Shown: in pieces, positions 1 to 64,000 of the stretch | Numbering within the stretch: position 1 is the stretch's first letter | Layout: each line of letters begins with the position of its first letter | From: Flavobacterium anseongense | GTDB lineage: Bacteria > Bacteroidota > Bacteroidia > Flavobacteriales > Flavobacteriaceae | Assembly: GCF_021608185.1 (NCBI RefSeq) | Contig: NZ_JAKIHN010000005.1 | Location: 1 to 64,000 of the forward strand | Direction: 5' to 3' | Length of the DNA stretch: 64,000 nucleotides | The notes under the pieces: model-generated | Database searches by the model: none | What the model was told of the DNA's origin: nothing | What the model saw: the letters and a program-made list of their open reading frames with translations, nothing else | Program-made: the position numbers and the translations under genes

Positions 1-65
1 ATAGATTTATGTTAAAGACGTAAAAGTATTTGAGAATAAAAAGATTGAATAAATAAACTCCTGTC

Positions 66-863
66 TTATTTCCCAACTTGTTCCTGAAAATTTTTCCAGT
101 CTTTTTCTGAAAGCGTTTGTTTGTTTTTTAGTTTCTTGCCTTTGATATAGTCCAAAATATATTTTGCTCGCTCTTCCGATTCCGGATGATCGGCAATCCA
201 ATACATCGCTTTATCAATAGTGCTGTCTTGTGCCATTTGATACATAAAATCAGCCATTGGTTTCGGGTTGATATCGGCTTCCATCATATACTTCACACTG
301 CTAATATCCGCTTCTTTTTCGAGAGATCTGTCATAAGCAGAAGAGCTAAGTGTTTTCAGGATTTCTCTTGCCATTTGCCCGCCTTTTGAACCGCCTGCAG
401 CTGTTAACAATACCGAATAACCAATTTCTTTGGATAATTTTTTCATCACATGATTTTTTTCGATGTGTGCAATCTCGTGCCCTAAAACTCCTTGCAAAGC
501 TTCCTGTCTTTTGCAATCTTCAATCAATCCTGTGTAGACTACCAAATGATTATTTGGCAAAGCAAAAGCATTGATTTCATCGTTTTTTATAATATGAACT
601 TTTAATGAATCCTGTTCAATATCATTCGCGTCGCAAAGAGGTTTAAGCAATTTATCCAGTGATTTTGTAATGGTATCGTTGTAAACAATATCTTCGGTAT
701 CTTCTATTTGATTCCAAATCATATCGCCAAGTTTATGTTCCAAAGTTGTAGTTCGTTCTTTTACTTTGAACAACTTCATAAAATCAATTTGGGAGAATCC
801 AAACCATATCAGGAAAAATGCTGATACTATGAGTAATGCCTGTAGAAAGGTTTTCTGAATCAT
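66..863 (-). CDS. M48 family zinc metallopeptidase, membrane anchored
   Basis: A 265-residue peptidase of the M48 (Ste24/HtpX/BepA-like) family. The zinc site HEIAH lies at residues 129-133 and the downstream acidic motif LEKEAD (about 181-186) supplies the third ligand, as in the family. An N-terminal hydrophobic segment (about 5-24) has no clear lipobox and probably acts as a signal anchor or signal peptide, placing the catalytic domain in the periplasm. The ATG at 863 was chosen because it forms an ATGA overlap with the stop of the upstream gene; an in-frame TTG three codons upstream is less likely. It is the last gene of a translationally coupled cassette. The family is certain; the role (protein quality control is the usual one) is inferred. 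Confidence 0.9.
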   Translation of the reverse strand: MIQKTFLQALLIVSAFFLIWFGFSQIDFMKLFKVKERTTTLEHKLGDMIWNQIEDTEDIVYNDTITKSLDKLLKPLCDANDIEQDSLKVHIIKNDEINAFALPNNHLVVYTGLIEDCKRQEALQGVLGHEIAHIEKNHVMKKLSKEIGYSVLLTAAGGSKGGQMAREILKTLSSSAYDRSLEKEADISSVKYMMEADINPKPMADFMYQMAQDSTIDKAMYWIADHPESEERAKYILDYIKGKKLKNKQTLSEKDWKNFQEQVGK

Positions 864-1291
864 TTTCTGCAAATTAAGTTAGTAAGATTTCCGAAGAATA
901 AAAACTGAACATGTTTCCCTTTACGGACTTGGACAGCGGCATAAATCGTAGAAAAAATCTCTAAAAGATTAAATAAAATCACAGCAAAAATATAGGCGAA
1001 GTATTGATTGCTCACTCTTTCATCGGTAAAGAGAATTGACATGGTCCACCAAAAACTAGCACTGTTAATTCCTAACAAAGCTAATTGTGAAAACAAAGAT
1101 TGGGTACAATGCCAACGCACAAAATAAGTGCCTTTCCTATTGGCTAAAAAGAAAAAGAACGTTGCTAATAAATTAATAATCGGCAAAGGCAGTCCGGCGA
1201 TAAGTGCAACCAAAGACATCAAATAACTGTTGGATGCTTTTTCGCATTCGTGCTCGCTTGGTTTGTAGGCAAAAATAGTCTCTTGTATCAT
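860..1291 (-). CDS. DUF4870/Tic20-like small membrane protein
   Basis: A 143-residue protein with about three hydrophobic segments. A short polar N-terminus is followed by a helix around 22-48, a loop with an FVRWHCTQSL motif, then two more helices. The RWHCTQSL-type loop is typical of DUF4870/Tic20-like proteins, where a residue pattern like R.H..Q.. follows the first helix. I place the start at 1291 (MIQETIF) because it makes an ATGA overlap with the DUF2752 gene; a longer reading frame from 1357 would cover 67 bases of that gene. The stop in turn overlaps the M48 start (ATGA). Function unknown; association with DUF2752 and TM2 genes is common in this phylum as far as I recall. Confidence 0.75.
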   Translation of the reverse strand: MIQETIFAYKPSEHECEKASNSYLMSLVALIAGLPLPIINLLATFFFFLANRKGTYFVRWHCTQSLFSQLALLGINSASFWWTMSILFTDERVSNQYFAYIFAVILFNLLEIFSTIYAAVQVRKGKHVQFLFFGNLTNLICRK

Positions 1292-1692
1292 AAATGTTTG
1301 TATATATTCCAAATCCAATTGAAAAGTACCAGTAGTATCAAAATCGAGGCAAGCCAAGGTTTTCTGATAATAGTTTCTGCTTTTTTATAAGTTCTAAAAA
1401 AACTTTCTTTCTTGAGAATGATATCTATCAATACCCAAAAAGGGAAGAGTATCATCGCTATAGCAACTAGTATTCCAAACGGATTTAGAAGCAACGATTC
1501 TATAATTTTCCCTTCTAAAAGCAAAGTTACAGCCCGAGTTGTTCCACAAGATGGACAAGGATAACCTGTCACATTTTTAATGATACAAACTCGGAATGTT
1601 TGACTTTGTAATATATGAATGTTGTAAAAAAGATAAATAAATCCAGCTAAACAAGCTATAAGCAACAAGGAATATAACTTATTTCTGGTCAT
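1288..1692 (-). CDS. DUF2752 domain membrane protein
   Basis: A 134-residue protein with the DUF2752 signature CPSCGTTRA at about residues 45-53, between an N-terminal transmembrane helix and two further helices. The two cysteines and the GTTRA stretch are the defining features of the family. No biochemical role is established that I can name. It sits 3 bases downstream of the TM2 gene and overlaps the DUF4870-like gene by 4 bases, so the three membrane proteins and the M48 peptidase are almost certainly translated from one message. Confidence 0.88.
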   Translation of the reverse strand: MTRNKLYSLLLIACLAGFIYLFYNIHILQSQTFRVCIIKNVTGYPCPSCGTTRAVTLLLEGKIIESLLLNPFGILVAIAMILFPFWVLIDIILKKESFFRTYKKAETIIRKPWLASILILLVLFNWIWNIYKHL

Positions 1693-1695
1693 TTA

Positions 1696-2034
1696 TTAAT
1701 AGAATGCATTTTGGAAAGTTTCCATGTTTTTTTCACGGGTAGCGCCCATGATTAAGAACCAGTCAATGATTGCCCAGATTCCTAAACCACCGCAAGTCAA
1801 TAATTTTCCAACTCCCATTCCGGTATCTCCAATCATAAAACGGTCAATCCCTAATTGTCCTCCTAATAGTGATACAATTAATGATGTTGTTGGTTCCTTA
1901 AATTGCATAGTCTGAACTAATCCCCATTTTGATTCGTCTAAACTTAATAATTTCTCTCTGATTGCGTTTAAATGATGTGCTTCAAAATACTTTGCATTGG
2001 TCATCATAAACATGTCAACTTTTTGTGCGTCCAT
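1696..2034 (-). CDS. TM2 domain-containing protein
   Basis: A 112-residue protein whose C-terminal half (about 50-100) is a TM2 domain: two transmembrane helices joined by a short turn, with the motif GIDRFMIGD, then a GKLLTCGGLGIWAIID stretch. The N-terminal half is polar and helical. It is the first gene of the four-gene cassette ending in the M48 peptidase. TM2 domains are widespread and of poorly defined function. Start ATG at 2034 is the only good candidate. Confidence 0.9.
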   Translation of the reverse strand: MDAQKVDMFMMTNAKYFEAHHLNAIREKLLSLDESKWGLVQTMQFKEPTTSLIVSLLGGQLGIDRFMIGDTGMGVGKLLTCGGLGIWAIIDWFLIMGATREKNMETFQNAFY

Positions 2035-2094
2035 AATACGTTTGGTTTTTTAAGAGTTATGTTTTGTTTTTTTATTTGACTAAAATATAAAAAA

Positions 2095-2493
2095 TTATAA
2101 GAAAGCGCTATCAATTGGTTCCCAAAGTTCAATTTTATTTCCTTCCGGGTCTAAAATCCAGCCGAACTTTCCGTAGTCATACGATTCCATTTCGCCTACA
2201 ATGGTTACTCCTTCTTCTTTTAAAACTTTTAGCAAGGCTTCTAAATCGTGCACTCTATAATTCATCATGAATGGTTTTTCGCTTGGCGCGAAATAATTCG
2301 TCTTCGCTTCAAACGGTGACCATTGTGTAGAACATTCGTTTCCGTCTTTGTCTTTCCACCAGAATGTCCAGCCATAAGAATCGACCGGAATACCGAGATG
2401 CGTTTTGTACCATTCCTTAATGGCATTTGGGTCTTCGCATTTGAAGAAAAAGCCACCCAAACCTGTTACCCTTTTGATGTCTTTACTGCTCAT
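2095..2493 (-). CDS. VOC family (glyoxalase/bleomycin resistance) protein
   Basis: A 132-residue single-repeat vicinal-oxygen-chelate protein. The pattern of two beta-alpha-beta-beta-beta modules is visible, ending in the typical DPEGNKIELWEP motif at about residues 114-125 (the Glu is a usual metal ligand). The start overlaps the stop of the upstream membrane-protein gene by 11 bases, so it is likely the last gene of a three-gene operon. Substrate cannot be told from sequence; such proteins range from lyases to dioxygenases and binding proteins. Confidence 0.88.
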   Translation of the reverse strand: MSSKDIKRVTGLGGFFFKCEDPNAIKEWYKTHLGIPVDSYGWTFWWKDKDGNECSTQWSPFEAKTNYFAPSEKPFMMNYRVHDLEALLKVLKEEGVTIVGEMESYDYGKFGWILDPEGNKIELWEPIDSAFL

Positions 2494-2884
2494 TAGTTGC
2501 TCTTTTAAAAAAGATTGTTGCGGCTAATAATAACAAAATCCCTTCTATAGTAAAAGAAACCATTCCGTCAATATGACCTGAAATAGATGTACATAAAACT
2601 CCGAAAACACTCAATCCAATACCTAACAAAAGCACTTGAATTCGCGATTTAGTATCGCCGCTTTTTATCGGTTTTGCCAAAAACAGCATCCAAACTCCGG
2701 AAAGTAACATCATGATTGATGAATACAGCCAAATCATTTGCATACCGTTGATTGCCGCTCCGTTTATTTCTCCTTTTTGGATGTGTTCCAATACTGCCGG
2801 AAATCCAAAAAAAGCATGTGGAATAAAGCTTAAGCAGGCAATTACTCCAACTATCGAAACCAAATAATAACTAATCTTGTTCAT
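2483..2884 (-). CDS. Four-helix membrane protein, unrecognised family
   Basis: A 133-residue protein with four predicted transmembrane helices (about 6-25, 44-66, 81-101, 107-126) and short charged loops. I do not recognise the family. The ATG at 2884 (MNKISYY) starts at the first hydrophobic segment and overlaps the upstream dehydrogenase stop by 14 bases; a longer frame beginning at 2956 would lie mostly inside the dehydrogenase gene. Overlaps at both ends suggest coupling with the dehydrogenase and the VOC protein, but I see no functional link. Confidence 0.7.
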   Translation of the reverse strand: MNKISYYLVSIVGVIACLSFIPHAFFGFPAVLEHIQKGEINGAAINGMQMIWLYSSIMMLLSGVWMLFLAKPIKSGDTKSRIQVLLLGIGLSVFGVLCTSISGHIDGMVSFTIEGILLLLAATIFFKRATNEQ

Positions 2885-3830
2885 ATAATTTAATGATTTT
2901 ATCCACGATAGTTTGTGCCAGTTTTTGATGACTTTCAAATGTCCAGCCCGCGACATGTGGTGTTAGTAAAACGTTTTCTGATTTAAGTAAATATTCAAAT
3001 GCTTTAGGTTTTTCACTGTCGATAAAAAGATTTTCGAAAGATAATTTTTCATATTCTAAAACATCTAATCCGGCTCCAAGAATTTTTCCTGATTCTAAAG
3101 CAGTCACCAAATCATCCGTCACCACATTTTTCCCTCTTGACGTATTGATAAACCAAAATGGTTTGGCAAAGGCATTAATGAAATTGGTATTAATCATCTT
3201 ATCCGTTTCCGGTGTCCATGGAATATGCAGACTCAACACATCGGCTTTAGCTTGTAATTCTGATAATGAAACTTGCTTGGCATTATCGTCGCCTATATTT
3301 GGTAGAATATCATAGCACAAAGCTTCAACATCAAATCCCCGGAGTTTTTTGGCAAATGATTTTCCCATATTCCCATAACCAATAAGCCCGACGGTTTTGC
3401 CTTCGAGTTCATAACCTCTGTTTCCTTCCCGAATCCAATGTCCATCGCGAACTAATTTATCGGCTCGGTTTAGTTTGTTCATCAATGACAAAAGCATTCC
3501 TAATGCATGTTCCCCAACGGCATTTCTATTTCCTTCAGGAGCGGCAATCAGATGGATGTTTTTTGCTTTTGCATAATCACAATCTATGCTTTCCAAACCG
3601 GCACCAACCCGGGCAATGAATTTAAGATTGGTTGCTTTATCGATAAAATCTTTGTCGATTTTAAATCGGCTGCGGATAACGACTCCGTGATAGTTATGAC
3701 TTTTGGCTTCTATTTCTGATTTGGATGAAGTAAAATCGGCTTCGTTTTGAAAACCGGCGCTTTCCAATTGTTCCCACAACAAAGGATGATTGCTGTCGAT
3801 GTGAAGTATTTTGACGTCTTTATTGGACAT
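2871..3830 (-). CDS. D-isomer specific 2-hydroxyacid dehydrogenase (phosphoglycerate dehydrogenase-like)
   Basis: A 319-residue NAD-dependent dehydrogenase. It shows the two-domain layout of the family: a substrate domain split over both ends and a central Rossmann domain with GLIGYGNMG at about 144-152. The catalytic Arg lies in the NTSRGKNV stretch, a Glu in the LDVLEYE segment, and the catalytic His in LTPHVAGWT near residue 289. It lacks the C-terminal ACT domain of long SerA enzymes. The start at 3830 (MSNKDV) is preferred over an in-frame ATG at 3860, because family members begin close to the first beta strand. The substrate is not determined; 3-phosphoglycerate is only one possibility. 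Confidence 0.88.
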   Translation of the reverse strand: MSNKDVKILHIDSNHPLLWEQLESAGFQNEADFTSSKSEIEAKSHNYHGVVIRSRFKIDKDFIDKATNLKFIARVGAGLESIDCDYAKAKNIHLIAAPEGNRNAVGEHALGMLLSLMNKLNRADKLVRDGHWIREGNRGYELEGKTVGLIGYGNMGKSFAKKLRGFDVEALCYDILPNIGDDNAKQVSLSELQAKADVLSLHIPWTPETDKMINTNFINAFAKPFWFINTSRGKNVVTDDLVTALESGKILGAGLDVLEYEKLSFENLFIDSEKPKAFEYLLKSENVLLTPHVAGWTFESHQKLAQTIVDKIIKLYEQD

Positions 3831-3891
3831 AGTTTTGTGTTGAAAAAGTAAAGATAACATTTATTGAAAGACACTGAAACGAGTTCAGCGT

Positions 3892-3922
3892 AAAAAAAAG
3901 CCACCAAATTTCTCTGATGGCT
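3892..3922 (-). terminator. Rho-independent terminator of the pyrimidine-degradation operon
   Basis: Read on the minus strand, a hairpin with AGCCATCA and TGGTGGCT arms is followed directly by eight T residues. It lies about 40 bases downstream of the carbamoylase stop codon, which is where the large minus-strand operon should end. Confidence 0.75.
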
Positions 3923-3960
3923 AAAGTTGAGGTTGTATGGCGTGCAATAATTTTTGGTCT

Positions 3961-5196
3961 TTATTTTTTCAACACTTGAGTTACTGTACCTAATAAAACA
4001 TTGGCACCAATGGCTAAATCTTCGTATGAAGAATATTCCAATGGATTGTGGCTGATGCCGTCTTTGCAACGCACGAATATCATTCCGTAATCGCAGGCAT
4101 ACGACAATGCTAATGCATCGTGGAATGGTCCGCTCATTAATTCAATTTCATCCAATTTTAGTTTTTGACATTCGGCATGGATGATTTCTTTAATCCAATC
4201 GGCACAGTAACGCGGATCGCTTTTGGTATCTTCCGAAATGGAGTAAGTCAATTGATGTTTTTTGGTAATAGATTCTATTCGGTAGCGCAATTGTTTTTCG
4301 TAGCGATTTCTTCTTTCCAAATCGATGTCACGCAAATCAACGGTAAAGGTTACTTCTTCCGGAATAATATTTCTTGATGCCGGAAAAATGTTAAGTGTTC
4401 CAACGGTTCCAACGGTTGGGTTTCCCGGAACCTGAGTAGCAATTTCGTTAACAGCAACAATGATTTCGGCGGCGCCTACCAAAGCATCTTTACGAATCGG
4501 CATCGGAACAGAACCTGTGTGACCGGCCATTCCTTTGAGTTTAACGGTCCACCACAATGGTCCGGAAATTCCGGAAACGACTCCAATTGGTTTGTTCGCT
4601 ATATCTAAGACCGGACCTTGCTCTATGTGTAATTCTAAGAAACAAAAAATGCTTCCCGGTTTGTATTCTGATTCTTTGAATTTGGTGATATCGCAACCAA
4701 AATCCTTTAAGGCTTGTTCACGTGTGATTCCGTCCTGGTCATTTCTTTGCAATTCGCCTTCTTCTAGTTTTCCTAAGATTCCGCGTGAGCCAAAAAGTCC
4801 TTTGTTGAAACGCCAGCCTTCTTCATCGGCAAATGAAATGACTTCGATTGGTCTTTCGGGAACGATACCGTTGTCATGCAATGTTCTTACGACTTCGATG
4901 GCACATAACACTCCGGCAACCCCGTCGAATCTTCCTCCATAAGGTTGTGAATCGAGATGAGAACCCATCATTAAAACGGGCATGTCCGGATTTTCCCCTT
5001 CTAATCTTCCGATAAGGTTTCCGAAATTATCTATGCGTGTTGACATTCCGGCTTCTTTCATCCAAGACGCGGCAATTTCAAATCCTTGTTTTTCCAATGC
5101 TGTGTGCGCAGGACGACAAGTTCCGGTTTCTCCTATTTTACCTATTTCAGACATTGCTTCAAAGTAAGATTGAAGACGAGTTGGGTTTATATTCAT
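3961..5196 (-). CDS. Zn-dependent hydantoinase/carbamoylase (M20-family amidohydrolase)
   Basis: A 411-residue enzyme of the allantoate amidohydrolase / N-carbamoyl-amino-acid amidohydrolase / beta-ureidopropionase group. Metal-binding signatures are visible: SHLDSQPYGGRFDG (about 79-92), ADEEGWRF (about 127-134), ELHIEQGPVL (about 188-197) and a C-terminal SGPFHDALAL segment with a ligand His. The dimerisation domain sits between the last two. As the last gene of the pyrimidine operon it plausibly hydrolyses N-carbamoyl-beta-alanine, but the same locus also has a nitrilase-family enzyme for that step. It might instead act on N-carbamoyl-beta-aminoisobutyrate or an allantoin-pathway ureide. 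A 226-base gap with two repeats separates it from preA. Confidence 0.9.
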   Translation of the reverse strand: MNINPTRLQSYFEAMSEIGKIGETGTCRPAHTALEKQGFEIAASWMKEAGMSTRIDNFGNLIGRLEGENPDMPVLMMGSHLDSQPYGGRFDGVAGVLCAIEVVRTLHDNGIVPERPIEVISFADEEGWRFNKGLFGSRGILGKLEEGELQRNDQDGITREQALKDFGCDITKFKESEYKPGSIFCFLELHIEQGPVLDIANKPIGVVSGISGPLWWTVKLKGMAGHTGSVPMPIRKDALVGAAEIIVAVNEIATQVPGNPTVGTVGTLNIFPASRNIIPEEVTFTVDLRDIDLERRNRYEKQLRYRIESITKKHQLTYSISEDTKSDPRYCADWIKEIIHAECQKLKLDEIELMSGPFHDALALSYACDYGMIFVRCKDGISHNPLEYSSYEDLAIGANVLLGTVTQVLKK

Positions 5197-5238
5197 TTAT
5201 AGTTTCTATTTTAAAGTGTTTGCGTGAGATTTGATATT

Positions 5239-5280
5239 AAGAGGAGGACAGCCAGTGGCTGTCAGGTATTTTACGTTCTT
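5239..5280. repeat. Dispersed hairpin repeat, copy 1 (GAGGAGGAC...AGGTATTTT)
   Basis: The segment GAGGAGGAC-hairpin-AGGTATTTT recurs at 50734-50773. Here the hairpin arms are GACAGCCA and TGGCTGTC around one central base (5247-5263), a perfect 8-bp stem. The other copy keeps the flanks but has a different, still mostly paired, stem. Confidence 0.75.
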
Positions 5281-5310
5281 AATTTATCTCAATTTCTAAA
5301 TTATTATTGT

Positions 5311-5417
5311 TTGCGTGAGGGATTGCAGTGGAAATCCTTTTTTAATTGCCACGGGTTTAAACCCGTGGCAATTAAAAAAGATTGTAACGGAAAGCCCGAC
5401 CCGAAGGGGCACGCCCA
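5311..5417. repeat. Composite structured repeat with a perfect 44-base palindrome
   Basis: Outer arms GCGTG (5313-5317) and CACGC (5410-5414) enclose the modules GATTGCAGTGGAAATCC and GATTGTAACGGAAAGCCCGAC. Between them lies a perfect 22+22-base inverted repeat with no loop (5337-5380), centred on GGGTTTAAACCC and flanked by T6 and A6 runs. From memory, similar GCGTGAGGGATTG...CGGAAAGCCCGACCCGAAGGG elements are scattered in Flavobacterium genomes. Here it sits between preA and the carbamoylase gene, inside a probable operon, so it would be transcribed. Confidence 0.8.
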
Positions 5418-5422
5418 AAAAA

Positions 5423-6691
5423 TTAATGATCGTTTAACGGACGACCTTCTCTTTGCCAGTCTTTCCAGTTTACATACTCGGGAGCCACGCGGTGTTCGAC
5501 CATTGTGATGCAATCGTCCACCGGACAAACCAGTTTGCACAAATTACAGCCCACGCATTCTTTCTCGTTTACCGTATAATTGTTGTATGGATTGCCTCTT
5601 TCTATATTGATAGATTGGTGTGATGTGTCTTCGCAGGCGATGAAACACAGTCCGCAGTGGATGCATTTGTCCTGATCGATGTTGGCGATATGGTGATAGT
5701 TGATGTCTAAATCTTCCCAATGCGTGATTTTTTCTACTGATTTTCCAATGAAATCGGTGGTTTTTTGGAAGCCTTTTTCGTCCATCCAATTGTTTAAGCC
5801 TTCGCACATATCTTCGACGATTCGGAAACCGTGGTTCATAGCTGCGGTACAAACTTGGACTGAAGTAGCTCCCAAAAGCATGAATTCGACAGCATCTTTC
5901 CAGGTGCTTACACCACCTATTCCGGAAATCGGAACTCTTGAAGCAATTGGATCTTGTGCCACTGTCGTTAACATTTTCAAGGCGATTGGTTTTACGGCCG
6001 GTCCGCAATAACCACCAAAAACACTTTGTCCGGCAACATACGGATTTGGTACCAAAGTATCTAAGTCAATTCCAGTAACGCTTTGAATGGTGTTGATTAA
6101 ACTCAACGCACTTGTTCCACCTTGAACTGCTGCCTGCGCCGTTGGCACAACCGAATGTACATTTGGCGTAAGCTTTGTGATTACGGGAATTGTAGCTTTT
6201 TCCATTACCCATTCGACTACCATTTTGGCAATTTCAGGGTCTTGTCCAACGGCTGCTCCCATTCCACGCTCCGTCATTCCGTGAGGACAGCCAAAGTTTA
6301 ATTCGAAGCCCATTGCTCCGGCATCTTCTGCTTTCATGATAAGTTCGTGCCACGATTTTCTGTCGTTATCCGCCATAAGCGAAACAATCATCGCTCTGTC
6401 CGGGAACATTTTTACGACTTCATAGATTTCTTTTAGATTGATTTCTAATGGTCGGTCGCTGATTAACTCAATATTGTTGAAACCCATCATACGTTTTCCG
6501 CCATAATTGACTGATGAATAACGCGAAGAAACGTTCTTAACCTGTGAGCCTAAAGTTTTCCAAACTACACCGCCCCAGCCTGCTTCGAAGGCACGGACAA
6601 CGTTTATTTTTTTATCTGTTGGTGGCGCACTCGCCAGCCAAAATGGATTTGGAGATTTTATTCCTAAAAAATCGGTTGATATATCTGCCAT
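5423..6691 (-). CDS. preA: NAD-dependent dihydropyrimidine dehydrogenase, catalytic subunit
   Basis: A 422-residue flavoprotein that reduces uracil or thymine to the 5,6-dihydro form. The N-terminal 300 residues form the FMN-binding barrel of the dihydroorotate-dehydrogenase fold. The active-site Cys lies in NFGCPHGMTERGMG (Cys135), matching the NLSCPHGM motif of dihydropyrimidine dehydrogenases. Two 4Fe-4S motifs follow at the C-terminus: CIHCGLCFIAC (about 340-350) and CVGCNLCKLVC (about 376-386). It lies 4 bases downstream of preT, and the two subunits form the complex together. The direction in vivo is inferred from the accompanying degradative genes. Confidence 0.95.
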   Translation of the reverse strand: MADISTDFLGIKSPNPFWLASAPPTDKKINVVRAFEAGWGGVVWKTLGSQVKNVSSRYSSVNYGGKRMMGFNNIELISDRPLEINLKEIYEVVKMFPDRAMIVSLMADNDRKSWHELIMKAEDAGAMGFELNFGCPHGMTERGMGAAVGQDPEIAKMVVEWVMEKATIPVITKLTPNVHSVVPTAQAAVQGGTSALSLINTIQSVTGIDLDTLVPNPYVAGQSVFGGYCGPAVKPIALKMLTTVAQDPIASRVPISGIGGVSTWKDAVEFMLLGATSVQVCTAAMNHGFRIVEDMCEGLNNWMDEKGFQKTTDFIGKSVEKITHWEDLDINYHHIANIDQDKCIHCGLCFIACEDTSHQSINIERGNPYNNYTVNEKECVGCNLCKLVCPVDDCITMVEHRVAPEYVNWKDWQREGRPLNDH

Positions 6692-6695
6692 AATT

Positions 6696-8081
6696 CTAGT
6701 TGTTAAAAGTTGGTTTTAATTCGGATTCGATGATGTAATCCGGTGAAATAATGCTTTTCAAAATTGCTGCGGCTCCGTCTTTTCCTGCCTGAACAGCGTC
6801 TACGACTTCCTTACCACCGTTAACACAATCGCCCCCGGCGAATACTCCAGCCAATTTGGTAGCTGATTTTCCGCTAACCGTAATTTTTCCATTATTGTTT
6901 TCGATATTATTTGAGTTGACCAAAGAACTGAAAGGCATTTGCCCTGCTGCCTTGATAACCATATCAACATCGAGTGTAAAAGTTTCGCCTGAAACAACCG
7001 GACTTCTTCTTCCGCTGGCATCTGGTTCTCCGAGTTTCATTACATCGCAAACCAATTGGGTTACTTTTCCGTTTTCGCCTTTGATTTCTTTTGGAGCGGC
7101 CAGCCAGGTTATTTTACAACCGTCTAATTTGGCAATGTCTAATTCTTTTTGGGTACATGGCATTTCGGCTTGTGTTCTTCTATATACTAAAGTCACATCG
7201 GAAGCTCCTAATCTTTTGGCTTGGGTTGCTGCATCGATAGCGGTCATCCCCATTCCGATTACGGCTACTTTATCACCGACTGCAATTTTAGAATAATCGT
7301 TATCGCGTAATTCGTAAATGAATTTGATGGCGTCTTCAACACCTTCTAAATGTTCACCCGGAATATCTAACTGACGTGCCAATCCCACTCCAAATGCCAT
7401 ATAAACGGCATCGTAGTTTTTCTGTAAATAATCGAGCGTTACATCTTTCCCAAATTCCTGATTGTATTTGATTTCGATTCCGCCAATAGATGTGATATAA
7501 TTCACCTCATCTTCACAGAACTCTGGTGTTACTTTGTAGGCTGCAATTCCGTAGGTCATTAGTCCGCCACCTTTGGCTTCTTTTTCGTAAATCGTTACAT
7601 CTATTCCTTCACGGCTTAGGGTGTGTGCGCAGCTCAATCCGGCTGGGCCGGCACCAACAATCGCAACTTTCTTTCCTTTGGAAGGTTTTCTGTCAAATAA
7701 CTGCCAGTTGTTAGCCATAGCTTTTTCGGTAGAATAGCGTTGCAAACGGGCAATGTTGATTGGCTCTTCGTGCATCATATTGTACACACAAGCGCCTTCA
7801 CATAATTTTTCTACCGGACACACTTTACTGCATCCAGCTCCCATAATATTAGAAGCAAAAATGGTATGTGCTGAACCTTTAAGGTTTTCTGTGGCGATTT
7901 GTTTGATGAATTTTGGTACGTTAATCGATGTCGGACATGATTTCATACAAGGCGGATCGTAACAGAACAGGCAACGGTTTGCTTCTGTCAAAGCTGCATC
8001 TTTGGTTTCAAACGGCGGATGAATATCGGCAAAGTTCTCCTGATATTCAGACGCTGTTAATCGGTTATTTTTAATACTCAT
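6696..8081 (-). CDS. preT: NAD-dependent dihydropyrimidine dehydrogenase, flavin/Fe-S subunit
   Basis: A 461-residue GltD-like oxidoreductase that passes electrons from a nicotinamide cofactor through FAD and Fe-S clusters to PreA. The N-terminal cysteines CLFCYDPPCMKSC (about 37-49) and CSKVCPVEKLCEGAC (about 83-97) bind clusters. The FAD-binding motif is IVGAGPAGLSCA (about 140-151) and the second dinucleotide fold is VIGMGMTAIDAA (about 273-284). The order preT-preA with a 4-base gap matches the known PreTA arrangement of Escherichia coli. Confidence 0.94.
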   Translation of the reverse strand: MSIKNNRLTASEYQENFADIHPPFETKDAALTEANRCLFCYDPPCMKSCPTSINVPKFIKQIATENLKGSAHTIFASNIMGAGCSKVCPVEKLCEGACVYNMMHEEPINIARLQRYSTEKAMANNWQLFDRKPSKGKKVAIVGAGPAGLSCAHTLSREGIDVTIYEKEAKGGGLMTYGIAAYKVTPEFCEDEVNYITSIGGIEIKYNQEFGKDVTLDYLQKNYDAVYMAFGVGLARQLDIPGEHLEGVEDAIKFIYELRDNDYSKIAVGDKVAVIGMGMTAIDAATQAKRLGASDVTLVYRRTQAEMPCTQKELDIAKLDGCKITWLAAPKEIKGENGKVTQLVCDVMKLGEPDASGRRSPVVSGETFTLDVDMVIKAAGQMPFSSLVNSNNIENNNGKITVSGKSATKLAGVFAGGDCVNGGKEVVDAVQAGKDGAAAILKSIISPDYIIESELKPTFNN

Positions 8082-8111
8082 ATTTTGGTTGGTTGGTTTT
8101 ATATTAATATT

Positions 8112-8978
8112 TTATAACTGTGTAATTTCGCCATAGGTTTCCGGTCGACGGTCTCGATAGAATTGCCATTTGCCTCGAATTTGCTCTATTAAATCCAAAT
8201 CAAATTCGGCAACCAATAATTCATCTTTATCTTCGGAAGCGCAGGCGAAGATTTCTCCTAACGGATTCACAAAATAAGACGTTCCATAAAAGCGGCCTAA
8301 GTTCCATGGTTTTTCAATTCCGACACGGTTGATGCACCCCATAAAATAGCCATTGGCTACGGCATGTGCAGGTTGTTCAAGTTTCCATAAATATTGGGAT
8401 TGTCCAACGGTTGTGGCTGATGGATTGTAAACGATTTCGGCACCATTTAATCCCAAGCATCTTGCTCCGTCAGGGAAATGACGGTCGTAACAAATGTAAA
8501 CGCCGACTTTGGCGTATTTAGTCTGAAAAACTGGATAGCCTAAATTACCTGGTTTGAAGAAATATTTCTCCCAGAAACCACCTGTTTGCGGGATATGGTT
8601 TTTACGGTATTTGCCCAGATAGGTTCCATCTGCATCAATTACTGCGGCGGTGTTGTATAAGACTCCGGCTTGATCTTTTTCATACACCGGAACGATGATT
8701 ACCATGTTGTATTTTTTGGCGTATTCCTGCATTCTTTCTGTAGTTGGACCGGGAACACTTTCTGCCGAAGCATACCAAGCGCTGTCTTGTCCGGGACAGA
8801 AATAAGGTGTGTTGAAAATTTCCTGAAAGCACAAAATCTGAACGCCTTGCTTTCCGGCTTCTTCGATATATGGAATATGCTTTTGCAGCATTGCTTCCAT
8901 GATTTCGGGAATGGTTCCTTCGCCTTCTGTTTTAGCTAAACTCAATTGTATCAAGCCTGATTTTACTATTCTTGCCAT
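8112..8978 (-). CDS. Nitrilase-superfamily beta-ureidopropionase / N-carbamoylputrescine amidase-like
   Basis: A 288-residue carbon-nitrogen hydrolase with the complete catalytic triad: Glu53 in CFQEIFN, Lys126 in YRKNHIP and Cys163 in YICYDRHFPDGAR. The family includes beta-ureidopropionase and N-carbamoylputrescine amidase. Flanked by preT and dihydropyrimidinase, it most likely cleaves N-carbamoyl-beta-alanine or N-carbamoyl-beta-aminoisobutyrate to the beta-amino acid, CO2 and ammonia. Cytoplasmic, no signal peptide. The second candidate for this step is the M20-type carbamoylase at the operon end. Confidence 0.9.
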   Translation of the reverse strand: MARIVKSGLIQLSLAKTEGEGTIPEIMEAMLQKHIPYIEEAGKQGVQILCFQEIFNTPYFCPGQDSAWYASAESVPGPTTERMQEYAKKYNMVIIVPVYEKDQAGVLYNTAAVIDADGTYLGKYRKNHIPQTGGFWEKYFFKPGNLGYPVFQTKYAKVGVYICYDRHFPDGARCLGLNGAEIVYNPSATTVGQSQYLWKLEQPAHAVANGYFMGCINRVGIEKPWNLGRFYGTSYFVNPLGEIFACASEDKDELLVAEFDLDLIEQIRGKWQFYRDRRPETYGEITQL

Positions 8979-8989
8979 TTTTGTTGCTA

Positions 8990-9053
8990 GTTGATAGTTG
9001 ACGGTTGATGGTTATTTTGTCTTTCCGACAACAAACAACTTTCAACCAACAAC
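8990..9053. repeat. Short tandem GTTGAxx array with inverted counterpart
   Basis: The 80-base gap between dihydropyrimidinase and the amidohydrolase begins with three 7-base units GTTGATA, GTTGACG, GTTGATG (8990-9010). It ends with CAACAAACAACTTTCAACCAAC-like complementary sequence (about 9029-9053). Transcript read from here could fold into a long imperfect hairpin. No protein signal. Confidence 0.6.
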
Positions 9054-9057
9054 CTAA

Positions 9058-10440
9058 TTATATTTTCCCTTCTACTTTATTTCGTTTTACAAATTGGCCA
9101 TAGCCTTTTTGCACTTTACATTCATTATTATCAATTACTACTTTGCCTCGAAGCAAGACGGTTTTTACTTTTCCGGTTAATTCCCAGCCTTCGTAACCGC
9201 TGTAATCTACATTCATGTGATGCGTCTTTGCCGAAAGCGTATGTTTTTCATTCGCATCAAACAATATAATATCAGCATCACTACCAATGGCAATTGTTCC
9301 TTTTTTAGGGAACATCCCGAATATTTTTGCTGCATTTGTTGAAGCGACTTCTACATATTTATTTAAAGTAATTCTGCCTTTGTTTACACCTTCGCTGAAA
9401 AGCAATTCCATTCTGTTTTCGATTGCCGGATGACCATTTGGAATTTTAGAGAAATCGTCTTTTCCCATGAGTTTTTGTTCCCACATAAACGGACAATGGT
9501 CGGTAGCAACTACTTGCACTAAGCCTTGATTCAATCCAGCCCAAAGGGTTTCCTGATCCTTCTTTTCTCGCAATGGTGGCGACATTACCCATTTGGCTCC
9601 TTCAAAATTTTGTTCGTACAAACTAGCATCCAAAACCAGATACTGAATACAGGTTTCTACAAATACATGTTGATTTCTTCGTGTTGCAAAACGCACTGCA
9701 TTTAATGCTCCTTCACAAGTTAAGTGAACAATATAACCCGGACAGCCTGTATAATCTGCCATATCTGCAAAACGACTGCTCGCTTCAGCTTCGGTAACTT
9801 CGGGTTGTGATAGATAATGATATAATGGAGATAATTTACCTTCTGATTTGTGTTTGGCTATTAAAAAATCGATCATATCGCCATTGGTTGCGTGAACGTT
9901 GATTAATCCTCCGTGCTTTTTTACTTCCTGCATTAGTCCAACCATTTGGCGGTCATCAATCATTAGTGCTCCTTTATAAGCCATAAATGTTTTGAAAGAG
10001 GTGATTCCTTCGACTTCTATAAAATGCTGGATTTCTTTTTTGGTTTCCTCGTTGAAATCGGTTACTGCCATGTGGAAACTATAATCTCCAACTGCATTGT
10101 TATCGCTTCTCCCTTTCCATTCCTGCAAAGCCGAGTTCAAACTTTTTCCTTGTGTTTGTAAAATGAAATCGATAACCGTTGTCGTTCCGCCAAAAAGGGC
10201 GGCACGTGTTCCTGTTTCGTAATTGTCACTGGAATACGTTCCCATAAACGGCATGTCTAAATGCACGTGAGGGTCAATTCCGCCTGGCATTACTAATTTC
10301 CCTGAAGCGTCGATAACCGTATCTGCAGTCACATTTAAGTTTTTACCGATGGCTGAAATCGTTTCGCCTTCAATATAAATATCCGCTACATAATCATCGG
10401 TAGCGGTTATAATTCTTCCGTTTTTAATTAAAATACTCAT
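9058..10440 (-). CDS. hydA: Dihydropyrimidinase
   Basis: A 460-residue cyclic amidohydrolase that opens dihydrouracil or dihydrothymine to the N-carbamoyl-beta-amino acid. Metal-centre residues are all present: His58 and His60 in DPHVHLD, the Lys at 150 in SFKTFMAYK that is carboxylated in the family, His183 in NVHATNGD, a His in VHLTCEGA and an Asp in ATDHCPF. The spacing matches well-studied D-hydantoinases. Start placed at 10440 (MSILIKN); an in-frame ATG at 10461 adds seven non-conserved residues. Works between PreTA and the amidohydrolase. Confidence 0.95.
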   Translation of the reverse strand: MSILIKNGRIITATDDYVADIYIEGETISAIGKNLNVTADTVIDASGKLVMPGGIDPHVHLDMPFMGTYSSDNYETGTRAALFGGTTTVIDFILQTQGKSLNSALQEWKGRSDNNAVGDYSFHMAVTDFNEETKKEIQHFIEVEGITSFKTFMAYKGALMIDDRQMVGLMQEVKKHGGLINVHATNGDMIDFLIAKHKSEGKLSPLYHYLSQPEVTEAEASSRFADMADYTGCPGYIVHLTCEGALNAVRFATRRNQHVFVETCIQYLVLDASLYEQNFEGAKWVMSPPLREKKDQETLWAGLNQGLVQVVATDHCPFMWEQKLMGKDDFSKIPNGHPAIENRMELLFSEGVNKGRITLNKYVEVASTNAAKIFGMFPKKGTIAIGSDADIILFDANEKHTLSAKTHHMNVDYSGYEGWELTGKVKTVLLRGKVVIDNNECKVQKGYGQFVKRNKVEGKI

Positions 10441-10451
10441 TTTATTTAGTT

Positions 10452-10516
10452 TCTGAGTCACTGAGTTCCTGAGTTCCTGAGTTTCCGAGCTATTTACTTA
10501 GCTACTCAGTCAATCA
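10452..10516. repeat. Degenerate CTGAGT tandem repeat with ACTCAG counterpart
   Basis: Four to five units of an 8-9 base CTGAGTtc motif (10452-10489) are followed by a stretch rich in the reverse complement (CTTAGCTACTCAGTCAATCAG, up to about 10519). The array abuts the last codons of the transporter gene. It can fold as a long imperfect hairpin between two genes of the operon. Confidence 0.6.
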
Positions 10517-10517
10517 G

Positions 10518-11963
10518 CTACTTAGCCACTCTGTTTTTCATTAATAACCAGTAAACAAATCCACTTAAGGCAAAGCCAACGAACCAGGCATAACTGTATA
10601 ATCCGATTAACCAACCTGGAAACATATCTGCTGGAAATACTTTTATGGTTGTGAAAAATCCGGGAACGTTTGGTATAATTCCAATTATCAATGCGATAAT
10701 TGCACTGAAATTAAACCCTTTTGAAAAGGAATAAATTCCATTTGTATTGTACAAATCATCAACTACTAAGGTTTGTTTTCGAACAAAATAGTAATCGACT
10801 ATCATGATTCCGCCAACTGGTCCAAGTAGGCTTGAATAGCCGACTAACCAAGTGAAAATATAGCCTGTTGGGTCAGCGATTAATTTCCATGGAAATATTA
10901 GAATTCCGATAATTCCTGTGATATAACCGCCTTTTCTGAAATCGATTTTTGATGGAGAAAGATTCGCAAAATCATTTGCCGGACTAACAATATTTGCGGC
11001 TATGTTTGTAGCCAATGTTGAAATCGCAACTGCTATCATTGCAACGCTTACTAATAGTTTACTATCAAATTTTCCTGCTAAAACTACAGGATCCCAAATC
11101 ATGGTTCCGAAGACAATTGTTGTTGCTGAAGTTACCACAACTCCAACAAAAGCAAATAAAGTCATCGATGTTGGCAAACCATAAATCTGTCCTTTTATCT
11201 GTGCTTGTTGCGATGTTGCATATCTTGTAAAATCGGGAATATTTAACGACAACGTTGCCCAAAATCCCACCATTCCGGTTAAGGCCGGAAAGAAGAAAGT
11301 GAAGAAATCGGTAGTATTGGTAAATTTTGATGGTGTGTCTAAAATTGGTCCCAAACCGTGTGCTGCACTTAATGCCCAGAATAATAAGGCAAGTGCTGCG
11401 ACCGGTAAAAAGATGGCTTTGAAAACCAATAATTTTCGGATGCTGTCAACGCCTAAATACACTACATACATATTCAGTAGCCAAAACAAGATGAAACAAA
11501 TTGCCGGTCCGGTTTGTAATCCCCACGAATCAGGGAAGATTTGTGGTAAGGTTTCTATTGATGGAATCCATAAACGCGCCATTTGGAATAGGGCAAATCC
11601 GCCAATCCAGGTTTGAATTCCGAACCATCCGCAGGCTACAATCGCCCGAAGCAAAGCCGGAATATTAGCACCCGCTGTTCCGAAACTTGCTCTGGCAAAA
11701 ACTGGAAACGGAATTCCGTATTTAGCTCCGGCGTGACCGTTTAAAATCATGGGAATCAAAACAACGGTGTTTCCTAAAAATATGGTTAGTATTGCCTGCC
11801 ACCAATTCATTCCGCCTTCTATCAAAGAACTCGAAAGCATATACGTTGGAATACAAAGACTCATGCTTATCCAAAGTGCTGCGTAATTCCATGTTGTCCA
11901 AGTTCGCTTTTCGTTCGAAATTGGAGCCAGGTCTTCACTATACAAAGAGGAATTTGTATTCAT
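10518..11963 (-). CDS. NCS1-family nucleobase:cation symporter
   Basis: A 481-residue inner-membrane transporter of the nucleobase:cation symporter-1 family, with about twelve hydrophobic helices. Family-like segments include WTTWNYAALWISMSLCIPTY at the first helix and an FARASFGTAGANIPALLRA segment (about 92-110) typical of NCS1 proteins for uracil, allantoin and hydantoins. In this operon uracil, thymine or a hydantoin is the expected substrate. The last codons run into a CTGAGT-type repeat. Specificity cannot be read from sequence. Confidence 0.92.
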   Translation of the reverse strand: MNTNSSLYSEDLAPISNEKRTWTTWNYAALWISMSLCIPTYMLSSSLIEGGMNWWQAILTIFLGNTVVLIPMILNGHAGAKYGIPFPVFARASFGTAGANIPALLRAIVACGWFGIQTWIGGFALFQMARLWIPSIETLPQIFPDSWGLQTGPAICFILFWLLNMYVVYLGVDSIRKLLVFKAIFLPVAALALLFWALSAAHGLGPILDTPSKFTNTTDFFTFFFPALTGMVGFWATLSLNIPDFTRYATSQQAQIKGQIYGLPTSMTLFAFVGVVVTSATTIVFGTMIWDPVVLAGKFDSKLLVSVAMIAVAISTLATNIAANIVSPANDFANLSPSKIDFRKGGYITGIIGILIFPWKLIADPTGYIFTWLVGYSSLLGPVGGIMIVDYYFVRKQTLVVDDLYNTNGIYSFSKGFNFSAIIALIIGIIPNVPGFFTTIKVFPADMFPGWLIGLYSYAWFVGFALSGFVYWLLMKNRVAK

Positions 11964-11985
11964 CGGTCTTCTGATTGGTTGAATT

Positions 11986-13338
11986 TTATACTAAAGCTTC
12001 GTCTGAAATTTTTAAGGCTTCGCTGATAATCGCTAATCCTTCGTCAATTTGATCTTTGGTTACACACAATGGTGGCGCAATGAAAATATAACCCCAACGC
12101 ACAAAGGTGTACATTCCTAATTGTCTAATCTTAGCTGCTATTTGATTGGATACTTTCATATCATCAGCAGTTGCGTTATAAGGTGCCATTAATTCGCCTG
12201 TAGCTTTGTTTTTTAAAACGTCTAAACAGCCCAAAAGGCCAGTGTTTCTGAATGCTCCCATACTTGGATGATGACTTCTCATTTCCTCGATTCTGGACTC
12301 TAAATAGGTCGACATTTCACGAGTATTCTCAATCAGTTTGTCACTTTCGTAGATGTTGATTACTGCCAAAGCCGCAGCTAATGCAACCGGATGACCGTTA
12401 TAGGTCAAGCCAATCATCATTGGTGTGTTTTCAAATTTTTCCGCAATCCTATCCGAAACCATCAAACAGCCTAATGGAAGATAGGATGAAGTCAATCCTT
12501 TTGCCATACAAACCATATCGGGAACGATGTCATGGTTTTCGAAACCGAACCATTTTCCGGTGCGACCGAAACCACTCATAACTTCATCGGCTATGAATAA
12601 GATTCCGTACTTTTCACAAAGTGCTTTTACTCCTTTTAAATATCCTTTTGGATAATGAAGACAACCTGAAGAACCGCTTTCGCCTTCAAAAATGAAAGCT
12701 GCAATATTGGTTTTCCCTTCTAAATGAATTACTCTTTCGACATATTCCAAACTCAAACTCAACTTGGTAGCATTGTCTAAATCTTTCATCCCGAAGAAAT
12801 AGTAGGGATCGTCTAAATGAACCGCATTGGGCATTTGTTGCGAATCATTTGCTAATTTTCTTGGATCTCCACCAACGGTCATTCCACCGATTGAACCTCC
12901 GTGAAAAGCTCTGTATCTTCCTATGATTTTGTGTCTTCCTGTATACAATCTTGCCAGTTTGATAGCGTTATCAATTGATGAAGTTCCACATAACGTGTAG
13001 AATGCTTTGTTCAAATCACCCGGACAGATTTCAGCTAACTTTTTAGATAATTTCGCTCTGATTTCTGTCGTACAAGATGGTGTTACATAGCTCACTTTTT
13101 GCATTTGTTCAACAACTGCATCGGTCACACGTTGGTCACCATGACCAATATTTACCGACATCAAACCCGAAGAAAAATCGATTATTCGGTTGCCGTCATA
13201 ATCGTATAAGTAAACGCCTTCGGCTCTTTCTATGGCAATTGGGTTCACGGGAGCTTGTGCTGACCATGAAAACAAACTGTACTCTTTGCTGTCTTTGATG
13301 ATTTGTTCTTTCGTCATTTCTTGTTCTTTCGTAATCAT
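11986..13338 (-). CDS. Class III (omega) aminotransferase, probable beta-alanine/beta-aminoisobutyrate transaminase
   Basis: A 450-residue PLP-dependent enzyme. The cofactor Asp lies in FIADEVMSGFGRTGKW, the Schiff-base Lys in VCMAKGLTSSYLPLG, and the TLCGTSSIDNAIKLAR stretch is the phosphate-binding segment. Context points to transamination of beta-alanine (to malonate semialdehyde) and of beta-aminoisobutyrate (to methylmalonate semialdehyde). It lies upstream of the transporter and downstream of the CoA-acylating semialdehyde dehydrogenase. The N-terminus has a short duplication (TKEQEMTKEQ), so an internal ATG at 13317 is an equally good start. Confidence 0.92.
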   Translation of the reverse strand: MITKEQEMTKEQIIKDSKEYSLFSWSAQAPVNPIAIERAEGVYLYDYDGNRIIDFSSGLMSVNIGHGDQRVTDAVVEQMQKVSYVTPSCTTEIRAKLSKKLAEICPGDLNKAFYTLCGTSSIDNAIKLARLYTGRHKIIGRYRAFHGGSIGGMTVGGDPRKLANDSQQMPNAVHLDDPYYFFGMKDLDNATKLSLSLEYVERVIHLEGKTNIAAFIFEGESGSSGCLHYPKGYLKGVKALCEKYGILFIADEVMSGFGRTGKWFGFENHDIVPDMVCMAKGLTSSYLPLGCLMVSDRIAEKFENTPMMIGLTYNGHPVALAAALAVINIYESDKLIENTREMSTYLESRIEEMRSHHPSMGAFRNTGLLGCLDVLKNKATGELMAPYNATADDMKVSNQIAAKIRQLGMYTFVRWGYIFIAPPLCVTKDQIDEGLAIISEALKISDEALV

Positions 13339-13381
13339 AATATTCTTTTCTATTTGAAATTTCTTAATTAAGTAATTGCCC

Positions 13382-13485
13382 TAGCCCCGATAGGAGCAAG
13401 TATCCTTTTTTGTTGAGATTCCTCCTTCGTCGGAATGACAATCGTGGTAAACAAAAAAGATACTGCGGATAGCGGGATTAGCTTC
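13382..13485. repeat. TAGCCCCGAT...GCGGATAGCGGG element carrying a nested insert
   Basis: The conserved head TAGCCCCGATAGGAGC and tail GCGGATAGCGGGA are the same as in the copy at 19212-19270. Between them a stem of TATCCTTTTTTGTT (13401-13414) with AACAAAAAAGATA (13450-13462) encloses a 35-base loop holding a GATTCC...GGAATGACA hairpin of another dispersed type. Located between mmsA and the aminotransferase gene. Confidence 0.75.
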
Positions 13486-13494
13486 TAAAAATTA

Positions 13495-14952
13495 TTAACT
13501 CATCCAGTTAACTCCTGCTTCGGCATTCCACTTGATGGTGCTTTTCTTTAATTTGGTCCAAAACTCGATTGAGCTTTTTCCTGTGATATCACCAACACCA
13601 AACTTACTATCGTTCCAGCCACCAAAGCTGAAAGGTTCTCTCGGAACAGGAACTCCAACGTTCACACCAATCATTCCGGCACTTGCCTTGTCGATGATGT
13701 AACGTGCCATTCCACCATTTTGGGTGAAGACACTTGCGGCATTCCCGTATGGATTTTTATTTTCGATGGCTAGAGCTTCGTCAACGGTTTTGGTTCTGAT
13801 AATTGAGATAACCGGGCCGAAGATTTCTTCGCGAGCTACACTCATATCAGGTGTAACATAATCGATAACGGTTGGCCCGACATACGTACCTTTTTCTTTT
13901 CCGGCAACCTTAGTATTTCTGCCATCGACTAAGATTTTAGCGCCGTCTTTTTCAGCCTGACTGATATAACTTTCGATTCTGTCCTGTGATTCTTTATTGA
14001 TAACGGCACCCAGATTTTGACCCGGAACTATTTTACGAGCTTCGTCGCAGATTTTAGAAACAATGTGATCAACATCACCAACGCCGACCATAGCAGAAGC
14101 TGCCATACAACGCTGACCTGCGCAACCCGACATTGAAGCCGCTACGTTTTGAGCGGTCATATCCGGAATGGCATCAGGCAAAACCATTAAATGATTTTTT
14201 GCACCTCCCAGAGACAGGCATCTTTTCAGATTTTGTGTTGCTCTTTGATACACGATTTTTGCCACTTTGGTTGAGCCGACAAATGAAACTGCTTCAATTT
14301 TTGGATGATCGCAGATTGCGTTTACGATATCTACATCACCATGAACTACGTTGAAAACGCCATCAGGCAAACCAGCTTCTTTTAAAAGTTCGGCTAATCT
14401 TCCGCAGCTCAAAGGCACTTTTTCAGAAGGTTTTATAATCATGCAATTTCCTAATGCAATAGCGTTTGGAATTGTCCAGTTTGGAACCATTGATGGAAAG
14501 TTAAACGGAACGATTGATGCTACAACGCCAAGTGGTACGTGCTCGGTTCTGCATTCTACACCTTTACTTACTTCTAATAATTCGCCTTGAACTAATTGTG
14601 GTAATGAAGTGGCAAACTCGGTAAGCTCAATACATTTTTCTATTTCGGCTACTGATTCGCCGTATGTCTTTCCGTTTTCTTCGCTACATAGTTCAGCTAG
14701 TTCTTTTAAGTTTTTTTCCAATAAGGTCTTGTATCTGAAAAATACCTGAACTCTTTCCTTAATTGGTGTTTTGCTCCATGCCGGAAATGCTGCTGCTGCT
14801 GCTTTTACCGCATCGTCTAAATCTTTTGCAGTTGACATTGGAACGGTTGATAAATAAGTTCCGTCTAAAGGTGAAATTACATCCATTTTTTTTGAGGTCG
14901 ACGCATCTACAAATTTGCCTCCGATGTAATTCTGAATTGCTGAATATTTCAT
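13495..14952 (-). CDS. mmsA: CoA-acylating methylmalonate-semialdehyde dehydrogenase
   Basis: A 485-residue aldehyde dehydrogenase of the MMSDH (ALDH6) type. It oxidises methylmalonate semialdehyde to propionyl-CoA, and malonate semialdehyde to acetyl-CoA, releasing CO2. The catalytic Cys is in GCAGQRCMAASAM (about residue 284) and the family signature MVPNWTIPNAIALGNCMIIKPSEKVP (in part) is present. It is the last enzymatic step of uracil and thymine breakdown. It appears to be the first gene of the downstream half of the locus, since a strong terminator separates it from the aldehyde-dehydrogenase/deoC group. Confidence 0.93.
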   Translation of the reverse strand: MKYSAIQNYIGGKFVDASTSKKMDVISPLDGTYLSTVPMSTAKDLDDAVKAAAAAFPAWSKTPIKERVQVFFRYKTLLEKNLKELAELCSEENGKTYGESVAEIEKCIELTEFATSLPQLVQGELLEVSKGVECRTEHVPLGVVASIVPFNFPSMVPNWTIPNAIALGNCMIIKPSEKVPLSCGRLAELLKEAGLPDGVFNVVHGDVDIVNAICDHPKIEAVSFVGSTKVAKIVYQRATQNLKRCLSLGGAKNHLMVLPDAIPDMTAQNVAASMSGCAGQRCMAASAMVGVGDVDHIVSKICDEARKIVPGQNLGAVINKESQDRIESYISQAEKDGAKILVDGRNTKVAGKEKGTYVGPTVIDYVTPDMSVAREEIFGPVISIIRTKTVDEALAIENKNPYGNAASVFTQNGGMARYIIDKASAGMIGVNVGVPVPREPFSFGGWNDSKFGVGDITGKSSIEFWTKLKKSTIKWNAEAGVNWMS

Positions 14953-15149
14953 TTATTTTTATCTTGTTTTGTTATTTTAAAAAATTCGGAACATCTAATT
15001 TGATTAATTAATTGTAATAAAAAAAATTATTTTTTACTTTTTTTGTTAAAAATGCAGTTTGCTTTCATTTTTGATAATTTTTACACCTATAAATTAGCAA
15101 TATGCTTTTTAAAAAATTGAATACTGATAATTTTGGATTCTGATTCAGA
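14953..15149. other. Intergenic region upstream of mmsA, no gene seen
   Basis: Very AT-rich stretch between mmsA and the terminator at 15150. It should hold the mmsA promoter, but I could not find a convincing TAnnTTTG element on the minus strand. No small reading frame is worth reporting. Confidence 0.5.
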
Positions 15150-15183
15150 CAAAAAACCCGAGAATTTCTCCTCGGGTTTTTTG
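15150..15183. terminator. Strong bidirectional-type terminator
   Basis: Perfect 13-bp stem: CAAAAAACCCGAG (15150-15162) and CTCGGGTTTTTTG (15171-15183) with an 8-base loop, A- and T-runs on either side. On the minus strand it lies about 70 bases beyond the end of the short aldehyde-dehydrogenase-like gene, and so closes the deoC transcript. Confidence 0.88.
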
Positions 15184-15246
15184 TCATTCCCTTGAAAGCG
15201 GGAATCTATAATAATTGTTTGGATTCCCACCTTCGAGGGAATAACA
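15184..15246. repeat. Two tandem ATTCCC-N8-GGGAAT elements
   Basis: Exact ATTCCC(8 bases)GGGAAT units lie at 15186-15205 and 15223-15242, separated by 17 bases. This is the same pattern as the dRS3-type repeats known in Neisseria; similarity of pattern does not prove common origin. A degenerate relative is nested in the repeat at 13382-13485. Confidence 0.75.
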
Positions 15247-15252
15247 ATCCTT

Positions 15253-16134
15253 TTAATAACCAGCACCGGCACCAGCAATCACTTCGATTGGATGCCAGGT
15301 TGTTTTGGTTTCCTGAAAGTCAAAAATCAAATAAGGCGATTCGTGTTTTTCATCAAAATAATCGCCGTCTTCGCGGATGACAACGCGCTTTAAATTCTCG
15401 ATAGCTAAATCCTGAATTTTGGCAATCATTTCTGCATCTTTTCCGCAATATAAAATCGCATTCACATCTTTGTGAGCAGCAAATTGCGTTAGCAATTCGG
15501 TTTGATTTCCCGTAAGGATATTAACCACGCCTCCAGGAACATCTGAAGTTGCTAATACTTCGGCAAAAGTAACCGCACACAACGCCAATTGTTCAGCAGC
15601 TAAAACTACACAGGTATTTCCACCGGCAATGATGGAAGCTATTTGAGTTACTAATCCGAGCAAGCCACTTTTTTGCGGGGCGAACACCGATACAACTCCC
15701 GTTGGTTCAGGAACTGAAAAGTTAAAGAAACTTCCCGAAACCGGATTTACGGTGCTATATAATTGGGTGTATTTATCGCACCAACCAGCATAATAAATCA
15801 ATCGGTCAATGCTTAAATCGACTTCTTGTTGTGCTTTGGCTTTGGTGCTTCCCTGCAATTCTAATTCTTCTACGAATTGTGCTTTTCTTCCTTCGAGCAC
15901 TTCGGCAATTCGATATAGAATCTGGCAACGGTTATAGGCTGTTTTGTGTGACCAGCCGCCTTGAGCGCCACGAGCTGCTACTACAGCATTTCTAAAATCT
16001 TTTACAGAAGACAAACACATGTTTGCCACCGTTTTTTTATTCGCAATAAGCGGATAATAACGTCCTGATTCGGTTCTTGGAAAACTTCCACCGATGTATA
16101 TTTTATAGGTTTTCAAAACTTCTATTCTTGACAT
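15253..16134 (-). CDS. Non-catalytic aldehyde-dehydrogenase-like protein (second half of a split ALDH16-like enzyme)
   Basis: A 293-residue protein that matches the N-terminal, cofactor-binding part of aldehyde dehydrogenases (IYIGGSFPRTESGRYY, AYNRCQILYRIAEVLEGR, PTGVVSVFAPQKSGLLGLVTQIASIIAGGNTCVVL). It stops before the catalytic half, so neither the catalytic Cys nor the Glu motif is present. It follows a complete aldehyde dehydrogenase by 11 bases. The two together (488+293) equal the size of ALDH16 enzymes, which carry a second, inactive ALDH-like domain. I therefore read it as a genuine partner subunit and not a broken gene: the frame is intact and ends in a defined C-terminus. Confidence 0.8.
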   Translation of the reverse strand: MSRIEVLKTYKIYIGGSFPRTESGRYYPLIANKKTVANMCLSSVKDFRNAVVAARGAQGGWSHKTAYNRCQILYRIAEVLEGRKAQFVEELELQGSTKAKAQQEVDLSIDRLIYYAGWCDKYTQLYSTVNPVSGSFFNFSVPEPTGVVSVFAPQKSGLLGLVTQIASIIAGGNTCVVLAAEQLALCAVTFAEVLATSDVPGGVVNILTGNQTELLTQFAAHKDVNAILYCGKDAEMIAKIQDLAIENLKRVVIREDGDYFDEKHESPYLIFDFQETKTTWHPIEVIAGAGAGY

Positions 16135-16145
16135 GTTGCTACTTT

Positions 16146-17612
16146 TTATTCAAATTTTAAATACGCTTCCAATCCGTGAACGCCGCCTTCTCTTCCGAAG
16201 CCGCTTTCTTTGTATCCGCCGAATGGCGAAGCAGGATCGAACTTGTTAAATGTGTTTGCCCAAACAACTCCGGCACGCATTTGCGATGTCATGTTGAAGA
16301 TTTTGGAACCTTTATCTGTCCACACTCCAGCCGACAAGCCGTAAGGTGTGTTGTTTGCTTTTTCGATAACTTCGTCAACCGTTCTGAAGGTTTGAATGGC
16401 TAAAACCGGCCCGAATATTTCTTCCTGTGCGATTCTATTGGATTGGCTCACTTTTGTGAAAATTGTTGGTCGGCACCAGAATCCTTTTGATGGTAAATCG
16501 CACGAAGGCTGATACATTTCGGCACCTTCATTTTTTCCGATTTCGATATATTTAGCAATTGTTTCCAATTGTTTTTTAGAATTGATGGCTCCAATGTCTG
16601 TATTCTTATCTAATGGATCGCCAACGTTTAGGGAATTCATTCTGTCTTTTAATTTCTGAACGACAACATCGAATACCGATTCCTGAACATACAATCTTGA
16701 ACCAGCACAGCAAACGTGTCCCTGGTTAAAGAAGATTCCGTTTACGATTCCTTCTACGGCTTGGTCTAGAGCGGCATCTTCAAAAATGATGTTGGCTGCT
16801 TTTCCTCCCAATTCCATAGTAGATTTTTTTGGAGTTCCGGCTATCGCTTTCATGATAATCTTACCAACCGCAGTTGAACCTGTGAAGGCAATTTTATCTA
16901 CATCAGGATGATTTACGATAAAAGAACCTGTTAGTCCTGCGCCTGAAACGATGTTCACCACTCCGGCAGGTAAGCCCGCTTCCTGAATTACTTCTGCTAA
17001 AAGATAAGCGGTTAGCGGCGTAGTTTCTGAAGATTTAATTACGACTGTATTTCCTGCCGCTAAAGCCGGAGCGATTTTCCATGCCGCCATTAATAACGGG
17101 AAATTCCATGGAATGATTTGTCCGGCAACGCCTAATGCTTTTGGTTTTCTGTTTGGGAAAGCATACTCTAATTTATCTGCCCATCCGGCATAATAAAAGA
17201 AATGTGCTGCTGCCAAAGGAACATCAACATCACGAGATTCGCGAATGGCTTTGCCACCGTTTAGGGTTTCCACCACTGCAAATTCACGTGCGCGTTCCTG
17301 AATAATTCTCGCAATTCGGTAAATGTATTTTCCGCGTTCTTTTCCGGATAATTTTGACCAAACGGTATCGTATGCTTTTCTTGCAGCCTTTACAGCCGAG
17401 TCAATATCGGCTTCATTTGCTTCGGCTACTTTAGCTAAAACTTTTTCGTTTGCCGGATTTATAGTATCAAAATACTTTCCTGATTTAGGTGCGACAAATT
17501 TGCCATTGATAAATAAATCGTAAGTATCCTTTAATTTGAAATGCGTTGTACTTTCCGGTGCTGGTGCTAAATTCCAGTCAGAACTAAAATCTATTTTATG
17601 TGTTTTCTTCAT
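16146..17612 (-). CDS. Aldehyde dehydrogenase, catalytic subunit (ALDH16-like)
   Basis: A 488-residue NAD(P)-dependent aldehyde dehydrogenase. General base Glu in STMELGGKAANIIF and catalytic Cys in NQGHVCCAGSRLYV are present; the cofactor segment IIPWNFPLLMAAWKIAPALA is typical. It lies 5 bases downstream of deoC and 11 bases upstream of the short ALDH-like gene. The likely substrate is acetaldehyde released by DeoC, which would give acetate, but related aldehydes cannot be excluded. Confidence 0.92.
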   Translation of the reverse strand: MKKTHKIDFSSDWNLAPAPESTTHFKLKDTYDLFINGKFVAPKSGKYFDTINPANEKVLAKVAEANEADIDSAVKAARKAYDTVWSKLSGKERGKYIYRIARIIQERAREFAVVETLNGGKAIRESRDVDVPLAAAHFFYYAGWADKLEYAFPNRKPKALGVAGQIIPWNFPLLMAAWKIAPALAAGNTVVIKSSETTPLTAYLLAEVIQEAGLPAGVVNIVSGAGLTGSFIVNHPDVDKIAFTGSTAVGKIIMKAIAGTPKKSTMELGGKAANIIFEDAALDQAVEGIVNGIFFNQGHVCCAGSRLYVQESVFDVVVQKLKDRMNSLNVGDPLDKNTDIGAINSKKQLETIAKYIEIGKNEGAEMYQPSCDLPSKGFWCRPTIFTKVSQSNRIAQEEIFGPVLAIQTFRTVDEVIEKANNTPYGLSAGVWTDKGSKIFNMTSQMRAGVVWANTFNKFDPASPFGGYKESGFGREGGVHGLEAYLKFE

Positions 17613-17617
17613 TGGAA

Positions 17618-18520
17618 TTAAACTTTAGAAAAATAATCATTTGATTGGTAAATACCTGATTGTTGTTTGGCGATTTGCAACAAAACATCGTTTGCCAAAC
17701 TACTGGCTCCGAAACGGAAATATTCGTTGGTTAACCATTTTCCGCCAAGGGTTTCTTTTACCATTAATAAATACTGCAGGGCTAGTTTGGATGTTGAAAT
17801 TCCGCCTGCAGGTTTCATTCCAATCATGATTCCGGTTTTATAATAATAGTCGCGGATTGCTTCAAGCATTACCAAAGTTACGGGTAAAGTTGCTGCCGGT
17901 TTTATTTTCCCGGTAGAAGTTTTGATGAAGTCGGCTCCGGCATACATTGCAATGTCACTTGCCTGACGTACTTTGTCAAGCGTTCCGATTTCGCCTGTTT
18001 CAAGGATAACTTTTAGTCGTACATTTTTACCGCAAGCTTCTTTTATCATCGCAATTTCATCGAAAACAAAATTGTAGTCACCGCTGTGGAATTTTCCTCT
18101 GCTGATTACCATATCAACTTCATCGGCACCATTATCGACAGCCATTTTAGTATCTAATAATTTGATTTCAGCACTGGATTGTCCGCTTGGAAAGGCTGTG
18201 GCAACTGCAGCTACTTTTACGCCTGTTCCTTTGAGTTCGTTAACCGCAAGTTTGACAAAATTTGGATACACACAAACGGCAGCTGTGGTTGGTAATCCCG
18301 GAATATCATCATGCAAATGATGTGCTTTAAAGCAAAGTTGTTTTACTTTTTCTTCAGTATCAGCACCTTCAAGCGTAGTCAAATCAATCATATTTAAAGC
18401 CATAAGTAAGCCTTGCATTTTTGATTCTTTCTTTATACTTCGGGCAGTAATCCGGGCTATTCTATCCTCAATTCCAACCTGATCAATGCGTGGGGAATTT
18501 GAAAAATCTATCTGTTTCAT
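17618..18520 (-). CDS. deoC: Deoxyribose-phosphate aldolase
   Basis: A 300-residue class I aldolase that cleaves 2-deoxyribose 5-phosphate into glyceraldehyde 3-phosphate and acetaldehyde. The Schiff-base Lys is in DFIKTSTGKIKPAAT, with a second key Lys in GMKPAGGIST and an Asp in DEVDMVISRG. It belongs to the longer (about 300 residues) DeoC type, not the 220-250 residue form. It heads a three-gene unit with the split aldehyde dehydrogenase, linking deoxynucleoside sugar breakdown to the pyrimidine-base pathway next door. Confidence 0.94.
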   Translation of the reverse strand: MKQIDFSNSPRIDQVGIEDRIARITARSIKKESKMQGLLMALNMIDLTTLEGADTEEKVKQLCFKAHHLHDDIPGLPTTAAVCVYPNFVKLAVNELKGTGVKVAAVATAFPSGQSSAEIKLLDTKMAVDNGADEVDMVISRGKFHSGDYNFVFDEIAMIKEACGKNVRLKVILETGEIGTLDKVRQASDIAMYAGADFIKTSTGKIKPAATLPVTLVMLEAIRDYYYKTGIMIGMKPAGGISTSKLALQYLLMVKETLGGKWLTNEYFRFGASSLANDVLLQIAKQQSGIYQSNDYFSKV

Positions 18521-18684
18521 TTATAAGTTTCGTTAAAATCTGAGTCAATCGATTAATTTCAAAATCGACTCGAACAGACAAATATATAAAAGGTTTATGA
18601 AGTTTAGGGGGTTTAGGGGATGAAAAGTTTCGGATAGTCGTAGTAAGCAGTTTAATTATTGCCTTGTGAATTTGATATTGGGGG

Positions 18685-18756
18685 AGAATGTTCAATAGAC
18701 ATTCTGTAATTATTAGAGGTGTAACATCACCAGAAGGGATTCGCGTACCTTCTGGT
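18685..18756. repeat. Cluster of three adjacent hairpins upstream of deoC
   Basis: AGAATGT/ACATTCT (18685-18705), GGTG/CACC (18718-18731) and ACCAGAAGG/CCTTCTGGT (18729-18756) follow one another. The second and third share bases 18729-18731, so they cannot form together. The region lies between a small hypothetical gene and deoC and could be a dispersed repeat or a leader structure. The rest of 18521-18780 shows nothing else. Confidence 0.55.
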
Positions 18757-18780
18757 AAAAGATTATCCAAAAAACTTGCT

Positions 18781-19023
18781 TTAAAGTTGTATTAAATGAA
18801 ACCCATATTCTGAAATGATTAGTTTGTGCGTTTGAAAGAAGAGCTTCTTTTTATTAATCATGTCAATAATCTCCTCTTCTGATGGGAAAAAAAGTTCAAA
18901 TGCTCCCGGATTCAATTCAAAAAACAGGACAGGGTCATCTATCTTTTCTCCATTGTAAAAATACTCTATGAGTAGTGGGTTATCGATGCTTTGAGTATAC
19001 TCAAAAATAGTAGCAAAAGGCAT
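18781..19023 (-). CDS. Small acidic hypothetical protein
   Basis: An 80-residue reading frame with an ordinary amino-acid mix (EEEIIDMINKKKLFF helix near the middle), no signal peptide, no transmembrane segment and no recognised domain. A TACCTTTA sequence, close to the phylum -7 consensus, lies 29-36 bases upstream. It is separated from deoC by a structured 260-base gap, so it is probably transcribed alone. It may be real, but a chance frame cannot be excluded. Confidence 0.5.
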   Translation of the reverse strand: MPFATIFEYTQSIDNPLLIEYFYNGEKIDDPVLFFELNPGAFELFFPSEEEIIDMINKKKLFFQTHKLIISEYGFHLIQL

Positions 19024-19051
19024 AAGTAGGCATTGTTTAGTTTTGGGACTG

Positions 19052-19059
19052 TAAAGGTA
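19052..19059 (-). promoter_or_regulatory. Candidate -7 element for the small hypothetical gene
   Basis: TACCTTTA on the minus strand differs from TAnnTTTG only in the last base and lies at a suitable distance from the ATG at 19023. No clear TTG -33 element was seen. Confidence 0.35.
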
Positions 19060-19211
19060 TCCAAACGTTTTTATAAATAATGTTAAAAGCCATGTCTTAA
19101 CTGTTAAAAAAACAGGTCGTTTATCGAAATTAACATTTGGAGAAAATTACTCGCTATCGCACAAATCTTTACCATCTTTTTTATAAGTTAAAAGAAAGGC
19201 AATTCCCCTCT

Positions 19212-19270
19212 CTAGCCCCGATAGGAGCGGCATCCTCGCGAAGCGAGATATAGCGGATAGCGGGAGTAAG
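19212..19270. repeat. TAGCCCCGAT...GCGGATAGCGGG element, compact copy
   Basis: Head TAGCCCCGATAGGAGCGG and tail TAGCGGATAGCGGGAG surround a small perfect hairpin CTCGC-gaa-GCGAG. The head and tail are nearly mirror images (CGATAGG against GGATAGC) and not reverse complements. The remainder of the 400-base gap 19024-19425 shows no gene. Confidence 0.75.
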
Positions 19271-19425
19271 GTTGTAAAGGTGCAATGACGTAGTGCTCCT
19301 AATCAATATGAAAAACATTCTTATTTGTAACAAAGCGCTCATCCTTATGTCTAACGATTCTATTAACTTAAATCAGCTATTTTAATATTTATTACCTTTA
19401 GCAGATAAATTAAACCAACCAATCA

Positions 19426-21444
19426 ATGAAAAACTTAAAACTAACTCTTCTTGCCGCGGTTGTTCTGGTAGCTTCCTGCGCTAAAAAAGAAGAACTTACT
19501 TCGGGTATCAATAAAAAAAATATGGATACCAAAGTAAATCCGGGCGATAATTTTGCCGATTATGTAAACGGAACTTGGTATAAAAACACCAAAATTCCGG
19601 CTGATAAAGCTTCTTATGGTGCGTTTGATATGCTTTATGATCAATCATTAGTAGATGTAAGAGCCATTATTGAAGATGCTGCAAAAGGCACTAATGCTGA
19701 TGGTAGTGACGAACAAAAAATTGGCGATTACTTTGCTTCTTTTATGAATAGAAAAGACAGAGATGCTAAAGGAGTTAAACCTATTCAACCAGAGATAAAA
19801 GCTATCGATGGCATTGCTACTTATTCCGATTTGGCAGGTTATTTTGGTAAAGCAATTAGAACTGGTGTAACTAATCCTTTTAATATATTCGTTGGCCAAG
19901 ATTCTAAAAATCCAAATGAATATGCCTTAACCACATGGCAGGGAGGAATTGGACTTCCGGAAAGAGAATACTATACATCAACCGATGCAAAGATGGCTGA
20001 TATTCGCAAAAAATATGTTGCCCATGTTGAAAAGATGCTACAATTGAGTGGTGTTGAAAACGCAACTGAAAGCGCAGCTAAAATCATGGCTCTTGAAACA
20101 ACTATCGCTTCAAGTCATATGAAAAAAGAAGATACCCGCGATGTTGTAAAACTCTACAATAAATACAATACGGCTGATTTAAAAACCTTAATGCCTGATT
20201 TTGATTGGACTGCCCTGCTTAAGACTGCAGGTATGGACAAAGAAAAATCAATTATCATTTCACAAGTTGACTATACAAAAAGCCTAAACAACATTATTAA
20301 AAGCACGCCTCTTGATACGTGGAAAATGTATCTTAAATGGGGTTTAATAAACAGAAATGCCGGTAGACTGAACTCTGCATTGGACAATCAAAACTTTGAG
20401 TTTTACAGCAAAACGCTTTACGGAACAGAGAAGCAACAAGAAGATTGGAAACGTGGCGTTAATGCTGTTAATGGTGCCATGGGCGAAATGGTAGGAAAGG
20501 TTTATGTTAAGAAACACTTCTCTCCTGAAGCCAAAGAGCGCATGGTGACTTTGGTTAAAAACCTATTGAAAGCTTACGCTGAAAGTATCAAAAAGTTAGA
20601 TTGGATGGGAGCTGAAACCAAAAAACAAGCGTTAGCTAAGGTTGATAAATTCATGATTAAAATTGGTTATCCTGATAACTGGAGAGATTACTCTTCGTTG
20701 AAAATTGCCAAAAACGACTTGTATGGAAACTCCTCGAGAGCCAACGAATTTGAATACCAAAGAAACTTAAACAAATTAGGAAAACCTGTTGACAGAACTG
20801 AATGGGGCATGACACCACAAACGGTGAATGCTTACTATAACCCAACGCTTAACGAAATTGTTTTCCCAGCTGCTATTTTGCAACCGCCTTTCTTTGATTT
20901 AAATGCTGATGATGCTGTAAATTATGGTGGAATTGGAGCTGTAATCGGTCACGAAATTGGTCACGGATTTGACGACCAGGGAAGCGCTTATGATGGCGAT
21001 GGAGTAATGAAAAACTGGTGGACTGATGCCGATTTAAAGGCATTCAAGGCAAAAACTGCTGCGCTGGAAACACAATATAACAGCTTCAAAGCATTCCCTG
21101 ATTTAAATGTGAATGGTGCCTTTACTTTGGGAGAAAACATTGGTGACCTTGGCGGATTGAGCATTGCTATCAAAGCTTATAAAGCAAGCCTTGGCGGAAA
21201 AGAAGCTCCGGTTATGGATGGTTTCACAGGTATGCAGCGTGTGTTCTTAGGCTGGGGACAAGTTTGGGGAGAAAAAATACGCGATGAAGCTTTGAGAAGT
21301 CAAATTGCCGGCGACCCACATTCACCTGCAAAATTCAGAATTAATGGTGTTGTTAGAAATGTCCCTGAATTCTATGAAGCATTCAAAATAAAACCAACGG
21401 ATTCATTATATCTTGCTCCTGAAAAGCGGGTTAAGATTTGGTAA
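19426..21444 (+). CDS. M13 family zinc metallopeptidase (neprilysin/PepO-like), lipoprotein
   Basis: A 672-residue endopeptidase of the neprilysin family. The zinc motif HEIGH is at 509-513 (HEIGHGFDDQGS), the third ligand Glu570 is in GENIGDLGG, and NAYYNPTLNEIVFPAAILQPPFF is the conserved substrate-binding segment. A lipoprotein signal peptide ends at Cys18 (LVASCAKKEE), so the enzyme is likely anchored in the cell envelope and faces the periplasm or surface. A TACCTTTA sequence at 19393-19400 is a possible -7 element. Bounded downstream by a terminator. A second M13 gene is at 55276-57330. Confidence 0.95.
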   Translation: MKNLKLTLLAAVVLVASCAKKEELTSGINKKNMDTKVNPGDNFADYVNGTWYKNTKIPADKASYGAFDMLYDQSLVDVRAIIEDAAKGTNADGSDEQKIGDYFASFMNRKDRDAKGVKPIQPEIKAIDGIATYSDLAGYFGKAIRTGVTNPFNIFVGQDSKNPNEYALTTWQGGIGLPEREYYTSTDAKMADIRKKYVAHVEKMLQLSGVENATESAAKIMALETTIASSHMKKEDTRDVVKLYNKYNTADLKTLMPDFDWTALLKTAGMDKEKSIIISQVDYTKSLNNIIKSTPLDTWKMYLKWGLINRNAGRLNSALDNQNFEFYSKTLYGTEKQQEDWKRGVNAVNGAMGEMVGKVYVKKHFSPEAKERMVTLVKNLLKAYAESIKKLDWMGAETKKQALAKVDKFMIKIGYPDNWRDYSSLKIAKNDLYGNSSRANEFEYQRNLNKLGKPVDRTEWGMTPQTVNAYYNPTLNEIVFPAAILQPPFFDLNADDAVNYGGIGAVIGHEIGHGFDDQGSAYDGDGVMKNWWTDADLKAFKAKTAALETQYNSFKAFPDLNVNGAFTLGENIGDLGGLSIAIKAYKASLGGKEAPVMDGFTGMQRVFLGWGQVWGEKIRDEALRSQIAGDPHSPAKFRINGVVRNVPEFYEAFKIKPTDSLYLAPEKRVKIW

Positions 21445-21468
21445 TATTTTTTAGAAATAAATTAAAAG

Positions 21469-21502
21469 CCCAGTCTCGTTCTAAAACGAGATTGGGTTTT
21501 TT
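21469..21502. terminator. Terminator between the M13 peptidase and the GntR regulator
   Basis: CCCAGTCTCGTT (21469-21480) pairs with AACGAGATTGGG (21485-21496) through one G-T wobble and is followed by seven T residues. It lies between convergent genes and has an A-run on the other side, so it can work in both directions. The stem is nearly the same as that of the terminator at 31004-31043. Confidence 0.88.
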
Positions 21503-21505
21503 TAT

Positions 21506-22504
21506 TTAAAGCGAGTTTCTGATTATTAAATCGGATTGATTTTCAATTTGCTCTTTTCCTGAATTTAGCACCATTGAAGCCAGCGTTTTTCCCATTACTT
21601 TGAAATCGGTTGAAATGGTTGTTATCCCATTTTCAACAACCTTTTTTAATGGTGTGTCGTTATAAGATATAATTCCGAAATCTTTCCCAATAATTAAATC
21701 CTGCCATTTAGCCTGCTCAATTACGTTGACCAAATGCCTGTCTGTTGGAATGATAAAAACATCACCTTGATTTATAGTGTTTTCTTCAAAACCCGTTATA
21801 ATTTCTTTTTCAAATAAGTTATCGTTGCAAAATTTATTAAACCCCTCAACCATTCCTAAAGGCTCTTTGTTTCCCGGAAATATCAATATCAGTTTTTTGT
21901 ATTTTGACAAAAGTGATTTGCCTTTCTCTAAGCCAGCATAAATATCTTTTGAAAAGTTTTGATGTACTGATGGGAAATTAGCCAAATCATTGTTCGTCTG
22001 GTCTAAAATGTAAACATCTTGTTTGGGCAATGTTTTAATTATCGAAGCTACGCCATTCAAATTAGTAGGCATTACGATATACTTCGAATAATTTCCATTG
22101 CTTTCAGAAATAAGTTTTTTGAACATCTCGATATTGAAATGATGAAAGAAAATATCAATCTGAGCAACATTATTCATGGCTTCCATAAAGGAATTATAAA
22201 TGTCTTCCTTAAAAGAATTCAATTCATCAAACAACAAAAAAATTCTTTGTTCAAAACTAAACTCTACACTTTTTATATAATAGCCTTTGCCCAAAATAGC
22301 GAAGACAATACCTCTTTTTTTCAGTTCATCATAAGCCAATAAAACCGTATCTCTTGAAATCGAAAACTCCAAACTGACTTTGTTTACCGAAGGTAATTTA
22401 TCGCCTTTCTTTAATCTGTTTTCCGCAATAGCAACTTCTATCGACCAAACTATTTGTTTGTATTTGGGTGTTCCCGACTGGTTTTCTATCGTAATTAATT
22501 TCAT
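21506..22504 (-). CDS. GntR-family transcriptional regulator with LacI-type sensor domain
   Basis: A 332-residue regulator. The N-terminal winged helix (about 1-75; GDKLPSVNKVSLEFSISRDTVLLAYDELKKRG) is the GntR DNA-binding domain. The remainder resembles the periplasmic-binding-protein fold of LacI-type regulators. The ATG at 22504 was preferred to an upstream TTG. It diverges from the galactan/galactose operon across a 100-base region and almost certainly controls it, sensing galactose or a derivative. Several Bacteroidota sugar operons use this fusion type. Ligand and mode (repressor or activator) are inferred. Confidence 0.88.
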   Translation of the reverse strand: MKLITIENQSGTPKYKQIVWSIEVAIAENRLKKGDKLPSVNKVSLEFSISRDTVLLAYDELKKRGIVFAILGKGYYIKSVEFSFEQRIFLLFDELNSFKEDIYNSFMEAMNNVAQIDIFFHHFNIEMFKKLISESNGNYSKYIVMPTNLNGVASIIKTLPKQDVYILDQTNNDLANFPSVHQNFSKDIYAGLEKGKSLLSKYKKLILIFPGNKEPLGMVEGFNKFCNDNLFEKEIITGFEENTINQGDVFIIPTDRHLVNVIEQAKWQDLIIGKDFGIISYNDTPLKKVVENGITTISTDFKVMGKTLASMVLNSGKEQIENQSDLIIRNSL

Positions 22505-22512
22505 AACATCAA

Positions 22513-22582
22513 TAACTGGTGGCAAGATACTAAAAAACCGGTAGGTACTGGTATGGTTAAATAGGATTGTTTTATACTTTTA
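22513..22582. promoter_or_regulatory. Divergent promoter/operator region of the galactose locus
   Basis: The 100 bases between the regulator and galM contain ACTGGT at 22515-22520, and three closely spaced GGTA units (22540-22543, 22544-22547, 22550-22553), the last within a second ACTGGTA. TACTTTTA at 22575-22582 is close to the TAnnTTTG -7 consensus for galM, and the GGTA cluster lies where its -33 element would be. An operator for the GntR regulator is the simplest reading. Confidence 0.45.
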
Positions 22583-22604
22583 TTGCCGGATTTATAAAAA
22601 ACCC

Positions 22605-23678
22605 ATGATAAAAAATAACATTTCTCAAATTACCTCTTCGATAAATACGAAATCATTCGGTTTTACTCCCGATGGTAATGAGGTTTTTTGCTATACGATA
22701 ACCAATACAAAAGGAACTGAAGTGAGTATAATGACTTATGGCGCAACGATTACATCCTTAAAAATTCCGATTGGTAATGGCCAAAAAATCGATGTTGCTT
22801 TGGGTTTTGATTCGTTGGAAGAGTATATCAATTCTTATTATTTACCAAGTCCGCCTTATTTTGGAACAACCGTTGGACGGTTTGCAGGTCGAATAAACAA
22901 TGCCGAGTTTTCACTAAATGGGGAGCGAAATTTTCTAAACAAAAATCATGGCGAACACAATCTGCATGGTGGAATTTTAGGATTTAGCAGAAAGCTTTGG
23001 AAAGTTATAGCATCAACTTCTGAAGAAAATCCATCCATTACTTTAGAATATATTAGTAAAAATAATGAAGAGAATTTTCCGGGAGAATTGACCGTTCAGG
23101 TGACTTATACTTTGACTTCAGCAAACGAACTCAAGGTAAGTTATACGGCCACAACATCTGAAGATACGATTGTTAATTTAACCCAACACAGTTACTTTAA
23201 TTTAGACGGACATTCGAATGCTGTTTCGAATCAAAAACTTATAATTAATTCAGAAAAAATACTGGAAACGAATGATGAACTTATTCCGACCGGGAATTTT
23301 GTTCCTTTAAAAAATCACCCATTTGATTTTAATGAAGCTAAAGATTGTCCAACTTCCATCGACAACACTTTTCTATTGGAGAATGATACAAGCGTAAGCG
23401 AACTGGCGGAGCAAAATGCAGTCACTCTTATCAGTGAAAAGAACAAACTGCAACTATCGGTTATAACCAATCAACCTGCGGTTCACATTTATGTTGGCGG
23501 AAACTGTTTCGGTAAAATCAAAGGAAAAGAAAATGCCGATTATCATCCAAAAAGCGGGATTTGCTTTGAAACACAAAACTTCCCTGACGCACCAAATCAC
23601 GCTCATTTTCCAAATTCTGTTTTGAAAAAAGGAGAGCTGTATAATCATAAGACAACATTCAAATTTGAAAATTTATAA
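22605..23678 (+). CDS. galM: Aldose 1-epimerase (galactose mutarotase)
   Basis: A 357-residue enzyme that interconverts the anomers of galactose before phosphorylation. The catalytic His lies in NLTQHSYFNLDG and the catalytic Glu in ICFETQNFPDAPNH near the C-terminus; NHGEHNLHGGILGFSRKLW carries a further conserved His. No signal peptide, so cytoplasmic. First gene of the galactan operon, 2 bases before the galactanase gene. Confidence 0.94.
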   Translation: MIKNNISQITSSINTKSFGFTPDGNEVFCYTITNTKGTEVSIMTYGATITSLKIPIGNGQKIDVALGFDSLEEYINSYYLPSPPYFGTTVGRFAGRINNAEFSLNGERNFLNKNHGEHNLHGGILGFSRKLWKVIASTSEENPSITLEYISKNNEENFPGELTVQVTYTLTSANELKVSYTATTSEDTIVNLTQHSYFNLDGHSNAVSNQKLIINSEKILETNDELIPTGNFVPLKNHPFDFNEAKDCPTSIDNTFLLENDTSVSELAEQNAVTLISEKNKLQLSVITNQPAVHIYVGGNCFGKIKGKENADYHPKSGICFETQNFPDAPNHAHFPNSVLKKGELYNHKTTFKFENL

Positions 23679-23680
23679 TC

Positions 23681-24679
23681 ATGAAAAAACTATTTTTAAT
23701 ATTACTTATTTCGACAATTGGCTTTAGCCAAAACAAACCCTTTGCAAAAGGCGCCGATGTAGGTTGGTTGCCTCAAATGGAAGCCACAGGTTATAAATTT
23801 TACGATACCGATGGCAAAGAAAAAGACTGTCTGCAATTGCTAAAAGACCGTGGAATGAACTCCATTCGCCTACGTGTTTGGGTAAATCCATCTGATGATA
23901 AAGCCAGTGGACATTGCAGTAAAGAAGAGACCATCATTATGGCTTTACGCGCACAAAAAATGGGGTTTCGCATCATGATTGATTTCCATTATTCTGATTC
24001 CTGGGCTGATCCGGCAAAGCAATTCAAACCAAAAGCATGGGAAAACCATTCGTTCCCGGAATTATTAAACGATGTTTACAATCATACTTTTGATGTAATC
24101 AATGCGCTGAAAGTTGCCGGTGTTACTCCGGAATGGGTGCAAATTGGAAACGAAATTCCAGGCGGAATGCTTTGGCCTGATGGCAGTACGAATCACTGGG
24201 ATCAACTTGGACAATTATTAAATAAAGGTTACGATGCGGTTAAAGCTGTTGACAAAAACATCAAGGTCATTGTGCATGTGGATGAAGGAAATAACAATGC
24301 TAAATTCAGAATTTTTTTTGATAATGCTACCAAACAAAAAGTACGTTATGACGTAATCGGTTTATCCTATTATCCGTTTTGGATTAAGAAAGATTACACC
24401 GAAGTCATAGCCGATTTAGAATTCAATCTGAATGATATGGTAAAACGTTACGGTAAAGAAGTGATGATAGTTGAAATTGGTGGCGAAGACGATAAGGTTG
24501 AAAACACATACCAACTATTGGCCACAGCCATTAAAGCCGTGAAAAACATTCCTAATAACAAAGGTCTTGGCGTTTTATATTGGGAACCGCAAGGTGCAAG
24601 AAGCTGGAGTCATTACAACTTAAGCGCCTGGCAAGCCGATGGGAAACCGTCACCTGCTTTAGATGCTTTTAAAGAATAA
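23681..24679 (+). CDS. Arabinogalactan endo-beta-1,4-galactanase (GH53)
   Basis: A 332-residue glycoside hydrolase of family 53 that cuts the beta-1,4-galactan backbone of type I arabinogalactan. The acid/base is Glu158 in QIGNEIPGG and the nucleophile is Glu265 in MIVEIGGED; GMNSIRLRVWVNP and DFHYSDSWADP are typical barrel motifs. A type I signal peptide (ending near residue 17) exports it. It has no sorting domain or lipobox, so it is probably periplasmic. It feeds the beta-galactosidase encoded next. Confidence 0.94.
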   Translation: MKKLFLILLISTIGFSQNKPFAKGADVGWLPQMEATGYKFYDTDGKEKDCLQLLKDRGMNSIRLRVWVNPSDDKASGHCSKEETIIMALRAQKMGFRIMIDFHYSDSWADPAKQFKPKAWENHSFPELLNDVYNHTFDVINALKVAGVTPEWVQIGNEIPGGMLWPDGSTNHWDQLGQLLNKGYDAVKAVDKNIKVIVHVDEGNNNAKFRIFFDNATKQKVRYDVIGLSYYPFWIKKDYTEVIADLEFNLNDMVKRYGKEVMIVEIGGEDDKVENTYQLLATAIKAVKNIPNNKGLGVLYWEPQGARSWSHYNLSAWQADGKPSPALDAFKE

Positions 24680-24683
24680 AACA

Positions 24684-27083
24684 ATGCTAAAAAAAACACT
24701 ACTCCTACTACTACTCTTTTTCTTTGCCATCACAAATGCGCAAAAGAAGATAAACTTAGATGAAGGTTGGAAATTCCATCTCGGAAATTCGGCCAATCCT
24801 GATAAGGATTTCGATTACGGAAATAAGTTGCTATTACACAAATCAAATGTCTTTGAAACAACGATTATCAGTCCAAAATTTGTTGATTCTACCTGGACAA
24901 AGGTTGACGTCCCTCACGATTGGGTTGTGGCACTTCCTTTTGTAAAATCAGCAACACATGAAATGGATAGTCATGGTTACAAACCTGTTGGCGGATTGTA
25001 TCCTGAAACGAGTATTGGTTGGTACAGAAAGCATTTTTCTGTAGATAAAAAAGACGAAGGAAAACGTTTCGAAATCCAATTTGATGGCGTTTATAGAAAT
25101 GCTGCTGTTTGGGTAAATGGTTTTTACGTTGGCACCAATTTTAGTGGTTATGTTGGCAAATCCTACGACATCACTGATTATATGAATTTTGAAAATGAAA
25201 ATGTAATCGTTGTTCGTGTAGATGCAACGCAAAGCGAAGGTTGGTTTTATGAAGGCGCCGGAATTTATCGTCACGTTTGGTTAAACATTCGCAACAATGT
25301 TCATATTCCGGAAGATGGTGTTTTTGTTTATTCAACTGTAAATGGTAAAAATGCTTCCGTAACGATTGAAACAGAAGTCGAAAACAAAAATTTGACTTCT
25401 TCAAAAGGAACTATTTATTCTTATGTAACCGATAGAAATGGAAAACAAATTGCCAAAACTTCGGAACAAAATTTCACACTTTCAGTCAATGGAAAAACTA
25501 CTGTCAAGCAAAAAATTACTTTAAATAATGCCAATTTATGGTCATTAGAAAATCCGTATTTGTACAAAGTCGTTTCTGTTGTAAAGCAAGACAATCAGAT
25601 TGTCGATAAAAAGAAAGTCAATTTCGGAATCAAAACGGTGCGATTTGATGCCAATGAAGGTTTCTTCCTTAACGGAAAACATATCAAAATTCAAGGCACA
25701 AATAATCATCAGGATCACGCTGGTCTTGGAAGTGCATTGCCCGATTTTATGCAATATTACCGCATAAAACTATTAAAAGAAATGGGTTCTAATGCTTACA
25801 GAACAAGTCATAATGCTCCGACTCCGGAACTTTTAGAAGCCTGTGACAGTTTGGGAATGTTGGTTTTAGATGAACAGCGATTATTGAATAGTAGCCCTGA
25901 ATATGTTGACCAATTCCAGCGATTACTTCGTCGTGACCGAAATCATCCTTCCGTATTTTTATGGTCGATTGGAAACGAAGAACAAAACATTCAGGGGAAT
26001 GAATACGGCAAACGAATTGCGCAATCGTTATTGGCTATTCAAAAGAAATTAGATCCTTCGCGAACGAGTACGTATGCTGCCGATATGGGCAATGATTTTA
26101 AAGGTGTAAACGAAGTGATTCCGATTCGAGGATTCAATTACCGCCAATTTGCTGTAGCCGATTATCATCGCGATCATCCAAATCAGCCTTTGCTTGGAAC
26201 CGAAATGGGAAGTACCGTAACCACTCGTGGCATTTATGAAAAAGATGAAATCAAGGCCTATGTTCCCGACCAAGATATTACCGCTCCATGGTGGGCAAGC
26301 AAAGCCGAAGATTGGTGGAAATTAGCCGCCGAAAATAAGTATTGGTTAGGTGGTTTTGTATGGACAGGTTTTGATTATCGTGGTGAACCAACGCCTTATA
26401 AATGGCCAAATATCAATTCGCATTTCGGAATTTTAGATGTTTGCGGTTTCCCGAAAAACATTTATTACTACTATAAAAGTTGGTGGACCAACGAAGATAT
26501 CCTTCATATTTCTCCACATTGGAATTGGCAGGATAAAATTGGAAAGCCAATTGATGTTTGGGTAAACACCAATGCCGATGATGTTGAATTATTTTTAAAC
26601 GGAAAAAGCTTGGGTAAAAAAGTAATGCCACGGAATTCCCATCTGCAATGGCAAGTCAATTACGAGCCAGGAACATTGGAAGCCATTGCATATAAAAAAG
26701 GAAAAAAATTAACTACTAAAGTAGAAACCACAGGTCAGGCATCAAAAGTTATTGTTTCCCCAGACAAAACTGTGATGCTTGCCGATGGTAAAGACGGAAC
26801 GGTTATCAATGTTTCTTTCGTCGATACAAATGGCAAAGAAGTTCCCGATGCAAACAATATGATTTACTTTTCTATTTCAGGCGATGCCAAAATTATTGGT
26901 GTTGGCAATGGCGATCCAAGTTCGCATGAAGCAGATAAATGTGCGGGTGGCATGTGGCAACGAAGCGCTTTCAACGGAAAATGCCAAGTCATTATTCAAG
27001 CTGGGAAAACTGCCGGTTCAGTAATATTGGAAGCCAAATCCAACGGATTGGTTTCCGCTTCAACAACAATACAAATCAAATGA
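24684..27083 (+). CDS. Exported GH2 beta-galactosidase
   Basis: A 799-residue family 2 glycoside hydrolase with a signal peptide (MLKKTLLLLLLFFFAITNAQ). Order: jelly-roll sugar-binding domain, immunoglobulin-like domain, TIM barrel, then extra C-terminal beta domains of the DUF4982 and invasin-like type. Acid/base Glu432 in WSIGNEEQ, nucleophile Glu507 in LLGTEMGST. The ATG at 24684 directly precedes the signal peptide and lies 4 bases after the galactanase stop. It would release galactose from galacto-oligosaccharides in the periplasm. Its stop overlaps the galK start. Confidence 0.93.
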   Translation: MLKKTLLLLLLFFFAITNAQKKINLDEGWKFHLGNSANPDKDFDYGNKLLLHKSNVFETTIISPKFVDSTWTKVDVPHDWVVALPFVKSATHEMDSHGYKPVGGLYPETSIGWYRKHFSVDKKDEGKRFEIQFDGVYRNAAVWVNGFYVGTNFSGYVGKSYDITDYMNFENENVIVVRVDATQSEGWFYEGAGIYRHVWLNIRNNVHIPEDGVFVYSTVNGKNASVTIETEVENKNLTSSKGTIYSYVTDRNGKQIAKTSEQNFTLSVNGKTTVKQKITLNNANLWSLENPYLYKVVSVVKQDNQIVDKKKVNFGIKTVRFDANEGFFLNGKHIKIQGTNNHQDHAGLGSALPDFMQYYRIKLLKEMGSNAYRTSHNAPTPELLEACDSLGMLVLDEQRLLNSSPEYVDQFQRLLRRDRNHPSVFLWSIGNEEQNIQGNEYGKRIAQSLLAIQKKLDPSRTSTYAADMGNDFKGVNEVIPIRGFNYRQFAVADYHRDHPNQPLLGTEMGSTVTTRGIYEKDEIKAYVPDQDITAPWWASKAEDWWKLAAENKYWLGGFVWTGFDYRGEPTPYKWPNINSHFGILDVCGFPKNIYYYYKSWWTNEDILHISPHWNWQDKIGKPIDVWVNTNADDVELFLNGKSLGKKVMPRNSHLQWQVNYEPGTLEAIAYKKGKKLTTKVETTGQASKVIVSPDKTVMLADGKDGTVINVSFVDTNGKEVPDANNMIYFSISGDAKIIGVGNGDPSSHEADKCAGGMWQRSAFNGKCQVIIQAGKTAGSVILEAKSNGLVSASTTIQIK

Positions 27084-28267
27084 AGAAATTAATCCAACAT
27101 ACAACGGAACATTTTGAAAAGTTGTTTCACAACAAGCCGGAATACATTTTTCTGTCTCCGGGAAGAATCAATATTATCGGAGAACATGTTGACTATAACG
27201 ACGGTTTTGTAATGCCGGCCGCCATCAATAAATACATTTGTTTTGCGATTTCAAAAAATGAAAACAGCGAGTGCGCTCTTATTGCCAAAGATTTAAACGA
27301 AGCCTACAAATTTGATTTAAACGATGAGTTAAAACCAGTCGACAAAATGTGGGTGAATTATATTTTGGGTGTGTTGAGTCAGTTAAAAGACAAACACGGA
27401 TTGGCACAAGGTTTCAATATTGTTTTCAGCAGTACGATTCCGATGGGCGCCGGACTTTCTTCTTCAGCAGCTCTCGAATGCGGCATTGGCTATGCTATGA
27501 ATACCTTGTTTGATTTGGGTTTAACCAAAGAACAAATCGCACTCATCGGACAAAAATCAGAACATACTTTTGTGGGCGTGAATTGTGGTATCATGGATCA
27601 GTTTGCTTCGGTTTTTGGCAAAAAGGATAAAGTCATCAAACTCGATTGCAATACTTTGGAATATGAATATTACAATGCCGACTTCAGGAAATATTCGTTA
27701 CTTTTATTGGACAGCAATGTAAAACACACGCACTTAACTTCGGGTTATAATGTGAGAAGAAAGGAAGTCGAAAAAGGATTGGCTATTATAAAAAAGAACT
27801 TCCCAAATGTAAAAACATTCAGAGATTGCACTGAAGAAATGGTTTTGGAACTAAACGAACAATTAGGAAGAACAATTTTTAAACGCTGTCATTTTGTTGT
27901 GAAAGAGATTCAACGTGTTCGTGATGCTGCAACTGCTTTGAATAATTCTGATTTTGCAACATTAGGCAAATTGATGTCGGAAACACATAATGGTTTGTCC
28001 AAAGAATACGAAGTGAGTTGTGACGAAATTGACTTTTTAGTCGATGCTGTTCAACAGGATAAAACTGTTTTAGGATCCCGAATGATGGGTGGCGGGTTTG
28101 GAGGTTGCTCTATCAACTTAGTTGAAAAAGGAACCGAAGAAGTACTTATTAAAACCATTTCCAAAAGTTACTTAAACGCTTTTGGCATAGAATTAAAAGC
28201 TTATAAAGTAAAAATTTCAAAAGGCACAACGCTTTACAAAATCAAAAATGACACAATTCAACAATAA
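27080..28267 (+). CDS. galK: Galactokinase
   Basis: A 395-residue GHMP kinase that makes galactose 1-phosphate. The galactokinase signature GRINIIGEHVDYNDG is at 28-42, the ATP-binding MGAGLSSSAAL at 122-132, and a GSRMMGGGFGGCSINL motif lies near the C-terminus. The ATG at 27080 forms an ATGA overlap with the beta-galactosidase stop; the in-frame extension from 26939 lies inside that gene and is not used. Confidence 0.96.
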   Translation: MKKLIQHTTEHFEKLFHNKPEYIFLSPGRINIIGEHVDYNDGFVMPAAINKYICFAISKNENSECALIAKDLNEAYKFDLNDELKPVDKMWVNYILGVLSQLKDKHGLAQGFNIVFSSTIPMGAGLSSSAALECGIGYAMNTLFDLGLTKEQIALIGQKSEHTFVGVNCGIMDQFASVFGKKDKVIKLDCNTLEYEYYNADFRKYSLLLLDSNVKHTHLTSGYNVRRKEVEKGLAIIKKNFPNVKTFRDCTEEMVLELNEQLGRTIFKRCHFVVKEIQRVRDAATALNNSDFATLGKLMSETHNGLSKEYEVSCDEIDFLVDAVQQDKTVLGSRMMGGGFGGCSINLVEKGTEEVLIKTISKSYLNAFGIELKAYKVKISKGTTLYKIKNDTIQQ

Positions 28268-29300
28268 CGAACATCCACATAGAAGATACAATCCTTTGCT
28301 TGACGAATGGATATTGGTTTCGCCACATCGTAATAAGCGTCCCTGGCAGGGGCAAAATGAAAAACTACACGAAGACAATCGCCCCGAACACGATGAAAAC
28401 TGTTATTTATGCGCCGGAAATGTTCGTGCAAATGGTATAAAAAATCCTGATTACACGGATTGTTATGTATTCGAAAATGATTTTTCGGCTTTACTAAGAG
28501 AGGAAGTCAATTATGAAAATAAAAACAATTCCTTATTCCAATTAAAACCCGAAAGAGGCATCAATAAAGTCGTTTGTTTTTCGCCAAAACACAATATCAC
28601 TTTGCCGGAAATGGAAGTTTCTGATATTGAAAAAGTGGTGCAAACCTGGGCCGAACAATACATCGAATTGGGAAGTCACGACTATATCAACTACGTTCAG
28701 ATTTTTGAAAACAAAGGCAGCGTGATGGGTTGCAGCAATCCGCATCCGCACGGACAAATTTGGGCACAATCATCTTTGCCAACACAGGTTGAAAAAACTC
28801 AAAAAAGCCTTCGCGCCTATTTCGAAAAAAACAATTCGAGCTTATTAAAAGATTATTTAGAAGCCGAATTAAAAAAGGAAGAACGCATTGTTTTAGAAAA
28901 CAATCATTTTGCGGTCGTGGTCCCGTTTTGGGCAATCTGGCCATACGAAACGATGATTATCAGCAAGAGGCATTTTGGCAATATCATCGCGATGACGGCA
29001 GCAGAAACTTCAGCATTTGCCGAAATCATCAAAGGAATTACCGTGAAATACGACAACCTTTTTGAAACTTCTTTTCCGTATTCAGCCGGAATTCATCAAG
29101 CGCCAACCGACAGGGTTTCGCATCCCGAATGGCATTTTCACATGCATTTTTATCCACCATTATTGCGAAGCGCAACTGTGAAAAAATTCATGGTAGGATA
29201 CGAAATGCTGGGTGAAGCACAACGCGATATTTCGCCTGAACAAAGTGCTAAAATTTTAAGAGACTTACCAAACCAACATTATAAAACCAAAACCAATTGA
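28248..29300 (+). CDS. galT: UDP-glucose--hexose-1-phosphate (galactose-1-phosphate) uridylyltransferase
   Basis: A 350-residue HIT-superfamily enzyme of the Leloir pathway. Zinc ligands Cys52 and Cys55 in CYLCAGN, and the active-site HPH (166-168) in NPHPHGQIW with His168 as the nucleophile. It overlaps galK by 20 bases and precedes the symporter by 1 base. galE, the third Leloir gene, is not in the window. Confidence 0.96.
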   Translation: MTQFNNNEHPHRRYNPLLDEWILVSPHRNKRPWQGQNEKLHEDNRPEHDENCYLCAGNVRANGIKNPDYTDCYVFENDFSALLREEVNYENKNNSLFQLKPERGINKVVCFSPKHNITLPEMEVSDIEKVVQTWAEQYIELGSHDYINYVQIFENKGSVMGCSNPHPHGQIWAQSSLPTQVEKTQKSLRAYFEKNNSSLLKDYLEAELKKEERIVLENNHFAVVVPFWAIWPYETMIISKRHFGNIIAMTAAETSAFAEIIKGITVKYDNLFETSFPYSAGIHQAPTDRVSHPEWHFHMHFYPPLLRSATVKKFMVGYEMLGEAQRDISPEQSAKILRDLPNQHYKTKTN

Positions 29301-29301
29301 T

Positions 29302-30972
29302 ATGCAAACCTTAGCCACCCAAGATTATATTGTTTTCTTCCTGTATTTCGTCATTATCGTAGGCTACGGATTCTGGATTTACAACCGAAAAAAGAAAGCA
29401 CAAGCCAGCAGTAATGACTATTTTCTGGCCGAAGGTTCACTGACTTGGTGGGCGATTGGTGCGTCCTTAATTGCGAGTAACATCAGTGCCGAACAATTTA
29501 TCGGAATGAGTGGCAGTGGTTTCAAAATGGGTTTAGCAATTGCCACTTATGAATGGATGGCAGCGGCTACGTTAGTCATAGTTGCGGTTTTCTTTATGCC
29601 GGTTTATCTGAAGAATAAAATTTTTACGATGCCACAATACCTCAACAAACGTTACAACAGCAACGTGGCAATGATTATGGCGGTATTTTGGCTCCTGCTT
29701 TATGTCTTGGTGAATCTGACTTCTATTTTATATTTGGGCGCTTTGGCGATTAGCAGTATTTCGGGATTAAACATTACTTTTTGCATGATATTCTTGGCGT
29801 TTTTTGCTGTGATGATTACGCTTGGCGGAATGAAAGTTATTGGTTATACCGATGTGATTCAGGTGTTCTTTTTGATTTTGGGTGGATTGGTAACCACTTA
29901 TTTGGCTCTGAATTTAGTCGCAACCGAATTTGGTTCAACCGGAGTTATCAATGGATTTAATCTGATGCAGGAGAAAGCAGGTGATCATTTCCACATGATA
30001 TTTGATAAATCGAATCCCAATTATATGGACTTACCCGGATTATCCGTTTTGATTGGTGGTATGTTAATCATTAATTTGAATTATTGGGGTTGCAACCAAT
30101 ACATCACGCAAAGAGCTTTGGGCGCTGATTTAAAAACGGCACGTAGCGGAATCTTATTTGCAGCTTTCTTAAAATTACTAATGCCTGTCATCGTGGTTTT
30201 ACCGGGAATTGCGGCTTTTGTTTTATACCAAAACGGTCATTTTCAAACCGAGATGTTGCAGGATGGAAGCGTAAATCCTGACCGAGCTTATCCAATCTTA
30301 TTGAACTTATTACCTGTTGGATTAAAAGGATTGTCGTTTGCTGCGTTAACTGCGGCGATAGTAGCCTCTTTAGCCGGAAAAGCCAATAGTATTGCGACTA
30401 TTTTCACCCTAGACATTTATAAAACCAAATTAAATGTCGAAGCAGATGAAAAGAAATTAGTAAAAATCGGGAAAACAACTATTATAACCGCTATGATTGT
30501 AGCTGTGGTTGTGGCTCCATTTTTAGGTATCGATAAAAAAGGTGGATTTCAATACATTCAGGAATATACAGGTTTTGTGAGTCCGGGAGTTTTCGCGATG
30601 TTTATTCTTGGATTCTTCTGGAAAAAAACAACTTCAAATGCCGCTTTGTTTGCAACGATTGGCGGATTCCTATTCTCGATTATTTTCAAATTCATGCCTG
30701 CTTTTGTCGATTTATCATTCCTGAATCCGATGGGATTTGCTGTGCCAAATGCAGATGGCCTTTATGAAATTCCGTTTATTGACCGTATGGGATTTGTATT
30801 CCTGATTTGCGTGATTGGTATGTATTTCATCAGTAGCTATGAAAACAAAAAAGGCGTTCAGCCAAACGGTTTAGAAGTAGATAAAACGATGTTCAAAATG
30901 TCGCCGGGCTTCACAGTTGGAATGTTGATTATCACGGCTATTTTAGCTGCATTGTATACTGTTTTCTGGTAG
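29302..30972 (+). CDS. Sodium:solute symporter (SSS/SGLT family), probable galactose transporter
   Basis: A 556-residue inner-membrane transporter with about fourteen hydrophobic helices. SNISAEQFIGMSGSGFKMGLAIATYEW is the typical second-helix region of SGLT-like sugar symporters. It is the last gene of the galactan operon, so galactose is the expected solute. A terminator follows within 35 bases. Confidence 0.93.
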   Translation: MQTLATQDYIVFFLYFVIIVGYGFWIYNRKKKAQASSNDYFLAEGSLTWWAIGASLIASNISAEQFIGMSGSGFKMGLAIATYEWMAAATLVIVAVFFMPVYLKNKIFTMPQYLNKRYNSNVAMIMAVFWLLLYVLVNLTSILYLGALAISSISGLNITFCMIFLAFFAVMITLGGMKVIGYTDVIQVFFLILGGLVTTYLALNLVATEFGSTGVINGFNLMQEKAGDHFHMIFDKSNPNYMDLPGLSVLIGGMLIINLNYWGCNQYITQRALGADLKTARSGILFAAFLKLLMPVIVVLPGIAAFVLYQNGHFQTEMLQDGSVNPDRAYPILLNLLPVGLKGLSFAALTAAIVASLAGKANSIATIFTLDIYKTKLNVEADEKKLVKIGKTTIITAMIVAVVVAPFLGIDKKGGFQYIQEYTGFVSPGVFAMFILGFFWKKTTSNAALFATIGGFLFSIIFKFMPAFVDLSFLNPMGFAVPNADGLYEIPFIDRMGFVFLICVIGMYFISSYENKKGVQPNGLEVDKTMFKMSPGFTVGMLIITAILAALYTVFW

Positions 30973-31003
30973 AAAACCACTTGCATTCTTTCGAATTATA
31001 ATA

Positions 31004-31043
31004 AAAACCCAGTCTCGTTCAAAAAAGAGATTGGGTTTTTTAG
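31004..31043. terminator. Terminator of the galactan/galactose operon
   Basis: CCCAGTCTC (31008-31016) pairs with GAGATTGGG (31027-31035), with an upstream A5 run and a T6 run after. The stem nearly duplicates the terminator at 21469-21502. Confidence 0.88.
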
Positions 31044-31077
31044 TAAGTTTGAAATACCAAACAATAACTTCCAAAAA

Positions 31078-32019
31078 ATGAAACTAAAAACTACTTTTTT
31101 ACATTTCATGCTAATCATACTCCCGGTAATTAGCTTCGGGCAAATCGCTATTACAAATGTTGGTGAAATAGCTAAAATAAAAAACGGCACTACGTTCTTC
31201 GCTATGAGTAATCCGGCATCTCCAAAAGCAGCTGCTTATGTAGAAGCTATCAAAAAAAACTGGACACTTTCAAAAGTAGAGTGCATAAAATATACAGAGG
31301 TAGAAAAAAACATTGCGCCTAATAATAGCTTTGTTACCATTACTGCGAATATGACCAGTTCCAATAGTACAACTGCTAGCACAGAAACCCATATTTATTT
31401 AGAACTCTGGACGACTAACGGAAAGTATACTTATGATCCAAAAAAGAGAAAACACTTCAATCAAGCGGATAAAATTTCAATAGCCACTTTAGAACTTTTT
31501 GGCGATTTCACCGCGCAAAATTATCCAAGCAGTTTATACAAAATGGACTATGGTGCTGATGGCCATCTTGAAAATTGGAGTTCCGGCATCCTTGCCAATT
31601 ATATTCAACAACTGACAATCTTGCTCAATAAAGGTGAAATCCATGAAGCCAAAACAACTTTTTACAACAAAGATGAATTCAAAAAACTAGCCTCCGAAAC
31701 GCTGTTTATTCCCGATTATGTAATGACTAAGTTTTCGAAAAATGCAGATGACGAAAGCAAAAAATTTGATACAAAAGAAATCTTTGACGGCTACAATCTG
31801 ACATACAAATTACTTTCTTTGGAGGAACTCAATGATAAAATCCTGAACAATCCGACGCCAATATACTACTTGCTGTTCATCAAAACCATTAACGATAAAT
31901 TTATCACGGTAACCAATTCTAAAACTGGTGAGATTGTTTATTCAGAGTATTCGGGTTCGGCTTCCAACTTTAAATCGAGCGATTTGAAAGAGTTGCAGAA
32001 AGCGCTTCAGAAAAAGTAA
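31078..32019 (+). CDS. Secreted hypothetical protein
   Basis: A 313-residue protein with a clear type I signal peptide (MKLKTTFLHFMLIILPVISFGQ). I do not recognise the rest. The middle (about 60-130) alternates beta strands; the C-terminal half has helices and ends in a charged KELQKALQKK tail. No Cys in the mature part apart from one (VECIKYTE), no sorting domain. It stands alone between the gal terminator and a convergent L,D-transpeptidase gene. Confidence 0.75.
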   Translation: MKLKTTFLHFMLIILPVISFGQIAITNVGEIAKIKNGTTFFAMSNPASPKAAAYVEAIKKNWTLSKVECIKYTEVEKNIAPNNSFVTITANMTSSNSTTASTETHIYLELWTTNGKYTYDPKKRKHFNQADKISIATLELFGDFTAQNYPSSLYKMDYGADGHLENWSSGILANYIQQLTILLNKGEIHEAKTTFYNKDEFKKLASETLFIPDYVMTKFSKNADDESKKFDTKEIFDGYNLTYKLLSLEELNDKILNNPTPIYYLLFIKTINDKFITVTNSKTGEIVYSEYSGSASNFKSSDLKELQKALQKK

Positions 32020-32024
32020 AACAA

Positions 32025-33605
32025 CTATTCTTCAACCAACATAGCGGCTAACCGCTCATCTCTTTCATAAATATCTTTATAGAAATTGATAGTGCCATCA
32101 GCATCAACCCAAGCGGTGAAATAACCTATGTAAACCGGAATTTTGTTTTTTAGTGTGTACCAGGATTCTTTTCCTTTATTCATTGCAGCATCTATTTTTT
32201 CCGGTGTCCAATTTTCATCATCTTCCAAAATTAAATTAGCCAATTCCTTTGGTTTTTCCACTCTAATGCAACCATGGCTAAAGGCTCTTTTCTCCTGATT
32301 AAACAATTCTTTGGCTGGTGAGTCGTGCAAATAAATATTATTCGAATTTGGAAACAAGAACTTAACCAAACCCAAGGAATTATTTTTTCCGGGTTTTTGT
32401 CTGATGTTTGCTCCGTTCCATTCCATATTATGTTTTGCCAAATAGTTTTTATTCTTCGCAATTCCTGGCAGAATTTCTTTTTCTTTTATACTTGTAGGCA
32501 CATTCCAATACGGACTAAATACAATATAACTCATCATTCCGCTAAAAATAACCGTCTTGTTCATCATGCTTCCCACCACAACTTTCGAATTCAAAACCGG
32601 CTGCCCATCTTTGAAATATCTCAAATGATATGACGGAATATTAACTACGATAAATTCCTTGGCTTTTGCCACATCGGTAGCAATCCATCGGCAACGTTCC
32701 ATATTGACGATAATGGTTTTAATACGACTGCTAATAGGCACATTCATCTCATCGATATGCTTTGGCAAAATGATTTTGTCTAATTTAAAACCATTGCGTT
32801 TTTTGTATTTCAAAACCGCTTGCTGAAGTGCAAATCCGTATAATTTTCGGCCCGAATCAACATCAATATCTCCGGTTAAAAACAATCGGGTTCTAATTTT
32901 GGCTACAACATCGGAACTGTCACCGGGTTTTATTGATACAAAATCTTTAGGAACAGTTATAGAGTCCCAACCGCCTTTTTGCTCTAAATCTCTGTACTTT
33001 TTTAGTACCGTTTTGAGTTTATAATATTGCTCAATGTGCTGTTCCTTTTTGTCGATGAGTTTTGGGTCAACCAACAAAGAATCTAAATAGGTTACATAAG
33101 ATTGCTTTTCACGAGGCAAATACCATTCTAATTCATTTGATTTTGAATCATCAATTCCCTGAAGCACTTTATTGGTATAGTAGAAATAATAGTTAGATAA
33201 AAATAACTCTACATCAATATCGGGTTTTGCAGAAGTCTTTTGAAACAAGGCATCAAGCGTTTCTTTATAAGGCACTTTTGTAATTACGCCATCTTCGAAC
33301 AAGTTGTTTATTTTATTGTAGATGACATCGGCGGTTTCTTTTCTGCCTTTTTTGTCATACCAAATAAAATCGAAGTTGTTTTTTTGATACAAGGAAAGCA
33401 CTTGCTTTTTATATAAAATCAATTTGGGATATTTGGCATAAAAGGTTTCCACCAAAGTGCTGTCAAAAGACAAGGAAAATGATTCCTGCTTCTTTTTGAC
33501 CATGGCAATTTCTTTGCTTTCATTGTTAGCACAATACCAACTCGTCAAACAAATACTCGCTACAAAAAGCATTAGTAAAAATGCGTATAACCTCGCCTTG
33601 TTCAT
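32025..33605 (-). CDS. L,D-transpeptidase (YcbB/LdtD-like)
   Basis: A 526-residue cell-wall enzyme. An N-terminal hydrophobic anchor (about 6-24) leads to a helical region, then a peptidoglycan-binding repeat (about 225-270, KPGDSSDVVAKIRTRLFLTGD). The YkuD catalytic domain ends in SHGCIRV with nucleophile Cys446. The large insertion between binding repeat and catalytic motif is as in YcbB/LdtD. It forms 3-3 cross-links or attaches proteins to peptidoglycan in the periplasm. Convergent with the upstream hypothetical gene, 5 bases apart. Confidence 0.92.
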   Translation of the reverse strand: MNKARLYAFLLMLFVASICLTSWYCANNESKEIAMVKKKQESFSLSFDSTLVETFYAKYPKLILYKKQVLSLYQKNNFDFIWYDKKGRKETADVIYNKINNLFEDGVITKVPYKETLDALFQKTSAKPDIDVELFLSNYYFYYTNKVLQGIDDSKSNELEWYLPREKQSYVTYLDSLLVDPKLIDKKEQHIEQYYKLKTVLKKYRDLEQKGGWDSITVPKDFVSIKPGDSSDVVAKIRTRLFLTGDIDVDSGRKLYGFALQQAVLKYKKRNGFKLDKIILPKHIDEMNVPISSRIKTIIVNMERCRWIATDVAKAKEFIVVNIPSYHLRYFKDGQPVLNSKVVVGSMMNKTVIFSGMMSYIVFSPYWNVPTSIKEKEILPGIAKNKNYLAKHNMEWNGANIRQKPGKNNSLGLVKFLFPNSNNIYLHDSPAKELFNQEKRAFSHGCIRVEKPKELANLILEDDENWTPEKIDAAMNKGKESWYTLKNKIPVYIGYFTAWVDADGTINFYKDIYERDERLAAMLVEE

Positions 33606-33729
33606 TTACTTTTGTTTATTCAGTTTATAAAAATACAAAAACTAATAGCATAGTTTGACAATCGCAAATAGTATATTTACATCACCGTTTCTAATTACAA
33701 TGATAAACTAAATCAAACATGTAACCCTT

Positions 33730-34233
33730 ATGAAAAAAACACTTCTTTTCATACTATTCCATTTCTTTGTTATCAATGTTGATGCTCAAAATGAAAGCAA
33801 AGCACAAATCAACAATTCACTCGATGCCTGGCACAAAGCTGCTGCCGAAGCCAATTATAAAAACTATTTTGATGCCTTAACAGATGATGCTGTTTTTATC
33901 GGAACTGATGCAACAGAAAACTGGGCTAAACCTGCTTTCGAAGCATTTGCCAAACCTTATTTTGATAAAGGAAAGGCATGGAGTTTTACCGCATTAGAAA
34001 GACATATTTATTTTAGTCAAGACAAAAAAACAGCTTGGTTTGATGAATTACTCGATACACAAATGAAAATCTGTCGTGGTTCCGGAGTGCTTGTCTTTAT
34101 AAATAACCAATGGAAAATAAAGCATTATGTACTTTCTATGACTATTCCAAATGACAACATCGACGAAGTCATAAAAACAAAAACTCCAATAGAAGACGCT
34201 TTAATTAGCGATTTGAAAAACAAAAAAAAGTAA
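33730..34233 (+). CDS. Secreted NTF2-like (SnoaL-type) protein
   Basis: A 167-residue protein with a signal peptide (ends near DAQ, residue 20) and an NTF2-like cone-shaped fold. The helical LDAWHKAAAEANYKNYFDAL start, a DDAVFIGTDATE strand and W-rich C-terminal strands (NNQWKIKHYVLSM) are typical of SnoaL_3/DUF4440 proteins. No catalytic residues can be assigned. Probably periplasmic, single gene. Confidence 0.82.
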   Translation: MKKTLLFILFHFFVINVDAQNESKAQINNSLDAWHKAAAEANYKNYFDALTDDAVFIGTDATENWAKPAFEAFAKPYFDKGKAWSFTALERHIYFSQDKKTAWFDELLDTQMKICRGSGVLVFINNQWKIKHYVLSMTIPNDNIDEVIKTKTPIEDALISDLKNKKK

Positions 34234-34299
34234 AACTTTTACTTCCCGAAAACCATAATCTTTCTTTTCTCGTAATTGAGTCTAAGAACCCCAAATTCA

Positions 34300-34413
34300 A
34301 TGATTATGGATATCAACAAAAAAATTAATAAATTATTTGGAACCACTGCTTTTATAGCAATGCTTGCGGTGTTATTTCTTGTTTTTTATTTAACCCTGTT
34401 TGCTCCGGTTTAA
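34300..34413 (+). CDS. Candidate 37-residue single-helix membrane peptide
   Basis: An ATG-initiated frame of 37 codons with a positively charged start (DINKKINKLFG) followed by one strongly hydrophobic helix (TTAFIAMLAVLFLVFYLTLFAPV) and a stop. This is the layout of small bacterial membrane proteins. A second ATG at 34306 could be the start. A terminator-like hairpin follows at 34469-34504, so it may have its own transcript. It is in the region upstream of the HMA-like and globin-like genes, but no functional link is shown. Confidence 0.55.
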   Translation: MIMDINKKINKLFGTTAFIAMLAVLFLVFYLTLFAPV

Positions 34414-34468
34414 AACAAATGCTTGTGCTTAAATTACTTAAGATGTTTTGGTTAGTTTTGGTTGGAAA

Positions 34469-34504
34469 GAAAAGCGCTGTTTCGTGTCAAAGGCAGCGCT
34501 TTTC
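34469..34504. terminator. Hairpin terminator
   Basis: GAAAAGCGCTG (34469-34479) and CAGCGCTTTTC (34494-34504) form a perfect 11-bp stem with a 14-base loop, flanked by A- and T-rich ends. It separates the 37-residue peptide from the HMA-like gene. Confidence 0.7.
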
Positions 34505-34598
34505 GATTCAAAACATTCTTCTTTTCTATTTTTTTTCACTTTAAAAAACCAAAACTGTTCTTTTCACGTAAATCAATTTACAAACAAAAAAAAACATC

Positions 34599-35033
34599 AT
34601 GAAAATTAATAAGAAAATTAAAATCGCATTACTAAGCATACTAGGATTTTCCCTTTTGATGTTTGTGATATTGGTATATCACATTGCTAACGCAAAACCT
34701 ATCGAAAATGCAACAATACAAGTCAGCCGGATAGATTTCGACAAACCTTTTGATTCGTTAAGCACAATTGAAATCAAACAAAAATTACACAGTATTGCCG
34801 GCGTTAAAAGTGACATCATCGTAAAAAGAAACGTGGTTGTTTATTTTCACGACAACCGCATTGCCGACTCTAAAAAAGTTTACAATGAATTAATGACTAA
34901 AGGAAATTACAAAGCAGAACGATTTGTATTACCTGAAGGTCTGGCCAATAAACAAGTTTGCCCGGTGATAAAGAAAGATGGCCTGAGCTATAAGTTCACC
35001 AAGTTCATACAAGGAATTTTCAATAAATCTTAA
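34599..35033 (+). CDS. Membrane-anchored HMA-like (ferredoxin-fold) protein without CxxC
   Basis: A 144-residue protein. A signal anchor or signal peptide (about 7-30) is followed by a beta-alpha-beta-beta-alpha-beta pattern (about 38-112) resembling heavy-metal-associated domains: IQVSRIDF, a helix ending KLHSIAGV, paired strands DIIVKRNVVVYFHD, a helix KKVYNELMTKG and a last strand. The metal-binding CxxC of HMA proteins is absent; the only Cys is 121 in NKQVCPV. It precedes the globin-like lipoprotein gene by 12 bases, in likely operon. The fold assignment is my inference from the pattern. Confidence 0.65.
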   Translation: MKINKKIKIALLSILGFSLLMFVILVYHIANAKPIENATIQVSRIDFDKPFDSLSTIEIKQKLHSIAGVKSDIIVKRNVVVYFHDNRIADSKKVYNELMTKGNYKAERFVLPEGLANKQVCPVIKKDGLSYKFTKFIQGIFNKS

Positions 35034-35045
35034 ATATAAAAAACT

Positions 35046-35627
35046 ATGAAAAAGTATTCAAAATTTGCACTATGTGCATTAGTAATTGGGGCATTCGCAT
35101 TCGCCTCTTGTAGTGACGATGATGATTCGGCTCCGGCACCGGCATCAATCTATGAAAGATTGGGAGGAACAACATTAGTTGCAGATCCTGATAATCCCGG
35201 ACAAATGATAGAACAAGGGCGTTTAAGCTATCGTAAAGTGGTAAACTCAACCGTTGGGTTAATCGTAGCTGACGTACAAGCAGGTGCTTCTGGTAATTTA
35301 GGAGCTCATTTTGCTCCGATATTGGGAGAAGTTACCGCAGGAAATACTACCAATTTAGCAATATTGGTCGATAATTTAACCGACTTTTTCTCCTTTAACA
35401 CCGGAGGAACAAATGCTGTAAATACTTATTCAGGTTTGGATATGGTATCCGCTCACAATCCGGCTATGAATCCAAGAATGGGAACCACTTCAACTAATGC
35501 TGACTACACTAAATTTGAAGGCTATGTTGGTGCCGCTGCCGTACAAAATGGTGTTGCCGCCAACACCCAACTTTATGCCGACATAGTTGCCGTATTAGAA
35601 TCATTAAGAGATCCTATAGTTCAATAA
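35046..35627 (+). CDS. Lipoprotein with truncated-haemoglobin (group I) features
   Basis: A 193-residue protein with a lipoprotein signal (FASC, Cys22) and an acidic linker (SDDDDS). The mature part carries landmarks of truncated globins in order: IYERLGG at 35-41, an IVADVQAGASGNLGAHFAP segment (73-91) like the D..l...F region, GGTNAVNTYSGLDMVSAHNPAM (120-141) with His137 at the proximal-haem position, and a final helix ending LESLRDPIV. No Tyr is seen where the distal B10 Tyr is expected. It would be a haem protein outside the cytoplasm, linked to an HMA-like membrane protein. Family assignment rests on motif order only. Confidence 0.7.
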   Translation: MKKYSKFALCALVIGAFAFASCSDDDDSAPAPASIYERLGGTTLVADPDNPGQMIEQGRLSYRKVVNSTVGLIVADVQAGASGNLGAHFAPILGEVTAGNTTNLAILVDNLTDFFSFNTGGTNAVNTYSGLDMVSAHNPAMNPRMGTTSTNADYTKFEGYVGAAAVQNGVAANTQLYADIVAVLESLRDPIVQ

Positions 35628-35650
35628 TAAGGTTTTTGTTTTGTTTAGTG

Positions 35651-35689
35651 AAAAACGCTACACCAATCTTTTTTGGGTAGCGTTTTTTG
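35651..35689. terminator. Terminator after the globin-like gene
   Basis: AAAAACGCTAC (35651-35661) pairs with GTAGCGTTTTT (35678-35688) and lies between convergent genes, so it can serve both. Confidence 0.85.
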
Positions 35690-35694
35690 TAGAT

Positions 35695-36633
35695 TTATTT
35701 TAAATGAGCTAACATTTCTTCTGTCATCGTAGCTAAATCAAATTTGTGTTTCCAGTTCCAATCTTCTCTTGCTGAGCTATCATCAATAGATGCCGGCCAA
35801 CTATCCGCTATCTTCTGACGGAAATCTGGCTTGTATGAAATCGTAAAATCGGGAATATGCTTTTTAATTTCAGTTGCAATTTCAGCCGGAGTAAAACTAA
35901 TCCCCGATAAATTATAAGAAGAACGAATCTTAATTTGCTCACTCGATGCCTGCATGATTTCTATTGTTGCCCTAATCGCATCATCCATATACATCATTGG
36001 TAAAGCCGTTTCTTCCGAAAGAAAACATTCATACTTCCCATCTTTTAATGCTTTGTGATAAATGTCAACGGCATAATCTGTCGTCCCCCCACCTGGTTCG
36101 GTTGACCAACTGATTAATCCCGGATAGCGAATGCTTCGCACATCAACACCATAAACATTATGATAATATTCACACCATCTTTCGCCGGTCTGTTTACTAA
36201 TTCCATAAACCGTTGTTGGTTCCATTATGGTATATTGCGGTGTATTGTCTCTTGGTGTTGTTGGTCCGAAAACTGCAATACTCGATGGCCAAAATATCTT
36301 TTTTATCTTTTTGGCTTTCGCCAGATTTAAAACGTGGAAAAGCGAATTCATATTCAAATCCCAAGCAAATGCCGGATTTTTTTCGGCTGTAGCCGATAAC
36401 AAAGCTGCCATCAGATACACATCTGTAATTTGATATTCCTCAATCAAATGCTCAATTTGATTGTAATCTAAAGCATTGACAACTTCGAAAATACCGTTGT
36501 TAACTATGTCATTATTTAGTTTTCTGATATCGGAAGCTATAACATTATCGTTGCCGTAAATGCTTCTTAATTTTTGCGTAAGCTCGGTTCCGATTTGCCC
36601 GCAAGCGCCAATGATTAGGATTTTTGTGCTCAT
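35695..36633 (-). CDS. SDR-type L-threonine 3-dehydrogenase
   Basis: A 312-residue extended short-chain dehydrogenase, related to UDP-galactose epimerase in fold. NAD-binding GACGQIG at 9-15, catalytic YGISK near 145-149 with the Ser in WPSSIAVFG. The sequence pattern RYPGLISWSTEPGGGTTDYA and the MMYMDDAI segment are typical of the SDR threonine dehydrogenases found in Flavobacteria and related organisms, which convert threonine to 2-amino-3-oxobutyrate. Cytoplasmic, monocistronic, start ATG at 36633. Confidence 0.9.
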   Translation of the reverse strand: MSTKILIIGACGQIGTELTQKLRSIYGNDNVIASDIRKLNNDIVNNGIFEVVNALDYNQIEHLIEEYQITDVYLMAALLSATAEKNPAFAWDLNMNSLFHVLNLAKAKKIKKIFWPSSIAVFGPTTPRDNTPQYTIMEPTTVYGISKQTGERWCEYYHNVYGVDVRSIRYPGLISWSTEPGGGTTDYAVDIYHKALKDGKYECFLSEETALPMMYMDDAIRATIEIMQASSEQIKIRSSYNLSGISFTPAEIATEIKKHIPDFTISYKPDFRQKIADSWPASIDDSSAREDWNWKHKFDLATMTEEMLAHLK

Positions 36634-36757
36634 GTAGTAGTGTTGTTTATTTGCTCAACAAAGATACTTTTTTAAGAAAAATAACTTACTTAAAAAAACC
36701 GTTTTCTTTTTCATAAAATTATAATCGCTTTAACTACATCATACTAAAGTTTCCTTT

Positions 36758-36773
36758 TACCTTTGTACCTTTG
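36758..36773 (+). promoter_or_regulatory. Tandem TACCTTTG -7 elements
   Basis: Two perfect TAnnTTTG matches stand head to tail (TACCTTTG at 36758-36765 and 36766-36773), 19-34 bases before the ATG of the lipoprotein gene. A clear TTG -33 element was not found for either. Confidence 0.5.
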
Positions 36774-36791
36774 TCTCTTTACTATTTATCC

Positions 36792-37382
36792 ATGAAATTA
36801 TATTTTTCAGCATTACTATTGTTGGTCTTTCTTTCTTCGTGCCAGGAAGACCCAAAAGCTCGCGCCTTAGAGCAGGAAAAAGAAACACGAAAAAGAGAAG
36901 TCATATTTGCAAGTATCAATAAAGGTTGGAACTTTAATTCGCAACCTTTAAACCAAACTTCGAGTGAATTGAGAACCTTTTGGGCTGAATGGCGCGTGTT
37001 TCTTAACGAGTTAGGTCAAAAACCAAAAAGCAGCATTGGTGCTTTTCAGCAAAAAGCGAAAACGCTTTCTAAAAGAGCGGGTGAGTTAAATAACAACATT
37101 CCAATAAAATATAATATTCCTGAAATAAAAAGCCGAATTTCAGTTATAGCGACCAAAGTCAATGCGGTAAACTTATACATTCATCTGAATCAAATTCCGG
37201 ATAAAAAGATTGTCCAATTAGTACAGGAAATTAATGCCGAAGTAGCTTCGATGCAATGGCAATTAGACGAAATCAAGCGTAAAAGCGAAATCAAAACAGA
37301 AGATGGCGAAGACGACATGTTACGAATGTTAGATACTGCCAGAGCAATCCCCAACACCCCAAATCTAAAACCTACGAAATAG
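36792..37382 (+). CDS. Helical lipoprotein of unknown function
   Basis: A 196-residue protein with a lipoprotein signal ending at Cys17 (LSSCQEDP). The mature part is almost wholly helical and charged (ALEQEKETRKREVIF; KAKTLSKRAGELNN; EINAEVASMQWQLDEIKRK), suggesting a coiled-coil or helical bundle. I do not recognise the family. The ATG at 36792 sits right before the hydrophobic segment; an in-frame TTG at 36771 lies inside a promoter-like element. A T9SS protein gene follows after 26 bases. Confidence 0.75.
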   Translation: MKLYFSALLLLVFLSSCQEDPKARALEQEKETRKREVIFASINKGWNFNSQPLNQTSSELRTFWAEWRVFLNELGQKPKSSIGAFQQKAKTLSKRAGELNNNIPIKYNIPEIKSRISVIATKVNAVNLYIHLNQIPDKKIVQLVQEINAEVASMQWQLDEIKRKSEIKTEDGEDDMLRMLDTARAIPNTPNLKPTK

Positions 37383-37408
37383 TTTAATCAAATTCTTTAC
37401 AGCTATTC

Positions 37409-38956
37409 ATGAAAAAATTTAATCTGCTTTTTCTTTTTCTTTTAGGTTTGACTACTTATGCTCAAGCACCAATAATAGAGTGGCAGAAATGTTATGGTGG
37501 CACCAATGATGATCAGGCACAAAGCATTCAAAGAACTAATGATGGTGGTTATATCGTTGCCAATTTAGCCACTTCTAACGATGGTGATGTTACAAATTTT
37601 CACACTGGAACAGGTGGTGATATATGGGTTGTTAAAACAGACGGTAATGGTAACATAGAATGGCAAAAAGCTTTAGGTGGTAGCAATAGCGAAGGAACAT
37701 TTAATGTAAAGCAGACTACAGACAATGGTTACCTTGTTTGTGGCTACTCAGGTTCCTACGACGGAGATGTAACAGGAAATCACGGCGGTGTTTATGATCT
37801 TTGGATCGTAAAGTTAAACGGCGCAGGCAATATTGTTTGGCAAAAAACTTATGGCGGCACAAACACTGATGGCTTTTGGAGCAGCTTCGAACAAACTGCA
37901 GATGATGGTTTTATCGTTATTTGCAATTCTAGTTCCAATGATGGCGATGTAACGGAAAATCATGGGAATTCCGATATTTGGGTAATAAAATTAAACAGCA
38001 TCGGAGATATTCAATGGCAAAAGACTTATGGTGGGACAGGTTACGATGACCCTAGAAGTATACAACTAACTCCCGATGGAGGTTATATTTTATGCGGTTA
38101 TACCGAATCAAACAATGGAGATTTCACTTCAAACCACGGTTTTAGCGATGCCTACGTAATAAAAATCAACAGTACGGGTGACATTTTATGGCAAAAAACA
38201 TATGGATCACAAGGGTATGACCGAGCTAATACAATTATTAAGGCATCTGATGGAGGATTTATTTTTGTAGGAGATACTACAGTAAACGGTGGCGATGTAT
38301 CAGGAACCCACGGAGGGTACGACATTTGGGTTGTCAAAATAAATAATATAGGGACTATACAATGGCAAAAATGTCTTGGCGGAACAGGGAATGAAGGTGT
38401 TGGACGGAATTGCATCGTGCAGCTTGCCAATGATGATTATGCTATCGTAGGTATTACAACATCAACTAATGGCGATGTGACAGCAAACCATGGCGGACAG
38501 GATTCTTGGTTGCTTCGACTGAGTAACACAGGTTCCATATTATGGCAAAAAACGTATGGTGGCTCTTCAAATGATTGCGCTTATAGTTTGTGTGCCACCC
38601 CGGATGATGGTTATATTATGGCAGGACTTACTGCTTCCTTTGATGGTGATGTAAGTGGAAATCATGGCTATAATGATTATTGGGTAGTGAAAGTTGGTCC
38701 CGATTCGTTAGCAACATCTGACTATGATTTATTTGACCCTGTCTTGTTCCCAAATCCGGTTTCAAATCAACTAAATATTATCAGCGAAACCTCCAACATT
38801 AAAACATATATCATTTACGATACTTTAGGAAAAACTATCATTAAGAAAAACTATAAAAATACTATTGACGTATCTCAATTAAAATCGGGGATTTACTATT
38901 TAGAGCTTCAAGATGATAATAAAAAATCCATTTATAAAAAATTTATAAAACAATAA
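37409..38956 (+). CDS. T9SS-secreted repeat protein
   Basis: A 515-residue extracellular protein. Signal peptide (about 1-20), then seven copies of a roughly 58-residue repeat, each starting with a WQKTYGGT-type motif and containing a DGGYI strand, a nGDVtgNHG turn and a W/YVVKIN strand. This looks like a beta-propeller-like or beta-sandwich array. The last 75 residues form a type A sorting domain (LFPNPVSNQLNI ... SGIYYLELQD). It is exported through the type IX system. Function unknown. It ends 4 bases before mfd. Confidence 0.9.
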   Translation: MKKFNLLFLFLLGLTTYAQAPIIEWQKCYGGTNDDQAQSIQRTNDGGYIVANLATSNDGDVTNFHTGTGGDIWVVKTDGNGNIEWQKALGGSNSEGTFNVKQTTDNGYLVCGYSGSYDGDVTGNHGGVYDLWIVKLNGAGNIVWQKTYGGTNTDGFWSSFEQTADDGFIVICNSSSNDGDVTENHGNSDIWVIKLNSIGDIQWQKTYGGTGYDDPRSIQLTPDGGYILCGYTESNNGDFTSNHGFSDAYVIKINSTGDILWQKTYGSQGYDRANTIIKASDGGFIFVGDTTVNGGDVSGTHGGYDIWVVKINNIGTIQWQKCLGGTGNEGVGRNCIVQLANDDYAIVGITTSTNGDVTANHGGQDSWLLRLSNTGSILWQKTYGGSSNDCAYSLCATPDDGYIMAGLTASFDGDVSGNHGYNDYWVVKVGPDSLATSDYDLFDPVLFPNPVSNQLNIISETSNIKTYIIYDTLGKTIIKKNYKNTIDVSQLKSGIYYLELQDDNKKSIYKKFIKQ

Positions 38957-38960
38957 TTAG

Positions 38961-41900
38961 TTGAGTCAAAACTCATTATACAACGGTTATCTCCAATCGA
39001 CGAAAGTCAGACAAATAACGGATGTACTCGAAAATCCTTTGACCAAAATTCAGTTAAAAGGACTTTTGGGGTCGTCATTCTCATTCGTATTTCAGGCAAT
39101 TTTTAAGCAAAGCGACAAACCGTTTCTGTTAATTTTCAACGAAAAAGAAGAAGCTGCCTATTATCTAAACGATTTGGAACAAATGATTGGTGCCAATGAT
39201 GTGTTGTTTTATCCAAGTTCGTATCGTCGTCCATACCAAATTGAAGAAACCGATAACGCCAATGTTTTATTGCGTTCCGAAGTTTTAAACCGAATCAATT
39301 CGAGAAAGAAACCTGCCGTTATTGTTACTTATCCCGAAGCACTTTTTGAAAAAGTAGTTACCCGAAAAGAACTCGAAAAAAACACCTTGAAAATTGCTGT
39401 TGGTGAAACGGTTACTATCGATTTTATAAACGAAGTTTTGTTTGAATATGAATTCAAACGTGTCGATTTTATTACAGAACCAGGAGAATTTTCAGTTCGT
39501 GGCGGAATACTAGATGTATTTTCATTTTCGAATGACAATCCGTATCGTATTGAGTTTTTTGGTAATGAAGTCGAAAGCATCCGAACCTTTGATGTTGAAA
39601 CGCAGCTTTCGCTGGAAAAACAAACCAAAATTACCATTATCCCAAATCTGGAAAATAAATTCGTTCAGGAAAATCGCGAAAGCTTTTTAGATTATATCAG
39701 CGACAAAACCGTTTTGTGCATTGAAAACACTGAGTTTCTAACTTTCCAATTGGACAAGCTTATTGGCAAAGCCATCGAAACATTTGACAAACTTTCCAAA
39801 GATGTCAAACACGCTGAACCCAAACATTTATTCCTCAATCAGGAAGGATTTTTACGCAAAGCTTTGGATTTTTCGATCATCGAATTATCGAACAAACCGT
39901 TTTTCAAAACTACAAAGTCTTTTGAATTCCACATACAACCTCAGCCTTCATTCAACAAGCAATTTGATTTGTTATTGAACAATTTGAGCGACAATCATTT
40001 TAATGGTTACACCAATTATTTGTTCTGTTCAAATGAAGGGCAAGCCAATCGTTTTCATGATATTTTTGAAAGTATTGATGAAGAGAATCATGAGAACATA
40101 CGCAAACAATATCACACGATAGTAGCTTCTTTGTACCAAGGTTTCATTGATGAAGAAAACCAAATTGCATGCTATACAGACCACCAGATTTTTGAGCGTT
40201 ATCATAAATTCAACATCAAAAATGGTTATTCTAAAAAGCAAACGCTTACGCTAAAAGAATTAAATTCTTTGTCGGTTGGCGATTACGTTACGCACATCGA
40301 TCACGGAATCGGAAAGTTTGGCGGTTTGCAAAAAATTCAGGTCGAAGGCAAAACCCAAGAAGCAATTAAGTTGGCTTACGCCGATAACGATATTGTGTAT
40401 GTTAGCATTCATTCATTACATAAAATTTCAAAATACACCGGAAAAGACGGAACACCACCAAAGATTTATAAGCTTGGTTCGAATGCCTGGAAAACCTTAA
40501 AACAAAAAACAAAAGCGCGTGTCAAACACATTGCGTTTAACTTAATTCAACTGTATGCAAAACGCCGTTTGGAAAAAGGTTTTGCCTGCTCACCTGATAG
40601 TTATCTGCAAAAAGAATTGGAAAGTTCGTTCATTTACGAAGATACACCAGATCAAATTACGGCCACGCAAGACGTCAAAGCCGATATGGAAAAAGACCGC
40701 CCAATGGACCGATTGGTTTGTGGCGATGTTGGTTTCGGGAAAACCGAAGTTGCTATTCGCGCGGCTTTCAAAGCGGTTGATAACAGCAAACAAGTTGCGG
40801 TTTTAGTTCCTACCACGATTCTGGCCTATCAACATTACCGAACTTTTACTGAACGATTAAAAGACATGCCGGTTAATATTGGTTACCTCAACCGTTTTAG
40901 AACTGCCAAAGAAAAAGCAAAAACTATAGAAGATTTAGCTTCGGGAAAATTGGACATTCTTATTGGAACGCATCAGTTGGTCAATAAAAATGTAGTGTTT
41001 AAAGATTTAGGTTTGCTGATTGTTGATGAAGAACAAAAGTTTGGCGTCAACGTAAAAGACAAACTAAAAACGATTGCTGCCAATGTTGATACATTGACTT
41101 TAACTGCTACTCCAATTCCGAGAACTTTGCAGTTTTCATTGATGGCTGCGAGAGATTTATCCGTAATTACAACAGCTCCGCCAAATCGTTATCCAATCGA
41201 ATCAAAGGTTGTTGGTTTTAGCGAAGAGTTAATTCGCGATGCGATTTCGTATGAAATTCAAAGAAACGGACAGGTTTTCTTTATCAATAACCGAATTGAA
41301 AACATCAAGGAAATTGCCGGAATGATTCAACGATTAGTTCCCGATGCGCGTGTTGGTATCGGTCACGGCCAAATGGAGGGCAACAAACTGGAAGAGTTGA
41401 TGCTTGGTTTTATGAACGGCGAATTCGATGTTTTGGTGGCAACCACAATTATCGAAAGTGGTTTGGATGTGCCAAATGCGAATACGATTTTCATTAATAA
41501 CGCTAATAATTTTGGCCTTTCCGATTTACATCAAATGCGTGGAAGAGTTGGTCGAAGCAATAAGAAAGCGTTTTGCTATTTTATCTGTCCGCCATATTCT
41601 GTTATGACAGATGATGCAAGAAAACGTATTCAGGCTTTGGAACAATTCAGCGAATTAGGAAGCGGTTTCAACATTGCAATGAAAGATTTGGAAATTCGTG
41701 GCGCCGGAGATTTATTGGGTGGAGAACAAAGTGGTTTCATCAACGAAATTGGTTTTGAAACCTATCAGAAAATCATGAACGAAGCCATTGAAGAGTTGAA
41801 GGAAAACGAATTCAAAGAGCTTTACGAATCAGAAAATGATGTCGATACCAAAGAATATGTAAAAGAATTGCAGATTGATACCGACTTCGAATTGTTATTT

Positions 41901-42323
41901 CCTGATGAATACATCAACAATATTACAGAACGTTTGAATTTGTATAACGAACTTGGAACTATAAAAGATGAAGAAGGTTTATTAACTTATGAAACCAAAC
42001 TGATTGATCGTTTTGGAGCGTTACCAAAAGAAGCAAAAGCACTCTTGAACAGTATCCGAATCAAATGGATTGCAACGCAAATGGGAATTGAAAAAATCAT
42101 TATGAAGCAAGGCAAACTGATTGGTTATTTTGTGGGCGACCAGCAATCGGATTATTATAATTCGAAACAATTCAGACGTATGTTGCAATTTGTACAGCAA
42201 CACGGAAACATTTGTAAAATGAAAGAGAAAGAAACCAAAAACGGGCTTCGTTTGCTCATCACTTTTGAAAATGTAAAATCCATAAACAAGGCTCTGGAGT
42301 TTATGGAAATGATGAAGGAATAA
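38961..42323 (+). CDS. mfd: Transcription-repair coupling factor
   Basis: An 1120-residue DNA translocase that displaces stalled RNA polymerase and recruits UvrA. Order: UvrB-like N-terminal module, RNA-polymerase-interacting CarD-like domain (LSVGDYVTHIDHGIGKFGGL near 435), RecG-type helicase domains with Walker A GDVGFGKT at 588-595 and DEEQ box, then the C-terminal TRCF domain. The frame can only begin at TTG (38961), since no ATG occurs before about residue 70. The TTG is 4 bases after the stop of the T9SS gene, hinting at coupled translation. Confidence 0.95.
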   Translation: MSQNSLYNGYLQSTKVRQITDVLENPLTKIQLKGLLGSSFSFVFQAIFKQSDKPFLLIFNEKEEAAYYLNDLEQMIGANDVLFYPSSYRRPYQIEETDNANVLLRSEVLNRINSRKKPAVIVTYPEALFEKVVTRKELEKNTLKIAVGETVTIDFINEVLFEYEFKRVDFITEPGEFSVRGGILDVFSFSNDNPYRIEFFGNEVESIRTFDVETQLSLEKQTKITIIPNLENKFVQENRESFLDYISDKTVLCIENTEFLTFQLDKLIGKAIETFDKLSKDVKHAEPKHLFLNQEGFLRKALDFSIIELSNKPFFKTTKSFEFHIQPQPSFNKQFDLLLNNLSDNHFNGYTNYLFCSNEGQANRFHDIFESIDEENHENIRKQYHTIVASLYQGFIDEENQIACYTDHQIFERYHKFNIKNGYSKKQTLTLKELNSLSVGDYVTHIDHGIGKFGGLQKIQVEGKTQEAIKLAYADNDIVYVSIHSLHKISKYTGKDGTPPKIYKLGSNAWKTLKQKTKARVKHIAFNLIQLYAKRRLEKGFACSPDSYLQKELESSFIYEDTPDQITATQDVKADMEKDRPMDRLVCGDVGFGKTEVAIRAAFKAVDNSKQVAVLVPTTILAYQHYRTFTERLKDMPVNIGYLNRFRTAKEKAKTIEDLASGKLDILIGTHQLVNKNVVFKDLGLLIVDEEQKFGVNVKDKLKTIAANVDTLTLTATPIPRTLQFSLMAARDLSVITTAPPNRYPIESKVVGFSEELIRDAISYEIQRNGQVFFINNRIENIKEIAGMIQRLVPDARVGIGHGQMEGNKLEELMLGFMNGEFDVLVATTIIESGLDVPNANTIFINNANNFGLSDLHQMRGRVGRSNKKAFCYFICPPYSVMTDDARKRIQALEQFSELGSGFNIAMKDLEIRGAGDLLGGEQSGFINEIGFETYQKIMNEAIEELKENEFKELYESENDVDTKEYVKELQIDTDFELLFPDEYINNITERLNLYNELGTIKDEEGLLTYETKLIDRFGALPKEAKALLNSIRIKWIATQMGIEKIIMKQGKLIGYFVGDQQSDYYNSKQFRRMLQFVQQHGNICKMKEKETKNGLRLLITFENVKSINKALEFMEMMKE

Positions 42324-42331
42324 GTTTTAAT

Positions 42332-42429
42332 ATTGAACCATATAAGTCATATAAGAAAATAGAAGGAAAAATAAAAGGCGTTCACTAATTTGAACGCCTT
42401 TCACTTGTATGAAACTTATATGGTTCAAT
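42332..42429. terminator. Nested double-hairpin terminator between convergent genes
   Basis: An inner hairpin AAAGGCGTTCA (42374-42384) / TGAACGCCTTT (42391-42401) lies within a perfect 16-base outer inverted repeat, ATTGAACCATATAAGT (42332-42347) and ACTTATATGGTTCAAT (42414-42429). A second CATATAAG/CTTGTATG copy adjoins the arms. The inner stem alone is a good bidirectional terminator for mfd and the metalloprotease gene. Confidence 0.82.
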
Positions 42430-42431
42430 CA

Positions 42432-44603
42432 CTACATTTTCAAAATTTTGAAATTCACTTCTTTATCGTTGATTTTCAATTTAAAGAAATACGTTCCAAT
42501 TGCAAATTGTGAAATATCTACATTGGTAATCAATTCATTCCCTTTTTGGTTATACAACAATTGTCCTTGAACGTTATAAACGGTAACTTCAGAAATGGAA
42601 TCTTTAGAACTAATGGTTACTTTTCCCGTAGTTGGATTTGGATAATAACTATAGTCTAAGAAATCATTACTTACTTCACCTAAGGTTCCTGTGCATGTTA
42701 TAGTAGCATCCCATCCGGCAGCAACCGTATTTTGATCAGAAGTAAACTTAAAAGTCAATGAACCATCGGCAGCTGTTGAATCAAAAGTTCCTGGATTTGT
42801 ACTCCCTGTTAAACCACCAAATGTCAAATCAGGTGAAAGTAAATCTGGTCCATCATAGATGGATAAAAAGTCCCAATTATCTTCAAGCTCAAAACTTGTG
42901 AAAGTAACCCTTAGTTTTAACCCAGGATTATATGGTGTCATGGTTCTTGTCCAGGATTGCATATCGGTATAATTTCCGGTTGTACCACCTGTATCTGTAA
43001 ACGGCGTGTCTAAACAGTAATTAACTGCGGCAGTGGCAGCTATTTTCTCCCTTGAAGCTGGCTGTAAACCGGTACATAAAGGTCTAACTCTTACATTATA
43101 ATAAACATTTGGATTTAACCCGGTTGCTGTATATGAATTGGTTGTGGCCGTATTCCAAACAGAATTTGAACCAACTGGTCTAACCGAAACCTGCCAGGAA
43201 GTTGCAGAACCGATATCTGTCCATGCTATTTGTACCGAATCTGAAGTAATATTTGAAGTGGTTATATTGGTAACCGTATTTGGGCAACTGGTTACACAGT
43301 CTGTACTTAAACATGACTTGTTATTAACAGTATTTAAAATTACTGTTGTTGGTTGTGGTCCAAAACCATTATTAAAGCTTATTCCAACTCCTGATACCAA
43401 ATGGCAATAACTCATTATTGTTCCTTTCACTGATGATGATGGAATTGGTCCCAATGCACAACTTCCCTCTGTAAATCCTGCTTGCGTTCCACAACCATCT
43501 ATAGATGTACTATTCCCATTCCATACACAAGCATGCGTATGTCTTGAGCCTAAAAGGTGTCCAAATTCATGTGTGATAACCTGAACAGTCCAAGAAAAGG
43601 ATGGTACAGAACTATAACTAAAATTGACATCGGAATAACTATAATTATTTTGGGTACAAATTCCATTTATGGTGGCGGCAACTCCGCCTAGTCCATCGGG
43701 GTCAATCCCTACTAATTGACCAACATCTCCATCAAAAACAGGTCTGTTATCATTAAATGCATTTAAATAAGCTCCCGAACTTGTTCCGATTCCTTCATAT
43801 GGATCAGGAGTTGTCCAAATATACATTGATTTTAAACTAACTGTAATTCCATCATTGTTGTATAATGTTTGAACCCCATTAAAAACGGACGTCATCCAGT
43901 TGGTTGTAGCAGTGATGTCATTCCCGTTTAGAACAAACAAATTATTATCAACTTCAAAATACATTGAAACACATTTGGTACTAGTGATGTCTCTGTTAAA
44001 GTCACCATTACTTTCAGTCGAGCTATCTCCATCTTTTGTATGACAATCAAAGTCATTCAACACTTTCATTTTAGCATCCGAATAAACGATATAATCTGTT
44101 TGATTGTTTACTTTATCTAGCTTGCCAACAACAAGGTTTCCTAATTCAGAACTTGAAATGATTCCGTTAAACTCGCCATTAAAAAAATTGAATGCCGAAA
44201 CCGAATTCGTTTCTCCATTTATAATTCCGCGGTAGTAAACTCCTTTTTGATAGCTGATGTTTTTTGATTTATCCGTATCGACATGAAAACCTTCTGCAAA
44301 TGGATTTACTTTATACAAAAGCACAGCAATATTCTGATTTTGATATGGTATTTCTAATTCAATAGTTTCATATCGGTTGGCAACAATTTCATTTATTTTT
44401 TCAAAATTAATTGTTGCTAAAGTAGCATCGTTAACAACTTTGTTTACATCACTGTCAATAGTGTTTTGAGTTGCAGACAAAACAGAAATTGGTCTGAAGC
44501 TGGCCTTTAAGCTCTGTAATTCAGATACTCTTTCGGCAACTTTGTTTTGCGCGAACAAGCTTGTCAAACAAAATAATGCAGTTACTAGTAGGTGTTTTTT
44601 CAT
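42432..44603 (-). CDS. T9SS-secreted reprolysin-type zinc metalloprotease with FN3 and CUB domains
   Basis: A 723-residue extracellular protease. Signal peptide (MKKHLLVTALFCLTSLFAQ), prodomain, then an M12B-like catalytic domain with the extended motif HEFGHLLGSRH (His345, Glu346, His349, His355). This is followed by a fibronectin type III domain (about 450-545), a CUB domain (about 550-650, NWDFLSIYDGP) and a C-terminal type A sorting domain (YYPNPTTGKVTI). The start at 44603 directly precedes the signal peptide; the longer frame from 44687 does not. Likely degrades host or environmental protein outside the cell. Confidence 0.92.
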   Translation of the reverse strand: MKKHLLVTALFCLTSLFAQNKVAERVSELQSLKASFRPISVLSATQNTIDSDVNKVVNDATLATINFEKINEIVANRYETIELEIPYQNQNIAVLLYKVNPFAEGFHVDTDKSKNISYQKGVYYRGIINGETNSVSAFNFFNGEFNGIISSSELGNLVVGKLDKVNNQTDYIVYSDAKMKVLNDFDCHTKDGDSSTESNGDFNRDITSTKCVSMYFEVDNNLFVLNGNDITATTNWMTSVFNGVQTLYNNDGITVSLKSMYIWTTPDPYEGIGTSSGAYLNAFNDNRPVFDGDVGQLVGIDPDGLGGVAATINGICTQNNYSYSDVNFSYSSVPSFSWTVQVITHEFGHLLGSRHTHACVWNGNSTSIDGCGTQAGFTEGSCALGPIPSSSVKGTIMSYCHLVSGVGISFNNGFGPQPTTVILNTVNNKSCLSTDCVTSCPNTVTNITTSNITSDSVQIAWTDIGSATSWQVSVRPVGSNSVWNTATTNSYTATGLNPNVYYNVRVRPLCTGLQPASREKIAATAAVNYCLDTPFTDTGGTTGNYTDMQSWTRTMTPYNPGLKLRVTFTSFELEDNWDFLSIYDGPDLLSPDLTFGGLTGSTNPGTFDSTAADGSLTFKFTSDQNTVAAGWDATITCTGTLGEVSNDFLDYSYYPNPTTGKVTISSKDSISEVTVYNVQGQLLYNQKGNELITNVDISQFAIGTYFFKLKINDKEVNFKILKM

Positions 44604-44683
44604 AGCGTGAAGATATTTTTTTGTAAAGTTATTGAAATTCAGTGTAAAACAAATTTTGTTAGATGATTTTAAGATTTGTTTAT

Positions 44684-45043
44684 TCAAAAATGATAAAAAG
44701 CATCCTCAATATGTTCTATTTTATATGTCTTTTCTTCCTTGTATATCGCAATAATATCAAATCGAACTTCAGCATCTAAATCATTAGAAACTATGTATTC
44801 ATTTACGGCTTTGACCAGCAATTGGATTTTCTTTGGTTTTACAAAATCCTGAGGCAGACCAAAGTCAATCCTCGAACGGGTTTTGACTTCAACAGCGGCA
44901 ACTATGTTATCTTTTTGAGCGATGATATCAATCTCCGCTTTTTGAAATGTCCAATTAGTTTCCATAATAGCATAGCCGTTTTTTTGCAGAAACTCTACAG
45001 CTAATTCTTCGCCAAATTTACCAAGCTCATTGTGTTCTGCCAT
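44684..45043 (-). CDS. YraN/UPF0102 family nuclease-like protein
   Basis: A 119-residue protein of the UPF0102 family, with a restriction-endonuclease-like fold. GKFGEELAVEFLQKNGY, the EIDIIAQKDNIVAAVEVKTRS core (the D...E.K pattern of nucleases) and a C-terminal FDIIAIY strand are present. Biochemical role unsettled; a DNA-processing function is assumed from the fold. Confidence 0.92.
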   Translation of the reverse strand: MAEHNELGKFGEELAVEFLQKNGYAIMETNWTFQKAEIDIIAQKDNIVAAVEVKTRSRIDFGLPQDFVKPKKIQLLVKAVNEYIVSNDLDAEVRFDIIAIYKEEKTYKIEHIEDAFYHF

Positions 45044-45065
45044 ATAAGTAATTTTCAGTATTCAT

Positions 45066-45079
45066 CCCGAAGCTTCGGG
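45066..45079. repeat. Short perfect palindrome CCCGAAGCTTCGGG
   Basis: A 14-base palindrome in the 70-base gap between yraN and the LD-carboxypeptidase gene. No T-run follows on either strand, so a terminator is doubtful. Confidence 0.5.
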
Positions 45080-45113
45080 AGCAGTGTTCAGTTGTAATGC
45101 TTAATGTTAAAAA

Positions 45114-46070
45114 TTACTCAAAGGTGACTTTACTTTTTTCAGCTGTTACTTCCATCGAAACCTGTCTTCCGAAAATCAGTGCCCGATTATCTCTGATATG
45201 TCCGGCGGGGAAATTGTATATGATTGGTATGTTTAATCCTTTCACTGTATCTTCTATAATCTCTAAAGCGTTTCTTCCCCATGGAATGTCGTTGTCTTTC
45301 ATTTCTGTCATTGCGCCAACGATGATTCCTTTTAAACTACTCAAACAGCCGTTGCGTTTTAAGTTCATCATCATTCGGTCGACATGGTATAAATATTCAT
45401 CCAAATCTTCGATAAACAATATTTTATCATGGCAGTCAATCGCCGATTCCGAACCTAACAAACTGTATAAAATAGACAGATTTCCACCAACCAATTCGCC
45501 TTTAGCTTTGCCGTTATGATTTAAGGCATCGCAATCTAAAGTGTATTGCAATTTATCTCCAAACAAAGCAGCACACAACGAATTCTTAGCTTCGTCTGTC
45601 GCTCTTGGAATAGCAACCGGCATGGTTGCGTGTAAAGATTCTATTCCCATTCGGTTCAAATGACTGTGCAAAACGGTCACATCGCTAAAACCAATAATCC
45701 ATTTTGGATTTTGTTTGAATTTGGCAAAATCCAATTTATCTATAATTTTCACCGTTCCATAACCACCACGAACGCACCAAATTGCTTTGATGTTTTGATT
45801 GTCCATTTGCTCCTGAAAATCTGCTGCACGTTGGTCATCCGTTCCTGCCAATTGATAATAATCTAAACCAATTGTATTCCCGATTTTTACATTCAATCCC
45901 CAACCTTCGAGTAAATCAATGGTTGGTTTTAAATTGTCATCAATATTTTTTCTTGCGGTAGAAACGATGGCAACGGTGTCGCCTTTTTGCAGGTAAGGTG
46001 GTGTAATCATCTTTTTTTGTGAATAAGAAGAAATTGAAATTATAGATAGTAAAAGTATAAGCGTTCGCAT
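45114..46070 (-). CDS. Exported LD-carboxypeptidase (S66 family)
   Basis: A 318-residue serine peptidase of family S66, which trims D-alanine from tetrapeptide stems of peptidoglycan. The RGGYG motif (after AIWCV), nucleophile Ser in IIGFSDVT, a Glu in FIEDLDEY and the His in FPAGHIRDN form the expected catalytic set. A signal peptide (MRTLILLLSIISISSYSQ) differs from the cytoplasmic LdcA of E. coli and implies periplasmic action. Start 46070 fits the signal peptide. A TACTTTTG -7 element lies 31 bases upstream. Confidence 0.9.
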   Translation of the reverse strand: MRTLILLLSIISISSYSQKKMITPPYLQKGDTVAIVSTARKNIDDNLKPTIDLLEGWGLNVKIGNTIGLDYYQLAGTDDQRAADFQEQMDNQNIKAIWCVRGGYGTVKIIDKLDFAKFKQNPKWIIGFSDVTVLHSHLNRMGIESLHATMPVAIPRATDEAKNSLCAALFGDKLQYTLDCDALNHNGKAKGELVGGNLSILYSLLGSESAIDCHDKILFIEDLDEYLYHVDRMMMNLKRNGCLSSLKGIIVGAMTEMKDNDIPWGRNALEIIEDTVKGLNIPIIYNFPAGHIRDNRALIFGRQVSMEVTAEKSKVTFE

Positions 46071-46100
46071 TAATAGATTTGGTTTGAAAAATAGCCATTT

Positions 46101-46108
46101 CAAAAGTA
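46101..46108 (-). promoter_or_regulatory. -7 element (TACTTTTG) for the LD-carboxypeptidase gene
   Basis: A perfect TAnnTTTG match on the minus strand, 31-38 bases before the ATG at 46070. The same octamer precedes the SCO and feoA genes. Confidence 0.5.
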
Positions 46109-46153
46109 AACAAATCCCAAAATTAATTAGTTAAATCTTGGCTTAAAAATACT

Positions 46154-46161
46154 TATTTTTG
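46154..46161 (+). promoter_or_regulatory. -7 element (TATTTTTG) for metG
   Basis: A TAnnTTTG match 43-50 bases before the metG ATG. It would give a leader of about 36 bases that starts at the hairpin described next. Confidence 0.5.
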
Positions 46162-46167
46162 CACTTC

Positions 46168-46188
46168 ATTCTGAATCAAGTTCAGAAT
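46168..46188 (+). other. Hairpin in the metG leader
   Basis: ATTCTGAA (46168-46175) and TTCAGAAT (46181-46188) form a perfect 8-bp stem with a 5-base loop TCAAG, at or just after the predicted transcription start. Related CTGAAACGAGTTCAG sequence occurs at about 3872-3888, so it may be a remnant of a dispersed repeat and not a regulator. Confidence 0.45.
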
Positions 46189-46203
46189 CTTTTAATTATA
46201 CAT

Positions 46204-48261
46204 ATGTTAGAAAATCCAAAAAGATATACCATCACAGCCGCGTTGCCTTACACCAATGGTCCAATTCATATTGGCCATTTGGCGGGCGTTTATGTGCCAT
46301 CAGATATATATGCCCGTTACTTAAGATTGCAAGGGAAAGATGTTGCCTTCATCTGCGGAAGCGATGAACATGGTGTTGCTATTTCAATGAAAGCCAAAAA
46401 AGAAGGTATCACACCGCAACAGGTTATTGATAAATACGACGGAATTATTCGTCAGTCGTTTATCGATTTTGGAATTTCGTTTGATAACTATTCGAGAACA
46501 TCATCCAAAATTCATCACGATACTGCGCAAGAGTTTTTCAGAAAATTATATGATAATAATGACTTCGTTGAAGAAGTTACCGAGCAATTGTATGATGCCA
46601 AAGCGGATCAATTTTTGGCCGACAGATTCGTAACCGGAACTTGTCCGAAATGTGACAATCCGGAAGCTTATGGCGACCAATGCGAACGTTGTGGCTCGAC
46701 TTTGAATGCTACCGATTTGATTAATCCAAAATCAACGATTACCGGAGAAACTCCAATTTTGAAATCGACTAAACACTGGTTTTTGCCATTGGACAGATAT
46801 CAGGATTTTTTACAGAAATGGATTTTACAAGACCATGCGAAAGACTGGAAAGTAAATGTTTTGGGTCAGGTAAAATCATGGTTGGATGATGGTTTGAAAC
46901 CTCGCGCAGTAACCCGAGATTTAGATTGGGGGATTGACGTTCCGGTTGAAGGTGCCGAAGGAAAGAAATTATACGTTTGGTTTGATGCGCCGATTGGTTA
47001 CATTTCTTCAACCAAAGAATGGGCAGCAAGAGAAGGCAAAAATTGGGAAGATTACTGGAAAAAAGAGGATACAAAACTGATTCATTTTATTGGGAAAGAC
47101 AACATTGTTTTTCACTGTATTATTTTCCCTGCGATGTTAAAAGCAGAAGGAACTTATATTTTACCTGATAACGTTCCGGCGAATGAATTTTTGAATTTGG
47201 AGGGAAACAAACTTTCGACTTCTAAAAATTGGGCGGTTTGGTTGCACGAATATTTACAGGATTTCCCCGAAAAGCAAGATGTATTGCGTTATGCTTTGAC
47301 TGCAAATGCTCCTGAAACCAAAGACAATGACTTTACCTGGAAGGATTTTCAGGCGAGAAATAATAATGAACTGGCTGCGGTTTTTGGAAATTTCATCAAT
47401 CGTGTCGTGGTTTTAACCAATAAATATTACAACGGAATTGTACCAACTCCAAATGAGTTTAATGAAGTTGACACGCAAACCTTAGCCGAATTAAAAGCAT
47501 ATCCTGCTGTAATTTCAAACTCGATTGAACGCTACCGATTTAGAGAAGCGCAAGGCGAATTGATGAATGTGGCGCGTTTGGGAAATAAATATCTTGCTGA
47601 CGAAGAACCATGGAAAATGGTAAAGACCAATCCGGAACGAGTAGAGACACAAATGTATGTGGCGCTTCAGATTGCGGCAGCATTACAAGTTTTATGTGAA
47701 CCATTTTTACCGTTTACTGCAAGCAAATTAGCAACCATTTTAAATAGTAAAAATCTAAGTTGGAATTCGGTTTCAGAAACATCCGATTTACTTCCTTCAG
47801 GACATCAAATAGGTGAAGCCCAAATTTTATTTGCCCAAATTGAAGATGCCGAAATCCAAAAACAAATAGACAAGCTGGAAGCTACTAAAACATCAAACGC
47901 GATGGAAAATAAAATTACCGAACCTCAAAAACCAATAGCAACATTCGAAGATTTTGCCAAATTAGATTTGCGAGTTGGGACCATTGTTGAAGCTGAGAAA
48001 ATGCCAAAAGCAAATAAACTTTTGGTTTTAAAAGTCGATACCGGTTTGGATGTTAGAACCATAGTTTCCGGAATTGCCGAGCATTTTTCACCGGAAGAAG
48101 TTGTTGGTAAGCGTGTTACGGTTTTGATTAATTTAGCTCCAAGAGCTTTGCGTGGCGTAGAAAGTGAAGGCATGATTTTGATGACCAATAACGCTGAAGG
48201 CAAATTAGTTTTTGTAAATCCTGATGCTGACGGTGTTGATAATGGTGCTTTGATTAGCTAA
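46204..48261 (+). CDS. metG: Methionyl-tRNA synthetase
   Basis: A 685-residue class I synthetase. HIGH motif in [12 protein letters not shown], a zinc knuckle [17 protein letters not shown], the signature [11 protein letters not shown] in place of KMSKS, an anticodon-binding helical domain and a C-terminal tRNA-binding OB domain (about 575-685, [29 protein letters not shown]). The start at 46204 ([19 protein letters not shown]) corresponds to the usual start in this phylum; the frame extends to 46159 without support. Confidence 0.97.
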
Positions 48262-48272
48262 ATTATAGAATT

Positions 48273-48959
48273 ATGAATCTAAAAGTTATTGCCTTCGATG
48301 CTGACGACACTTTGTTTGTCAATGAGCCTTATTTTCAGGAAACGGAGCAAAAATTCTGTGCTTTGATGAGCGATTATTTATCGCATCAAGGATTATCGCA
48401 ACAATTATTTAAAACCGAAATCGACAATCTCGACTTGTATGGTTATGGCATTAAAGGCTATACATTATCAATGATTGAAGCGGCAATGAAAATCTCTGAC
48501 AATACTTTGTCTGTAGAAGTTATTGGGGAAATTATTGAATTGGGGAAAGCATTATTACAAAGACCTATCGAACTTTTAGATGGCGTTGAAGAAACGCTAA
48601 AAGCACTTCAGGGAAAATACAAACTGATTGTGGCAACCAAAGGCGATTTAAAAGACCAACAAAGAAAGCTTCACGACTCCGGTCTTGGTCCTTATTTTCA
48701 TCATATTGAAGTGATGTCTGACAAACAGGAATTGAATTATGAGAAACTTTTAAAGCGGTTGGAAATTGAGTCAAAAGAATTTTTTATGATTGGAAATTCA
48801 TTGAAGTCGGACGTTTTACCTGTATTAAATATTGGTGGTTATGCTGTTCATATTCCGTTTCACACGACTTGGGAACATGAAAAAATTAGCCATAAAGTAA
48901 GTCATCCTAATTTTAGAACCTTGGAAAAGATATCGGATGTTTTGGAGATTTTGCTGTAA
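48273..48959 (+). CDS. HAD-superfamily hydrolase
   Basis: A 228-residue phosphatase-like protein. Catalytic Asp9 and Asp11 in AFDADDTLF, a Thr in VATKGD, a Lys further on and a GNSLKSDVLPVLNIGG acidic loop make the complete HAD motif set. The helical cap lies at about 20-90. It follows metG by 11 bases. The substrate is unknown. Confidence 0.9.
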   Translation: MNLKVIAFDADDTLFVNEPYFQETEQKFCALMSDYLSHQGLSQQLFKTEIDNLDLYGYGIKGYTLSMIEAAMKISDNTLSVEVIGEIIELGKALLQRPIELLDGVEETLKALQGKYKLIVATKGDLKDQQRKLHDSGLGPYFHHIEVMSDKQELNYEKLLKRLEIESKEFFMIGNSLKSDVLPVLNIGGYAVHIPFHTTWEHEKISHKVSHPNFRTLEKISDVLEILL

Positions 48960-48963
48960 ACCT

Positions 48964-49437
48964 TTAGAAAATATAAGTCCAATTTACACCATCACTTATG
49001 ACTATTACCGTTTTTAGTGTACCATTTCCGGGCATGTTTAAAGGTGCTGCAGTAGCAGAATTGGAATCTTTCGCAAAAAACTGACCACCATAAGTATAAA
49101 TTTGGGCTGTAATAGAATTAGAAATATTTCTCAAGATGTAGATTCTACCTGGGAAACTTGCTGCATTTGGCAAGATAAACTCCTGACTCCCGGATAACGG
49201 GGTTAACGAAATATAAACACCATCATTAATAGCTGTAGCACTACTCGGAGGTCCTCCATAAAAAGCAGCCGAACCAGCAACCAAAGCATTGGCAATCCCT
49301 ATCTCCCTTACACTTAAATTACCATTAATATCCAATGTGCTTAAGGGTGCTGTTGTATTTATACCAACCTGTGCTCTACCATAATTTGAAGCCAAAAAGA
49401 CCGCAATTAAAATTGGTGTTAATTTTAATTTTTCCAT
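48964..49437 (-). CDS. Secreted hypothetical protein with GINTTAPLSTLDINGN motif
   Basis: A 157-residue protein with a signal peptide (ends around RAQ, residue 22). The stretch QVGINTTAPLSTLDINGN is a common N-terminal motif in secreted Flavobacterial proteins that resemble phage tail-fibre or adhesin pieces. The rest is predicted beta-rich, and ends in the strand NWTYIF. It has no sorting domain, so it is shorter than most relatives. Confidence 0.72.
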   Translation of the reverse strand: MEKLKLTPILIAVFLASNYGRAQVGINTTAPLSTLDINGNLSVREIGIANALVAGSAAFYGGPPSSATAINDGVYISLTPLSGSQEFILPNAASFPGRIYILRNISNSITAQIYTYGGQFFAKDSNSATAAPLNMPGNGTLKTVIVISDGVNWTYIF

Positions 49438-49577
49438 GGTTTGTTGAATTTGACAATTTAAATGTAACTAAATTGTTGAATAAATATTACTTAACTATTT
49501 TAAAATCGATAGCGAAAACGTTTGCGTGTTGACAACTTTGTGTTTTTTGCGTTAAAAGATTACGATTTTTGCAATAA

Positions 49578-49608
49578 AAAAACGGCTAAACTTTAATTTG
49601 CCGTTTTT
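49578..49608. terminator. Terminator downstream of the HRDC gene
   Basis: AAAAACGGC (49578-49586) and GCCGTTTTT (49600-49608) pair perfectly, with an inner TAAA/TTT extension and flanking A- and T-runs. Confidence 0.8.
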
Positions 49609-49627
49609 AGTTAAAGATCATTTTGAT

Positions 49628-50068
49628 TTATAAAGCGTTTAAAACCGACATTATATCATCGCCGTATTTCTCCGTTCTCTTCTTTCCGAAACCAGAAATA
49701 TTTTCTAATTCAGATAGCGTTTGAGGGTTTGCTTTGACAACAGCAACTAAATGAGAATTATGGCAAATCCTGAAGGCCGACCAGTCTAACTTTTTTGCTA
49801 AATCGTTTCTCCAACTTTGTAGTGCTTTGAAAGTTTTGAGCTCAATCGGCGATAATTCTTCTTCTGAAAACTTACTTACTTGTTTTTCATTTTTGCTGAT
49901 TTTTGGCTCGAAGAAAACCACCGCTGACCAATAATCTAAAGTTCCGGTTGTTACAAAATTCGTCGAGCTTAGCTTTACCTCAACCGCATCTAAAAACTCA
50001 TTCATTCGGGTTTGGTCTTGTTGGCAATGCTCTTTGCTCAGTCTGATATTAAATACTTTGATATTCAT
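49628..50068 (-). CDS. HRDC domain-containing protein
   Basis: A 146-residue protein. The C-terminal 70 residues are an HRDC domain (LKTFKALQSWRNDLAKKLDWSAFRICHNSHLVAVVKANPQTLSELENISGFGKKRTEKYG), a helical module that binds nucleic acid in RecQ helicases and RNase D. The N-terminal part (MNIKVFNIRLSKEHCQQDQTRMNEFL) is found in similar stand-alone HRDC proteins in this phylum. No helicase or nuclease domain is attached. Adjacent to an SSB gene, which fits a role in DNA handling. Confidence 0.85.
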   Translation of the reverse strand: MNIKVFNIRLSKEHCQQDQTRMNEFLDAVEVKLSSTNFVTTGTLDYWSAVVFFEPKISKNEKQVSKFSEEELSPIELKTFKALQSWRNDLAKKLDWSAFRICHNSHLVAVVKANPQTLSELENISGFGKKRTEKYGDDIMSVLNAL

Positions 50069-50139
50069 GACCAGTTGATTTAAACCTCTCGACAATCCCG
50101 ATTCTAACTAATCAAAACCGGGAATTCGAGTTGATGGTT

Positions 50140-50472
50140 TTATTTCCCTAATAAAAGAATATCATTAGCAACTACTTCCGTAACATATCTTTTGTTACCG
50201 TCTTTGTCGTCAAAACTTCTGTGTGTTAGTTTTCCTTCGATGGCAATTTCTTTGCCTTTGTCGACATACTTTTCGATGATTTCGGCTAATTTACCCCATG
50301 CAGACACACGATGCCATTCGGTTTGTTCTACTTTTTCACCTTTATCATTGGTGTAATTTTCATTAGTAGCAATAGTGATGTTGGCTACTTTTTTCCCTCC
50401 GTCGAAGTTTTTGATTTCAGGTTCTTGTCCTACGTGACCGATTAATTGTACTTTGTTTCTCATTGCATTCAT
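50140..50472 (-). CDS. ssb: Single-stranded DNA-binding protein, short form without acidic tail
   Basis: A 110-residue OB-fold protein: KVQLIGHVGQEPEIKNF, an NITIATNENYTNDKGEKVEQTEWHRVSAWGKLAEI core, and GKEIAIEGKLTHRSFDDKDGNKRYVTEV. The usual C-terminal linker and acidic DDDIPF-type tip, needed for protein recruitment, are missing: the protein ends at ANDILLLGK. It may be a second SSB used in recombination or competence. Two ATGs (50472, 50463) are possible starts. The 5' region has an imperfect GTCGG/CCGAC hairpin (about 50517-50551). Confidence 0.9.
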   Translation of the reverse strand: MNAMRNKVQLIGHVGQEPEIKNFDGGKKVANITIATNENYTNDKGEKVEQTEWHRVSAWGKLAEIIEKYVDKGKEIAIEGKLTHRSFDDKDGNKRYVTEVVANDILLLGK

Positions 50473-50733
50473 GGCGTTTAAAATTTAAATGTTATTGTTA
50501 TTTTTTACTTTTCGCTGTCGGTTGTGAGTTTTTGGTTTCTCATTTCCGACGTTGCAAAGTTGTGATGGTTGGTGAAATTTATTCGGTAGTTATACGTTTA
50601 CTTTCGGTTGTAATTGTTTGTACCCGTTTGTAAACGGAAAATTTTTATTATATTTGATTGAGAAAAGGATGACAAATACATACGGGAAATGTCACATAAT
50701 TTCCTTCAGCAGTAACTTTGCTCGTGTTATAGT
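50473..50733. other. Intergenic region between ssb and the repeats, no gene seen
   Basis: The first part of a 413-base gap. It holds an imperfect GTCGG/CCGAC hairpin at about 50517-50551 and the palindrome CCGTTTGTAAACGG at 50624-50637. A frame of 85 codons running through to 50875 crosses two repeats and is not credible as a protein. Confidence 0.5.
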
Positions 50734-50773
50734 AAGAGGAGGACTGTCAATGACTGTCAGGTATTTTATTCTT
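50734..50773. repeat. Dispersed hairpin repeat, copy 2 (GAGGAGGAC...AGGTATTTT)
   Basis: Same flanks as 5239-5280. The hairpin arms here are GACTGTCA and TGACTGTC (50742-50758) around one base, with a single mismatched pair. Confidence 0.75.
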
Positions 50774-50796
50774 CTGAAAACCAATGAACGTGTATT

Positions 50797-50841
50797 TAGC
50801 CCCGATTGCAGCAACTACCGCGTAGTGCGGAAAGCGGGAGG
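50797..50841. repeat. TAGCCCCGAT...GCGGAAAGCGGGAG element, short copy
   Basis: Head TAGCCCCGATTGCAGC and tail GTGCGGAAAGCGGGAG surround a 5-bp hairpin ACTAC-cgc-GTAGT. It lies 45 bases before the zinc-ribbon gene, directly after another repeat type. Confidence 0.7.
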
Positions 50842-50885
50842 GATTATCTTAAAAAAGCAACTGTTGTGCTACTAATATTAAAAAA

Positions 50886-51236
50886 ATGAGTAAAGTCTGT
50901 TTAGAATGTGGTGAAAAAATTGTGGGTCGCGAGGACAAAAAGTTCTGCAGCGATGGTTGCCGCAATGCTTTTAACAACAAAATAAATAAAGACAGCACAA
51001 ATTATATGCGTAACATCAATAACAAGTTACGCAAAAATTACCGAATTTTGTCAAACCTCAATACGGAAGGAAAATCGAAAACCACCAAAACCAAGCTGTT
51101 GAGTAAGGGTTTTGATTTTGATTTTTTTACCAACATACTAAATACTGGAACGGGCAACACATATTTTTTTGTGTATGACCAAGGTTATCGCTTGTTGGAT
51201 AGCGATTTTTATATGTTAGTAAAAAGAGAACATTAA
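50886..51236 (+). CDS. Small zinc-ribbon protein
   Basis: A 116-residue protein. The N-terminus has a four-cysteine zinc site (Cys5, Cys8, Cys21, Cys25 in CLECGEKI and KFCSDGCRNAFNNK), followed by a basic helical region and a C-terminal part rich in aromatic residues (YFFVYDQGYRLLDSDFYML). Similar short proteins are common in this phylum, with no known function that I can name. It is followed by the M28 gene after 10 bases. Confidence 0.8.
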   Translation: MSKVCLECGEKIVGREDKKFCSDGCRNAFNNKINKDSTNYMRNINNKLRKNYRILSNLNTEGKSKTTKTKLLSKGFDFDFFTNILNTGTGNTYFFVYDQGYRLLDSDFYMLVKREH

Positions 51237-51246
51237 TTTTATTTTA

Positions 51247-53631
51247 ATGAGAAAAAACAATACTTCCATTTATTCCCTACTAGTTCTTGTAGCCCTGCTA
51301 TTCGGTATTTTCTTTTTTATGATGCCACAAAGTTATGACCAAACTGAGGCACCGCTATCGGAGTTTTCTACCAAAAGAGCTTTGTCGATCGTAAAGGAAA
51401 TTTCTAAAAAACCTCATTTTGTCGGTTCGAAAAACCACGAAGTTGTGGGCAATTATCTTCAAAAAGAACTACAGAATTTAGGTTTAGAAACCTCGGTTCA
51501 GGAAGGTTTCACCATGACCGAAAAAGGAACCTTGGTAAAATCGAAAAATATTATTGCAACAATAAAAGGTTCCAAAAATACCAAAGCTCTGTTGTTGCTT
51601 TCTCATTATGATTCGGCGCCGCATTCGTACTCGAAAGGTGCGAGCGATGATGCTTCGGGCATTGCTACAATTTTGGAAAGTATTCGTGCTTTTTTGCATA
51701 ATAAAACTCCACATAAAAACGACATCATTATACTTTTTACCGATGCCGAAGAATTAGGTTTGAATGGCGCTGCGCTTTTTGTGACGCAACATAAACTGGC
51801 AAAAGAAGTCGGTTTGGTATTGAATTTTGAAGCGCGTGGAAGTTCGGGACCAAGTTATATGCTGATGGAAACCAATGACGGCAATGCCAAAATGGTTGAT
51901 GCGTTCAAAGCAGGAAATGCGAGTTATCCTGTTTCGAATTCGTTGATGTACAGCATTTATAAGATGTTGCCGAATGATACTGATTTGACTGTTTTTAGAG
52001 AAGAAGGAAAAATTCAGGGTTTTAATTTTGCGTTTATCGATAGTCATTTTAACTATCATACGGCTCAGGATAAATACGATAATCTTGACCCGAAAACCTT
52101 GGCTCATCAGGGAAGTTACTTGTTTCCGTTGCTGAATCATTTTTCGAATGTTGATTTAACTGATTTTAATTCACCCGATAACAAAATATATTTCAACGTT
52201 CCGTTTAGTTTTATGAGTTATCCTTTTGGATGGATTTTCCCGATGTTGATTGTGGCTTTTGGCTTGTTTTTGTTGTTTGTTTTTGTTGGTTTAGGAAAAC
52301 GCGCCATGCGTTTGGATGAAATTATTAAAGGGTTTTTACCATTGCTTGGTTCACTTACTGCGGCAGGTTTAGTGACTTATGTAGGTTGGAAATTACTGCT
52401 GAATTTTTATCCGCAATACAACGACATTCTTCAGGGATTTACTTATAACGGACACGATTACATCTATGCCTTTATCAGTTTTACCATAGCGATTTGCTTT
52501 TTGTTCTATCAAAATAACGGCAAACGAAATCCGGAAATGGGTCAAATGGTAGCGCCTTTATTTGTTTGGCTGCTTATCAATCTTGGTATTGCTTTGAAAT
52601 TACAAGGTGCCGGATTTTTGATTATTCCGGTGATTGCGAGTTCATTGATGCTTGGGTTTTTTGTGCTTACGCAGAAGTCGAATTGGGTATTAAATTGTCT
52701 TTTAGCGATTCCAACACTAATCATTTTGGCACCATTTATTCAAATGTTTCCTATTGGTTTGGGATTGAAAATCCTGGTGGGAAGTTCGGTTTTAACTGTT
52801 TTGAGTTTTACGTTATTGTTACCGATTTTTGGGTCGTTTGTGAAAAAAGAAATTTGGGCAGTTATTTTTATTTTAATTTCGATTGGATTCTTTATCAAAG
52901 CGCATCAAGCTTCAGATTATACTAATGACAAAGCAAAACCAAACAGTTTGGTTTATGTTCTTAATGCTGACATCAACAAAGCTAATTGGGCAACTTATGA
53001 CGCCAATCTTGACGAATGGACAAAAATCTATTTGGGCGAAAAACCAAAAGCAGCAACAGCTTTAAATTCAAACAAATTGTATAGCAAATATGGTTCACAA
53101 TATACTTTTATGGCTGATGCACCGTTGAAGGATTTTGCCAAACCAACGATTGAATTTCTTCGCGATACAGTAAAAGGAAATCAGCATTTGTACCGAATAA
53201 AAATCACGCCGAATCGTGGCGTTAACCGTTATGATATTTTTGTGAATAACAATATTCAAATCAATAACCTGAAAGCGAATGGTGTTCAATCTATAGACTT
53301 TAAAAGCAATATTGCTTCGAAAACTTCGGGGAAATTGTTGACGTATTATGTTGTGGATAATCTCCCTTTGGTGTTAGAATTCTCCATTTCAGATTCACAA
53401 AAACTAGATTTAGATTTAGTGGAAAGCTCATTTGATTTACTGGCAAATCGTTTGCTGAAAATGAGTCAGAGAAAACCGGGAATGATTCCGACACCTTTTG
53501 TTTTGAACGATGCCGTGATTATCAAACAGAAGCTAAAACCATCTCCAAAAACAACGGGAGCAAAACCAGTTTTCAGAAAATATCAAACTCAAAGAGATAG
53601 TTTGACTGTTGCTGTTGACAGCTTGAGGTAA
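51247..53631 (+). CDS. Membrane-bound M28-family aminopeptidase-like protein
   Basis: A 794-residue protein. One N-terminal helix (about 9-26) leads to an M28 zinc peptidase domain (about 40-310) with ligands in LLLSHYDSAP, GASDDASGIA and TDAEELGLNG. It is followed by about nine transmembrane helices (about 325-560) and a soluble C-terminal beta domain (about 580-770). The layout resembles ER-type metallopeptidase 1 of eukaryotes. Peptidase domain and tail should face the periplasm. Substrate unknown. Confidence 0.9.
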   Translation: MRKNNTSIYSLLVLVALLFGIFFFMMPQSYDQTEAPLSEFSTKRALSIVKEISKKPHFVGSKNHEVVGNYLQKELQNLGLETSVQEGFTMTEKGTLVKSKNIIATIKGSKNTKALLLLSHYDSAPHSYSKGASDDASGIATILESIRAFLHNKTPHKNDIIILFTDAEELGLNGAALFVTQHKLAKEVGLVLNFEARGSSGPSYMLMETNDGNAKMVDAFKAGNASYPVSNSLMYSIYKMLPNDTDLTVFREEGKIQGFNFAFIDSHFNYHTAQDKYDNLDPKTLAHQGSYLFPLLNHFSNVDLTDFNSPDNKIYFNVPFSFMSYPFGWIFPMLIVAFGLFLLFVFVGLGKRAMRLDEIIKGFLPLLGSLTAAGLVTYVGWKLLLNFYPQYNDILQGFTYNGHDYIYAFISFTIAICFLFYQNNGKRNPEMGQMVAPLFVWLLINLGIALKLQGAGFLIIPVIASSLMLGFFVLTQKSNWVLNCLLAIPTLIILAPFIQMFPIGLGLKILVGSSVLTVLSFTLLLPIFGSFVKKEIWAVIFILISIGFFIKAHQASDYTNDKAKPNSLVYVLNADINKANWATYDANLDEWTKIYLGEKPKAATALNSNKLYSKYGSQYTFMADAPLKDFAKPTIEFLRDTVKGNQHLYRIKITPNRGVNRYDIFVNNNIQINNLKANGVQSIDFKSNIASKTSGKLLTYYVVDNLPLVLEFSISDSQKLDLDLVESSFDLLANRLLKMSQRKPGMIPTPFVLNDAVIIKQKLKPSPKTTGAKPVFRKYQTQRDSLTVAVDSLR

Positions 53632-53690
53632 ATTTTCAATTAATTATTTATAAATATATTCGTACATTAGCAACTAATAAAAGTTGGATA

Positions 53691-54203
53691 ATGAAAGTTG
53701 CTACTTTACAATCTAAAATATACGAAATACGAAATCTAAAAGTAATGCTGGATTTTGACCTTGCAGCATTATATGAAATTCAGACTAAAGTTCTCAATCA
53801 AGCTGTTAAACGTAATTACAAAAGATTCCCTATAGATTTTATGTTTCAATTAAGTCATGACGAATGGACAACTATGCGGTCACAATTTGTGACCGCATCC
53901 CAAGGGAAAAGAAATATTAGAACTATTCCTTACGCCTTTACCGAGCAAGGTGTTGCTATGTTAAGCGGAATTTTAAATTCTGATGTTGCTATAAATGTAA
54001 ACATTGCTATTATGCGAACGTTTGTAATAATAAGAAAACACGCAATTGAGCATAAAGATTTCAATGAAAAACTGAATGTTTTAGAAACCAAGTATGACAA
54101 AAAATTTGGCGATATTTACGAAGCATTAAATTATCTTCTTCAAAAAGAAGAGACAGGAAAGAATCAAAAAGAACGAAAACAAATTGGCTTCAAAAAACAA
54201 TAA
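53691..54203 (+). CDS. ORF6N domain protein
   Basis: A 170-residue protein whose N-terminal 85 residues form an ORF6N domain (IYEIRNLKVMLDFDLAALYEIQTKVLNQAVKRNYKRFP, then IRTIPYAFTEQGVAMLSGILNS). It ends in a coiled-coil-like region (about 115-150). ORF6N domains are DNA-binding modules typical of phages and large DNA viruses, and also occur alone in bacterial chromosomes. The reading frame contains a 25-base near-perfect palindrome. It overlaps the next gene by 20 bases. No other phage genes are near. Confidence 0.9.
   Translation: MKVATLQSKIYEIRNLKVMLDFDLAALYEIQTKVLNQAVKRNYKRFPIDFMFQLSHDEWTTMRSQFVTASQGKRNIRTIPYAFTEQGVAMLSGILNSDVAINVNIAIMRTFVIIRKHAIEHKDFNEKLNVLETKYDKKFGDIYEALNYLLQKEETGKNQKERKQIGFKKQ
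53874..53898. repeat. 12+12-base palindrome inside the ORF6N gene
   Basis: ATGCGGTCACAA (53874-53885) and TTGTGACCGCAT (53887-53898) are perfect reverse complements around one central T. It lies within codons for TMRSQFVTAS. It could be a protein-binding site, an mRNA hairpin or coincidence. Confidence 0.7.
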
Positions 54204-55002
54204 TCAAATTTCTATTTTAGGCTGTGGCTGGTTGGGTTTGCCATTAGCAAAATCAGTACTTGAAAACGGATTTTCGGTAAATGGTTCAACAACTTCTACA
54301 GAGAAAATTTCTGTACTAGAACGTTATGGAATTCATCCTTTTCAAATTGAATTGTCAGAACATGAAATCAAAGGAGAAATCGATTCGTTTCTTGCGACTT
54401 CTGAAATTCTGATTATTGATATTCCACCTAAATTGCGAAGTGCTGGCAGCGAAAACTTTATCAAAAAAATTCAAAATCTGATTCCGTTTATCGAGAAATC
54501 GAAGATTGAAAAAGTTGTTTTTGTAAGCTCAACTTCGGTTTATGCCGAAGACAATTCTACTATTACAGAAACAACAAATCCAAATCCAGATACTGAAAGC
54601 GGGAAGCAATTACTGGAAGCAGAAAAACTGTTGCAAAGCAATGCAAATTTCAAAACAACGGTTGTTCGCTTTGGCGGATTGATTGGCGAAGACAGACATC
54701 CGATTCGCTTTTTATCTGGGCGGAAAAATCTCGAAAATCCCGAAGCACCAATTAATTTAATTCATCAAATTGATTGCATCAGAATTATTGAAAAAATAAT
54801 CGAGCTGGATTCATGGAGTCAAACATTCAATGCAGTAACTCCATTTCATCCGACGAGAAGAGAATATTATACTCAAAAAGCTGTAGAATTAAATTTACCT
54901 TTACCTGAGTTTGACCAAACAAAAATCTCTATTGGGAAAACCATTTTGAGTGATAAATTGGAAAACACGTTAGAATATAAATTTCAAAATACAACCTTGT
55001 GA
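54184..55002 (+). CDS. NAD(P)-binding SDR/epimerase-like protein (YeeZ-type)
   Basis: A 272-residue Rossmann-fold protein. The dinucleotide motif GCGWLGLPLA is at about 12-21; a VSSTSVYAE segment follows near 116-124 and a conserved RFGGLIGEDRHPIRFLSG stretch near 160-177. The classical YxxxK pair is not obvious, as in YeeZ-type proteins. The frame starts at a TTG (54184) that overlaps the ORF6N gene by 20 bases; no ATG exists near the Rossmann strand. Substrate unknown. Confidence 0.85.
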   Translation: MASKNNNQISILGCGWLGLPLAKSVLENGFSVNGSTTSTEKISVLERYGIHPFQIELSEHEIKGEIDSFLATSEILIIDIPPKLRSAGSENFIKKIQNLIPFIEKSKIEKVVFVSSTSVYAEDNSTITETTNPNPDTESGKQLLEAEKLLQSNANFKTTVVRFGGLIGEDRHPIRFLSGRKNLENPEAPINLIHQIDCIRIIEKIIELDSWSQTFNAVTPFHPTRREYYTQKAVELNLPLPEFDQTKISIGKTILSDKLENTLEYKFQNTTL

Positions 55003-55244
55003 ATACAAATAACATCATAGGAACAATTGGAGTTGGAATAATTCTCCTTGCCTATTTTTTGAATATCTTTTCCTGGATAAAAAAAGATGGTGTTTTGTTT
55101 TATACAATGAATATAGTTGGCGCAAGCATTGCCTGTTTCACTTCTTATTTAATCAATTATTTTCCGTTTGTAATTCTAGAAGGAACGTGGGCGATAGTCA
55201 GCGTAATTGGTCTGCTAAAAAGCATAAAAAAACCTCAAGCATAA
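54999..55244 (+). CDS. CBU_0592-type small membrane protein
   Basis: An 81-residue protein with three hydrophobic helices (about 6-24, 32-50, 53-72) and a YTMNIVGASIACFTSYLINYFPFVILEGTWAIVSVIGL stretch typical of this conserved family of unknown function. It begins with GTG (GTGA overlap with the upstream stop), a sign of coupled translation. A terminator follows. Confidence 0.82.
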   Translation: MNTNNIIGTIGVGIILLAYFLNIFSWIKKDGVLFYTMNIVGASIACFTSYLINYFPFVILEGTWAIVSVIGLLKSIKKPQA

Positions 55245-55255
55245 CTTGAGGTTTT
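55228..55255. terminator. Bidirectional terminator
   Basis: AACCTCAAG (55231-55239) and CTTGAGGTT (55244-55252), loop of four bases, with A- and T-runs outside, between two convergent genes. The A-run overlaps the last codons of the small membrane protein gene. Confidence 0.85.
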
Positions 55256-55275
55256 TATTTATAATTTGAATTAGA

Positions 55276-57330
55276 TTACCAAATTTTAACTCTTTTGTTT
55301 GGCTCAATATACATTCCGTCTCCCGGTTTGATATCAAACGCTTTGTAGAACGTATCCAAGTTTAACAACGGCACATAAGCTCTATACATTCCTGGTGAAT
55401 GCGGATCAGTTTTTAGTTGATTTTTCAATGCTTCATCACGCATTTTGCTTCTCCAGATTGTCGCCCAGGAAATGAACAAACGTTGTTCTGGCGTGTATCC
55501 ATCTATTAATCCCGGGTTTCCGTTTTCTTTTAAATACAACTGTAATCCATCATATGCTGCGTTAATTCCACCTAAATCTCCAATGTTTTCACCTAAAGTA
55601 AATTTTCCGTCAACATGAGATCCAGGCAATGGCTCTAAAGCTGAATATTGGTCTGCTAAAGCTCCGCCTAATGCTGTAAACTGGGTCAAATCTGCTTCTG
55701 TCCACCAATCTACAAGATTTCCTTCGGCATTGTATCTTGAACCTTCATCGTCAAAGCCATGTGAAATTTCGTGGCCAATAACGGCTCCGATTCCTCCATA
55801 ATTTACAGCTTCGTCTGCCTGATAATTATAAAAAGGCGGTTGTAAAATCGCTGCCGGGAAAACAATCTCATTATACGACGGATTGTAATAGGCATTAACA
55901 GTTTGTGGTGACATTCCCCATTCGGTTTTATCAACCGGCTTACCTTGTTTTTCTAAATCTTTTTTCCATCTCCACTCTCCAAAACTTCTTAAGTTATCAA
56001 AATAACTTCCGCCTTCTTCCGGACTTTTAATCACTAAAGCTGAATAATCTTTCCATTGGTCAGGATATCCAATTTTAATGGTTAAGCTGTTTAATTTTTG
56101 AATTGCTTTGGTTTTGGTTTCGGCCGACATCCAGGTCAAATTGTTGATTCTGTTTTCGTAAGCACGCATAACATTTTTAATCATTCTGGCCGCTTTTCCT
56201 TTTGCTTCAGCCGGGAACTTTTGCTCAACATATAATTTTCCTAAAGCTTCTCCAACAGTTCCGTTAACTATTTGAAGTGCTTTTTCATGACGCGGTCTTT
56301 GTTTCAATGCACCGGTTAATGTTTTTCCGTAAAACTCCCAGTTTGCTGTTTCAATGTCAGTTGACAATGTCGACGCAGCACCTCTTAACAACATCCAACG
56401 CATGTATGCTTTCCAATCTTCAACTTTATTATCAGTAAAAATGGTTTGCAATGCAGCCATATAACGAGGCTGACTTACGATAATGGTGTCTAATTTTTTG
56501 AATCCAACTTCGGTTAAATACGTATTCCAATCAATTGCCGGAACCATTTTTTGTAAATCAGTAATTGCTGTTGGATTGTATTGCTTTCTGGCATCTCTTC
56601 TTTCAACTCTGTCTAATCTTGGACTAGACATTGCTGTTTCCAAAGCTAATATTTTAGCTGCATTTACTTTCGCTTGCTCTGGTTTTTCACCTAAAAACTG
56701 CAACATTCTGGCTACGTGAAGCACATATTTTTCTCTTTTTTCTTTAGAATCTTTATCATCAGCAACATAATAATCTCTATCAGGCAAACCTAATCCGCCA
56801 ACGCCAAGACTCACTACATTACGGTTACTGTTTTTGTCATCTGCTCCAATTCCAACGCCAAAGAATCCAACGCCTCCACCTTTAGATTCTTCATACATCA
56901 TCAGTTTTTGCAAATCGACCATGTTTTTAACCGCATCGATTCTTGCTAAATACGGTAGTATTGGGTCAATTCCGTGTTTGCTTCTTGCCACAGTATCCAT
57001 GGCAGTTTTATACATATTTATGGCTTTCCCTTGATCGGTATTTGAACCATACTTTGGATTTTTAGCCGCTTCTTTTAAGATAGCCAATGCATCTTTATCG
57101 GTGTTTTGACGCAATTCATCAAAGCTTCCCCAACGTGTTTTATCTGCAGGAATTTCGGTGTTTTTTAACCATGTTCCGTTAACGAATTTAAAAAAGTCGT
57201 TTTTCGGGCTTACCGTTTTGTCCATCAAAGACAAATTAATTCCTGGTGTTTTTTGCTGTGCATTAACTTGAAAAGCACTTGTAAACACAATTGCTGTCAT
57301 TAATGTTTTTGTAGTAGTAGTAAACTTCAT
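55276..57330 (-). CDS. M13 family zinc metallopeptidase, second copy
   Basis: A 684-residue neprilysin/PepO-like endopeptidase, homologous over its full length to the protein at 19426-21444. Zinc motif HEISH at 520-524, third ligand Glu in GENIGDLGG, NAYYNPSYNEIVFPAAILQPPF segment. The start at 57330 gives a type I signal peptide (MKFTTTTKTLMTAIVFTSAFQVNAQ), so unlike its paralogue it is probably a soluble periplasmic or secreted form. A frame extending to 57537 covers the promoter and has no support. TAAATTTG at 57358-57365 is a likely -7 element. Confidence 0.95.
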   Translation of the reverse strand: MKFTTTTKTLMTAIVFTSAFQVNAQQKTPGINLSLMDKTVSPKNDFFKFVNGTWLKNTEIPADKTRWGSFDELRQNTDKDALAILKEAAKNPKYGSNTDQGKAINMYKTAMDTVARSKHGIDPILPYLARIDAVKNMVDLQKLMMYEESKGGGVGFFGVGIGADDKNSNRNVVSLGVGGLGLPDRDYYVADDKDSKEKREKYVLHVARMLQFLGEKPEQAKVNAAKILALETAMSSPRLDRVERRDARKQYNPTAITDLQKMVPAIDWNTYLTEVGFKKLDTIIVSQPRYMAALQTIFTDNKVEDWKAYMRWMLLRGAASTLSTDIETANWEFYGKTLTGALKQRPRHEKALQIVNGTVGEALGKLYVEQKFPAEAKGKAARMIKNVMRAYENRINNLTWMSAETKTKAIQKLNSLTIKIGYPDQWKDYSALVIKSPEEGGSYFDNLRSFGEWRWKKDLEKQGKPVDKTEWGMSPQTVNAYYNPSYNEIVFPAAILQPPFYNYQADEAVNYGGIGAVIGHEISHGFDDEGSRYNAEGNLVDWWTEADLTQFTALGGALADQYSALEPLPGSHVDGKFTLGENIGDLGGINAAYDGLQLYLKENGNPGLIDGYTPEQRLFISWATIWRSKMRDEALKNQLKTDPHSPGMYRAYVPLLNLDTFYKAFDIKPGDGMYIEPNKRVKIW

Positions 57331-57357
57331 AAATAGTTGATTTATTTTTTGTTGGTA

Positions 57358-57365
57358 CAAATTTA
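57358..57365 (-). promoter_or_regulatory. -7 element (TAAATTTG) for the second M13 gene
   Basis: A perfect TAnnTTTG match on the minus strand, 28-35 bases before the ATG at 57330. A -33 element was not clear. Confidence 0.45.
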
Positions 57366-57450
57366 TTCTTTCTGGCGAAAGAAAATTTTTTTTAACAGAT
57401 TTATATGTATCAATTGTTTTTGAAATGTTACAAATAACACCTTGCTTTTG

Positions 57451-57458
57451 TACTTTTG
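57451..57458 (+). promoter_or_regulatory. -7 element (TACTTTTG) for the SCO gene
   Basis: A perfect TAnnTTTG match 12-19 bases before the ATG at 57470, leaving a very short leader. It supports the start at 57470 over the frame's beginning at 57425. Confidence 0.5.
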
Positions 57459-57469
57459 CAAAAAAAAGA

Positions 57470-58147
57470 ATGCTCGAAACCATAAAGAAATATAGGATTT
57501 TCATCGGAACTTTTTTGGTCTTTTCTATAATAACCATATCCTTGTTTTACAATGTTTTGAAATCAGGCAAAAAGTTACCAATTTATAATCCCGCTGATGT
57601 TAATCCGGAATTAGTAGATTCGACTGTGCAGTATATTGCCCGTGAACACAAAATTGCCGACTTTTCTTTTATCAATCAAAACGGAAAAACAATTACCCAA
57701 AAAGACTACGAAGGCAAAATTTATGTGGCTGATTTTTTCTTCACGTCCTGTCAATCTATTTGTCCAATTATGACTACTAATATGATTGATGTTCAAAAAG
57801 CAATTTTAAATAATCCGAAAGTGATGTTGCTTTCGCACACGGTAACTCCGGATATTGACAGTGTTCCTATTCTGAAAAAATATGCGCTCGAAAAAGGGGT
57901 TGTTGACAGCAAATGGAACTTGGTTACCGGTGACAAAAAGGACATTTACAGCATGGCTAGGAAATCCTATTTAGCTGTAAAATTGGGCAAACCAAACGAA
58001 TTGTATGATATGGTTCATACCGAAAATTTTGTTTTGGTCGATGCACAAAAAAGAGTTCGCGGCTTTTATGACGGAACCAAAAAAGAAGAAATCAATCGCC
58101 TGATTGACGACATCAATTGGCTTTGCGAAAATGATAAAAAGCAGTAA
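57470..58147 (+). CDS. SCO1/SenC family copper-binding protein
   Basis: A 225-residue thioredoxin-fold protein anchored by an N-terminal helix (about 10-29). The copper-binding set is complete: Cys94 and Cys98 in FFTSCQSICPIM and His183 in DMVHTENFVLVD. Such proteins deliver copper to the CuA site of cytochrome oxidase or act as thiol reductases, on the periplasmic side. It precedes feoA by 70 bases that contain a separate -7 element, so it is probably transcribed independently. Confidence 0.93.
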   Translation: MLETIKKYRIFIGTFLVFSIITISLFYNVLKSGKKLPIYNPADVNPELVDSTVQYIAREHKIADFSFINQNGKTITQKDYEGKIYVADFFFTSCQSICPIMTTNMIDVQKAILNNPKVMLLSHTVTPDIDSVPILKKYALEKGVVDSKWNLVTGDKKDIYSMARKSYLAVKLGKPNELYDMVHTENFVLVDAQKRVRGFYDGTKKEEINRLIDDINWLCENDKKQ

Positions 58148-58183
58148 ACTGACATTTATCATTTAATATTCTCAATTTATGCT

Positions 58184-58191
58184 TACTTTTG
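58184..58191 (+). promoter_or_regulatory. -7 element (TACTTTTG) for feoAB
   Basis: A perfect TAnnTTTG match 27-34 bases before the feoA start. No obvious DtxR-type palindrome overlaps it. Confidence 0.5.
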
Positions 58192-58217
58192 TAATCTTAA
58201 TTCAATCTAAATAAGCA

Positions 58218-58454
58218 TTGAAAACCACCGTTGATTTATTACAAATTGGAGACATTGCCACAATCACGAATGTTGATTTGGACAAAATCCCGCTAAAGCT
58301 TTTGGAAATGGGTTGCTTCCCAAACAACACTTTGGAAATCATCCAAATTGCTCCGCTTGGTGATCCGATTTATCTGAATGTAAACAATGGTTCTCATTTG
58401 GCTATCAGAAAGGAAACCGCTCGTGAAATTGAAGTTGAAATACAGCAGAAATAA
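58218..58454 (+). CDS. feoA: FeoA family protein
   Basis: A 78-residue SH3-like protein (LLQIGDIATITNVDLDKIPLKLLEMGCFPNNTLEIIQIAPLGDPIYLNVNNGSHLAIRKETAREIEVE), full length for the family. It assists the ferrous-iron transporter FeoB at the cytoplasmic face. Translation begins at TTG (58218), the only start before the conserved core. feoB follows after 6 bases. Confidence 0.93.
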   Translation: MKTTVDLLQIGDIATITNVDLDKIPLKLLEMGCFPNNTLEIIQIAPLGDPIYLNVNNGSHLAIRKETAREIEVEIQQK

Positions 58455-58460
58455 GTAAAC

Positions 58461-60566
58461 ATGAGCATCCAAAACATCAATGTTGCCTTAATTGGAAATC
58501 CAAATACCGGAAAAACTTCGGTGTTTAACCAATTGACCGGATTGAAGCAACAGGTTGGAAATTATCCCGGAATTACCGTTGAAAAAAAATTAGGTTTTTG
58601 CAAATTAACCAATACAATCAAAGCCAATATTCTAGATTTACCGGGAACTTATAGTCTGAACGCAAGTTCGATTGATGAAAATGTAGTTATCGAATTATTG
58701 CTCAATAAAAACGACAAACTCTTTCCTGATGTTGCGGTTGTCATTACTGATGTTGAAAATTTAAAGCGAAACCTTTTACTTTTTACCCAAATAAAAGATT
58801 TAGAAATTCCGACTATTCTGGTCATTAATATGGCAGACAGAATGAAACCAAAGGGAATTTCACTCGATATCCCTCATCTTGAAGAACAATTAAAAACCAA
58901 AGTTGTTTTGGTGAGTACACGAAAAGGATTTGGAATTGATGACTTGAAAAATCAAATCATAGATTACAAATCATTGTCAACCGAACCTTGCATGAATGCT
59001 TCGAGTATTGATGAAGAGTATTTCGATAAACTCCGAAAAGCTTTCCCGAATCAATTGTTATACAAACTTTGGTTGGTGATTACACAGGATGTGAATTTTT
59101 TGAATTTGGAACGAAATGAAATCCGAAATACTTTCACAAAATCGCATTCCGATTTAAAGCGTTTGCAGCAAAAAGAAACTATTAAACGTTACCAATTTAT
59201 CAACGACACTTTGAAAATTGGACAAACTATTGATAAAACAAACGCCACCGATTTACGTTCCAAATTAGACAAAGTACTGACGCATAAAATATTTGGTTAC
59301 GCTATTTTCTTTGGAATTTTATTGCTGATCTTTCAATCGATATTTGATTGGTCGAGTTATCCTATGGATTTTATTGATGCCACTTTTGCCGATTTGGCAA
59401 ATTATACAAAAAACTATCTTCCTACAGGAGAATTTACTAATTTAATAAGCGAAGGAATCATTCCGGGAATTGGCGGTATCGTGATTTTTATTCCTCAAAT
59501 TGCGTTTCTTTTTCTCTTTATTTCGGTGCTCGAAGAAAGTGGTTATATGAGTCGCGTTGTCTTTTTGATGGATAAAATTATGCGCCGTTACGGACTTTCG
59601 GGCAAAAGTGTTGTACCTTTAATTTCCGGAACAGCCTGTGCAATTCCGGCGATTATGAGTGCTAGGAATATTGAAAACTGGAAGGAACGATTAATCACAA
59701 TTTTAGTTACACCTTTTATAACCTGTTCGGCACGTTTACCGGTTTATGCCATTTTAATTGCACTGATAATTCCGAATAATCGTTTGTTTGGACTCTTTAG
59801 TCTGCAAGGTGCAACTTTGATGATACTGTATCTTTTGGGTTTTGGAATGGCGATTTTTTCGGCCTATATTTTAAATAAAGTTTTGAAAGTTAAAACCAAA
59901 TCCTATTTCGTTGTTGAAATGCCTAATTACAAATTACCACTTTTTAAAAATGTGGCGATTAATGTAATCGAAAAAACAAAATCCTTTGTTTTTGGTGCAG
60001 GGAAAATCATTTTGGCAATCTCAATAATCTTATGGTTTTTGGGTTCACATGGTCCGGGAAAAGATTTTAAAAATGCGCAGCAAATAGTCGAAAAAGAAGT
60101 TTATACTTCTCCGCTCAAAATAAATCCATCCGTGATTCCGGATAGAGTTTCTGAGTATAAATTAGAACATTCTTATATTGGAATCATCGGAAAATCTATA
60201 GAACCGGTAATTCGACCTTTGGGTTATGACTGGAAAATTGGTATTGCTGTGGTTACCTCTTTTGCGGCAAGGGAAGTCTTTGTTGGAACACTGGCGACAA
60301 TTTACAGCGTTGGAAGTAAAAGTGATGATGACTTAACCATCAAAAACCGTATGGAATCTGAAGTTCATGATGACGGAACCAAAGTATTCAACTTTGCTAC
60401 TGGCGTTTCCTTGCTGTTATTTTACGCGTTTGCGATGCAGTGCGCCAGTACACTTGCGATAACCAAGAAGGAAACCAATTCCTGGAAATGGCCGATGGTT
60501 CAGTTAATTTTTATGAGCGGATTTGCCTATATCGCCGCATTGATTGCCTATCAAATCTTAAAATAA
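58461..60566 (+). CDS. feoB: Ferrous iron transport protein B
   Basis: A 701-residue inner-membrane Fe2+ transporter. The N-terminal G domain has G1 GNPNTGKT at 12-19, a DLPGTYS G3 box and a NMAD G4 box. A helical guanine-dissociation-inhibitor-like region follows, then the membrane domain with the Gate motifs (SGTACAIPAIMSARNI and VTSFAAREVFVGTLATIYS). It overlaps the next small gene by one base. Confidence 0.96.
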   Translation: MSIQNINVALIGNPNTGKTSVFNQLTGLKQQVGNYPGITVEKKLGFCKLTNTIKANILDLPGTYSLNASSIDENVVIELLLNKNDKLFPDVAVVITDVENLKRNLLLFTQIKDLEIPTILVINMADRMKPKGISLDIPHLEEQLKTKVVLVSTRKGFGIDDLKNQIIDYKSLSTEPCMNASSIDEEYFDKLRKAFPNQLLYKLWLVITQDVNFLNLERNEIRNTFTKSHSDLKRLQQKETIKRYQFINDTLKIGQTIDKTNATDLRSKLDKVLTHKIFGYAIFFGILLLIFQSIFDWSSYPMDFIDATFADLANYTKNYLPTGEFTNLISEGIIPGIGGIVIFIPQIAFLFLFISVLEESGYMSRVVFLMDKIMRRYGLSGKSVVPLISGTACAIPAIMSARNIENWKERLITILVTPFITCSARLPVYAILIALIIPNNRLFGLFSLQGATLMILYLLGFGMAIFSAYILNKVLKVKTKSYFVVEMPNYKLPLFKNVAINVIEKTKSFVFGAGKIILAISIILWFLGSHGPGKDFKNAQQIVEKEVYTSPLKINPSVIPDRVSEYKLEHSYIGIIGKSIEPVIRPLGYDWKIGIAVVTSFAAREVFVGTLATIYSVGSKSDDDLTIKNRMESEVHDDGTKVFNFATGVSLLLFYAFAMQCASTLAITKKETNSWKWPMVQLIFMSGFAYIAALIAYQILK

Positions 60567-60691
60567 TGAACACACAGGAAATCTTAGTTTATCTAACGGT
60601 TGCAGTAGCTTTGGTTTTTATAATCCGAAAGTTCTTTTGGAAGAAAAAAGCAAAAAAAAACTGTGGTGATGATGATTGTGGTTGTCACTAA
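60566..60691 (+). CDS. FeoB-associated Cys-rich membrane protein
   Basis: A 41-residue protein: one transmembrane helix (about 6-22), a lysine-rich stretch, and a Cys/Asp/His tail (Cys33, Cys38, Cys40, His41 in NCGDDDCGCH). The layout fits the small FeoB-associated proteins, thought to help FeoB. Its ATG shares one base with the feoB stop, and its own stop overlaps that of the convergent regulator gene. Confidence 0.88.
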   Translation: MNTQEILVYLTVAVALVFIIRKFFWKKKAKKNCGDDDCGCH

Positions 60692-61341
60692 ATAATTTTT
60701 ACGTAAAGATTATTAGCGATTATATTGGAAACCGTAACGGCATTTTCTTCGACTTTTATCCGCAACGACAAATCAAATTCTTCTTTGGCTATAACGACAA
60801 TTTTAGATCCTAATGTAATTTGATTTTTATCCAGATATTTCAAAAATTGCGCTGACGAATCTTTGACACCTATACAAATTCCGGTTTGGTTTTCTTTGAG
60901 TTCGGCCAATACTAATTTCTCTACTTTATTGATTTTTCCGTTCGCATCGGGAATTGGATCACCATGTGGATCTTCGGTTGGATTGCCTAAAAAGTTATCC
61001 AGTTTATTAATTAGTTTTTCCGATTTTATGTGTTCCAATTGTTCGGCAATATCGTGAACTTCATCCCAGGAGAATTGCAATTTATCTACTAAAAAAACTT
61101 CCCATAAACGATGCTTTCTGACAATCATTTTTGCCAAATGGCTTCCTTTTTCGGTCAATAAAACACCTTGGTATTTTTTGTAAACGATTAATTCTTTTTC
61201 AGCCAATTTCTTTAGCATATCTGTTACTGAAGACGCTTTGGTTTCCATTTTTTCGGCTATGGCATTGGTGCTTACTTCGACACCGGAAGCGGCAGTAATA
61301 TGGTAAATGGTTTTTAGATAATTCTCTTCTGAAAAAGTCAT
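60688..61341 (-). CDS. DtxR/MntR family metal-dependent regulator
   Basis: A 217-residue repressor. N-terminal winged helix (about 1-65), dimerisation and metal-binding domain (RKHRLWEVFL ... EVHDIAEQLEHI; DPHGDPIP) and a C-terminal FeoA/SH3-like domain (about 150-215). At the primary metal site, His77, Glu100, Glu103 and His104 follow the ExxEH pattern of MntR, not the CxxEH of DtxR. Asn7 occupies the position of Asp8 (MntR) or Met10 (DtxR). It lies downstream of the Nramp gene and converges on feoAB, and so probably controls manganese or iron uptake. Confidence 0.92.
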   Translation of the reverse strand: MTFSEENYLKTIYHITAASGVEVSTNAIAEKMETKASSVTDMLKKLAEKELIVYKKYQGVLLTEKGSHLAKMIVRKHRLWEVFLVDKLQFSWDEVHDIAEQLEHIKSEKLINKLDNFLGNPTEDPHGDPIPDANGKINKVEKLVLAELKENQTGICIGVKDSSAQFLKYLDKNQITLGSKIVVIAKEEFDLSLRIKVEENAVTVSNIIANNLYVKII

Positions 61342-61360
61342 AGTGCTTGATAATCTGATT

Positions 61361-61404
61361 TAGCCCCGAAAGCAGTGGAAATAGCTCCTGAAATAAATTC
61401 AGGA
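61361..61404. repeat. Partial TAGCCCCGA repeat head next to a TCCTGAA/TTCAGGA hairpin
   Basis: TAGCCCCGAAAGCAGTGGAAAT (in part, 61361-61382) combines the head of the 13382/19212 element with the GCAGTGGAAAT module of the repeat at 5311-5417. TCCTGAA (61386-61392) and TTCAGGA (61398-61404) form a 7-bp hairpin. It fills the 75-base gap between the Nramp and regulator genes. Confidence 0.6.
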
Positions 61405-61416
61405 TAAATTCTAAAA

Positions 61417-63288
61417 TTAATTTTTAACAATAAACAAAGGTATGTTTATTTTATGACGAACGTTGTCAACCGTGGTTCCGAATATCAAGTCTTTGAAACC
61501 GGTGTGCCCATGTGTTCCCATAATTAGCAAATCGTAATTGCCTTCGTTAATAATTTTCGGGATGACTTTTCCAGGCTTCCCAAATCCTAATTTGACTTCT
61601 ATTTGAAATCCTTTTTCTTCTAATAATCTTTTATAATCCATTAATAATTTTTCATCTATCGTTGTCTCGAGGTCACTAGTCTTGCTGCCGTAAATCATGG
61701 CTCCTACAGTTTCAACCACATGTATCAATGTATATTTTGTTTCTTTACTTCCTATGTCGAACGCATGGTTTAGCGCTTTTTCATCGGCATCTGAAAAATC
61801 TACCGAAATAGCTATGCTTTTCTTGTCATAATTCCGTTCCGGACTAAGCTTTACAATCATGTTGTGAGGCGAATGATTTGAGATTACGCCTTTTGCCTCG
61901 GTGACAAATGGTTTGAATATGATATATAAAAGCAAAAGCAAAAACCCAAACGCTAACGGAACAACTGTGAGCCACAAAACAATCGGATTTTCTGAAGTTT
62001 GGAGCCAGCCTTGAATTTCGTTAAAAACCAATTTGGCATTCAATGAAACAATAATTACGGCAATAATCCATGAGGCAATTTGTGTAGCTGTACTGATTTG
62101 AAATCCTTTCATTTTATTCTTATCGCTCACAAAATGTATCAATGGAATGATAGCAAAACCCAATTGTAAACTCAAAATCACCTGACTCAAAATCAGCATT
62201 TTTCCAGTTACGCTTTCGCCAAAAATTGAAATAACAATTACAGCCGGAACAATCGCAATTAATCTGGTAATGATGCGTCGGACCCAAGGTTGAATTCGTA
62301 AATTTAAATAACCTTCCATGATAATTTGACCCGCCAATGTTCCTGTAATTGTTGAACTTTGCCCAGCTGCAATCAGAGCAACTGCAAATAAAATTGGTGC
62401 CCATTGTGTTCCCAACATAGGTTCTAAGAGTCGATGTGCATCCTGAATCTCGGCAACTTCAAATAATCCGTTATTGTAAAAAGTAGCCGCAGCTAAAATT
62501 AAAATGGCTGCATTTACAAAAAATGCCAAGTTCAGGGCAATTGTCGAATCTATAAAATTATACTTCAACGCTTGCTTTATTCCGGTTTTGCTTCGGTCGA
62601 ATTTTCGAGTTTGAACTAAGGACGAATGCAGGTATAAATTGTGTGGCATTACAGTAGCACCAATGATTCCAATAGCAATATAAAGAGCTTCTTTGCTTGG
62701 CATACTCGGAATTAATCCTTTAAGAACGCTTCCTACTTCGGGCTGAGCAAAAATCATTTCAAAAACAAATGAAAATCCAATGATAGCTACCAATGCGATG
62801 ATAAAAGCTTCCATTTTTCTAATGCCTTTATTAATTAGAAACAGCAATAAAAAAGTGTCTAAAACAGTAATGAGTACACCTTCGAGCAGCGGAATTCCGA
62901 ATAATAAATTCAGTCCAATTGCCATTCCGAGGACTTCGGCCAAATCACAGGCTGCGATGGCAATTTCGGCAAGAAAATATAAAATATAGTTTATGAATTT
63001 TGAATACGTTTCTCGTGATGCCTGTGCCAAATCGCGCTGTGTAACTATTCCTAATCGTGCGCTCAAACTTTGTAAAAGCAACGCCATAATGTTGCTCATC
63101 AATAAAACCCAAAGCAAAGCATAGCCAAATTGGCTTCCGCCGGCAATATCAGTTGCCCAGTTTCCGGGATCCATATAACCAACACTTATTAAGTAGGCCG
63201 GACCAAGAAATGCCAATATTTTTCTAAAACCAGTTTTTTTGTTTTCGGTGGCAACCGACTGATTTACTTCTTCTAATGACTTTCCCAT
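61417..63288 (-). CDS. Nramp-type Mn2+/Fe2+ transporter fused to a universal stress protein domain
   Basis: A 623-residue fusion. Residues about 22-450 are an eleven-helix Nramp divalent-metal transporter with the metal-site motif DPGNW (40-44) in the first helix and MPHNLYLHS in the sixth. Residues about 486-623 are a cytoplasmic universal-stress-protein domain with the nucleotide motif GTHGHTGFKDLIFGTT (G-2x-G-9x-GT). The Usp domain may regulate transport in response to nucleotides. It is transcribed ahead of the DtxR/MntR-type regulator, with a palindrome in its upstream region. Confidence 0.93.
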   Translation of the reverse strand: MGKSLEEVNQSVATENKKTGFRKILAFLGPAYLISVGYMDPGNWATDIAGGSQFGYALLWVLLMSNIMALLLQSLSARLGIVTQRDLAQASRETYSKFINYILYFLAEIAIAACDLAEVLGMAIGLNLLFGIPLLEGVLITVLDTFLLLFLINKGIRKMEAFIIALVAIIGFSFVFEMIFAQPEVGSVLKGLIPSMPSKEALYIAIGIIGATVMPHNLYLHSSLVQTRKFDRSKTGIKQALKYNFIDSTIALNLAFFVNAAILILAAATFYNNGLFEVAEIQDAHRLLEPMLGTQWAPILFAVALIAAGQSSTITGTLAGQIIMEGYLNLRIQPWVRRIITRLIAIVPAVIVISIFGESVTGKMLILSQVILSLQLGFAIIPLIHFVSDKNKMKGFQISTATQIASWIIAVIIVSLNAKLVFNEIQGWLQTSENPIVLWLTVVPLAFGFLLLLLYIIFKPFVTEAKGVISNHSPHNMIVKLSPERNYDKKSIAISVDFSDADEKALNHAFDIGSKETKYTLIHVVETVGAMIYGSKTSDLETTIDEKLLMDYKRLLEEKGFQIEVKLGFGKPGKVIPKIINEGNYDLLIMGTHGHTGFKDLIFGTTVDNVRHKINIPLFIVKN

Positions 63289-63338
63289 TTTAAAAATATT
63301 TTCACAAATATAAAAATAATTTGATTAGAGTAAATATT

Positions 63339-63358
63339 TTTTTAGTTTTGTCTAAAAA
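63339..63358. promoter_or_regulatory. Candidate DtxR/MntR-type operator
   Basis: TTTTTAG (63339-63345) and CTAAAAA (63352-63358) form a perfect 7+7 inverted repeat with a 6-base spacer in the 76-base divergent region upstream of the Nramp gene. The TTTAGnnnnnnCTAAA shape is like operators of this regulator family. The regulator gene is in the same operon. Confidence 0.5.
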
Positions 63359-63364
63359 TAATTT

Positions 63365-64000
63365 ATGAAAAATAAACTGCTGTTGCTTTGTGTATTTGGA
63401 TTCACAACAATTCAGGCGCAAACCGAACCAATTCAGGCTGACCGACCTGACCAAACCGAAACTCCTGCGATTGTTCCGAGAGGAATGTTTCAAGTAGAAA
63501 CGGGATTTACATTTCAAAAAAATGATGAAAGCAGCAATTCGAATAGTTTACCAACCGTATTATGGAAATATGGTGTGAACGAAAATTTTGAATTGCGTTT
63601 GATTACCGAATTTGTTTCTGAAAAAAATTTTGATGAAAAAACAAACGGTTTTACTCCAGTTCTGATTGGTTTTAAAGTTAAACTTTGTGAGGAAAAAGGA
63701 ATCGTTCCGAAAACATCTTTTATTGGTCATCTTGGCTTGCCAAATGTGGCTTCGTCAAAATACAAAAACGATTTTGTCGCTCCTGAATTTAGGTTTACGA
63801 TGCAGCATACGCTTTCCGAAAAGTTTTCTTTAAGCTATAACTTAGGCTGTGAATGGGATGGAATGACGCCCGAAACAACTTTCATTTATACACTGACAAC
63901 AGGATATTCTATAAATAAAAAACTCGGTTTTTATGCCGAATTGTTCGGCTTTGCACCCGAAAAAAATAAAGCAGACCACAGTTTTGATGGCGGATTTACC
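63365..64000 (+). CDS. Outer-membrane transporter-like protein, truncated by the window edge
   Basis: The first 212 residues of a protein that continues past the right edge. Signal peptide (MKNKLLLLCVFGFTTIQAQ), then a beta-rich region (QADRPDQTETPAIVPRGMFQVETGFTFQKN; alternating strands) resembling the phenol-degradation MetA-type/transporter-like outer-membrane beta-barrel family. It diverges from the Nramp gene and shares the 76-base region with the palindrome, so it may be co-regulated. Confidence 0.7.
   Translation, partial: MKNKLLLLCVFGFTTIQAQTEPIQADRPDQTETPAIVPRGMFQVETGFTFQKNDESSNSNSLPTVLWKYGVNENFELRLITEFVSEKNFDEKTNGFTPVLIGFKVKLCEEKGIVPKTSFIGHLGLPNVASSKYKNDFVAPEFRFTMQHTLSEKFSLSYNLGCEWDGMTPETTFIYTLTTGYSINKKLGFYAELFGFAPEKNKADHSFDGGFT

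Follow-up and report, generated by a model that had tools for sequence, protein, structure and literature searches.

A lipid-anchored truncated globin

Truncated haemoglobins have mostly been studied as cytoplasmic proteins. The stretch of Flavobacterium anseongense DNA analysed here (64,000 nucleotides, hereafter the window) encodes a protein that resembles such a globin and carries a lipoprotein signal, and we asked what this protein is, which of its neighbours belong with it and what they might do together. A sequence-only reading had grouped it with an HMA-like membrane protein, placed 12 bases upstream as the sequence confirms, and with a small peptide further upstream. The locus is laid out as follows.

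34300–34413: small-peptide open reading frame, 37 amino acids
34464..34509, + strand: hairpin that separates the small-peptide gene from the two genes of the pair (−22.4 kcal/mol, z −4.3)
34599..35033, + strand: membrane-anchored HMA-fold partner, 144 amino acids, with a transmembrane helix, an HMA-like domain and a C-terminal Cys-Pro motif
35046..35627, + strand: globin lipoprotein, 193 amino acids
35650..35688, + strand: hairpin and T run 3′ of the globin gene, a probable terminator (−20.4 kcal/mol, z −6.6)

Both hairpins come from folding-energy analysis, and a terminator scan listed neither. The only clear single-sequence match at the locus is SnoaL_3, for the upstream neighbour gene; Pfam and NCBIfam searches with single sequences left globin, partner and peptide without a match over cut-off, and Rfam gave nothing at its gathering threshold. 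Within the globin gene, we distinguish the following elements.

35046..35111, + strand: signal peptide, ending at lipobox Cys22
35112..35126, + strand: SDDDD, positions +2 to +6 from Cys22
35175..35225, + strand: 17-residue insertion 5′ of the B helix, residues 44–60 (alignment)
35310..35312, + strand: Phe89, presumed CD1 position (conservation and alignment)
35454..35456, + strand: His137, predicted proximal (F8) haem ligand (conservation and alignment)
35469..35489, + strand: 7-residue insertion past the proximal His, residues 142–148, NPRMGTT (alignment)

The landmarks that had suggested a truncated haemoglobin (YERLGG, TGG...YSG...M..AH and LRDPIV) hold up, as the family profile aligns them with those of real truncated haemoglobins. 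Searched against the Protein Data Bank (PDB), this profile gave a best E value of 1.1e-7, with truncated haemoglobins making up 24 of 27 matches, and hhalign matched the family to eight truncated globins at 99.8%. Structure prediction, proposed at the outset as a check, yielded a globin fold: the best AlphaFold2 model has a pLDDT of 81.4 (64.6–72.7 for the remaining models), is matched to 1dlw by Foldseek (E 8.6e-4) and superposes on it in VIA with a Z score of 14.0 and 1.9 Å across 115 residues. His137, whose loss among homologues would have counted against a globin, is kept in 64/64 non-redundant sequences and in 11/11 bridge-type and cytoplasmic truncated globins in an alignment, and it aligns with the His of Y.G..M..AH in PDB truncated-globin chains. 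Phe89, which we take to be the CD1 position of the globin fold, is kept in 63/64 sequences and aligns with the Phe of truncated globins.

The single window sequence matched no Pfam family, falling short of the Bac_globin gathering score, and nothing exceeded the cut-off when it was searched against the PDB with phmmer. None of the 13 members of alignment A1, the window protein included, matched Bac_globin. Such silence could indicate a degenerate globin that has lost haem binding; the near-invariance of HisF8 and PheCD1 and the profile and fold matches make this extremely improbable. Because bridge-type lipoprotein globins from Bacteroidota (L157, L184, L209, L210 and L211; L numbers denote loci) do pass the Bac_globin cut-off, the window protein is better described as a divergent relative than as a curated member of that family. 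The alignments and models support its assignment as a lipoprotein whose globin domain is of the truncated, group 1 type, with a haem-binding core that is predicted to be intact.

Compared with group 1 truncated haemoglobins (PF01152 Bac_globin; 1dlw of P. caudatum, M. tuberculosis HbN 1idr and 8tls of Shewanella benthica), the window globin shares the fold (VIA Z 13–14), the proximal His, the CD1 Phe, the YERLGG start and the GG and Y.G..M..AH motifs. It differs in being lipid-anchored and exported, in its apolar distal residues, in its constant membrane partner, in the lack of a single-sequence Pfam match and in two insertions. The 17-residue insertion is not present in the bridge-type or cytoplasmic truncated globins aligned, and the 7-residue insertion contains Arg144 in 63/64 and Met145 in 60/64 sequences. 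The bridge-type globins have the lipoprotein nature, the proximal His and an upstream partner with a transmembrane segment, HMA domain and Cys-Pro in common with the window protein, but they lack the insertions, and their partner has no His at the end of the transmembrane segment.

Lipobox Cys22 is kept in 64/64 globin sequences, of which 56 have at least two acidic residues at positions +3 to +6 after it. The window's SDDDD equals the lipoprotein-export-signal (LES) consensus given for Bacteroides fragilis in the available text of PMC5080379, and this signal predicts display of the globin on the cell surface.

The alignment places apolar residues on the distal side across the family (B10 Val/Ile, E7 Leu and E11 Leu/Phe); in the window protein these are Val70, Leu107 and Leu111, which presumably occupy the B10, E7 and E11 positions. 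HbN, known for NO dioxygenation, is among the closest solved structures, which would suit NO detoxification at the envelope through dioxygenation or binding. However, HbN-type globins have a polar distal side (TyrB10 and Gln at E7/E11), and the alignment shows the apolar residues above at these positions in the window globin. Within the genus, nosZ exceeded the cut-off in 4/14 pair-bearing and 3/23 other genomes, raw counts that give no clear link to denitrification and no support to the NO handling first suggested for this locus. We consider NO detoxification very unlikely.

The globin gene is paired with a membrane protein gene

Of 60 related genomes, 14 have relatives of the larger open reading frames, the same set for both. 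Soil or rhizosphere species such as F. anhuiense and F. pokkalii are among the carriers of the pair. The gene-neighbourhood survey that the sequence-only reading had called for identified the two genes as a conserved unit, adjoining in 105/108 loci (counting L056 as paired, though an in-frame stop shortens its partner frame); two of the three exceptions lie at contig ends, and the third was later found paired. A search with the globin profile added seven lipoprotein-globin loci (L179, L180, L184 and L198–L201), all with an adjoining partner, and seven truncated globins without a lipobox, none of which has a partner next to it. Four of the latter look Sec-exported (L181, L183, L185 and L186), and three look cytoplasmic (L182, L202 and L203). 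In the class search, the globin is present in 18/18 genomes with a strong partner match (E 8.1e-21 or better).

The weak partner-profile matches that we inspected comprised seven loci (L209–L215) and genome G300 (L157). L209, L210 and L211 proved to be real pairs but, having been found via the partner, do not count as independent evidence that the two genes go together. L212–L215 were dropped as ordinary HMA proteins. The globin profile also gave weak matches in G233, G405, G512, G712, G810 and G170. The greedy gene caller overlooked the globin of L151, a locus paired in the adjacency surveys, and L151 is absent from the 113-locus tally used below. Comparative genomics thus supports the tie between the globin and its partner, which spans the membrane once and combines an HMA fold with a conserved Cys-Pro motif.

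The small peptide, initially proposed as a third component, does not belong to this unit. It is a real small protein under purifying selection, with pS (0.36–0.74) exceeding pN (0.10–0.32) in 9/9 comparisons (L052 excluded for an indel; the L054 stretch terminates within its stop codon). However, its tblastn matches (E 4.2e-4 or better) were confined to about ten close relatives, and the strong hairpin at 34464..34509, conserved in some close relatives, follows it. We rejected the peptide on this narrow range and the intervening hairpin, which likely marks the boundary of the two-gene unit.

The partner has an HMA fold without its metal-binding loop

The partner gene contains the following elements.

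34611..34691, + strand: single transmembrane helix, residues 5–31 (AlphaFold2 model and sequence)
34680..34682, + strand: His28, at the outer end of the transmembrane helix
34716..34922, + strand: HMA-like (ferredoxin-like) domain, residues 40–108, without CxxC
34959..34964, + strand: Cys121-Pro122, conserved CP motif, candidate haem ligand

The initial description of this protein as membrane-anchored and HMA-like, with one cysteine (Cys121) and no CxxC, agrees with its AlphaFold2 model (mean pLDDT 80.0, pTM 0.54) and with fold matches to HMA (ferredoxin-like) structures (best E 1.6e-3; VIA Z 10.6 to 8rnz and 9.9 to 6a71). It has the b-a-b-b-a-b fold of HMA metallochaperone domains (MerP, ATP7B and Atx1; PF00403), and comes closest to copper/zinc/mercury HMA domains; its relative in L149 scores above the Pfam HMA cut-off (25.4 versus 24.8 bits). 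The partner might then use Cys121 to bind metal, as a (copper) chaperone, leaving the globin to obtain haem by an unrelated route. Unlike the metallochaperones, however, it is membrane-anchored, and its conserved Cys lies beyond the HMA core in a Cys-Pro pair; alignments A6 and A7 and the set of 74 non-redundant partners contain no CxxC loop, so we do not file it as an HMA metallochaperone. Its constant neighbour, moreover, belongs to a haem protein family. A copper chaperone therefore strikes us as quite improbable.

Cys-Pro is kept in 73/74 non-redundant partners, the exception being L056, whose reading frame ends before the motif, as well as in 21/21 sequences of a further alignment and 9/9 of an alignment with bridge types. 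AlphaFold2 models this loop poorly (pLDDT <50 at residues 118–124). His28 is present in 73/74 non-redundant partners of the window's subfamily and missing in the five bridge-type partners (L157, L184, L209, L210 and L211). By the positive-inside rule, the Lys-rich N terminus suggests an N-in/C-out orientation.

CP motifs act as haem ligands in other proteins (PMC11442138, available text). In LipL41 of Leptospira, Cys-Pro/Cys-Ser haem-regulatory motifs bind hemin in an envelope protein; there, a single protein carries both the motif and the lipid anchor, and the abstract of PMC3861479 names no globin or HMA domain. The Cys-Pro pair is a weak motif, and we regard Cys121 as a candidate haem ligand.

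Haem and cytochrome genes neighbour the pair in relatives

The next gene on the same strand is hemA in 57 of 113 called loci, among them the non-Flavobacterium loci L146, L155 and L200; this fits co-supply of haem. Genes for cytochrome c, YceI and DUF5777 are each at most five genes away in 42–43 of the 113. Among 25 non-Flavobacterium lipoprotein-globin loci, hemA is adjacent in 3 and the cytochrome module in 4. Neither hemA nor the cytochrome cluster lies within five genes of the window pair, and the cytochrome cluster of this genome sits on another contig. The envelope haem handling originally suggested stands as the best reading, with some support from neighbours at other loci that the window locus itself does not share.

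The same neighbours would also suit envelope oxygen or electron chemistry, in which the neighbouring cytochrome c lipoprotein would feed the globin, itself a terminal acceptor or a haem protein of peroxidase-like kind, and the DUF5777 barrel and YceI would be further parts of an outer-membrane redox module. The three module genes lie beside the pair in L184 (cytC-YceI-DUF5777-HMA-globin, one strand), L209 (cytC-YceI-DUF5777, a CHRD lipoprotein gene, then HMA-globin, one strand) and L211 (HMA-globin-cytC-YceI-DUF5777); L146 has the order HMA-globin-HemA-cytC-DUF5777-dihaem cytochrome, without YceI. DUF5777 is present in 14/14 genus genomes with the pair and is also common without it (12/23). 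Against this proposal, the module adjoins few of the non-Flavobacterium loci and not the window pair, and apolar distal pockets offer little stabilisation to bound O2. A precedent comes from cable bacteria, whose pentahaem cytochromes with truncated-globin domains likewise combine an extracytoplasmic truncated globin with c-type haem partners and are proposed as periplasmic oxidases; that globin domain is fused to a multihaem cytochrome, and no HMA-CP partner is mentioned in the available text (PMC11976967). On balance, we consider such redox chemistry unlikely.

Regulatory genes raise a further alternative, an envelope gas, haem or redox sensor whose globin detects a ligand outside the cytoplasm while the partner passes the signal on, either to haem-gene control or to an ECF sigma/anti-sigma pair. 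In 7/25 non-Flavobacterium lipoprotein-globin loci (L145, checked with Pfam, L147, L148, L152, L157, L179 and L210) and also in L036, a gene for an RskA-like anti-sigma factor, in some cases accompanied by its ECF sigma gene, is no more than two genes away from the pair; the Sec-exported globin of L181 has an ECF gene two genes away. Apolar distal pockets also suit CO/NO sensing. Yet ECF/anti-sigma genes are numerous in these bacteria, none is found within five genes of the window pair, and the partner has few cytoplasmic residues for signalling. A sensor role appears rather improbable.

HmuY-type haem-binding lipoproteins (PF14064) are likewise haem-handling lipoproteins of Bacteroidota (PMC5429918, available text) but form a different family from the window globin. 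HmuY exceeded the cut-off in 6/14 pair-bearing and 7/23 other genus genomes, raw counts that give no clear association.

A possible route for haem loading outside the cytoplasm

We tentatively favour, at somewhat below an even chance, a two-gene system whose products would be an exported truncated haemoglobin and a haem-handling partner that equips it. As a lipoprotein, the globin would use the Sec route, cross the inner membrane in unfolded form and have to receive haem outside the cytoplasm. The partner may hold haem with its periplasmic CP cysteine (and, in the window's subfamily, with His28 at the membrane edge) and pass it to the apo-globin before the latter moves on to the outer membrane and, probably, to the surface of the cell. 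More speculatively, the loaded globin might then bind a diatomic ligand or exchange electrons with the cytochrome c encoded close by in many relatives. Several points count against haem loading by the partner: HMA folds usually carry copper or zinc, the Cys-Pro pair is a weak motif in a poorly modelled loop, His28 is missing from the bridge types, and a globin exposed at the surface could meet an inner-membrane partner only in transit.

A more specific version of haem loading casts the HMA fold, its CxxC swapped for Cys-Pro, as a dedicated extracytoplasmic loader of haem b for a Sec-exported globin, and the globin, at the cell surface, as the gas- or oxygen-facing end of an outer-membrane cytochrome c/YceI/DUF5777-barrel module; we hold this composite to be distinctly unlikely. 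Among the titles and abstract openings listed from the open-licence PubMed Central literature, we found none on an HMA-globin pair or a Bacteroidota lipoprotein truncated globin, and no mention of DUF5777 in that literature; PMC11102522, in its available text, deals with other truncated globins.

An exported, lipid-anchored globin family with a constant partner in Bacteroidota poses the question of how a non-covalent haem protein acquires its haem outside the cytoplasm, and a second one, of what role a globin plays at the cell surface. In the partner, an HMA fold would have been turned to haem, and the gene orders of relatives nominate HemA, cytochrome c, YceI and DUF5777 as candidate co-workers. 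Because the pair is present in cultured, named Flavobacterium species, these proposals are open to experiment.

Results

A divergent truncated globin exported as a lipoprotein

The three open reading frames (ORFs) singled out in the sequence-only reading of this locus were all found in the window as it described them. The two larger ones, which we call the partner and the globin, are separated by a 12-base gap:

34599-35033, + strand: partner gene, 144-residue ORF with one N-terminal transmembrane (TM) helix and one cysteine
35046-35627, + strand: globin gene, 193-residue ORF with a lipoprotein signal peptide up to Cys22

As a single sequence, the globin had no family match in Pfam, NCBIfam or a phmmer search of the PDB, nor did any of the 13 sequences in its alignment A1 match Bac_globin. 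A 13-sequence profile retrieved 15 PDB sequences to E 10, of which 13 are truncated haemoglobins (best E 0.012). Widening the profile to 18 sequences, by including relatives in other families, raised this to 24 of 27 (best E 1.1e-7). His137 lies opposite their proximal histidine in both profile alignments, and hhalign against eight truncated globins of other genomes gave 99.8% (E 2.1e-28). From 53 window and Flavobacterium sequences, AlphaFold2 produced a best model with a mean pLDDT of 81.4 (64.6-72.7 for the remaining four), for which Foldseek ranks truncated haemoglobins first and 1dlw as the sole match below 0.001 (E 8.6e-4, TM by target 0.82). VIA-align superposed the model on 1dlw with a Z of 14.0 (1.9 Å over 115 residues) and ranked truncated globins from every group, along with Hell's gate globin IV, at the top, followed by non-truncated globins (Z 6.7-7.9); because helical models can reach such Z through arrangement alone, the globin claim rests on the sequence profiles together with the fold. 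The PDB profile matches, hhalign and the structure comparisons thus bear out the proposed globin nature of 35046-35627, a diverged relative of the already known group 1 truncated haemoglobins.

Conservation was assessed in 64 non-redundant globins, the window's included, drawn from the window and 108 surveyed loci. Cys22, Leu107, Tyr128, Met133 and His137, whose conservation in homologues had been set as a test, are each present in 64/64, and Phe89 (CD1) and Arg144 each in 63/64. By alignment to truncated haemoglobins, the distal positions that we take to be B10, E7 and E11 hold Val or Ile (62/64), Leu (64/64) and Leu or Phe (57 and 7 of 64), respectively, which seems to leave the pocket without its customary hydrogen-bond donors. 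The alignment also marks the window subfamily by two insertions, one of 17 residues ahead of the B helix and one of 7 past the proximal His.

Directly past Cys22 the window globin reads SDDDD, and at least two acidic residues occupy positions +3 to +6 in 56 of the 64 globins. Excerpts of PMC5080379 give SDDDD as the consensus export signal derived for surface lipoproteins of Bacteroides fragilis, report that it sent a test lipoprotein to the Capnocytophaga surface less efficiently than the native signal, and give SDDFE as the derived F. johnsoniae consensus. These sequence features predict that the globin is displayed on the cell surface.

The partner is an HMA-like membrane protein with a Cys-Pro motif

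AlphaFold2 modeled the partner (pLDDT 80.0, pTM 0.54) as follows:

residues 5-31: TM helix
residues 40-108: β-α-β-β-α-β domain
thereafter: poorly modeled loop with Cys121, then C-terminal helix

HMA domains rank first in Foldseek, led by MerP (1osd, E 1.6e-3) with no match below 0.001, and VIA gave Z values of 10.6 to 8rnz and 9.9 to 6a71. Together with the ORF sequence, these comparisons uphold the description of an HMA-like protein without CxxC and with one Cys. CxxC is absent from all 74 non-redundant partners and from alignments A6 and A7. Cys121-Pro122 is present in 73/74, the exception (L056) having an ORF that stops ahead of the motif, and in 21/21 partners across families, as well as in 9/9 when the bridge types described below are included. 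His28, which lies where the TM helix ends on its outer side, is found in 73/74 and in 19/21 across families, and in 0/5 bridge-type partners. PMC11442138 and, for LipL41, PMC3861479 describe Cys-Pro motifs as a recognized class of transient haem-binding sites.

Globin and partner occur together

Both genes are confined to the same 14 of 60 related genomes, all of one genus (14/37 of its searched members). In G034 they lie on separate contigs, and each match begins no more than 65 bases from the start of a contig. Our 108-locus survey comprised contigs for the best 80 of 163 named loci encoding a relative, the nearest of which are Flavobacterium, plus 13 genome loci of the same genus and 15 from other genomes; some contigs, judged by their length, occur in two collections (for example, L076/L030 and L087/L031). 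The genes are adjacent in 105/108; two of the others (L042 and L048) start at a contig end, and in L157 a divergent partner was later found directly upstream.

In a 395-genome class sample, strong partner matches (E 8.1e-21 or better) occurred in 18 genomes, all with the globin (17 full-length in the first globin-profile search and G246 in another); because 13 of the 18, besides the window's own, supplied rows of the partner profile, this count indicates that there are no strong orphan partners and is not an independent discovery. Outside the Flavobacterium set, 25/25 lipoprotein globins are paired: 15 loci already among the 108, seven globin-profile finds (L179, L180, L184 and L198-L201) and three found through the partner (L209-L211, with the L211 globin identified by Pfam). 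By profile, the partner adjoins 0/7 truncated globins without a lipobox (four Sec-exported-looking, three cytoplasmic).

Five of these lipoprotein globins (bridge types: L157, L184, L209, L210 and L211) exceed the Bac_globin cut-off and are without the 17- and 7-residue insertions, and a TM-HMA-CP partner adjoins each. By sequence, they connect ordinary truncated haemoglobins to the window family and suggest a pairing that predates the insertions.

Genome G166, of the same genus as pair-bearing G258, retains a short piece of the partner interrupted by two in-frame stops (contig C10, 493808-493960, E 8.7e-8) and gave no globin-profile match, which suggests that the pair was lost.

Haem-synthesis and cytochrome genes adjoin the pair in relatives

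Read, like all neighbor adjacencies here, as a raw count with no random-gene control over related, non-independent loci, hemA (glutamyl-tRNA reductase) is the next same-strand gene in 57/113 called loci (54 Flavobacterium-type plus L146, L155 and L200, from two other families). Pfam GlutR_N backs the call in L030 and L155. In L030, Pfam places hemC, hemD and hemE after hemA and, on the opposite side, an AraC-type regulator, hemH and a UPF0093 gene, presumably HemJ-like; similar layouts occur at other loci. Cytochrome c (43), YceI (42) and DUF5777 (43) genes lie within five genes of the pair among the 113 loci, almost all of Flavobacterium type; elsewhere, the cytochrome module adjoins the pair in L146 (without YceI), L184, L209 and L211. 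DUF5777 exceeds the cut-off in 14/14 pair-bearing versus 12/23 other genomes of the genus, and we found no mention of it in the open-licence literature. In 7/25 non-Flavobacterium loci, an RskA-like anti-sigma gene lies within two genes (Pfam-confirmed in L145), whether or not its ECF sigma gene accompanies it.

No such gene (hemA, cytochrome c, YceI, DUF5777, anti-sigma/ECF) lies within five genes at the window locus; a SnoaL-like gene flanks it on one side and an NAD-dependent epimerase gene on the other. On another contig of the same genome (C46, L197, 7438-9693) lies a cluster of a cytochrome c lipoprotein, YceI, a tRNA_anti-like gene and a DUF5777 barrel, which looks like an outer-membrane redox module and recurs beside the pair in relatives.

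Other arrangements were seen in passing. In L209, a CHRD-domain lipoprotein gene (6059-6499) sits between DUF5777 and the pair on the same strand. The truncated globin of L181 (6909-8794), which looks Sec-exported, has neither a lipobox nor an HMA partner; two genes upstream, in the same orientation, lies an ECF sigma gene. L203 carries a truncated globin gene of cytoplasmic type, with hemH and a HemJ-like gene a few kilobases away (7023-7397 and 11027-12652). Consecutive galactokinase, galactose-1-phosphate uridylyltransferase and sodium/solute symporter genes (window 27080-30972) look like an ordinary galactose operon.

Candidates outside the pair

The third ORF had been proposed as a further component:

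34300-34413, + strand: small peptide, 35-37 residues, single helix, with a strong hairpin after it

We rejected it as part of the system: it occurs in close relatives only and is not shared outside them. It is under purifying selection (pS > pN in 9/9 comparisons) and looks like a candidate undescribed small membrane protein.

Neither nosZ (4/14 pair-bearing versus 3/23 other genomes of the genus) nor HmuY (6/14 versus 7/23) showed a clear association with the pair.

Discussion

Our sequence and model comparisons support a globin that is exported on a lipid anchor, keeps its haem core intact and has a constant partner of the HMA-CP type. Haem, if bound as predicted, would be inserted into the globin outside the cytoplasm, and the partner would be the best candidate for that insertion. 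More tentatively, the holo-globin might then act on gas or electrons together with the cytochrome module. Excerpts of PMC11976967, on cable bacteria, offer a precedent for exported truncated globins with cytochrome partners; titles and abstract openings in the open-licence literature yielded no description of the HMA-CP/globin pair. The lipid anchor, the insertions, the apparently apolar pocket and the constant pairing with an HMA-CP protein distinguish the window family from other group 1 truncated haemoglobins, and they are what is new here on a known kind of globin.
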